Of a stretch of DNA of 28,423 nt, positions 1-28,423 are shown piece by piece. The notes below the pieces were generated by a model. That model saw nothing but the letters and a program-made list of their open reading frames with translations, made no database searches and was not told where the DNA came from. How positions within the stretch are numbered: position 1 is the stretch's first letter; the number at the start of each line of letters is the position of its first letter. The position numbers were made by a program, and so were the translations under genes. The DNA is from a virus, in IMG/VR virus record IMGVR_UViG_3300027911_000052, positions 1 through 28,423 of that record, one strand, 5' to 3'.

Positions 1-2676
1 CAGACCAAGGTCGACGCGCTCGATCCGCGCCCGTTCCGCATTGCCGAGGCCAAGGCCAACAAGGCCGCGCTCGAGGCCGTGGCGCGCGACCCGGCCGCAG
101 CGGTCCAGGCCCAGCGCCAGGCCCTCCTCAACAACCAGCTCGTGCGCTCGATCGGCGAGGCGCAGGTGGAGATCAGGAAGGCGGTCGATTACCTCAAGCG
201 CTTCGGGAAGGCCTCGGTCCGCGACAAGCTGCCGGGCGAGTACCTCGAGCAGATCGACGCACTCCTCTCGCAGTTCGACCTGCGGGTCTCGCCGGTGGGG
301 GATCCCAACGCCCGGGCGAAGCAGAGCCTCGAGCAGTGGGCCGAGAGCCAGCACGCGGCCGGGTTCGAGCCGCAGATATCGGACTGGCTCGCGGCGTTCC
401 GGGAAAAGAAGCCCTACCGGGATTTGCGGGTCGAGGAGTTCCGCGGCGTCGTGGATGCCGTCCGATCCATAGAGCACATCGCCAAGGAGACGCAGGTCGT
501 GCGCGTCGCCGGCGAGCGCATGGCGCTCGATGAGGCCGTCGCGCAGCTCAAGGAGCGCATGGCCGAGCGCGGCGAGCGCTTCACCAAGGCCGATCTCGTC
601 GAGCCGCCCAAGGCCGCGACCGATGGCTACTGGCGCGCGCTCACGCACTTCCTCGGCACGCGCATGCGCCTCGTGGACGCCGACCTCAAGCCGCAGGAGT
701 TCAAGTTCAACCGGTACGACCTGCACGAGCTCGACGGGCCGTTCCGCAAGATGCTGCTCGACCGGATGCTCGATGCCAACTACCGCAAGGTGGACATGGC
801 GAAGGCCGCATCGGACGAAGCGGGGCGCGTCGGCGCCGAGCTCGGCCGGGACTGGCAGAAGGCCCTCTACGATCTCGTGCCCAACACCCGTCTCATGGAC
901 CCCGACACCGGTGGGGTCCTCAAGGTCACGCGCGGGCGCATGCTCGGGATCGCGCGGCACGTGGGCAACGAGTCCAACTTCGAGAAACTCACGAAGGGTT
1001 GGGGGTGGAATCCGCAGGACGTGTGGCAGTTCCTGCACGAGAACATGACCGAGAAGGACTGGCGCGCGACGCAGGCGCACTGGGACAGCTTCGATCCGCT
1101 GTGGAAGGAATCCGAGGCGATGATCCGGCGCCTGGGCGGCGTGCCCCCGCCCAAGATCCCGGCGCGCGAGATTCAGACGAAGTTCGGCACGTTCAAGGGC
1201 GGCTACTCGCCGATCGACTACGACCCGATCCGATCCAAGCTCGCCGCGCGCAAAGGCGAGTTCGACCTAGACCCCGGCGAGAAGGTCGGCGCGCAGCAGG
1301 TCTACAAGGCGACGACCACGAGCAACGGCTCGATGATCGCGCGCGCGGCCGGGTACACAGACCGGGTGAACCTCGACTTCCATTCCTCCGAGGCGCGCAT
1401 CCGCGACACGATCCACGACCTGGCGTACCGCGAGGCGCTGCTCGACGCGACGAAGATCGTCGATCACCGGGGGTTCCGCGAGGCCTTCCAGGGCACCTAC
1501 GGCCGGGAGGAGTACGCGGCCCTGCAGGGGTGGCTGCGTGATATCCGGGACATGAACGCGACGGACCCGCGCAACCGCAACTTCGAGAAGGCGATGCAGT
1601 ACGCCCGCCAGGGCGTCATTATGACCGGCATCGCCTACCGGCTCACCACGGTGGTGAAGCACGGCAGCGCGGCGGCGCTGAAGAGTCTCGGCTACCTCGG
1701 GAACGCGGAGGGCGCGCAGTACTTCGCGGCGCGCGTTGCGCGCATGGGGAGCGGGCACCTCACCGAGGACATCAACGGGGCGAAGGAGAAGTTCGCCGAG
1801 ATCCGCACACGGATGCTGCAGATGGACCGGGACTACAAGGAGGGCACGCGCTCGATGTACGAGCCCGAGTCCTGGCGCGCCAAGAACGACCGGTTCGGCC
1901 ACGCCATGGTCGCCTGGTCCGATGCGCTCTCGGCGGTGCCCACGGCCTGGGCGGCCTATGACCTCGCGAAGACTTCCGGCGTGCCCGAGAGCATGGGCGG
2001 CACCGGCAAGCCCATGAGCGAGGACGAGGCCGTGCGCTACGCCAACAGCATCGTGCGCCAGGCGCACGGGAGCGCGCTTGAGGTGACCCGCTCCAACTTC
2101 CTCAACGCCCGGGGGGTGAAGGGCCTCTTCGGCACGATCTACGGCTTTATGAACAACACCTACGGCCAGCTCGGCGACATGCTCGACAAGTCGATCACGG
2201 GCGGCCACTTCAACAACCACCCCGCGATTGCGGCGCGGGCGATGGCCACGCTCGTGGCCCCAGCCGTGATGGCCGCCTGGGCGAGCGAGGGTCTCCCGGG
2301 CAAGGAGACGGCGAAGAGCTGGGCGTCGTGGGTGGCCAAGGCCATCACCGGCGAGCTCGCTGCCACGGTGCCATTCGTGCGCGACGCCTGGGCGATGATC
2401 GAGCACGACCACGCCGACCAGGCCGTGGCGCCGACCCGGCTCATCGCCGACGTCGTGAAGACCGGCAAGGATGTGGGCGCGCAGGCCGAGGGAAAGCCCT
2501 CGAAGCTCATCCAGGACCTTGCCAACGTGATCGGCGAGTGGGCGCACATCGGCGGCCTCGGCCAGGCCGGGAAGACGCTCCAGTACCTCGAGGACGTGCG
2601 CGAAGGGCGCCAGCACCCGGAGAGCACCGAGCAACTCGTGCGCCACGCCGCCGTGGGGGCACCCCCCAAGAAGTAA
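1..2676 (+). CDS. Large virion-associated (internal/ejection-type) protein, C-terminal part
   Basis: The frame is open from base 1 to the TAA at 2674-2676, so the gene starts upstream; 891 residues are visible, and the in-frame GTG at 79 is not needed as a start. The sequence is rich in charged helices, with one moderately hydrophobic Ala/Val/Met stretch near the C-terminus (roughly bases 2230-2290). I recognise no catalytic motif in the visible part. Size, composition and position just upstream of a tail fibre and lysis cassette suit the large internal or DNA-ejection proteins of podoviruses, which travel in the capsid and enter the host envelope with the DNA. That role is inferred from context. 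It could also be another kind of large polyvalent phage protein whose enzymatic domains lie upstream of the window. Confidence 0.6.
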   Translation, partial: QTKVDALDPRPFRIAEAKANKAALEAVARDPAAAVQAQRQALLNNQLVRSIGEAQVEIRKAVDYLKRFGKASVRDKLPGEYLEQIDALLSQFDLRVSPVGDPNARAKQSLEQWAESQHAAGFEPQISDWLAAFREKKPYRDLRVEEFRGVVDAVRSIEHIAKETQVVRVAGERMALDEAVAQLKERMAERGERFTKADLVEPPKAATDGYWRALTHFLGTRMRLVDADLKPQEFKFNRYDLHELDGPFRKMLLDRMLDANYRKVDMAKAASDEAGRVGAELGRDWQKALYDLVPNTRLMDPDTGGVLKVTRGRMLGIARHVGNESNFEKLTKGWGWNPQDVWQFLHENMTEKDWRATQAHWDSFDPLWKESEAMIRRLGGVPPPKIPAREIQTKFGTFKGGYSPIDYDPIRSKLAARKGEFDLDPGEKVGAQQVYKATTTSNGSMIARAAGYTDRVNLDFHSSEARIRDTIHDLAYREALLDATKIVDHRGFREAFQGTYGREEYAALQGWLRDIRDMNATDPRNRNFEKAMQYARQGVIMTGIAYRLTTVVKHGSAAALKSLGYLGNAEGAQYFAARVARMGSGHLTEDINGAKEKFAEIRTRMLQMDRDYKEGTRSMYEPESWRAKNDRFGHAMVAWSDALSAVPTAWAAYDLAKTSGVPESMGGTGKPMSEDEAVRYANSIVRQAHGSALEVTRSNFLNARGVKGLFGTIYGFMNNTYGQLGDMLDKSITGGHFNNHPAIAARAMATLVAPAVMAAWASEGLPGKETAKSWASWVAKAITGELAATVPFVRDAWAMIEHDHADQAVAPTRLIADVVKTGKDVGAQAEGKPSKLIQDLANVIGEWAHIGGLGQAGKTLQYLEDVREGRQHPESTEQLVRHAAVGAPPKK

Positions 2677-2681
2677 CCTTA

Positions 2682-2729
2682 CCGGCCCCTCCTGCCGCCA
2701 TGATTTGCGGGATTTCTGGCAGGGGCCGG
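2682..2729 (+). other. Inverted repeat upstream of the tail fibre start
   Basis: The arms 2682-2696 and 2718-2729 pair over 7 + 5 bp, with a 3-nt bulge in the left arm and a 21-nt loop. The right arm contains the purine-rich run that would serve as ribosome binding site for the ATG at 2731. No T-tract follows, so it is a poor intrinsic terminator. It may instead hold the fibre start site in a stem, or terminate weakly between the virion gene and the fibre gene. Confidence 0.4.
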
Positions 2730-2730
2730 C

Positions 2731-4956
2731 ATGTCGATCTCCTCGACCGCAACGCGTAGGTCCGGCCCGTCCGCGGGCAACGGGGTGACGACCGTCTTCC
2801 CGTTCACCTTCAAGGTGTTCTCGGCGACGGACCTCGTCGTCACGCTCATCGACGCGAGCGACAACCTCTACCCGCAGGTGCTCACCACGCAGTACACGGT
2901 GAGCCTCAACGCCAACCAGGACGCGAACCCCGGCGGCTCCGTGACGATGCTCACGCCGCCGCCGAGCGGGTGGTCTCTCGTCATCACGAGCCAGGTGCAG
3001 TCGACGCAGAGCATCGCGCTCTCGACCGGCACCGCGTTCCCGGCGCAACCCATCAACGACGCCCTCGACCGGCTCACGATCCTCGCACAGGACATCGACG
3101 AGCAGATTGGGCGCGCGCTTGTCGTGCCGTGGGGTAGCGCCATTACGCCAGCGCAGTACCTCGCGCTCCTGCCCAGCGTTGCCGTGAGCGCATCGAACGC
3201 TGCGGCGAGTGCCAGTGCTGCAGCCACCAGCGCCTCCTCCGCAGGGGCCAGCGCATCGGCCGCCGCGGGGAGTGCGACCTCGGCGTCGAACCAGGTGGGG
3301 CTTGCCGCGGCCCAGGTCACGCTCGCCACGGCGCAAGTCGCCCTTGCCACGACTCAGGCCGGGAACGCGGCAACGAGCGCCACGGCGGCTGCCGGTAGCG
3401 CTACCGCTGCGGCCTCGAGCGCCACGGCGGCCGCGTCGTCGGCGACCGCGGCATCGGGCAGCGCAAGCGCGGCGTCCAACTCCGCGACGATCGCGGCCTC
3501 CTACCTCACGCCGGTGACCGGCACCTCGACGACCTCGCTCACGATCGGCGTCGGGAGCCAATCCTTCACGACGCAGACCGGCCTCGCGTTCGTGCCGGGG
3601 CACCCCGCGATGATCGCGGAGACCTCGGCCGCGGCGACAAACTACATGAGCGGGACGGTCACCTCCTACAACCCGGCGACGGGCGCAATGGTGGTGAACA
3701 CGACCGTCACGGCGGGGAGCGGCACGCACACCGACTGGACGATCTCGCTCACGCCGGCGGCCACGGGGCCCGCGAGCGCACTCGTCACGGGGAACAACTA
3801 CCAGGTCAACTCGATCGGCGTCGGCACGCCTGCCTCGGGCACGGCCGGGGACGTGAAGGGATCGACCGGCACGTTCTCCAGCACGGTCACGGCCTCGAGC
3901 TTCAGCGGTGCTGGCACCGGACTCACGGGCACCGCGGCGAGCCTCACCGCCGGCAACGCGACCTCGGCCACGACTGCCAACGCGGTGGCCAACGCGGTGA
4001 CGTTCAACAGTGGCGGCTCTGGCGCGGCGAGCGGCACGACCTACAACGGCGGCTCCGCGATCACGATCAGCTACAACTCGATCGGCGCGGTGCCGCTCAA
4101 CGGAGCGCTCGGGACACCCTCTTCGGGCAACCTCACAAACTGCACGTTCCCGACGCTCAACCAGAGCACGACGGGGAGCTCGGCTTCCTGCACCGGGAAC
4201 AGCGCGACGGCGACAAGCGCCACGACCGCGACGAACCTTGGGGGCGGCTCCAACGGCACCATCCCTTACCAGAGCGCGAGCGGCACGACGCAGATGCTCG
4301 CCGCTGGAACTTCGGGATATTTCCTCAAATCCAATGGCGCGGCCGCACCTTCGTGGGCCGCGGCGCCGGCGAGCGGACAACTCCAGGTGACGATGTTCTT
4401 CTCGTCCGGGACGTTCACGCCAGCCACCGGCGTGACCAATGTGCGCGTGACCTGCATCGGCGGCGGCGCGGGCGGCTCGAGCCAGAACGGGGTCTTCGAC
4501 AACGGCGGCGGTAGCGGCGCCGTAGCGGTGGGCACCGTCGCTGTGACGCCTGGCGTGGGCGTCACGGTCACCGTCGGCGCCGGCGGCCAGGGCACGGGCA
4601 CGGGCGGCGGCATCGCTGGGGGCGCCTCGTCCTTTGGAACCTCCATCGTGGCGGGCGGCGGCGGCTCGGGGAACAACGCGGTGTCGGGTGGCGCCGGCGG
4701 CACGGTGTCGACGGCCGGGAACATCAGGAACGCGTCAGGCGGCACGGGCTCCGTCGGCGCGGGGGTAGCGATTTATCCCGCGAGTTCCGGCGGCCCGGCC
4801 GCGTACTTCGGCGGTAGCGCGCAGAACACCAACATCCTCGGGCAAGCGTTCTCTGCCAGCTCCACGTATTCGGTCGGCGCCGGCGGCGGCACGAATGGCT
4901 CGGGGAGCGCTTACGGCGGCATTGGCGGCCTTGTCATGGTCGAGTGGGTTGGATAA
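2731..4956 (+). CDS. Tail fibre protein with T7-gp17-like N-terminus and Gly-rich C-terminus
   Basis: 741 residues in clear modules. Residues 1 to about 135 resemble the T7 gp17 N-terminal domain that attaches a fibre to the tail: a beta-rich start, then a conserved helix after 'INDALDRL'. Residues about 150-255 are Ala/Ser-rich heptad-like repeats, as in trimeric coiled-coil shafts. Residues about 260-550 are Ser/Thr/Gly/Ala-rich low-complexity beta repeats, including a 'LGTPSSGNLTN' motif I know from phage fibres. From about 555 to the end lies a Gly-rich domain with many GGG and GAGG runs, ending in a hydrophobic strand. The fibre would bind the host surface. I see no C-type lectin domain, intramolecular chaperone or depolymerase motif, and no reverse transcriptase or variable-repeat cassette in the window, so a BPP-1-style diversity-generating system is not supported here. 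Confidence 0.85.
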   Translation: MSISSTATRRSGPSAGNGVTTVFPFTFKVFSATDLVVTLIDASDNLYPQVLTTQYTVSLNANQDANPGGSVTMLTPPPSGWSLVITSQVQSTQSIALSTGTAFPAQPINDALDRLTILAQDIDEQIGRALVVPWGSAITPAQYLALLPSVAVSASNAAASASAAATSASSAGASASAAAGSATSASNQVGLAAAQVTLATAQVALATTQAGNAATSATAAAGSATAAASSATAAASSATAASGSASAASNSATIAASYLTPVTGTSTTSLTIGVGSQSFTTQTGLAFVPGHPAMIAETSAAATNYMSGTVTSYNPATGAMVVNTTVTAGSGTHTDWTISLTPAATGPASALVTGNNYQVNSIGVGTPASGTAGDVKGSTGTFSSTVTASSFSGAGTGLTGTAASLTAGNATSATTANAVANAVTFNSGGSGAASGTTYNGGSAITISYNSIGAVPLNGALGTPSSGNLTNCTFPTLNQSTTGSSASCTGNSATATSATTATNLGGGSNGTIPYQSASGTTQMLAAGTSGYFLKSNGAAAPSWAAAPASGQLQVTMFFSSGTFTPATGVTNVRVTCIGGGAGGSSQNGVFDNGGGSGAVAVGTVAVTPGVGVTVTVGAGGQGTGTGGGIAGGASSFGTSIVAGGGGSGNNAVSGGAGGTVSTAGNIRNASGGTGSVGAGVAIYPASSGGPAAYFGGSAQNTNILGQAFSASSTYSVGAGGGTNGSGSAYGGIGGLVMVEWVG

Positions 4957-4969
4957 CCAGGAGTAGCAA

Positions 4970-5176
4970 GTGCAGGACATCGACCCCGTAACTCTTGGCC
5001 GACTTCTACAGTCGGTCGACACGCTCAACGAGAATATGTCGAGGCTCACCAAGAAGGTGGAAGAGCTCGAGACCCGGCTCACCTTCGGCAAGGGCATCGG
5101 CGTTGGGCTGATGATGCTTTCCGGCGGGATGGGCGCCGGCGCGGTCAAGATCATCGAGCACCAGTTCTTCCGATGA
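4970..5176 (+). CDS. Small coiled-coil/membrane protein of the lysis cassette
   Basis: 68 residues from a GTG preceded by a GGAG 6 nt upstream. Residues about 8-38 form a charged heptad-like helix, and about 40-59 a Gly/Met/Leu hydrophobic segment long enough to span the membrane once. The stop overlaps the endolysin ATG by 4 bases (5173-5176), so the two are translationally coupled. Small proteins of this design directly before an endolysin are often holin-like or holin-modulating, but a better holin candidate lies just after the endolysin. I therefore call it only a membrane protein of the lysis region. Confidence 0.65.
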   Translation: MQDIDPVTLGRLLQSVDTLNENMSRLTKKVEELETRLTFGKGIGVGLMMLSGGMGAGAVKIIEHQFFR

Positions 5177-5763
5177 TTCTCACGGTTGACCAGGTGCAGG
5201 CCTCGACCGGCGCCTCGCTCGCCGCGGCGACTGCGTTCACGCCCGAGCTCAACTCGTTGCTCCCGACCTTCGGGATCGATGGGCCGCTGCGCGTGGCGGC
5301 CTTCCTCGCCCAGGTGGGCCACGAGTCGGGGGGCCTGCACTGGCTCACGGAGCTATGGGGGCCGACGCTCGACCAGCTCCGCTACGACGAGCGCGGGGAC
5401 CTGGGGAACCTGCGCGACGAGGCGAAGGCCGCGGCCGCTAAGCACGGCTCGACGCCCGGCAGGTGGTGGTGCGGCCGCGGGCTCATCCAGGTCACCGGGT
5501 ACGACAACTACGTGCGCATCGGTACCGAGCTCAGCCTCGACCTCGTAAACCAGCCGCAGCTCCTCGCGCAGCCCCACTGGGCCGTTGCCTCGGCGTGCAT
5601 CTTCTGGCGCGACGAGAAGCTCAACGACCTGGCGGACTTGCAGCAGTTCGACGAGATCACGCGCCGGATCAATGGCGGCACGAACGGGATGGCGGATCGG
5701 CTCGCGCTCTACGCGCACGCGCAGATCGCGCTGCAGGACGTCTTCGACGTCGGCCTGGCATAG
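5173..5763 (+). CDS. Endolysin, glycoside hydrolase family 19 (chitinase-like)
   Basis: 196 residues. The GH19 signature is clear: 'GHESGG' at residues 49-54 supplies the general acid E51, with E60 in 'LTELWG' as the probable second glutamate, and 'GRGLIQVTGYDNY' at 101-113 is the conserved substrate-cleft motif. GH19 phage lysins cleave the beta-1,4 glycan strands of peptidoglycan. No signal peptide or N-terminal anchor is visible, so the enzyme should accumulate in the cytoplasm and need a holin for release. The length matches single-domain phage GH19 lysins. The start overlaps the preceding gene by 4 bases, and a membrane-protein gene follows 9 bases after the stop. Confidence 0.92.
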   Translation: MILTVDQVQASTGASLAAATAFTPELNSLLPTFGIDGPLRVAAFLAQVGHESGGLHWLTELWGPTLDQLRYDERGDLGNLRDEAKAAAAKHGSTPGRWWCGRGLIQVTGYDNYVRIGTELSLDLVNQPQLLAQPHWAVASACIFWRDEKLNDLADLQQFDEITRRINGGTNGMADRLALYAHAQIALQDVFDVGLA

Positions 5764-5772
5764 GAGAGAAGC

Positions 5773-6180
5773 ATGGACCTCACCGGACTCGGATCGATCG
5801 CGGACCTCGCCTCGGGGATCATCGACAAGATTTGGCCCGACCCCACCAAAGCCGCGGAGGCCAAGGCGGCCCTCCTGCAAGCGCAGCAGGCTGGGGCGTT
5901 CAAGGCGATGGACCAGGACTTCCAGCTCGCGCTCGAGCAGGTGAAGGCGAACGCCGCCGAGGCGGCGCAGCCTGGATTCCATTTCCGCGACGGCGCCGGC
6001 TGGGTATGCGTGATCGCCTTCGCGTCGAACTTCATCCTGCGCCCCCTGGTCACGTGGGGCAGCAGCCTGGCTGGGCATCCCGTCGATCTCCCGCAGCTCG
6101 ACGTGTCCCAGCTCACTCCGATGCTGCTCGGCCTTCTCGGCCTGGGCGGCATGCATATGTACGAGCAAGTGAAAAAGTAG
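5773..6180 (+). CDS. Holin, three-TM gene-transfer-release type
   Basis: 135 residues; the GAGAG run before the ATG is a plausible ribosome binding site. The pattern matches the phage/GTA holin family (GTA_holin_3TM): a short amphipathic N-terminus, the motif 'WPDP' at 21-24 followed by a charged Ala-rich helix to about 65, then a hydrophobic segment at about 74-97 and a Leu/Gly-rich one at about 112-130, ending in a basic tail. Such proteins form lesions in the inner membrane that let the endolysin reach peptidoglycan. Position directly after a signal-less GH19 lysin agrees. Family assignment is by motif memory, but the 'WPDPTKAAEAK' start is characteristic. Confidence 0.82.
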   Translation: MDLTGLGSIADLASGIIDKIWPDPTKAAEAKAALLQAQQAGAFKAMDQDFQLALEQVKANAAEAAQPGFHFRDGAGWVCVIAFASNFILRPLVTWGSSLAGHPVDLPQLDVSQLTPMLLGLLGLGGMHMYEQVKK

Positions 6181-6205
6181 CACCCCAACCAACTAGGAGC
6201 ACCCC

Positions 6206-6595
6206 ATGAACCTCGATCCCTCGCAAGTGCACCTCGTCATTCTCCTGGGCGTCTTCGCCATCGCGGCCGTCGCAGCGGTCGTCATCCTGAAGCACTCCGC
6301 GGCGCCGGCGCCCACGCCGGCCGCCACGTCGCACACCAGCGACAGCTCGCACTCCGACATCGACGAGCCCCACGTTGCCGCTGCCAAGCTCGTGGACGCG
6401 GCGGCCGTGGCCGCAAAGACGTCCGCCGACCTTGCCAAGCCCGACGCGCCGGCGCACGTCCAGGAGGCCTCCAAGAGCTTCGCGGATGCCGCCAAGACGA
6501 TGCTCGGACACGCGGTGGAGCATGCCAAGGACTCCGTCGAGCATCTCGTTGGCGGCGGTGGCGAGCGCCCCAACGTCTCGATCAAGCTCGATTGA
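6206..6595 (+). CDS. Single-pass membrane protein with Ala-rich helical tail
   Basis: 129 residues; the start is fixed by AGGAG 6 nt before the ATG. Residues about 9-28 form one transmembrane helix. A Pro/Thr/Ser/His-rich linker (30-55) leads to a long Ala-rich amphipathic helix (58-115) with a short Gly-rich end. The topology (one N-terminal anchor, soluble helical domain) resembles inner-membrane spanins such as Rz, and the position at the end of the lysis cassette fits. However, I find no overlapping or nested lipoprotein gene of Rz1 type, so the spanin role is only a suggestion. The stop is 1 nt before the next start. Confidence 0.65.
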   Translation: MNLDPSQVHLVILLGVFAIAAVAAVVILKHSAAPAPTPAATSHTSDSSHSDIDEPHVAAAKLVDAAAVAAKTSADLAKPDAPAHVQEASKSFADAAKTMLGHAVEHAKDSVEHLVGGGGERPNVSIKLD

Positions 6596-6596
6596 C

Positions 6597-6953
6597 ATGC
6601 GCGCCGCCCTCGCCGCACGGATCCCGCACCTTCACCCCGTCCTATCGGTCAGCCAGGCCGATATCGACGGGGCCGTGCGGCGCGGGCTGCTGCACCTCAT
6701 CGGTGTCAGCATTGACGCCATGGCGGGCCTCTTCGGGGCCCGCATCCCTTTCATCACGATCTCGTGCCGCACGGCGCTGCGCATCCTCAAGGGACAGGAA
6801 ACCGGTCATCCTGACTGGGAGCATGAGTGCCCACTGTGGGCCCTGGCTCTTGGCGCGGCCCTCGAGTCGATAGACCCGGGCCATTTGCAAGCGGCCATGG
6901 TTGCGGACTTTGCGCGAGCCGAGTTCGTCCAGCACACCATCGCGGTGCCGTGA
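6597..6953 (+). CDS. Hypothetical protein, 118 aa
   Basis: I place the start at the ATG at 6597, one base after the preceding stop, and the stop overlaps the next GTG by 4 bases (GTGA). This tight packing supports it as a real gene. The open frame extends upstream to 6375 only because it shadows the previous gene. The product is moderately hydrophobic and mostly helical, with four Cys/Trp-containing patches and a His-rich centre (HPDWEHECP). No transmembrane segment is convincing, and I recognise no family. Confidence 0.65.
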   Translation: MRAALAARIPHLHPVLSVSQADIDGAVRRGLLHLIGVSIDAMAGLFGARIPFITISCRTALRILKGQETGHPDWEHECPLWALALGAALESIDPGHLQAAMVADFARAEFVQHTIAVP

Positions 6954-7147
6954 GCGGGTATGACGCGCCGCTACGCGCCGTCATGCACAACGCGGCGCAG
7001 CGCATTGTCGAGGCCGGCGGCATGGACGATCACAACCAGTACAAGCACCGCGTCGACGTGCGGATCCCCATGATGGTCTTCGACCCGAAACTCGGGCGCG
7101 AGCAGATCGTCACCGTGCGCGCGCGCTTCACGGTCGAGAAGTCGTGA
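6950..7147 (+). CDS. Small hypothetical protein, 65 aa
   Basis: Starts at GTG 6950 inside a GTGA overlap with the previous stop and ends in a GTGA overlap with the next gene, so it belongs to a translationally coupled string 6597-7572. It has an N-terminal amphipathic helix, an acidic/His turn (MDDHNQYKH) and two predicted beta strands rich in Val and Arg. No known domain is recognised. The compact alpha-beta-beta shape and lack of hydrophobic segments suggest a small soluble protein. Confidence 0.6.
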   Translation: MSGYDAPLRAVMHNAAQRIVEAGGMDDHNQYKHRVDVRIPMMVFDPKLGREQIVTVRARFTVEKS

Positions 7148-7572
7148 AGAGCGCCGACATCCGCATCCGCGAGGTGTCGCTCAAGGATTTTCGCGAGGCC
7201 ATCGAGGACATCAAGCACAGCGCGTTCGAGTCGCCGCCGGCGCTCGACCCGCACGCCTGGATGTGGGCGGCCTTCCACGGGGACGACCTCGTGGGCTTTG
7301 CCGGGATGAAGCCCTCCGTGCGCTGGGAGCGCACCGGGTACCTCTACCTCGCGGCCGTTGCCGAGTGCGCGCGCGGCCTTGGGCTGCAGCGCCGCTTCGT
7401 GCGGGCGCGCATCCGCAAGGCGCGTTCGCTCTCCTGGGGCTGGCTCGTCACCGACACCTACGAGAACCCGCGCAGCGCGAACAACCTCATCGCCTGCGGC
7501 TTCCGATCCTACCTGCCGACTTACCCCTGGGCCTGCAAAGGCTCGGCCTACTGGCGACTCGCCCTGGAGTAG
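7144..7572 (+). CDS. GNAT-family N-acetyltransferase
   Basis: 142 residues from a GTG that overlaps the previous stop by 4 bases. The layout is that of GNAT enzymes, which move acetyl from acetyl-CoA to an amine: an N-terminal beta strand and helix with 'REVSLKDF', the central beta strands 'LVGFAGMKPS' and 'GYLYLAAVAE', an R/G-x-x-G/A-like acetyl-CoA loop at about 76-82 ('CARGLGLQ'), and the late 'NPRSANNLIACGF' segment in which the Asn-containing helix and 'GF' strand are typical. The substrate cannot be read from sequence; phage GNATs can modify host proteins, small molecules or DNA bases. A second, unrelated GNAT-like gene lies at 22640-23083. Confidence 0.8.
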   Translation: MKSADIRIREVSLKDFREAIEDIKHSAFESPPALDPHAWMWAAFHGDDLVGFAGMKPSVRWERTGYLYLAAVAECARGLGLQRRFVRARIRKARSLSWGWLVTDTYENPRSANNLIACGFRSYLPTYPWACKGSAYWRLALE

Positions 7573-7574
7573 AC

Positions 7575-7835
7575 ATGCCTGCCAAGAAGCCCAAGTCGCG
7601 GCCCGAGCTCGACCAGCTCATCGCCGCCAACCTGAAGCGCTCCCACGTCGAGCTACCGCTCGCGGCGATCGAGGACCTGCGCTATTTCGGCAACGCTGCG
7701 AAGGCGGGCAGGGCGATCACGATCGACGGCCTGCAGCAGTACCTCTTCGAGAAGTACGCGGTGCAGATCGGGAAGCACTCCCTCTCGACGATCGCCCTGC
7801 GCAACAGCATCACACCCTGGTGGTCCAAGAAATGA
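7575..7835 (+). CDS. Small basic protein, 86 aa, paired with the phosphoesterase
   Basis: The ATG at 7575 follows the GNAT stop by 2 bases, and the stop overlaps the next ATG by 4 bases. The N-terminus is Lys/Pro-rich; residues about 12-75 are helical, with a pattern (helix, 'GKHSLSTIALRNS' segment, 'TPWWSKK' end) that looks like a small helix-turn-helix or winged fold. It may bind nucleic acid, but no family is recognised. Coupling to the metallophosphoesterase suggests the two proteins work together. Confidence 0.65.
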   Translation: MPAKKPKSRPELDQLIAANLKRSHVELPLAAIEDLRYFGNAAKAGRAITIDGLQQYLFEKYAVQIGKHSLSTIALRNSITPWWSKK

Positions 7836-8890
7836 GCGACCCACGCGACAGAGCCATCGACGAGTCCGCGCGCAAGGACTCGGAGCGGCGCGAGCTTCTC
7901 ACTTCCGTGCGTGCGCGCACGGACCTGGCGCATGCCAACGCCAAGGTGCGCCAGCTCGAGGCGGACCTGCAGATCGCCGAGGAGCGGCTCGCCGCGGCGC
8001 TTGCGCTCGGGCGGCCGACCAAGCCCATCCCGCCGCTCGGGGCGCCCAAGCAGGTGAAGCACCGCGGGGCGTTCGTGCTGCTGTGCTCTGACTGGCACGT
8101 CGGCGAGCGGGTGGACCCCGACCAGGTCGGCGGCCGGAACGAGTACAACCCGGACATCGCCATCAAGCGGGTGGACAAGCTCATCGAGGGCGCGCGCTGG
8201 ATGATCGAGGCCTGGCGCACGGGCCCGACCGGTTTCGGTTGGGGCATCGACCAGGTCGTCGTCTGGCTGGGCGGCGACATGATGACCGGGATGATCCACG
8301 AGGACCTCGCCGAGTCGAACTACCTCTCGCCCACGGAGGAGGTGCTCCTCGCCCAGGACCTTTGCATAAGATTGATTGAGTCCCTGGGGGCACATGAAGG
8401 TATACGTCGTGTCATCGTCCCGACGAGCTGGGGCAACCACGGCCGGGACACCCCCGAGCGGCGCGTGCAAACCGCCTGGAAGCGCTCTTACGAGTGGCTC
8501 ATGTACCAGCAGATCGCCCGGCACTACGCGGGCTCGGACCGGATCCTGGTGCAGTCCGGGAAGGACGAGATCAGCACCATCGAGGTGCTGGGGCGCACCC
8601 TGCGGTTCAACCACGGCGACCAGTTCCGCTACATGGACGGCGTCGGCGGCCTCACGATCCCGGCCAGGAAGTGGCTCGCCAAGCTCGACAAGACGGCGCC
8701 GGCCGACGTGACCTGCATCGGGCACCACCACACCTACGTCGACCTCGGGGACCTCATCGTCAACAACTGCCTCATCGGCTGGGGCCCGTTCTCGCAGCGC
8801 GTGGCGCCATTCTCCCGGCCGTCGCAGGTGGCGTTCCTCATCGACGAGAAGTTCGGGAAGCGCATGTCGACCGAGATCGTGGTCGGGTAG
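7832..8890 (+). CDS. Calcineurin-like metallophosphoesterase
   Basis: 352 residues from ATG 7832 (4-base overlap with the previous gene). All metal-binding blocks of the calcineurin-like superfamily are visible: 'SDWH' (D87, H89), 'GGDM' (D149), 'GNHGRD' (N202, H203), 'NHGD' (H261) and 'GHHHT' (H298-H300). These hold two divalent metals and hydrolyse phosphoesters. Residues about 15-60 form an additional charged coiled coil before the enzymatic domain, possibly for oligomerisation or partner binding. The true substrate (DNA ends, nucleotide, protein phosphate) cannot be told. It closes the left rightward block and faces the early operon tail to tail. Confidence 0.88.
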   Translation: MSDPRDRAIDESARKDSERRELLTSVRARTDLAHANAKVRQLEADLQIAEERLAAALALGRPTKPIPPLGAPKQVKHRGAFVLLCSDWHVGERVDPDQVGGRNEYNPDIAIKRVDKLIEGARWMIEAWRTGPTGFGWGIDQVVVWLGGDMMTGMIHEDLAESNYLSPTEEVLLAQDLCIRLIESLGAHEGIRRVIVPTSWGNHGRDTPERRVQTAWKRSYEWLMYQQIARHYAGSDRILVQSGKDEISTIEVLGRTLRFNHGDQFRYMDGVGGLTIPARKWLAKLDKTAPADVTCIGHHHTYVDLGDLIVNNCLIGWGPFSQRVAPFSRPSQVAFLIDEKFGKRMSTEIVVG

Positions 8891-8934
8891 CGTTCCCCAC
8901 GGATTCCCCACCTACCGGCTAGGCTATTGATCCG

Positions 8935-9324
8935 TCAGGGGTTGCGACTCCTGGCGCAGGAGCCGGGCCCTTCCGTCCCATCCGGCACGCACGACCAGCC
9001 GGGGTATTGGTTCCCCGCCATGTCCGTCACGGTGAGCGAGAGCGGCACGGTGTAGAGCGTCGAATTGACGCAGCGGCCGCATCCCGTCTTCTCGACAGGG
9101 AAGGTCAGGTCGAATTCCGCATAGCCGCTTGCGGCTTGCTTCACCGTGTATTGCACCGTGCAGCAGGTCTTCCAGCCGGGGGTGGTGGCCTGGACATTGA
9201 ACCCGGGCTCCGCGGTCAACTGCTGTCCAGGGGTGATGACAATGAACTGCGACCAGTCGATGCCGGTAGCCTGCGCTGCGGCCATGCTCATCGCTGCAAG
9301 AACGAACAACAAGAATTTCTTCAT
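8935..9324 (-). CDS. Secreted Cys-rich small protein
   Basis: 129 residues; AAGGAG lies 6 nt before the ATG. Residues 1-19 are a textbook signal peptide (MKK, hydrophobic core, Ala-x-Ala near 17-19). The mature part is beta-rich and carries six cysteines (54, 55, 82, 85, 112, 123), an even number suggesting disulphides formed in the periplasm. There is no lipobox and no recognised domain. It is the last gene of the leftward early operon, far from the structural genes, so a virion role is less likely than an effect on the host envelope, such as altering a receptor or blocking another phage; this is inference. It ends 44 bases from the convergent phosphoesterase gene. Confidence 0.75.
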   Translation of the reverse strand: MKKFLLFVLAAMSMAAAQATGIDWSQFIVITPGQQLTAEPGFNVQATTPGWKTCCTVQYTVKQAASGYAEFDLTFPVEKTGCGRCVNSTLYTVPLSLTVTDMAGNQYPGWSCVPDGTEGPGSCARSRNP

Positions 9325-9363
9325 TTCACGCTCCTTGGTTGGTGCTGCGGTGGGACAACAAAA

Positions 9364-9876
9364 TCAGGTCTTCGAGTCGATGGTGAGGTAGGGCCGGATC
9401 TGGAAGCAGAAAACGATTGGCCCGGGGAGGTCCATCTCGGCGAGCTTGTAGCCAAGGCGGATCTGGTAGCACTTCGTCGCCGACCAGGCGCCGACCTTGT
9501 TCCATTCCCAATACGTCTTCCCCTTGAGCGTCATCCGCACCGAGCAACTGCCCGGCGTGTAGGGGTCCTTCGTCTTGGGGTAGGCAGGGAACGAGTAGGT
9601 GCGCACCGCGTTCGCCGGCGCGATCGGCGCGAGGCGCCAAAAGAGCCCTAGCATCTGGTTGCGCACGCCGAGCCAGTACCACGTCTTGATGGCCTGGCCG
9701 AGGTGCTGGCGCACCCACGCGACCTGCGGCTCGTACATGCCCTGCTCCGGGCCGGGGTCGTCGGGCGTGTTCATCCACCAGGGGATCGGCAGGCCCAGCA
9801 GCGCGAAGGGCGCGACCAGGATCGGGCTCACGAAGAGCACGACGACGTTGAGCACAAAGAGGAGCGGCCAGGTCAT
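9364..9876 (-). CDS. Membrane protein with hydrophobic N-terminus
   Basis: 170 residues. Residues about 3-33 are strongly hydrophobic, enough for one long or two short membrane segments, followed by a Pro/Trp turn ('IPWWMNTPDDPGPE'). The remaining 130 residues are soluble-looking and aromatic-rich (WYWLGVRNQ, YWEWNKVG, FCFQIRPYL). Its start overlaps the helicase stop by 4 bases, so it belongs to the same operon. I recall similar phage proteins of unknown function with the Trp-x-TPDD turn, but give no family name. The function is not known; an inner-membrane accessory role is all the sequence supports. Confidence 0.7.
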   Translation of the reverse strand: MTWPLLFVLNVVVLFVSPILVAPFALLGLPIPWWMNTPDDPGPEQGMYEPQVAWVRQHLGQAIKTWYWLGVRNQMLGLFWRLAPIAPANAVRTYSFPAYPKTKDPYTPGSCSVRMTLKGKTYWEWNKVGAWSATKCYQIRLGYKLAEMDLPGPIVFCFQIRPYLTIDSKT

Positions 9877-11225
9877 TGCTTTCCTTTCATCGCGGATAGG
9901 AGGAGGTCCTGCACTTCGCGCTTCGTCTTCACGCGCTCGATCACGAGCTCGTCGACCGTGTCACGCGCGATGATGTTGTGGACGAACACGGGCCGGTCGT
10001 GGCCAGACTGCATCTGGCGGGTCGGGCCTATACGCTCGAGGATTTGCATTCGCTCCTCGAGGTTCCACCAGTGTCCGAAGTAGACGAGGATGTTTCCGCC
10101 GTCCTGTAGGTTGAGACCGTGACCTGCCGACGCCGGGTGTGCAAACAGCACCGGTATTCGACCGCCGTTCCAATCCGCAATCGTTCGAGGATCAGCGTCC
10201 AGCGGCCGGCCTTTAGGGAACGCCGCCTGCAGGCGGGCGAGGTCCGACTTGAAGTGGTAGGCCACCAGGACGGGCGCGCCAGCAGCTTCCTCCACCACGT
10301 CATCGAGCGCTGCGATCTTTGCATCGTGCACCTCTCTCCATGAACCTTTGTCGTCGATGTAGGCCGCGCCGTTGGCAAGCTGCAAGCACTTCATCGTGCG
10401 GCTCGCGGCGTTGAAGGCCTCGACGCCGTGGCCCTCGATCTCGGCGAACATCTGCCGCTCCATGTCGCGGTAGAGCCCGCGGGCGCGCACCGGCAGGTCG
10501 ACGTAGATGTTGTTGACGATGGGGTCGTTGAGATCGAACCAGTCCTTCGCCTCGATCGTGAGGCACACGTCGCGCAGGAGGTCCTGGATCTCCTCCTGCG
10601 CGTGCTTCTTCGGCGTGATGTTGAATCCGTCGAAAGACTTCTCGAACCAGCGCTGCCGGAAGGAGTCGAACGTGCGCCCCAGGCGCGCGCCGCCATCGAC
10701 GAACCAGAGCTGCCCCCACAGATCCTGCAGCCCGTTGGGGCTGGGCGTGCCGGTGAGTTCGATGAACCGCTCGACCTTGCGGTGCGCGACGCGCCCCAGC
10801 GCCCTCGCCCGCTCAGTGCCCTGCCGGAGCCGGAAACCCTTGAGCTTCGTCGACTCGTCGGCGACCACCGTGCGAAAGGGCCAGCGCTCCCCGAAGTGTT
10901 CGACGAGCCAGGGGAGCTGCTCGAAGTTAGTCGAGTAGAACTTGTGCCCGAGGCGCAGCGCGGAGCGCCGCTCGGGCTCCGAGCCGCACACCGGCATGAT
11001 GGGCGCGAAGCCCCACTTCCTTGCCTCCTCCGGCCAGGTCGTCATCGCCACGCGCAAGGGCGCGACGATGAGCACCGGGTCGTCGTCCACCAGGCGCAGG
11101 GCTTCCAACGCGGAGAGCGTCGAGCCGGTCTTGCCGAGCCCCATGCCTGCCCACACCGCGCACCGCGGCGTTTGCAGGATGTGGTCACGGATGAGCACCT
11201 GGTAGGGTCTAGGCGAGAAGGGCAT
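9873..11225 (-). CDS. SNF2/DEAD-type phage helicase
   Basis: 450 residues with superfamily 2 motifs in order: Q-like 'PRPYQ' at 6-9, Walker A 'GMGLGKT' at 27-33, 'VADEST' (motif II) at 121-126, 'LTGTPSPNG' (motif III) at 158-165, then in the second RecA lobe 'SAGHGLNLQ' (motif V) and 'ERIGPTRQ' (motif VI). These proteins use ATP to translocate on or remodel duplex DNA and are usual in phage replication modules beside VRR-NUC nucleases. The start overlaps the nuclease gene by 17 bases, consistent with coupled expression. The likely role is unwinding or remodelling during replication or recombination, with the nuclease as partner. Confidence 0.88.
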   Translation of the reverse strand: MPFSPRPYQVLIRDHILQTPRCAVWAGMGLGKTGSTLSALEALRLVDDDPVLIVAPLRVAMTTWPEEARKWGFAPIMPVCGSEPERRSALRLGHKFYSTNFEQLPWLVEHFGERWPFRTVVADESTKLKGFRLRQGTERARALGRVAHRKVERFIELTGTPSPNGLQDLWGQLWFVDGGARLGRTFDSFRQRWFEKSFDGFNITPKKHAQEEIQDLLRDVCLTIEAKDWFDLNDPIVNNIYVDLPVRARGLYRDMERQMFAEIEGHGVEAFNAASRTMKCLQLANGAAYIDDKGSWREVHDAKIAALDDVVEEAAGAPVLVAYHFKSDLARLQAAFPKGRPLDADPRTIADWNGGRIPVLFAHPASAGHGLNLQDGGNILVYFGHWWNLEERMQILERIGPTRQMQSGHDRPVFVHNIIARDTVDELVIERVKTKREVQDLLLSAMKGKQ

Positions 11226-11502
11226 CGACGGTCTCGCGCGAGTCGAGCCACACGACGTGCATGCCGCGCCGCTGCATGCGCTCGTGCTCGCGGAGCTGGT
11301 AGAGCTCGGGCTTCTTGCCGGTCGCCTTGAGCTCCACCCACACGGAGAGGGGCTTGCGGTGGACGTTGCCCACCAGGCGCCAGGGCAGCATCACGACGCG
11401 GTCGGGCGCGCCGCGCCGGCCGATCCACTTCACTTTGCGGATCTCCCCGCCCAGCTCCTTCACGCGGCGCACGAGGTAGCGCTCGATGTCGCGCTCCCTC
11501 AT
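11209..11502 (-). CDS. VRR-NUC domain nuclease
   Basis: 97 residues, the length of stand-alone phage VRR-NUC proteins. The PD-(D/E)XK core is readable: E3 and R8 in the first helix, 'GAPDRVV' with the metal-binding Asp (about D34), 'WVELKA' with E57 and K59, and 'YQLREHERM' with the conserved Gln. Members cut branched DNA such as Holliday junctions or flaps. The gene overlaps its upstream neighbour by 4 bases and the downstream helicase by 17, so nuclease and helicase are probably made together and may act on the same replication or recombination intermediates. Confidence 0.87.
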   Translation of the reverse strand: MRERDIERYLVRRVKELGGEIRKVKWIGRRGAPDRVVMLPWRLVGNVHRKPLSVWVELKATGKKPELYQLREHERMQRRGMHVVWLDSRETVDALLA

Positions 11503-11612
11503 CGCAGCACCAGGACGATGAGGAGGATGAGCACCCAGCAGACCGCCGCGATCACGAGGCCCATCACGATGCCTCGGAAGGCGCCAATCGGGTCGTCGAC
11601 TTCCTTGTCCAT
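11499..11612 (-). CDS. 37-aa single-pass membrane peptide
   Basis: Found by reading the gap between polymerase and nuclease. The ATG at 11612 has a very strong ribosome binding site (GGAAGGAG, 4 nt spacing), and the TGA overlaps the nuclease ATG by 4 bases. The peptide starts with an acidic, charged stretch (MDKEVDDP) and continues with about 22 hydrophobic residues, ending in a single Arg. The strong signal and exact coupling argue for a real gene. It could tether something to the membrane or mainly serve to couple translation of the nuclease; no family is recognisable at this size. Confidence 0.68.
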   Translation of the reverse strand: MDKEVDDPIGAFRGIVMGLVIAAVCWVLILLIVLVLR

Positions 11613-11613
11613 G

Positions 11614-13653
11614 TCACTCCTTCCGATAGCGATGGGTCTCGTACCCGGCAGCGGCGAGCGGCAGGTCGGGGGCCCAGGTGGGGGGCGTAGCCATGAGGTT
11701 GGCGAGCTCCCGGTGGTCGAGAGCTGCGCCGTCGGGCACTTCGCAGATCACCTCGTCGTGCACCGTGAGCACGATGTCGAATCCCGCGGCCTCGATCGCG
11801 AGCATCGAGTCCTTGAGGACGTGGCACGCGAGCGCCTGGCACGCGTTCTCGAAGAGCTTGCCGCCGTAGGTCTTGAGGCGCTGCCACTTCCTGCTGTACT
11901 GGTTGCGCCCCATGTAGGTGATGCTGCCGTCGACGATCTTGGGGTCGGGGTAGCAAAGCGCGCGGCCCGAGGGGAGCTGCACGCGCAGCCACGCGCCGTC
12001 CCGGCGGATGCGCAGGCGCCCCAGCTCGCGCGTCACGCCTGGCGAGTCGATCGCAGCGAGGCACTCCTCCTCGAGCGGCTTCCAGAGCGAGGAGATCGCC
12101 GCGTGGCCCTGGCGCCAGCCCAGCACGAAGGACTGGCACACGATCCAGGTGTTGTCCGATAGCCCGAGCTGCGCCGCCGGGTCGCGGCCCTTGTCCCGGT
12201 GCCAGGCGAGCATGGAGATCGCCGGGGTGATGAGGTCCTCGGGGATGCGCGACCAGGCCTCGAGCGCGAGGAGGTCGAGGTCAATGCCATAGACGGCCGC
12301 GAAGGTCACGAACGCGCCCACGCCGCCCTGGTAGCCGAGCGCGAGTTCCTGGACCTTGCCGACCTGGCGCTGGACCTTGGTGACATCCTCGACGCGCACG
12401 CCGAAGCTTTTGGAGTAGGCGAGTTTGTAGAGGTCGGGCCCCTGGCCGGCGTCGTAGGCGCGGAAGGCCTCGAGCTTCCAGTCCTCGCCGGCGAGCCACG
12501 CCTGGATGCGCCCCTCGATGTTCGAGAGGTCCGCGACCACGAGCTTGCGCCCGGGGGGAGCGACGATGCAGCCACGGATCGCCGAGCTCGTGGCCGCCAT
12601 CACGGACGGGAAGACGAGATCCGCGGCGCCCGACTTGATGGCGTCGATGTCGTCCTCGGTGACGTCCATCGACGGGCGCGGGAGGTTCTGCGGCTGGAAC
12701 GTGCGGCCGGACCAGCGGCCGGTGCGGCCGGCGCCGGCGAACTGGAGCGAGCCGCGCAGGCGCCCATCTGTGGCCGCGTTCACGAGCGCGCGGTACTTGG
12801 CCGTGCTCGTGGTCGCGCTGTCCAGGCGGATGGTGAGGAGCTCGCGCAGGCCTTCGGGCATGTCGGGATCCGCCAGGCGCCGCTCGATCGTCGAGGCCTG
12901 CAGGTCCGGGAGGTCCACGCCGTGCTCCTCCATGAGGTGCTCGAGGAGCCGGTCGCGCTGCGTGGCGGCGCCCACGGTGCCCTTCGTGAGATCGAGCACC
13001 CGGTCGGCGAGCCGGAGCTGTTCACGATCAACGGCGGCGATGGCGGCCTCAGCCAGGTCGAGGTCGACTGCAAACCCGCGATCGTTGATGCGCTGGTCGA
13101 GGTGCCAGAGCGCGAGCTCGGCGTTGGGGTAGTTCCACGCCGGGAGCTTGGCGTGCACCGCGCGCATCGCCTCCACGTCCATGCGCGCGTACTCGAGGAA
13201 GCGCGCCCAGTGCTCGGGGTAGTCCTCGGGCCGCGCGCGCTCGCCGTTCTTTGGAGAGCAAAAGAGCTTCACGAGCTCCTTTCCCTCCTTCACCTTCGCC
13301 TTGTCCTGGGGGATCTGCAGGACCTGGCAGAGCTCGTCGAGGCCCCCAGGCAGCGCGTGCGACATCGCCTGGACCATCGTGCAACGCCACTTCTCCAGCG
13401 GGATGTGGACGCCGCTCCTTGCGAAGACATTGCGGTCAAACATCGCGTTGTGCGCGATGACTTCGTCTGGTTGATCCTGCGGCCACTCGTAGCGCGATAG
13501 GTCGGCCTTCTTGGCAGTGAGGTCGATGACCTGCGCCGGCCCGTCGTCGATCGCCCACGCCAGCACAATTGGCTCGCAGGCCTCCACGTAGCGGTAGAGG
13601 CCATGCCGGATCGGGACCGGGCTGTAGGTCTCGAAGTCGAGCCAGAGTTTCAC
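11614..13653 (-). CDS. DNA polymerase, family A, with 3'-5' exonuclease domain
   Basis: 679 residues. The N-terminal proofreading domain shows Exo I 'DFET' (D6, E8), Exo II 'AHNAMFD' (68-73) and Exo III 'YARMDV' (155-160). The polymerase domain shows motif A 'VVADLSNIEGR' (D375, E380), motif B 'RQVGKVQELALGYQG' (R429, K433, Y441) and motif C 'TVHDEV' in the last eighth of the protein. There is no 5' nuclease domain, as is usual for phage enzymes. It replicates the phage genome, presumably with the primase-helicase at 18401 and the ssDNA-binding protein at 14684. Motif A carries Leu-Ser-Asn where bacterial Pol I has Tyr-Ser-Gln, a variant I know from temperate phage polymerases. It overlaps the upstream gene by 4 bases. 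Confidence 0.94.
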   Translation of the reverse strand: MKLWLDFETYSPVPIRHGLYRYVEACEPIVLAWAIDDGPAQVIDLTAKKADLSRYEWPQDQPDEVIAHNAMFDRNVFARSGVHIPLEKWRCTMVQAMSHALPGGLDELCQVLQIPQDKAKVKEGKELVKLFCSPKNGERARPEDYPEHWARFLEYARMDVEAMRAVHAKLPAWNYPNAELALWHLDQRINDRGFAVDLDLAEAAIAAVDREQLRLADRVLDLTKGTVGAATQRDRLLEHLMEEHGVDLPDLQASTIERRLADPDMPEGLRELLTIRLDSATTSTAKYRALVNAATDGRLRGSLQFAGAGRTGRWSGRTFQPQNLPRPSMDVTEDDIDAIKSGAADLVFPSVMAATSSAIRGCIVAPPGRKLVVADLSNIEGRIQAWLAGEDWKLEAFRAYDAGQGPDLYKLAYSKSFGVRVEDVTKVQRQVGKVQELALGYQGGVGAFVTFAAVYGIDLDLLALEAWSRIPEDLITPAISMLAWHRDKGRDPAAQLGLSDNTWIVCQSFVLGWRQGHAAISSLWKPLEEECLAAIDSPGVTRELGRLRIRRDGAWLRVQLPSGRALCYPDPKIVDGSITYMGRNQYSRKWQRLKTYGGKLFENACQALACHVLKDSMLAIEAAGFDIVLTVHDEVICEVPDGAALDHRELANLMATPPTWAPDLPLAAAGYETHRYRKE

Positions 13654-14501
13654 GCGAAGGCCCTCACTCGGTAGTCCTTCGATACCCGAGCGCCTACCCC
13701 TGGATTGACGACTGTCGCGTTAATCCAAATATTTCCGCTATCCAGTCGCCGGATGTGCCCGCGCCGGAGATGCTCGCGTGGTGACGAGTGGGTGCCTAAC
13801 GCTGCGTCGTCCGCTTTTGCCTTGGAGGAAAGTACGAGTACGTGGTACCCATCGAACGGGATCTTTCCTCTTGCTATCCGCCGACGGTTCAGCCTCTCCG
13901 GCGGGGGAACGAATTGCGTGCTGACGTTCTTACATGCCAACGCTGCGCAGAGAATCGGGACAGACAGACAGTCGCTAGCGTTTTCAGCGTAGAGCGCCTT
14001 TTCGGGGTCCGGCATTCCGGCTCGCGCCGCCGCTTGGATGTACTGGTTTATTAGACTCACGTCACCAAGGTATCGAAGGCGCGTAGGATTTCTTAGCCAA
14101 GTCGTTCCGCACAGAGAAGGCAGCCAAATATTTCGGTCCTTCCACCAGCTAATGGACCACGCGCACGCAAAGCCGTTAGCCTCTTCCCACGCTACGCAAA
14201 TCCTCTTTGGGCAGTAAGCAACGAGGGCGTTGCCGAACATTTCTCTGTTGTCGCCAGTGTTCTGAAATTCCAAGACTATGGCGGGAAACGGGAGACGCCA
14301 GTTGTCCGGCAACATGTCCGAGTAAGCCAGGTACGTCCCGTCTTCTACGGGCAAAGCCTTTCCGTCGTCGGGAAGAAAGAACTTCGGCGCGTGTCTGAGC
14401 GCCTCAAGCATCCGCTGGTAAATAGGCTGGTTGTGCTTGGCCTGCGAGGCAGCTATGGCCATTGCTGGTATGGCCTCCGCTGCGTAGGAAAAGCGATCCA
14501 T
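13650..14501 (-). CDS. Phage protein of unknown function in an AT-richer segment
   Basis: 283 residues. Its DNA is visibly poorer in GC (some 60-base lines are 45-57%) than the roughly 65% of its neighbours, and codons such as TTT, TTA and AGA are common. The N-terminal half is Trp/Cys/aromatic-rich (WSISWWKDRNIW, TTWLRNP). The C-terminus carries a 'SPREHLRRGHIRRL' block followed by a short strand 'NIWINATVVNPG', an Arg/His motif I recall at the end of many uncharacterised phage proteins. It has no transmembrane segment or known catalytic motif. Despite its composition it overlaps the polymerase ATG by 4 bases and ends up in the same operon, so it is expressed with replication genes. Recent acquisition is likely. 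Confidence 0.75.
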   Translation of the reverse strand: MDRFSYAAEAIPAMAIAASQAKHNQPIYQRMLEALRHAPKFFLPDDGKALPVEDGTYLAYSDMLPDNWRLPFPAIVLEFQNTGDNREMFGNALVAYCPKRICVAWEEANGFACAWSISWWKDRNIWLPSLCGTTWLRNPTRLRYLGDVSLINQYIQAAARAGMPDPEKALYAENASDCLSVPILCAALACKNVSTQFVPPPERLNRRRIARGKIPFDGYHVLVLSSKAKADDAALGTHSSPREHLRRGHIRRLDSGNIWINATVVNPGVGARVSKDYRVRAFA

Positions 14502-14502
14502 G

Positions 14503-14682
14503 TCAGTTGCCTCGCGGCACGACGATGCGGCCGCCCTCTTGCGGTTGCGGGCCGATGGCAGCTAGAAGCGCCGACGCGATTTTCTGCGCCGGCGTCACCT
14601 CGGCGGACTCAATCGGCTCGGCCACCAAAGCGATAACCGGGCCGTCCGGCGAGTCCTGGATGCTGATGACGATGAGTGCCAT
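14503..14682 (-). CDS. 59-aa hypothetical protein
   Basis: The ATG at 14682 lies 1 base after the upstream stop, and the TGA is 1 base before the next gene's ATG, so it fills the gap exactly. The longer open frame extending to 14871 is a shadow of the upstream gene. The product has a hydrophobic beta start (MALIVISIQD), an acidic centre and an Ala/Leu helix (PAQKIASALLAAIG) with a basic end. No ribosome binding site stands out, so it is probably expressed by coupling. Function unknown. Confidence 0.6.
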   Translation of the reverse strand: MALIVISIQDSPDGPVIALVAEPIESAEVTPAQKIASALLAAIGPQPQEGGRIVVPRGN

Positions 14683-14683
14683 C

Positions 14684-15232
14684 TCAGACCATGCTCTCGG
14701 CGTCGGCGCCCTGGCCGAGGTCCTCGAAGTCGTCGGGGTCCGCGGGCTTGCCGCCGCCGAACGCGTCGCCCTTGCCTGCGAACTGGAGGCCCGTGAAGCT
14801 CGCGCGGATGCCGGGGTTCTCGCCCGCCTGGGCGTAGATCGAGACCATGGCGTTGACGTAGCAGCCCCCATAGAGCTTGCCGTCCTCCTCGACGAGGCGC
14901 GTGCGGTCGCGGTCGACGAGCGTGGGCCGGGTGCGCGAGTGGCACGCTAGGTACCAGCGGCCCTCGTAGCCCTCGTAATCCTTGCTGTTGCCGTCGAGGT
15001 AGCAGTAGCGCTGGCTGTTGCCGGCCCACTGCTTGAGGTTCGCCTCGGCCTTCTTGCCGTACTTCTCTTCGGCGGCCTGGCGGATCGCCTCGCGGATCTT
15101 CTGGTCGTTCTCGGAGCCGGGCTCGATGAGCAAGGTTGCCGAGAAGCGCGGGTTGCCGTCGCCGACCTTGTATTCCTTGGGCTCCCACAGGACGGGGAAC
15201 GAGAGGCGCACGTTGGTGAGTCGGATGTCCAT
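14684..15232 (-). CDS. DUF2815-type phage ssDNA-binding protein
   Basis: 182 residues. The opening 'NVRLSFPVLWEPKEY', the central 'QRYCYLDGNSKDYEGYEGRWYLACHS' region and the 'YGGCYVNAMVSIYAQ...GIRASFTGLQFA' end are diagnostic of DUF2815, an OB-fold ssDNA-binding family related in role to T7 gp2.5. The last 25 residues form an acidic tail (DPDDFEDLGQGADAE), as in other replication SSBs, where it docks partner proteins. It should coat single-stranded DNA during replication or recombination. Neighbouring DUF2800 nuclease and DNA polymerase genes are its usual company. Confidence 0.9.
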   Translation of the reverse strand: MDIRLTNVRLSFPVLWEPKEYKVGDGNPRFSATLLIEPGSENDQKIREAIRQAAEEKYGKKAEANLKQWAGNSQRYCYLDGNSKDYEGYEGRWYLACHSRTRPTLVDRDRTRLVEEDGKLYGGCYVNAMVSIYAQAGENPGIRASFTGLQFAGKGDAFGGGKPADPDDFEDLGQGADAESMV

Positions 15233-15493
15233 TTAGTTCTCCTCTTTGAAAATGTTGGGGTAGCGGCCTTTCGCGCGCTGGATGGCCTGGTCGATCGCCA
15301 GCGCACGCAAGTCGGGTTGCACGTTCGCAGCGCCCACGAGCTGCTCGCGCACGTCGAGCGGCAGGGTCTCTGCGACAAGTGAGCTCAGGCGCATGTAAGG
15401 CCCGCGCCCTCGAGATAGCTCCATCGCCACGCGGCAGGCCTCGATCTCCTCGGGCGTCCACATGCTGATGAGCAGCCCGCGGATCTTCAGCAT
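15233..15493 (-). CDS. Small helical protein, 86 aa, between DUF2800 and DUF2815 genes
   Basis: The ATG at 15493 overlaps the upstream nuclease stop by 7 bases; an alternative ATG at 15463 (MWTPEEIEA) would give 76 residues, and neither has a clear ribosome binding site. The stop abuts the DUF2815 ATG. The sequence is almost all helical and charged (TPEEIEACRVAMELSRG; DLRALAIDQAIQRAKGRYP), without membrane segments. It resembles the small accessory proteins often seen in this position but matches no domain I can name. Confidence 0.65.
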   Translation of the reverse strand: MLKIRGLLISMWTPEEIEACRVAMELSRGRGPYMRLSSLVAETLPLDVREQLVGAANVQPDLRALAIDQAIQRAKGRYPNIFKEEN

Positions 15494-16650
15494 GCGGCGC
15501 CCACGAGGTCGTCGAACATCTGCTCGGGCGTGCGCTGCACGAGCGCGGGGCGCTTGTCGGACTCGGGCGCGACGGAAGGCTTGCCAGGCGCGCGGTGGAT
15601 GAGGGCCTGCAAGCGCTCCCACTGCTTGGGTCCTATGGTCTTCCCCTTGGCGAGCTTCTCGGCCGTCGTGGGGGAGATAAGGGAGAGGTCGTACATCTCC
15701 TCGATCGTGAGGCGCATGCTCTTCAGGACCTTCTCTGCCTCGTCCTTGTCGGACCAGGCGCGCGCGCCCTCGCGGCCCTGAACGAGCTTGTAGCCGGGGA
15801 CCTCTCGGCCGGCGAGGAGCCGCGCCTCGACCTCGGCTCGCACCGCCTTGATCCAGTCCTCGATGAGTCCGCACGCGGCCATCTTCTGCGCGAGATCGTC
15901 CGCACCCTCCGGCACGAGCTTCTCAGGGTCCGTGTGCACGTCGACCGTCAGGTCCTCGAAGCTCGCACCGACGGTCGCCTGCACCTGGGCGGCGAGTTCC
16001 GGGCACCGCGCCCGGAACTTGCAGAACCGGCAGGCGTCCTCGCTCGGGACGCGGGGCGCGCCGTCGGCGCGCGCCGCTTGGCACGCGGCCTGGATGCGCA
16101 GGCCCCAGGCGCGCAGCTCCGCGATGCTCAAGGTCCACTCGGACACCGCGGCGCGCAGCCGGGGCTGCGAGATGACGAGGCGCACCCGCTCGAAGTCCTG
16201 CACGCCGGCGTAGAGGTCGAGCGCGCCCAGCGCGTAGGTGATGAGCTGGGGATTCCTCTCGGCCGAGACCTCGACGCCACGACCGAATTTCAGGTCGACA
16301 ACGACGAGCTCGTCGCGCTTCAAGATGATCGCATCCCCGGTGCCCTCGGCGCCAAGCTCCCCGGTGATGTGCCCGATCGGGAGGCGCTGCTCAACGAGCA
16401 GGATTCCGTCGTCGCCTTTCAGGGCCTCGATCGCCTCGAGGTAGGGCTTGAGGTCCTCGGCGAAGTCGTGGTCGTTCACCTGCAGCTCGAGGCCGAGCAG
16501 CATGCGCGTAGCGGCCTCGTGGGCCCTCGTCCCCTCGGCCGCGTACTGGCTCTCGGACTCGGGCATCCCAAGCTCGGCCGCGACCGAGCCTGGGCAAGCG
16601 AGGATGCGGTGCATCTTCGAGGGGGCGAAGATCGCGTGCACGCCGCCCAT
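15487..16650 (-). CDS. DUF2800 Cas4/RecB-like PD-(D/E)XK exonuclease
   Basis: 387 residues from ATG 16650, which is 1 base after the upstream stop; the open frame upstream of it is not coding. 'FAPSKMHRILACPGS' at 8-22 and 'AAEGTRAHEAA' at 37-47 are the DUF2800 opening motifs. The nuclease core follows: E87, 'GTGDAII' with D106, 'VVVDLKFG' with D119 and K121, and 'NPQLITYALGA' with Q135 and Y139. A Cys cluster (CQAA..., then 'CRFCKFRARC') near residues 218-241 fits an iron-sulphur cluster as in Cas4 and AddB. These phage nucleases process DNA ends for recombination or replication, probably together with the ssDNA-binding protein downstream. Confidence 0.88.
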   Translation of the reverse strand: MGGVHAIFAPSKMHRILACPGSVAAELGMPESESQYAAEGTRAHEAATRMLLGLELQVNDHDFAEDLKPYLEAIEALKGDDGILLVEQRLPIGHITGELGAEGTGDAIILKRDELVVVDLKFGRGVEVSAERNPQLITYALGALDLYAGVQDFERVRLVISQPRLRAAVSEWTLSIAELRAWGLRIQAACQAARADGAPRVPSEDACRFCKFRARCPELAAQVQATVGASFEDLTVDVHTDPEKLVPEGADDLAQKMAACGLIEDWIKAVRAEVEARLLAGREVPGYKLVQGREGARAWSDKDEAEKVLKSMRLTIEEMYDLSLISPTTAEKLAKGKTIGPKQWERLQALIHRAPGKPSVAPESDKRPALVQRTPEQMFDDLVGAAC

Positions 16651-16651
16651 G

Positions 16652-16978
16652 TCACGCAGCTCCCTGGATGCTGGCGAGGATCGCCGCGTACTGCTCGGGC
16701 TTGGCCTCCGAGAGCTTCGCAATGCCGTGCTTTGCGAGCACCGCCTTCGCCTTCTCGCTGCTTTGCGTTGCGAGCTTCACGAACGGGCCCTTGACCTGGT
16801 CGAAGGTGAGGGCCGCGGCAGCCTCTTGGATCAGGGCCGGGCCTTCCCCTGCGGAGGGGGTCGGCAAGGCGGGCGCCGCGGCTTTCTCCACGCCGGTGAC
16901 CGGCGTCCAGTGGGCCAGCACGGCGCGCAGCGCCTGCAGGGCCTCGGTGTTCTGTTGAATGGCGTGTTCGAGCGACAT
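16652..16978 (-). CDS. Small helical protein of the early replication operon, 108 aa
   Basis: The ATG at 16978 has AGGAGG 7 nt upstream and overlaps the previous stop by 1 base (TGATG); the in-frame upstream ATG at 17017 lies inside the preceding gene. An N-terminal helix (SLEHAIQQNTEALQALRAVL) with heptad character is joined by an Ala/Pro-rich linker to a compact C-terminal helical domain ending 'AKPEQYAAILASIQ'. I know this two-part shape from phage genes next to DUF2800 nucleases. The role is unknown; an accessory replication or recombination factor is plausible. Confidence 0.7.
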   Translation of the reverse strand: MSLEHAIQQNTEALQALRAVLAHWTPVTGVEKAAAPALPTPSAGEGPALIQEAAAALTFDQVKGPFVKLATQSSEKAKAVLAKHGIAKLSEAKPEQYAAILASIQGAA

Positions 16979-17190
16979 CAGTACCTCCTGGGTTTTTGGG
17001 GGACGTAGGGGGTGCAAATCAGATCGGAGCCGCCGACCTCGCGGTAGACAGGGCGCCCCGGGCAGTTGACCGAGCCCCAGCGCTTGGCATCGAGCTCGAG
17101 CACGACGACGTCGTGCTCACCGACCCACATGCCCCACCAGAGGCCGGCCGCGAGCAGCCCGGCGCCGGTGAGCATTGCGCGGGGAGTCAC
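16978..17190 (-). CDS. Small membrane protein, 70 aa
   Basis: Starts at GTG 17190 inside a 4-base overlap with the preceding gene. Residues about 6-24 (Gly/Leu/Ala/Trp) form one membrane segment. The rest is soluble, with two cysteines (about 43 and 59) that could pair if this side faces the periplasm. It is an early gene from the leftward promoter, and no family is recognised. Confidence 0.65.
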   Translation of the reverse strand: MTPRAMLTGAGLLAAGLWWGMWVGEHDVVVLELDAKRWGSVNCPGRPVYREVGGSDLICTPYVPQKPRRY

Positions 17191-17288
17191 CGGCGCACCT
17201 CATGGGTGACCGGGCGGCGCTCCGGGCCTATCGAGTGCGGGTGGTGCGCGGGGTAGTACGAGAACCAGAGAGCGAGGATCCAGGACAT
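17187..17288 (-). CDS. 33-aa peptide, first gene of the leftward operon
   Basis: The ATG at 17288 is preceded by GGAGG with 5-nt spacing, and the TGA overlaps the next GTG by 4 bases. The sequence begins with a short hydrophobic/aromatic run (MSWILALWFSYY), then His/Pro/Arg-rich residues. It is the first translated frame after the putative leftward promoter, so it may be a true microprotein or a leader whose translation governs the operon. The hydrophobic part is too short for a sure membrane span. Confidence 0.58.
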   Translation of the reverse strand: MSWILALWFSYYPAHHPHSIGPERRPVTHEVRR

Positions 17289-17305
17289 GACGACCTCCGA
17301 TCAAA

Positions 17306-17357
17306 GTGCGCAAAGTTTTGCGCACAATGACCCAGGTTGTCAAGCAAAATTTTGCGC
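17306..17357. promoter_or_regulatory. Left operator pair over the leftward early promoter
   Basis: Two copies of a dyad of form GCGCAA-N4-TTGCGC: site 1 at 17308-17323 (both half-sites perfect, and the dyad extends to 17306-17325 with one mismatch) and site 2 at 17342-17357 (AAGCAA-AATT-TTGCGC). Their centres are 34 bp apart. Two further copies lie between the repressor and cro genes. A perfect -35 box for a leftward promoter sits between the two sites, so a bound repressor would block it. Site identity is read directly; binding by the repressor or Cro is inferred. Confidence 0.75.
17315..17343 (-). promoter_or_regulatory. Putative leftward early promoter (PL-like)
   Basis: On the minus strand TTGACA (17343-17338) is a perfect -35 box. 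With a 17-bp spacer the -10 position falls on CAAAAC (17320-17315), which is poor, and 18 bp gives AAAACT. The -10 lies within operator site 1, and site 2 touches the -35. Transcription would start about 20 bases before the ATG at 17288 and serve the early operon down to 8935. A weak -10 with a perfect -35 leaves room for an activator. Confidence 0.5.
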
Positions 17358-17389
17358 ACTTGCCGGGTATGACCGGAAAGCGTGCCGGA

Positions 17390-17536
17390 TCAAGGCTTTC
17401 GGGAGAGGTAGTAGATGGCGACCAGCAGCACGGGGAGGCCCGCGATTGGCCGGTCGGTGAGGTAGGCGACGGTTGTGGCGCCGATGAGGGCCGCCACAAA
17501 GATCAGCGTGCTGCGCCAGGTGAAGGTGAAGTTCAT
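17390..17536 (-). CDS. 48-aa two-TM protein coupled to the repressor
   Basis: ATG 17536 overlaps the repressor stop in an ATGA, with a G-rich run (GGTGGGGG) just upstream as ribosome binding site. The peptide has a short polar start (MNFTFTWRS), a first hydrophobic helix (about 11-26), a turn with TDRP (27-30) and a second hydrophobic helix (about 31-44) ending in SRKP. It is the only gene co-directional with and coupled to the repressor, so it should be made in lysogens. In lambda the rex genes hold this position. A role in excluding other phages or in repressor control is inferred from position only. Confidence 0.68.
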   Translation of the reverse strand: MNFTFTWRSTLIFVAALIGATTVAYLTDRPIAGLPVLLVAIYYLSRKP

Positions 17537-17886
17537 TCCCCCACCGGATCCGGTGGCATTTGCCGGTAGAGGTCTTCTACCTTGGCGTGCCAGGCGGCCT
17601 CTGAGGCTGTCAGGACGCGGGCTGGGGGGTTGATGGGGTCGAAGTTCTCCTGCATGAGCTGCCAGCCCTCGAAGCCCATTGCCCGGGCGATCTTGTCGAG
17701 GTTGTCCAGACGTGGCGAGACCTCGGCCGTCTTGCCCCCGGGTCGCTCCTTTGGCTCGGCCATGTTCTTGACCGTGTTCGGTGCGACTCCGGCCGCGGCG
17801 CCCAGCGCCCGGTAGGAGTCGAACCGCGAGGCAGCCAGGGCGATCTGGACGTTGTGTGCCACGGTCTGGACAAGGGTCTTTTTCAT
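17533..17886 (-). CDS. HTH (XRE-type) repressor, probable CI analogue
   Basis: 117 residues from ATG 17886 (an in-frame ATG at 17895 would add MLG). The N-terminal half has an XRE-like helix-turn-helix: 'YRALGAAAGVAPNTVKNM' (25-42) gives the turn and recognition helix, and 'PRLDNLDKIARAMGFEGWQLM' (58-78) the typical closing helices. A linker leads to a short C-terminal helix (94-109). There is no S24/LexA-type self-cleaving domain, so induction by RecA-driven autocleavage is unlikely. Neither start has a ribosome binding site, hinting at leaderless translation in lysogens as for lambda cI. It is divergent from the Cro-like gene with two operators between, the usual repressor arrangement. Confidence 0.8.
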   Translation of the reverse strand: MKKTLVQTVAHNVQIALAASRFDSYRALGAAAGVAPNTVKNMAEPKERPGGKTAEVSPRLDNLDKIARAMGFEGWQLMQENFDPINPPARVLTASEAAWHAKVEDLYRQMPPDPVGE

Positions 17887-17903
17887 CCCGAGCATCGTCG
17901 GGC

Positions 17904-17949
17904 TTGCGCTGCGCAACGTATTGCGCGATGATTGCTCAAAATTTTGCGC
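17904..17949 (+). promoter_or_regulatory. Putative rightward early promoter (PR-like) with two operators
   Basis: TTGCGC (17904-17909) and GATGAT (17927-17932) form a -35/-10 pair with a 17-bp spacer. Operator site 3 (GCGCAA-CGTA-TTGCGC, 17911-17926) fills that spacer, and site 4 (GCTCAA-AATT-TTGCGC, 17934-17949) covers the expected start point, its centre 23 bp from that of site 3. The arrangement fits repression of cro and the primase-helicase by either regulator. The repressor's own leftward promoter must lie in the same 75 bp, but I see no convincing boxes for it. Confidence 0.65.
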
Positions 17950-17961
17950 GTTGGGAGGCAT

Positions 17962-18168
17962 ATGGAACACCCGTCTGTCACGGCTGCCCGGGAGCGGCTG
18001 ATAGCTTGTAAGGGGCATTGGCCCGAGGTGCAGGAGCGGTCGGGGGTATCTCGCTCCTGGCTCACGCAGTTCGCCCGGGGTGATATCGCCAACCCCACCA
18101 TCGACACTCTGCAGGCCCTGAACGACGCCTGCAATCACGTGCTGGGTTCTTTGCAGCGCGCTTCTTGA
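17962..18168 (+). CDS. Cro-like HTH regulator
   Basis: 68 residues; GGGAGG at 17953-17958 fixes the ATG at 17962. A compact helix-turn-helix spans about residues 18-52: 'GHWPEVQERSGVSRSWLTQFARGDIANPTIDTLQAL', with the 'SGVSRSWLTQFARG' turn and recognition helix of the XRE/YdaS class and 'NPTIDTLQAL' closing helix. The size is that of a one-domain Cro protein. Being first in the rightward operon and facing the repressor across operators, it should bind the same sites and favour lytic growth. Specificity is inferred. Confidence 0.8.
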   Translation: MEHPSVTAARERLIACKGHWPEVQERSGVSRSWLTQFARGDIANPTIDTLQALNDACNHVLGSLQRAS

Positions 18169-18177
18169 AAGCCGGCC

Positions 18178-18393
18178 ATGTCTCTGGAACGCAAGGATTT
18201 GCGGATCAAGCTCGACCCTTCCGACCATGAGGGGCTCCGGCTTCTTGCCGAGGCCGAGCGCCTCGAGCTCGCCGAGTGGGCGGAAGAGGTGATCGTGCGG
18301 GAGGTGCGGCGCCGTATCCATGCCGCCAGTGTGCTCGCCGAGAAGGCCAAGCGTGCGGGAATAACCGGGAACGCAATCCCGCCGGGCGTCTGA
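18178..18393 (+). CDS. Small ribbon-helix-helix-like regulator, 71 aa
   Basis: The ATG follows the cro stop by 9 bases. The sequence 'KDLRIKLDPSDHEGLRLLAEAERLELAEWAEEVIVREVRRRI' (residues 6 to 47) has the strand-helix-helix pattern of Arc/MetJ-type DNA-binding proteins, followed by a basic helix (HAASVLAEKAKRAG). I recall similar phage proteins just upstream of primase genes. In lambda the second right gene after cro is the activator CII; a regulatory role here is a fair guess, but the fold is different. Confidence 0.68.
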   Translation: MSLERKDLRIKLDPSDHEGLRLLAEAERLELAEWAEEVIVREVRRRIHAASVLAEKAKRAGITGNAIPPGV

Positions 18394-18400
18394 CCTGCTC

Positions 18401-20428
18401 GTGGCCGCCGTGCTCGAGTTCCCCAGGTGGGGCGCATCCCCTGCCGACTGGGCGCACTGGGACCTGGTGCTCGGCCTTGGCCGGGACCTCCTCCCCGTCG
18501 TCTCCAATCCCAAGGCGACGATCAACCCGACCTCGACCCTCAAGACGCTCGGCAAGACCCCGAGCCGCTACAACGCGCAGCGCCAGGTCGGGGGCATCAA
18601 GGACTGGACCTCTGCGCAATCGACGCCGGCCGAGCTTGAGGCCTGGTCGAAGGTGCCCGATTACGGGATCTGCCTGCAGACCCGCGCCGTGCGCGCGCTG
18701 GACGTGGATGTGCCAGACCCCGAGGAGGCGGTCGCGATCCGCGCGTTCATCGAGGCGCGGCACCGGCTTCCGGCGCGTGTGCGCGCTACCTCCTCGAAGT
18801 TCCTTCTCCTATTCCGATGCGAAGGCACGTTCGGCAAGACGACCATCCGCACCGCGCACGGCATCATCGAGCGCCTCGCGACCGGCAACCAGTGCGTCGT
18901 GGCCGGCGCGCACATCGACAAGGACGGCATCTCGCGCTCGCGCTACGAGTGGGACGGCGGCCTCCCCGAGGAGATCCCTACCCTCGCGCGCCACGAGATG
19001 GAGGCCCTCCTCTTCGACCTCGAGGCCGAGTTCGGCGTTGCGCAGCGCTCCGACTCCTCTGCGTCGCTGCGCACCGGCAAGCTCTCGGATGCCATCACCA
19101 ACGACCCTGTCGCCAAATGGCTGATGGACCAGAGCAAGGTGCTTCGCGCGGAGCGCGATGGGCGCCTGCACATCGAGTGCCCTTGGAAGGAGGATCACAC
19201 CACCGAGGGCGAGACATCCACCACCTATTTCCCGGCCAACACCGGCGGCTACGCCCGCGGGCACTTCGAGTGCCTGCACGCCCATTGCCAGGACCGCAAA
19301 GACGAGGAGTTCCGTGACGCCCTTGGCTACGTCGAGCCCGACCCCTTCGAGGACCTCACGCGAGCGGCCCCATCAGAGGCCTCGCCCGCGCAAACGTCCT
19401 CGCCCACGCCAGCGGCGCAGGGACGCGCCAGGTTCGCATCGACCCCCATCCACGAGCTGCGCGATCGACCGCTCGCCGACTACCACATCAAGGGTGTCCT
19501 CCCGCGCGCAGGCCTGGCCGTTATCTACGGGGAGCCAGGCTCGGGGAAATCCTTCATCGCCTGGGACATGGCCCTCGCGGTTGCGCAGGGCGCGCAATGG
19601 CGCGGCAAGCGCACGAAACAGGGCCGTGTCGTCTATGTAGTCGCTGAGGGGCGCGAAGGCCTCCCAGCCCGCATACGGGCCTACGAGCAGCACTTTGGCG
19701 TCGACATCTCCTCGATCCCCTTCCGCTGCGTCGAGCGAGATGTCCCGAGCCTCATGCAGCCCTCGCAGACCGTGGAGCTTTGCAAGCGCATCACCGAGGA
19801 GGGCGGCGCGGATCTCGTGGTCATCGACACCCTCTCGCAGGTGATGTCCGGGGGCGACGAGAACAGCAGCGATATGACCGTGGTCGTGAAGCACTGCGAC
19901 GCGATCCACCGCGCCACCGGCGCGACCGTGGTGCTCGTCCACCATAGCGGGAAGGACCCATCCAAGGGCGCGCGCGGACATAGCTCCCTCAAAGGGGCGG
20001 TCGATGCGGAGTTCGAGGTTCTCAAAGCCGGCAGCGAGCGCTCGATCTGCGCCACCAAGGTGAAGGATGGGCCCTCTGACGTTGCCTTCGGGTTCACCCT
20101 CACGGTCGTGGAGCTGGGCAAAGACGAGGACGGCGACCCCATCACGAGCTGCGTGTGCACCCACAACGATGCCGGGAAGGTCGCCAAGCGCTCCGAGGTT
20201 CGCGGTGCGGTCGAAAAGGTGGTTTGGGACATCGCCTGCACCACCCAGCAGCTCGTGGGTGGTGCCTTTGAGCTCGACTCCCTGATCTCGGATGCGGTCG
20301 CGCAGCTTGTCCACGACCCCCTCGAAGGCAAGCGGGACACCCGCCGGCAACGTGTTTTGCGCGCCGTAGAAGCACTCCAGCGCACAAAACACCTTGCAAT
20401 AAACGACGGGAAAGTTTTACGTGTTTGA
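18401..20428 (+). CDS. Primase-polymerase / RepA-like helicase fusion
   Basis: 675 residues from GTG 18401 (GTG 18410 also possible). The N-terminal PrimPol (AEP) domain shows 'ALDVDVPD' with the metal-binding D101 and D103, then the conserved 'RATSSKFLLLFR' and 'GNQCVVAG' strands. A Cys/His cluster (C260, H266, C291, H293/H295, C296) could bind zinc. A Ser/Pro-rich linker (320-345) leads to a RecA-like ATPase: Walker A 'GEPGSGKS' (377-384), Walker B 'LVVIDTLSQV' and 'VLVHHSGKD', as in AAA_25/RepA helicases. It should make primers and unwind DNA at the fork. It is the main gene of the rightward operon behind the immunity region and sits right before the origin candidate. Confidence 0.9.
   Translation: MAAVLEFPRWGASPADWAHWDLVLGLGRDLLPVVSNPKATINPTSTLKTLGKTPSRYNAQRQVGGIKDWTSAQSTPAELEAWSKVPDYGICLQTRAVRALDVDVPDPEEAVAIRAFIEARHRLPARVRATSSKFLLLFRCEGTFGKTTIRTAHGIIERLATGNQCVVAGAHIDKDGISRSRYEWDGGLPEEIPTLARHEMEALLFDLEAEFGVAQRSDSSASLRTGKLSDAITNDPVAKWLMDQSKVLRAERDGRLHIECPWKEDHTTEGETSTTYFPANTGGYARGHFECLHAHCQDRKDEEFRDALGYVEPDPFEDLTRAAPSEASPAQTSSPTPAAQGRARFASTPIHELRDRPLADYHIKGVLPRAGLAVIYGEPGSGKSFIAWDMALAVAQGAQWRGKRTKQGRVVYVVAEGREGLPARIRAYEQHFGVDISSIPFRCVERDVPSLMQPSQTVELCKRITEEGGADLVVIDTLSQVMSGGDENSSDMTVVVKHCDAIHRATGATVVLVHHSGKDPSKGARGHSSLKGAVDAEFEVLKAGSERSICATKVKDGPSDVAFGFTLTVVELGKDEDGDPITSCVCTHNDAGKVAKRSEVRGAVEKVVWDIACTTQQLVGGAFELDSLISDAVAQLVHDPLEGKRDTRRQRVLRAVEALQRTKHLAINDGKVLRV
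20352..20392. repeat. Inverted repeat at the end of the primase-helicase gene
   Basis: GTGTTTTGCGC at 20352-20362 faces GCGCACAAAACAC at 20380-20392. The arms match over 11 bp with one extra base in the right arm and are separated by 17 bases. It lies inside the last 80 bases of the coding region, just before the iteron cluster, and could be part of the same origin or a hairpin near the transcript end. Confidence 0.45.
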
Positions 20429-20447
20429 GGCGGCGTGCAGTTTTTGC

Positions 20448-20488
20448 TGCAACGTTGCAACGATTGAGCAACGTTGCTGCAACGTTGC
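20448..20488. repeat. Iteron-like GCAACGTTGC palindromes
   Basis: Three copies of the perfect 10-bp palindrome GCAACGTTGC: 20449-20458 (extended to 12 bp with T/A), 20468-20477 (extended to 12 bp with A/T) and 20479-20488. Centres are 19 and 11 bp apart, about two and one helical turns, so a protein bound to each would face the same side of the DNA. By my count GCAAC or its complement occurs eleven times between 20445 and 20570. This density strongly suggests a protein-binding array. Confidence 0.75.
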
Positions 20489-20490
20489 CC

Positions 20491-20499
20491 TGTGGATAA
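20491..20499 (-). other. Perfect DnaA box
   Basis: The minus strand reads TTATCCACA, the consensus binding site of the host initiator DnaA. It lies 2 bases after the last iteron. One DnaA box next to iterons is a hallmark of iteron-type replication origins in plasmids and some phages. A chance match of nine bases is possible but unlikely at exactly this place. Confidence 0.65.
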
Positions 20500-20592
20500 C
20501 TGCAACGCAACACAACGCGCCCCTTTAAGGGGCGTTGTGTCGTTGCAGCCGGACCGTGCGTTGCGGTGCATGCGATTTTTGACGGAGTTTTT

Positions 20593-20850
20593 ATGCGAGC
20601 AAAAAATCACGCGTTGGTGGTGAAATTGTCCGACCGGGGATTGAGGGTCGGCGAAAGCCACGGCCGCGCGCGATACACGGATGCCGAGGTTGAGCGCATG
20701 CGGCAACTGCGCGAGGAGGGTTGGACCTTCTCACGGATTGGCAAGAAGTTCGGTTGCACCCGCATGCACGCCTACCGGATCTGCACGTTTCGGCAGCGAG
20801 CAACGACGCCGGCCAGGATCCGGGTCGTAACCTTGCGGTACGAGGATTGA
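20593..20850 (+). CDS. Small HTH DNA-binding protein
   Basis: 85 residues; GGAG 5 nt before the ATG at 20593 fixes the start. Residues 29-66 form a helix-turn-helix of the recombinase/Hin or homeodomain-like kind: 'YTDAEVERMRQLREEGWTFSRIGKKFGCTRMHAYRI'. Short basic arms lie on both sides, and there is no catalytic domain. It is encoded between the iteron cluster and the terminase, so it may bind that cluster, act as a late-gene regulator or take part in packaging. Which of these is not visible. Confidence 0.7.
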   Translation: MRAKNHALVVKLSDRGLRVGESHGRARYTDAEVERMRQLREEGWTFSRIGKKFGCTRMHAYRICTFRQRATTPARIRVVTLRYED

Positions 20851-20864
20851 GGGACGATTGCCGG

Positions 20865-21272
20865 GTGGAAGACGACGACCTGGCCGGAGTATTGCCCCCG
20901 CAAAACGGATTCGAGATCGAGGAGCCCTCGATCTCGGAGCGGCAGGCCATTTTTCTCGAGGCGATATCGCAAAGCGGTTGCCGGGACGGGGAGGCCGCAG
21001 CGATCGCTGGCGTGCACCGCGTGACCGCGTGGCGCTGGCAGCTCGAACCGCGCTTCGCGGACCAGGTGCGGGAGGCGCGCAAGGTGGGCGTGCAAAAGCT
21101 CATTGCGGAGGCTGAGCGCCGCGCGATGCGTGGCAGCGACATGCTGCTCAAGTTCCTGCTCTGCAACTACGATCCTGAGCGCTTCCGCGATCGGCAAGCG
21201 GTCGATGTGAAGGGCAACGTGTCCCTCGAGGTCTACACGGGGATCCCGTCGCCGGTCGACGACCTCCTCTGA
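20865..21272 (+). CDS. Terminase small subunit
   Basis: 135 residues from GTG 20865; a TTG at 20847 overlapping the previous stop would add six. The N-terminal domain is a helix-turn-helix ('CRDGEAAAIAGVHRVTAWRWQ', about residues 39-59) that would recognise the phage packaging site, followed by a charged helix (66-90) for oligomerisation and the conserved 'MLLKFLLCNYDPERFRDR' end seen in many small terminases. The stop overlaps the large subunit ATG by 1 base (TGATG). The small subunit binds pac or cos DNA and hands it to the motor. Confidence 0.82.
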   Translation: MEDDDLAGVLPPQNGFEIEEPSISERQAIFLEAISQSGCRDGEAAAIAGVHRVTAWRWQLEPRFADQVREARKVGVQKLIAEAERRAMRGSDMLLKFLLCNYDPERFRDRQAVDVKGNVSLEVYTGIPSPVDDLL

Positions 21273-22630
21273 TGCCTCTCGACCTGGGGTATCGCCCGCG
21301 GGCATGGCAGCGCAAGTGCCACCTCGAGAAAAAGCGATTCACGGTTCTCGCTCTGCATCGGCGCGCCGGCAAGACCGAGCTCGCGATCATGGAGCTCGTC
21401 AACGCCGCGCTCTCCTGCCGCAAGGATCTCGCGCTTTTCGCCTACGTATCCCCCTTTCTCAAGCAATCGAAGGCGGTCGTGTGGGACCGCTTGAAGGCTC
21501 GCCTCGAACCGCTGCGCCTGGCCGGGGCTGTCGATGTGCTAGAGGGCGAGCTCGCGGTGCGCTTTCGGCACAACGGCGCGACTCTGCGCCTCTTCGGCGC
21601 GGACAACCCTGACGCGCTGCGCGGCGTGCGCCTCGACGGGATCGTGCTCGACGAGGTCGCGCAGATCAAGCCAGAGTTTTGGGAAGAGGTCGTGCGGCCA
21701 GCGCTTGCCGACCGGGAGGGGTGGGCCCTCTTCATCGGCACGCCCAAGGGCCTCAACCTCTTCTCGAAGCTCTACTTCGAGGCCGAGGGGAAGCAGGATT
21801 GGGCGCGCGATCGATTCACGGTGTACGACACCGATGCACTGCCCGAGCGCGAAGTCGCTGCGCAGCGGGAATCCATGAGCGCGCTCGCGTTCGCACGCGA
21901 GTACCTGTGCGACTTCTCTGCCGCCGGCGATGACCAGGTGATCTCGCTCGCCGAGGTTGAGGAGGCCGCGCGGCGCGCGTTCAAACCCGGCGAGATGGAC
22001 TACGCGCCTGTGATCCTCGGGGTCGATGTGGCGCGCTTCGGGGACGATCGCAGCGTGATCCAGCGCCGGCAGGGGCTGCAGGCGTTCGATCCCATCATCC
22101 TGCACGGCATCGACAACATGGCCCTCGCAGGGCGCGTCGCGGTCGAGATCGCGCGCTGGAAGCCCGAGGCCGTGTTCGTGGACTCGGGGAACGGGTCGGG
22201 CGTCATCGACCGGCTGCGCCAGCTCGGGCACGCTGTCGTCGAGGTCAACTTCGGCGGGAAGGCTGCGGACGCGAGCTTCTCGAACAAGGGCGCTGAGATG
22301 CTCTTCGCGGTGAAGGACTGGCTCGCGGCCGGCGGCGCGATCCCGGACGATGTCCAGTTCAAGCAGGACCTCTCGGTGCGCACCTACTGGTTCGACGCGA
22401 GCAACAGGATCGTGCTTGAGCCAAAGGCCGACGTCAAAAAGCGCGGGATGCCCTCGCCGGATCTCGCCGATGCCCTGGGCCTGACGTTCGCGCATCCCGT
22501 GGCCAAGCGCGAGGTCGCGCCGCCGGCGGCCTGGCGCGGCGATCATGCTGTCGACTACGACCCGCTCACGCGCGCCGCGCGTAACCATACCTCGCCCGGC
22601 AGCACATACGATCCGCTGAGCCTGCTATAG
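21272..22630 (+). CDS. Terminase large subunit
   Basis: 452 residues. The ATPase shows the deviant Walker A 'HRRAGKTE' (29-36), Walker B 'GIVLDE' (123-128) and the coupling motif 'GTPKG' (156-160). The RNase H-like nuclease shows 'GVDVARFGDD' (D252), 'VFVDSGNGSG' (D304) and 'SPDLADALGL' with the third Asp. The protein pumps DNA into the prohead through the connector encoded at 23547 and cuts it. The order small subunit, large subunit, connector is typical. It is slightly short for a large terminase but complete in all motifs. Confidence 0.94.
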   Translation: MPLDLGYRPRAWQRKCHLEKKRFTVLALHRRAGKTELAIMELVNAALSCRKDLALFAYVSPFLKQSKAVVWDRLKARLEPLRLAGAVDVLEGELAVRFRHNGATLRLFGADNPDALRGVRLDGIVLDEVAQIKPEFWEEVVRPALADREGWALFIGTPKGLNLFSKLYFEAEGKQDWARDRFTVYDTDALPEREVAAQRESMSALAFAREYLCDFSAAGDDQVISLAEVEEAARRAFKPGEMDYAPVILGVDVARFGDDRSVIQRRQGLQAFDPIILHGIDNMALAGRVAVEIARWKPEAVFVDSGNGSGVIDRLRQLGHAVVEVNFGGKAADASFSNKGAEMLFAVKDWLAAGGAIPDDVQFKQDLSVRTYWFDASNRIVLEPKADVKKRGMPSPDLADALGLTFAHPVAKREVAPPAAWRGDHAVDYDPLTRAARNHTSPGSTYDPLSLL

Positions 22631-22639
22631 GGGACGCGC

Positions 22640-23083
22640 GTGATCGTTCGCGAGGTGAGCATCACCGAGCACTGGGAAGCGGCGGTGCCCCTCATGCGCG
22701 CCAACTGGGCGGAGACGGGCAGCGAGTATGCGATGGCGTTCGCGCCGAGCAAGGAGTTCTACGTGCGGTTGCAAAACGCGGGGATCGTGCTGGCAGTGGG
22801 CGCGTTCTTTGGCACCGGGCTCGTGGGCTACTGCACCGCGTTCGTCGGGCCTCATCCGTTCAACCCCGCGGTCAAGGTCTGCAGCACGGATTCGCTTTAC
22901 CTCGCGCCGGACCTGCGAGGGGGACTCACGGCGGGGCGGATGGTCGCCAAGGTCGAAGCGCTCGCCCGCGAGCGCGAGTGCGTGGCGATCATGTGGCACA
23001 CGCGGGCCGGGACTGGCCTCGCGAAGGTGATGGCGAAGCACGGATATGTGCCGTGCGATGAAATCGTGATGCGGAGGCTCTGA
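22640..23083 (+). CDS. GNAT-like acetyltransferase between terminase and connector
   Basis: 147 residues from GTG 22640, with AGGGGA upstream. The layout is GNAT-like: 'IVREVSITEHWEAAVPLM' (first strand and helix), 'GIVLAVGAFFGTGLVGYCTAFV' (central strands), 'STDSLYLAPDLRGGLTAGRMVAKVEALA' containing the acetyl-CoA loop (RGGLTAG), and the late 'AGTGLAKVMAKHGYVPCDEIVMRR' segment. It lies among packaging genes, so it may be made late or carried with the virion, but the target is unknown. The stop overlaps the next ATG by 1 base. Similar genes near phage terminases are known to me but are uncharacterised. Confidence 0.78.
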   Translation: MIVREVSITEHWEAAVPLMRANWAETGSEYAMAFAPSKEFYVRLQNAGIVLAVGAFFGTGLVGYCTAFVGPHPFNPAVKVCSTDSLYLAPDLRGGLTAGRMVAKVEALARERECVAIMWHTRAGTGLAKVMAKHGYVPCDEIVMRRL

Positions 23084-23547
23084 TGGGCAACGCTGGACTC
23101 AACACCGCGCTGGGCGTCATCGGGACGCTCGTGCTCGCCTACGCCACGGACGGCGTGAGCCTGGCCGCCGAAGGCGACGCCGGCGGCGCAGCGGGCGCCG
23201 ATGTCGCGGGCGGCGCGGCAGGTGGCGCTGCAGGCGGTGGCGCTGCGGCGGGCGCTGCCGGGAGCACGCTCACTGGGAGTGCGCTCGGTGATGCGGCGCT
23301 GGGGAGCGCGGTGGGTGGCGCTGCTGGCCAGGCGATGCAGCGGCGACCGAACATCCCTGCGCCTGCAGCGCCTCCTGCTCCACCGCAGCCTGGGCAACTA
23401 CCTGGGGTGCAGGGGATCATTGCGGGGCAGGCGGGCGCCGGCCAAGCGGGCGGTGCGCCAGGCGTCGCGCAGACCTTCCTCACGGGCTCGGGCGGCGTTG
23501 ATCCCAATTCCCTCAACCTCGGCAAGCCGACGCTGCTGGGCGGCTGA
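23083..23547 (+). CDS. Gly/Ala-rich protein between terminase and connector
   Basis: 154 residues. The first 24 are hydrophobic, followed by a long Gly/Ala low-complexity region (30-85), a Pro/Ala stretch (90-105) and a Gly-rich end. It overlaps both neighbours by 1 base (TGATG each time), so it is translated with the terminase-connector string. Genes of this composition in the same place occur in podoviruses, often as short virion or assembly components. No catalytic signature is visible; the region is probably disordered or glycine-zipper-like. Confidence 0.65.
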   Translation: MGNAGLNTALGVIGTLVLAYATDGVSLAAEGDAGGAAGADVAGGAAGGAAGGGAAAGAAGSTLTGSALGDAALGSAVGGAAGQAMQRRPNIPAPAAPPAPPQPGQLPGVQGIIAGQAGAGQAGGAPGVAQTFLTGSGGVDPNSLNLGKPTLLGG

Positions 23548-25229
23548 TGGCTGAGCTCACGCAAAAGCAGCTCGTTCTCCAGCGCCTCGGAATCCTCAAA
23601 TCCGAGCGCGCGAGCTGGTTTGCGCACTGGCAGGAGCTCACGCTCTACATCTTGCCGCGAAACGGCCGCTACTTCGTGCAGGACCGCAATCGTGGTCAGC
23701 GCCGGCACAACAACATCTACGACAGCACGGCAACGGTAGCGAACCGCACGCTCGCTGCTGGGCTCATGGGCGGACTCACGAGCCCAGCGCGGCCGTGGTT
23801 TCGGATGAGCACGCCGGACACGGATCTCGCAAAGCGCGCCGACGTGAAGGAGTGGCTATCGCTCCTCACGACGATTGTGCTCGACATCTTCGCGAAGTCG
23901 AACACCTACCGGGCGCTGCACACCCACTACCAGGAGCTCGGTTGCTTTGGCACGAGCGCGAGCGTGTTCGGCCGGTCCTTCAAGAACGTCATCCACCACT
24001 ACCCGGTCACCGCGGGCGAGTACGCCCTGGCGCAGAACTGGCAGGGCGAGGTCACGACCCTCTATCGCGAGTTCGACAAGACGGTCGGCGAGATCGTGAA
24101 AGAGTTCGGGATCGGCAACGTGAGCAACAATGTGAAGGCGTTGTGGGATCGCGGCCAGCTCGACAAGTGGATCACGATCGTGCACGCGATCGAGCCGCGC
24201 AGCGATCGGGACATGCGCAAGCGCGATGCCAAGAACATGCCGTGGAAGTCGGTCTACTACGAGCGCGGCGGCGAGCCCGACAAGACGCTGCGCGAGTCTG
24301 GCTACAAGAAGTTCCCGGGCCTGTGCCCGCGCTGGGACGTCGCGGGCGGCGACATCTACGGCAACTCGCCGGGAATGGAGGCCCTCGGCGACGTGAAGCA
24401 GCTCCAGCACCAGCAGCTTCGCAAGGCCCAGGGCATCGACTACCAGACGAACCCGCCGCTGCAGATTCCGAGCGCCTTGAAGGGCAAGGAGATGGATCGC
24501 CTGCCGGGCGGCAACACCTACTACGACGGCGCCGGCGGCCCGGGCGGAAAGATAAGCTCGATGTTCGACGTCGCGCTCAATCTCGACCATCTGCGCCTCG
24601 ACATCGAGGATGTGCGCACGCGGATCCGCAGCGCGTTCTACGCCGACCTCTTCCTGATGCTGCAAAACGACAGCCAGGATGTGAGGAAGACGGCGACAGA
24701 GGTCGCGGAGCTCCACGAAGAGAAGATGCTGATGCTGGGCCCGGTGCTCGAGCGTTTGCACAACGAGCTCCTGCAGCCCCTCATCGACAACACGATCGAG
24801 ACGATATTCGAGGCGGGGCTCATGCCACCGCCGCCCGATGACCTGCGCGGGCAGGACCTCAACGTCGAGCTCACGAGCATCCTCGCGCTCGCGCAGCGCG
24901 CTGTCGCTACCAACTCCATAGATCGGTTCGTGGCGAACCTGGGGCAGATCGCGCAATTCAAGCCCGAGGTGCTGGACAAGTTCGACCAGGACGAGTGGGC
25001 AGATTACTACTCCGACGTGCTGGGCGTGGATCCGCAACTGGTTGTCGCCGCGGACAAGGTCGCGCTTGTGCGCAAGCGGCGCGCGCAGCAGCAGGCGCAG
25101 GCGCAGCAGGTCGCCCAGGCCGAGCAGATGGCGAGCGCTGGCCAGAAGGCCGCGCAGATCCCGACGCAGGGCGGCTCGAGCAATGCCGCCAACGACATCA
25201 TCGGCAACCTCACGGGGTATGGCACATGA
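23547..25229 (+). CDS. Portal / head-to-tail connector protein (T7 gp8-like)
   Basis: 560 residues, the usual length. Motifs of the podovirus head-tail connector family are evident: 'WQELTLYILPRNGRY', 'NIYDSTATVANRTLAAGLMGGLTSPARPWFRM', 'YGNSPGMEALGDVKQLQHQQLRKAQGIDY', and 'RTRIRSAFYADLFLML...TATEVAELHEEKMLMLGPVLERLHNELLQPLI'. Twelve copies form the ring through which DNA enters and to which the tail attaches. The C-terminal 50 residues are Gln/Ala-rich. It overlaps the previous gene by 1 base and the next by 4. This gene is the strongest evidence for a short-tailed phage. Confidence 0.94.
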   Translation: MAELTQKQLVLQRLGILKSERASWFAHWQELTLYILPRNGRYFVQDRNRGQRRHNNIYDSTATVANRTLAAGLMGGLTSPARPWFRMSTPDTDLAKRADVKEWLSLLTTIVLDIFAKSNTYRALHTHYQELGCFGTSASVFGRSFKNVIHHYPVTAGEYALAQNWQGEVTTLYREFDKTVGEIVKEFGIGNVSNNVKALWDRGQLDKWITIVHAIEPRSDRDMRKRDAKNMPWKSVYYERGGEPDKTLRESGYKKFPGLCPRWDVAGGDIYGNSPGMEALGDVKQLQHQQLRKAQGIDYQTNPPLQIPSALKGKEMDRLPGGNTYYDGAGGPGGKISSMFDVALNLDHLRLDIEDVRTRIRSAFYADLFLMLQNDSQDVRKTATEVAELHEEKMLMLGPVLERLHNELLQPLIDNTIETIFEAGLMPPPPDDLRGQDLNVELTSILALAQRAVATNSIDRFVANLGQIAQFKPEVLDKFDQDEWADYYSDVLGVDPQLVVAADKVALVRKRRAQQQAQAQQVAQAEQMASAGQKAAQIPTQGGSSNAANDIIGNLTGYGT

Positions 25230-25375
25230 GCGTGCAGACGACACCAGCGACGCCTGCGGGCGTGCCCGTGATCCGCATCGACTGGGACTTCGGGTGGTAC
25301 CCGTCGCCAGTGCAGGGGTTGGCGAACTGGCAAAAAGAGCTTTCGCAAATTCCACCGCAACCGAGCATTTTGTAG
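25226..25375 (+). CDS. Small hypothetical virion-region protein, 49 aa
   Basis: The ATG at 25226 overlaps the connector stop by 4 bases. The longer open frame is a shadow of the connector gene. The product has a Thr/Pro-rich start, a strand 'VIRIDWDFGWYP', and a short helix with Trp (LANWQKELSQ). It is too short for a family call; coupling to the connector suggests a role in head or tail assembly. Confidence 0.55.
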   Translation: MSVQTTPATPAGVPVIRIDWDFGWYPSPVQGLANWQKELSQIPPQPSIL

Positions 25376-25384
25376 GAGCCAGAG

Positions 25385-25690
25385 ATGGGACAGGTATTCA
25401 CGGAACAGAGCGTCACCACCGGGCGCTACACGAACGCGAGCGCGTTCGACGGCTACGCGGTGACGCCCAACGACATCCTCGCGACCTACCAGGCGCAGGT
25501 GCCCCAGGGTACGGCGCAGGGCATCTACGTGACGGGCGCCGGCAACGTCAGCCTGGTGCTCGACGCGGCGGGCAACACGGCCCTCGTGACCGCGGCCGCA
25601 GGCTCGGTGATCCCGGTCGACCACATCCAGGTGAAGGCGACGAGCACGACCGCGACGGGCATCTTCGCGCTCTTTCGTAAGGGGGCGTAA
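25385..25690 (+). CDS. Beta-rich small protein, spike-base-like
   Basis: 101 residues; AGGAG lies 8 nt before the ATG. The pattern 'AVTPNDIL...GIYVTGAGNVSLVLDAAGNTALVTAAAGSVIPVDHIQVKATSTTATGIFALF' closely follows a family of small proteins known from a Rhodobacter gene transfer agent (the rcc01079 spike-base type): a 'TPsD' start, a G-G strand turn, an 'aGsviPv' turn and a Thr-Ala-Thr-Gly end. It would be a structural adaptor at the base of a spike or fibre. The call rests on pattern memory. The next gene is similar in layout. Confidence 0.6.
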   Translation: MGQVFTEQSVTTGRYTNASAFDGYAVTPNDILATYQAQVPQGTAQGIYVTGAGNVSLVLDAAGNTALVTAAAGSVIPVDHIQVKATSTTATGIFALFRKGA

Positions 25691-25968
25691 TGGATCCGTT
25701 CCTGCGGCAGCAGGCAGTACCGGTCCTCCCGGTCGAGTCCGCGGTCGCAGTGACCGTGGGCGGCGGCGCGATCGTGCCGCCCAGCGGAGACGCCAACAAG
25801 GCGACGCGCGCGATTCTCGTGGGCGGCGCGGGCACCATCACCGTGACGATGGCCGACGGCACGAGCGTGACGCTCACGTTCCCGGCGACGGCCTGCGGGG
25901 TGCTCATCCCGATCGCGATCAAGGCCACCACCGGCGGCACGGCCACCGCCGTCGTCGCGTTCTACTGA
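25690..25968 (+). CDS. Second spike-base-like small protein
   Basis: 92 residues; the ATG overlaps the previous stop by 1 base. The second half 'ATRAILVGGAGTITVTMADGTSVTLTFPATACGVLIPIAIKATTGGTATAVVAFY' has the same order of elements as the protein before it: 'aGtitV', a DG turn, a 'G.LIPI' turn and a closing Gly-Thr-Ala-Thr strand. The pair therefore looks like an old tandem duplication of one small beta domain. A structural role in the virion is inferred from position and fold. Confidence 0.62.
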   Translation: MDPFLRQQAVPVLPVESAVAVTVGGGAIVPPSGDANKATRAILVGGAGTITVTMADGTSVTLTFPATACGVLIPIAIKATTGGTATAVVAFY

Positions 25969-25978
25969 GGAGCATGTC

Positions 25979-26179
25979 GTGGGGAAATCCAACATTCTGA
26001 GCGAGACGGGCGGCCCGACGAAGCTCGCCGGCATGGCCGCCAAGCTCTACGGCGACAGCCAGGACCGTGGCGTGCCGATCACCAAGGTGAAGCCGGCGAG
26101 CACGAACCAGGGCAAGCCGCGCAAGGTGCGTCTCGTGCCGAAAAAGGCCACGCAAACGAATCCGAAGGGGGGCATCTAG
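25979..26179 (+). CDS. Small basic protein, 66 aa
   Basis: Starts at GTG 25979, with GAGGAG 7 nt upstream; the ATG at 25974 is out of frame and soon stops. The protein is basic (many Lys and Arg in the last 35 residues) and Gly/Pro-rich without a hydrophobic core, so it is probably unstructured on its own. In the run between connector and fibre-like genes it may be a virion component or bind DNA. No family recognised. Confidence 0.6.
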   Translation: MGKSNILSETGGPTKLAGMAAKLYGDSQDRGVPITKVKPASTNQGKPRKVRLVPKKATQTNPKGGI

Positions 26180-26180
26180 C

Positions 26181-26537
26181 GTGGCGCAGATCCCTGCCCA
26201 GGGCGGCGGCATGCTCTTTGGCTCCGAGGTCTTCACCTGGGGCCCGATGACACTGGGCGATGTGGGCTCCGGCGTCGGCTCGCCCGGTAGCGGGGATCGC
26301 ACGGTTCAGGTCGTGGGCACGTTCGGCGCGGGCACATCGGCGGTGGTTGAGGGCACGATCGACAATACGAACTGGTTCACGCTGCGCGACCCATCCGGCG
26401 CGTCGTTGTCGTTCGGGTCTGCGGGTCTCAAGGCGATCATGGAGAACGTGCTGGCGCTGCGGCCGCGCGTTGCGACCGGCGATGGCACAGAGCAGCTTAC
26501 CGTCACGCTTCTCACGCGGAGCCCCCGCCTTGGCTGA
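26181..26537 (+). CDS. Small beta-rich virion-type protein, 118 aa
   Basis: GTG 26181 follows the previous stop by 1 base, with a G-rich run before it. A Gly-rich N-terminus (AQGGGML) leads to a beta-sandwich-like middle: 'RTVQVVGTFGAGTSAVVEGTIDNTNWFTLRDPSGASLSF', a motif with repeated V-x-V and the 'GT.D..NW..L.DP.G' turn that I know from small phage proteins between head and tail genes, followed by 'LRPRVATGDGTEQLTVTLLTR'. A capsid decoration or neck role is plausible, inferred from context. Confidence 0.65.
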   Translation: MAQIPAQGGGMLFGSEVFTWGPMTLGDVGSGVGSPGSGDRTVQVVGTFGAGTSAVVEGTIDNTNWFTLRDPSGASLSFGSAGLKAIMENVLALRPRVATGDGTEQLTVTLLTRSPRLG

Positions 26538-27006
26538 TACCCGAGAAGCCGTCGAGAACGTGAAGAGCCTGGCGCGCACGTTCCAGTGCGTGATCGACCT
26601 TGCCGCCGCGCTCGAGGGCATGGCCAGTGTCGAGGCGGCCGCGAACGCCGCCAATGCGCGCCTGGTGCAGGCGCGTAAGGCGCTTGAAAAGGCCGAGGAG
26701 AGCAGGCGCGTGATCGAGGAGGAAGTCATCCGTGTGGCCAAGACAACGGCCGAGCAAATCGAGGCGACGCAGCGCAACTGCGACGAGCTCGCGGCGCAAG
26801 CAAGCGCGCGGGCCGCTGGGATTCTGGACGGCGCCAAGGCCGAGGCCGTGCGGCTCGAGGCGCAGGCCAAGCAAAGCGTAGAGGAAGCTGCGCGCAAGGT
26901 GCACACGTTCGACGCGACTATCGCGCAGCGCCAGCGTGAGCTCGCAGACCTCGATGCCAAGATCAACCGAGCACGGGCCGCCATGGCCGAAATGCTGAAA
27001 GGGTAA
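26530..27006 (+). CDS. Coiled-coil protein (scaffold-like)
   Basis: 158 residues from a TTG at 26530 with GGAG 8 nt before it; the gene overlaps the previous by 8 bases, and the frame upstream of this has no coding character. From about residue 30 to the end the protein is one long charged, Ala-rich helix with heptads (VQARKALEKAEESRRVIEEEV; EAVRLEAQAKQSVEEAARKV; QRQRELADLDAKINRA). Phage scaffolding proteins are of this type and follow the connector gene in T7-like phages, so it may guide prohead assembly. A tail or fibre chaperone is an alternative. Confidence 0.6.
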   Translation: MADTREAVENVKSLARTFQCVIDLAAALEGMASVEAAANAANARLVQARKALEKAEESRRVIEEEVIRVAKTTAEQIEATQRNCDELAAQASARAAGILDGAKAEAVRLEAQAKQSVEEAARKVHTFDATIAQRQRELADLDAKINRARAAMAEMLKG

Positions 27007-27008
27007 GG

Positions 27009-27614
27009 ATGAGCATCCAGTACAGCACCACCCACCGCACGAACAACATGGCGGACGTGACGACGCAAGCCGGCACCACGGGCTTCATCCTCATCTACAC
27101 GGGCTCCGCGCCAGCGAACTGCGCGGCGGCCGCTACGGGCACGCTGCTCGCATCGTTGGCGTGCTCCAATCCCTTCGCCGGCGCGCCGGCGAGCGGGGTG
27201 CTGACGGCGAGCGCGATCACATCCGCGTCGGCGGCGGCGACGGGCACCGCCGGCTATTGGCGCCTGTGCACGAGCTCGGCCGGCACGACCTGCGTGGCGC
27301 AGGGCACCGTCTTCCCGCCGGTCTCGATCGCGACCTCGGCCCTTACCGCAGCCAACGGCAACGTGCTCACCTTCGCGGCGACCACGGGCGTCTCGGTCGG
27401 CATGACGGTGAGCGGCACTGGGGTCCCAGCGCTTACGACCGTGGTGGCCGTCACCGGGACCACGGTCACGCTTTCCAACACCAGCACGGCCGGTGTCGCG
27501 AACGCGACGACGATCACGTTCGGCGGGGATCTCACGTTCACGGGTGGGGTTTCGTTCACCTCCGGGCAGACGGTGTCGGTCTCCTCTTTCGTTCTCACCG
27601 CGACGGGGGCGTAA
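27009..27614 (+). CDS. Ala/Thr/Gly-rich virion-type protein, 201 aa
   Basis: ATG 27009 follows the previous stop by 2 bases, with AAGGGTAAGG before it. Composition is strongly Ala/Thr/Ser/Gly with few charges, and the strand pattern (TTVVAVTGTTVTLSNTSTA; ITFGGDLTFTGGVSFTSGQTVSVSSF) is that of secreted or virion beta structures. I recognise no family. Two cysteine-containing segments near residues 38-90 are unusual for a cytosolic structural protein. It belongs to the same co-directional string as the next two genes. Confidence 0.62.
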   Translation: MSIQYSTTHRTNNMADVTTQAGTTGFILIYTGSAPANCAAAATGTLLASLACSNPFAGAPASGVLTASAITSASAAATGTAGYWRLCTSSAGTTCVAQGTVFPPVSIATSALTAANGNVLTFAATTGVSVGMTVSGTGVPALTTVVAVTGTTVTLSNTSTAGVANATTITFGGDLTFTGGVSFTSGQTVSVSSFVLTATGA

Positions 27615-28175
27615 ATGCTGCCAGGCTACCCGCTCATCCTCGCCTCCGCTTCCGCGGACGGCGCTGCGCTCACGAACAGCACGACCGCGACTTCGATCCT
27701 CCCGGTCACGGGTGTCGGAGTGATTCCGGGCAGCACGCTGCAGGTCGGATCGCTCGTCAAGGTGACGATCACCGGGCGCATCTCGACCCTCGTCACCTCT
27801 CCTGGAACGATCACCTTCGATCTGCGGTTTGGCTCGGTCGTGGTGTCGTCCTTGGGCGCGATGTCGCTCAATGCGACCGCGCAGACGAACGCGACCTTCG
27901 AGCTCACGTTCCTGGCCGTGGTGCGCACGATCGGCACAGGCACCTCGGCGACTGCGCTAGTGACGGCCCAGTTCTCAAGCCGTGCGACGATCGGCTCCGG
28001 CGCGGCCGGCACGACAGGCGCGTACACGCAGATGCTTCCCGAGACCGCGCCGGCAGTTGGCACGGGCTTTGACTCCACGGCGGCCAACGCGGTGCAGGTG
28101 TTCGCGACCTGGTCGGTGGCCAACGCCGCGAACAGCATCACGGTCCACCAGGCACTCGTAGAACTCAAGGTGTAG
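27615..28175 (+). CDS. Jelly-roll-like virion protein, 186 aa
   Basis: The ATG follows the previous stop directly, with GGGGGCG before it. The sequence has the shape of a recurring phage structural family: 'LANSTTATSILP' style start, 'GSLVKVTITGRISTLVTSPGTITFDLRFG', 'LNATAQTNATFELTFLAVVRTIG' and an ending 'FDSTAANAVQVFATWSVANAANSITVHQALVELK'. These are beta-sandwich proteins of virion spikes or decorations, as far as I recall. No catalytic residue is evident. It follows, in the same string, the 201-aa protein and precedes a repeat protein. Confidence 0.68.
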   Translation: MLPGYPLILASASADGAALTNSTTATSILPVTGVGVIPGSTLQVGSLVKVTITGRISTLVTSPGTITFDLRFGSVVVSSLGAMSLNATAQTNATFELTFLAVVRTIGTGTSATALVTAQFSSRATIGSGAAGTTGAYTQMLPETAPAVGTGFDSTAANAVQVFATWSVANAANSITVHQALVELKV

Positions 28176-28178
28176 TCG

Positions 28179-28423
28179 GTGGCGCGTCCGCGCCCGCGCC
28201 CGCGCCCGCGCCCGCTTGTTCCGCCGACCTGGTGGCTCGCCGGCTCGGCGATAGCCGCCAGCAGCAACGCAACCGCGGCCGTCGCCGAGGGCGCGGACGC
28301 GCTCGCCGCAACCGGCAACATCGCCAGCACCGGCGCGGCCGCGATCACGGAAGGCGCGGACAAGCTCGCTGCCGTTGGCACAACAACGAGCACTGGCTCG
28401 GTTGCGATCACCGAAGGCGCGGA
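28179..28423 (+). CDS. Repeat-containing fibre-like protein, N-terminal part
   Basis: GTG 28179 lies 3 bases after the previous stop; the gene runs off the window. Eighty-one complete codons are visible. It begins with five Arg-Pro pairs, then a short hydrophobic stretch (LVPPTWWLAGSAIAA), then a 21-residue repeat of the form A-A-I-T-E-G-A-D-x-L-A-A, seen twice in full and a third time in part. Such repeats occur in phage fibre or spike proteins. The Arg-Pro start is unusual and might be a basic anchor or an artefact of start choice, since the GTG is the first start in the frame. Confidence 0.6.
   Translation, partial: MARPRPRPRPRPLVPPTWWLAGSAIAASSNATAAVAEGADALAATGNIASTGAAAITEGADKLAAVGTTTSTGSVAITEGA
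28185..28214 (+). repeat. Hexanucleotide repeat encoding Arg-Pro
   Basis: Five units of CGCCCG (the first with one base change, CGTCCG) encode five Arg-Pro pairs directly after the start of the repeat protein. Since the unit is 6 bases, gain or loss of units keeps the frame but changes the number of pairs. Confidence 0.8.
28275..28423 (+). repeat. 63-base tandem repeat in the fibre-like gene
   Basis: Units begin at 28275, 28338 and 28401 (the last cut by the window). The spacing of the Glu codon of E-G-A-D (28287, 28350, 28413) is exactly 63 bases. Each unit encodes 21 residues with a fixed 'EGAD.LAA.G...STG' frame and more varied other positions, so selection acts on the protein pattern more than on the DNA. 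Confidence 0.75.

Follow-up and report, generated by a model that had tools for sequence, protein, structure and literature searches.

The viral DNA analysed here carries what is best explained as the immunity region of a BPP-1-like podovirus, with a lambda-like OL/OR switch as working model, a reading to which a probability of about 0.86 is given. The original prediction, that matching operators define a lambda-like genetic switch at this place, is supported, as the same layout is found with unrelated operators in BPP-1 and in relatives that are prophages or viruses. As judged from the sequences, the arrangement is normal among these relatives and represents a further example of a known design. 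The unusual point of the switch is its repressor, which is without the domain through which DNA damage turns such a protein off.

The virus record and its kinship

The window, i.e., the whole stretch of DNA analysed, is the complete virus record IMGVR_UViG_3300027911_000052 (28,423 bases). By sequence comparison, this contig belongs to an uncultured BPP-1/Rauchvirus-like podovirus of bacteria. Its connector shows 57-60% identity to its counterparts in BPP-1, Limnohabitans phage DC33, phage zth2-2 and the Manatee Spring podoviruses, and further identities to BPP-1 amount to 62% for the helicase, 56% for the polymerase, 47% for the exonuclease and 45% for the single-stranded DNA-binding protein (SSB). 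The connector and the replication genes are thus homologous to those of BPP-1, and their order is the same. The sequences make a genus separate from Rauchvirus likely, since the connector identity to BPP-1 alone is just 57-58%.

The record is probably a fragment ending inside the late genes, and at least 10 kb of the genome are probably missing because relatives measure 39-42 kb. A search of the incomplete 28.4-kb record for a tyrosine or serine recombinase (integrase) gave none, and lysogeny is for that reason unproven, though the record is a fragment. A Mob_Pre search was silent everywhere, controls included, and was disregarded. For the relatives, gene maps drawn from the longest ORFs were misleading (antisense ORFs, high GC) and were replaced by homology maps. 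All four dyads described below recur in another contig of IMG/VR, which over 10 kb is 99.8% identical to the window and is too similar to add independent support.

Four operators in two clusters

Four dyads related to GCGCAA-N4-TTGCGC stand at 17308, 17342, 17911 and 17934, with spacings of 34 bp in the left pair and 23 bp in the right pair; these coordinates and distances, given in the original prediction, agree with direct reading and with a mismatch scan. In the left pair, on the minus strand, the proximal operator GCGCAA-AGTT-TTGCGC (17308..17323; GCGCAAAGTTTTGCGC) has no mismatch and covers the expected -10 of the leftward promoter PL, and the distal operator AAGCAA-AATT-TTGCGC (17342..17357; AAGCAAAATTTTGCGC), with two mismatches and a degenerate left half, overlaps the upstream edge of the PL -35. 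In the right pair, on the plus strand, GCGCAA-CGTA-TTGCGC (17911..17926; GCGCAACGTATTGCGC), again without mismatch, fills the spacer of the rightward promoter PR, and GCTCAA-AATT-TTGCGC (17934..17949; GCTCAAAATTTTGCGC), with one mismatch, covers its expected start.

With no more than one mismatch allowed, three copies of the dyad are counted in the 28,423 bases against 0.24 expected, a number reached in 0 of 100 dinucleotide shuffles. At up to three mismatches, it is common in this GC-rich record (58 occurrences against 35 expected), and therefore only the clustering is informative. A search for repeated dyads that was blind to the motif ranked this cluster first between 16 and 20 kb, with a score of 44.6 against 19.5 for the next. 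Within 17.0-18.4 kb, the cluster scored 44.3, whereas 74 shuffles gave a mean of 13.4 and a maximum of 19.9. With a matrix derived from the four operators, a partly circular test, these score 22.5-30.2, and no other position in the record exceeds 12.7. Over the whole record, close copies stand in the two promoter gaps and nowhere else, with a clustering beyond that of shuffles.

The abundance of looser matches could also suggest that the dyads have nothing to do with the regulators, being either repeats for replication or packaging (iterons) or inverted repeats that arose by chance. A relative, L028, does carry repeats inside a putative replication gene. Nevertheless, the close copies in the window are confined to these two gaps, in register with the promoters, and among the phages the dyads change along with the regulators, so that such an origin is most improbable. 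The repeats of L028 (813-1039) consist of TCAACGACCG units in a gene that looks DUF1376-like by eye, and they recall the lambda-type iterons located in an initiator gene. Repeated dyads of both L028 and L066 were rejected as switches, as they lie inside coding sequence.

Two elements had been overlooked in the original prediction. One is an extra half-site TTGCGC at 17904, and the other a weaker fifth dyad (CGCAAGGATTTGCG; 18190-18203, plus strand) at the start of the gene that follows cro. The inner dyad of the latter is exact, but its matrix score is 8.1 against at least 22.5 for the four operators, and its role as a fifth operator is left doubtful.

Promoters and gene layout

A leftward TTGACA promoter had been predicted at the left operator pair, and its -35 is indeed present and perfect (17338..17343, minus strand); in BPP-1 and in the Sterolibacterium prophage L102, TTGACA likewise adjoins an operator at this position. 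Its -10 is poor and lies under the site at 17308. The rightward promoter was likewise correctly described as having one operator in its spacer and the next over its start. This putative PR, made of TTGCGC (17904..17909, plus strand), a 17-bp spacer and GATGAT (17927..17932, plus strand), matches the consensus weakly in both hexamers, and the putative repressor promoter is also a weak match. The geometry of PL and PR relative to the operators matches that of BPP-1 and L102, and the weak consensus of PR is less worrying because this geometry recurs in relatives.

The leftward early operon opens with genes at 16652..17288 (minus strand), with an ATG start at 17288 preceded by GGAGGT (17298-17293). 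Further on come the exonuclease, the SSB, the DNA polymerase, a VRR-NUC protein and the helicase, in the order of BPP-1. From PR, the rightward operon includes cro, a second small regulator matching phrog_7146 (18178..18393, plus strand), a primase-helicase as its first replication gene (18401..20428, plus strand), and then the terminase and the connector. Repressor and cro had both been placed between the operator pairs; this holds for the repressor gene, whereas cro (17962-18168) lies outside them, beyond the right pair. The four clustered sites are real, and it is the placement of cro that has to be amended. Between the pairs stand only the repressor gene and a 48-aa hydrophobic ORF. As expected of a lambdoid region, related operators form two clusters, one on each side of the repressor gene, repressor and Cro are both helix-turn-helix (HTH) proteins, and cro comes first in the right operon.

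The 48-aa hydrophobic ORF (17390..17536, minus strand) begins with an ATG overlapping the repressor stop codon (ATGA), and would be co-transcribed with the repressor. Hydrophobic or lipoprotein-like ORFs occupy the same place in BPP-1 (bbp33) and in L092, L102 and L101. This ORF may represent a gene of the lysogenic operon, possibly a rex-like exclusion gene, conserved in position and not in sequence.

After the helicase, the leftward operon ends with two small ORFs (8935-11225, minus strand), at a place where BPP-1 carries a nucleotide kinase, an excisionase and an integrase. Between the polymerase and the SSB, a 283-aa ORF (13650-14501, minus strand) has no match in Pfam, PHROG or NCBIfam, and is possibly an insertion in the replication operon.

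A repressor predicted to be without peptidase

The repressor gene (17533..17886, minus strand; a further in-frame ATG stands at 17895) encodes 117 aa, modelled by AlphaFold2 as an XRE HTH domain (residues 5-78) followed by a C-terminal helix. No family match was found in Pfam, PHROGs or NCBIfam, and no sequence relative beyond the twin contig turned up in searches of phage, plasmid, IMG/VR and sampled genome sets. One weak match among 369 class-level genomes, L128, was judged spurious as the region codes for other proteins.

The model was obtained from a seven-row alignment of proteins encoded at the same position in relatives. Its mean pLDDT is 77.6, with block means of 82-94 for residues 1-40. 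This alignment of presumed XRE repressors biases the model toward an XRE fold; a run on the single sequence yielded helices in the same order, and its model was discarded for a pLDDT of 50.0. The closest structural neighbour found by Foldseek is Rep of the Salmonella phage SPC32H (PDB 5d4z; E 0.02), followed among others by P22 c2 and SinR, with TM-scores by target length of 0.81 and 0.85, respectively. No match has an E-value below 0.001, and weak E-values are expected for a small common fold. A five-helix XRE, lambda repressor-like fold is thus predicted with moderate confidence.

With 117 aa and a C-terminus modelled as a single helix, the protein does not have the makeup of a cleavable LexA/S24-type cI. 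According to the model, it is without LexA-type peptidase, unlike the cI of BPP-1, and, being a short XRE protein without peptidase domain, it does not resemble lambda CI in the C-terminal part. Its top structural neighbour, SPC32H Rep, is a temperate-phage repressor whose solved chain of about 100 residues is also without a large C-terminal peptidase; the match is weak and concerns a common fold. This Rep binds DNA as a tetramer, and the antirepressor Ant disables it (PMC9638917). No Ant was identified in the window.

Cro and its recognition helix

The Cro-like XRE protein (68 aa; 17962..18168, plus strand), preceded by GGAGG at 17954-17958, carries the recognition helix SRSWLTQFARG. It matches phrog_9425, transcriptional repressor (E 1.2e-9), with HTH_3 just below its cut-off. 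It is also 40% identical to two Cro proteins adjoining a LexA-type cI, those of a Janthinobacterium prophage (L105) and of the viral contig L085, in which a P-I-S-T recognition helix goes with TATGG-type sites.

This pairing of helix and operator extends over 12 phages. An S-x-[SGA]-W helix adjoins CAA/TTG-type operators, some of them imperfect, in eight of them (the window, L135, Bordetella IFTN4, PaMx42, LPPA15, Birtae, Eidolon and Langgrundblatt1), and a P-x-S-T helix stands beside TATGG- or TACGG-type operators in the four others (PAJU2, CF418P1, L105 and L085). The rule was first seen on part of this set, judged by eye and post hoc. Cro probably reads the four dyads, because the helix type goes with the operator type across these 12 phages.

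A small HTH protein adjoining a repressor without peptidase also recalls the Lactococcus phage TP901-1, whose CI is without protease domain and is acted upon by Mor (PMC11149083). The protein encoded at 17962 might then not bind DNA alone and, like Mor, disable the repressor. The two systems are alike in having a peptidase-less CI and a small HTH partner, a likeness that implies no claim of sequence similarity. TP901-1 differs in being a phage of Gram-positive bacteria whose three operators, OL, OR and OD, are each single. The covariation of the recognition helix with the neighbouring operator points to DNA reading, and homologues of the 17962 protein exist without an adjacent repressor gene, so that a switch of this type is rather improbable here.

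The same design in related phages

BPP-1 (Rauchvirus; bbp31-bbp34) provides the closest known system. It has the same left and right operons, with cI transcribed leftward and cro rightward, and the hydrophobic ORF bbp33 right after cI. Five ATGCGT-N2-ACGCAT dyads surround cI, two of them at PL and three at PR. At PL, one operator touches TTGACA and another lies at the -10, and at PR one occupies the spacer upstream of TATAAT and another covers the start. BPP-1 differs in its operator ATGCG-N4-CGCAT, in its cI, a 223-aa LexA/UmuD-type protein, and in the presence of an integrase and an excisionase. It is a proven temperate phage, and its lysogens can be induced with mitomycin C (PMC3240598).

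Comparable clusters are found in the prophage L102, with five TAACCG-N2-CGGTTA dyads, one of which also touches TTGACA; in a marine gammaproteobacterial prophage (L101), with four AGTTGC-N7-GCAACT dyads; and in the viral contig L089, with four TTTGCG-N5-CGCAAA dyads. In L101 and L089, a left operator contains TTGACG. For BPP-1 and each of these three, the cluster exceeds all its own shuffles. In this layout, the repressor gene stands between two dyads beside or over the leftward promoter and one to three dyads at the rightward one. No clear operator cluster was detected by this method in L104, L112 and L124. Nor was there a consistent operator spacing that would speak for cooperativity, since distances range from 17 to 62 bp among relatives with no common helical phase.

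The L102 element, a prophage of Sterolibacterium sp. STA_77 (L102/L127), is like the window in its 121-aa peptidase-less repressor, its overlapping hydrophobic ORF and its OL/OR dyads at TTGACA promoters. It differs by another operator, by a repressor about 23% identical over the alignment and by an integrase, which shares a contig with the connector gene at a distance of about 20 kb and lies on the opposite strand, as in BPP-1. Short repressors stand at the same place in both L102 and L092, and since the L102 contig holds an integrase, such repressors do serve integrating members. BPP-1 and this prophage have primases 88% identical, with repressors of two types at the same place.

In phage lambda, operator clusters flank the repressor gene, cro is the first gene of the right operon and the OR spacing is 23 bp. 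The window shares the two clusters around the repressor, the position of cro and the 23-bp right spacing. It differs from lambda by two sites per side for three, by a left spacing of 34 bp and by a repressor half as long, without peptidase or known cooperativity domain.

Operators of the window's own type also exist elsewhere. Among the viral contigs with tandem GCGCAA-N4-TTGCGC that were read, the repeats are intragenic in L132 and L136, and they adjoin HTH genes in L134 and L135. The left pair of L135 is almost letter for letter that of the window, with AAGCAAAGTTTTGCGC as near copy of the distal operator, degenerate AAGCAA half included, and its right pair, 23 bp apart, directly precedes a 33%-identical cro. 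Two viral contigs without kinship by the proteins tested, L145 (2474-2529) and L147 (1449-1504), each carry three tandem copies 20 bp apart.

L135 has no obvious repressor ORF between its four operators (2354-2716), which brings in a further explanation: the operators may serve Cro alone, as a damper of early genes in a strictly lytic phage, the protein encoded at 17533-17886 being otherwise employed or a relic. Lytic PaMx42 and other Septimatrevirus phages fit this idea, with Cro relatives and similar dyads and no repressor seen alongside. In PaMx42, DoCa1 and Bhz58, the Cro homologue stands directly before the primase and beside a MazG-like gene, with ACAAAATTTTGT upstream of it and no repressor within the 3 kb viewed. 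That no integrase was found in the window would also agree. In the window, however, the exact position of cI in BPP-1 is taken by an XRE gene, which has operators to its left and right and, as in BPP-1, is coupled to a small ORF, and the Sterolibacterium prophage combines an integrase on its contig with a short peptidase-less repressor. A role for Cro alone is thus improbable.

A working model of the switch and its meaning

In the lambda-like model, a dimer of the XRE repressor would bind the four 16-bp operators, two over PL and two over PR, and so shut off both replication operons. The repressor gene would be expressed leftward from the gap between cI and cro. Cro, produced first from the rightward operon, would bind the same operators and shut off the repressor promoter, and would later damp PL and PR, committing the phage to the lytic course. 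As the repressor is without LexA-type peptidase, induction would probably occur by means other than self-cleavage, either through an antirepressor or through binding of Cro to the repressor. More tentatively, and rather on the doubtful side, BPP-1-like phages may exchange their immunity modules freely, with LexA-cleavable and non-cleavable repressors standing in for one another between unchanged OL and OR positions, the window phage being a non-integrating or antirepressor-induced temperate phage with a RecA-insensitive switch.

A map of operators, promoters and regulators is now at hand for an uncultured phage. The set of relatives in which the operator sequence and the Cro helix co-vary helps to predict immunity groups from sequence. 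Because two repressor types stand at the same place despite the 88% primase identity, the pair formed by BPP-1 and the Sterolibacterium prophage makes this family usable for the study of swaps of induction control between phages.
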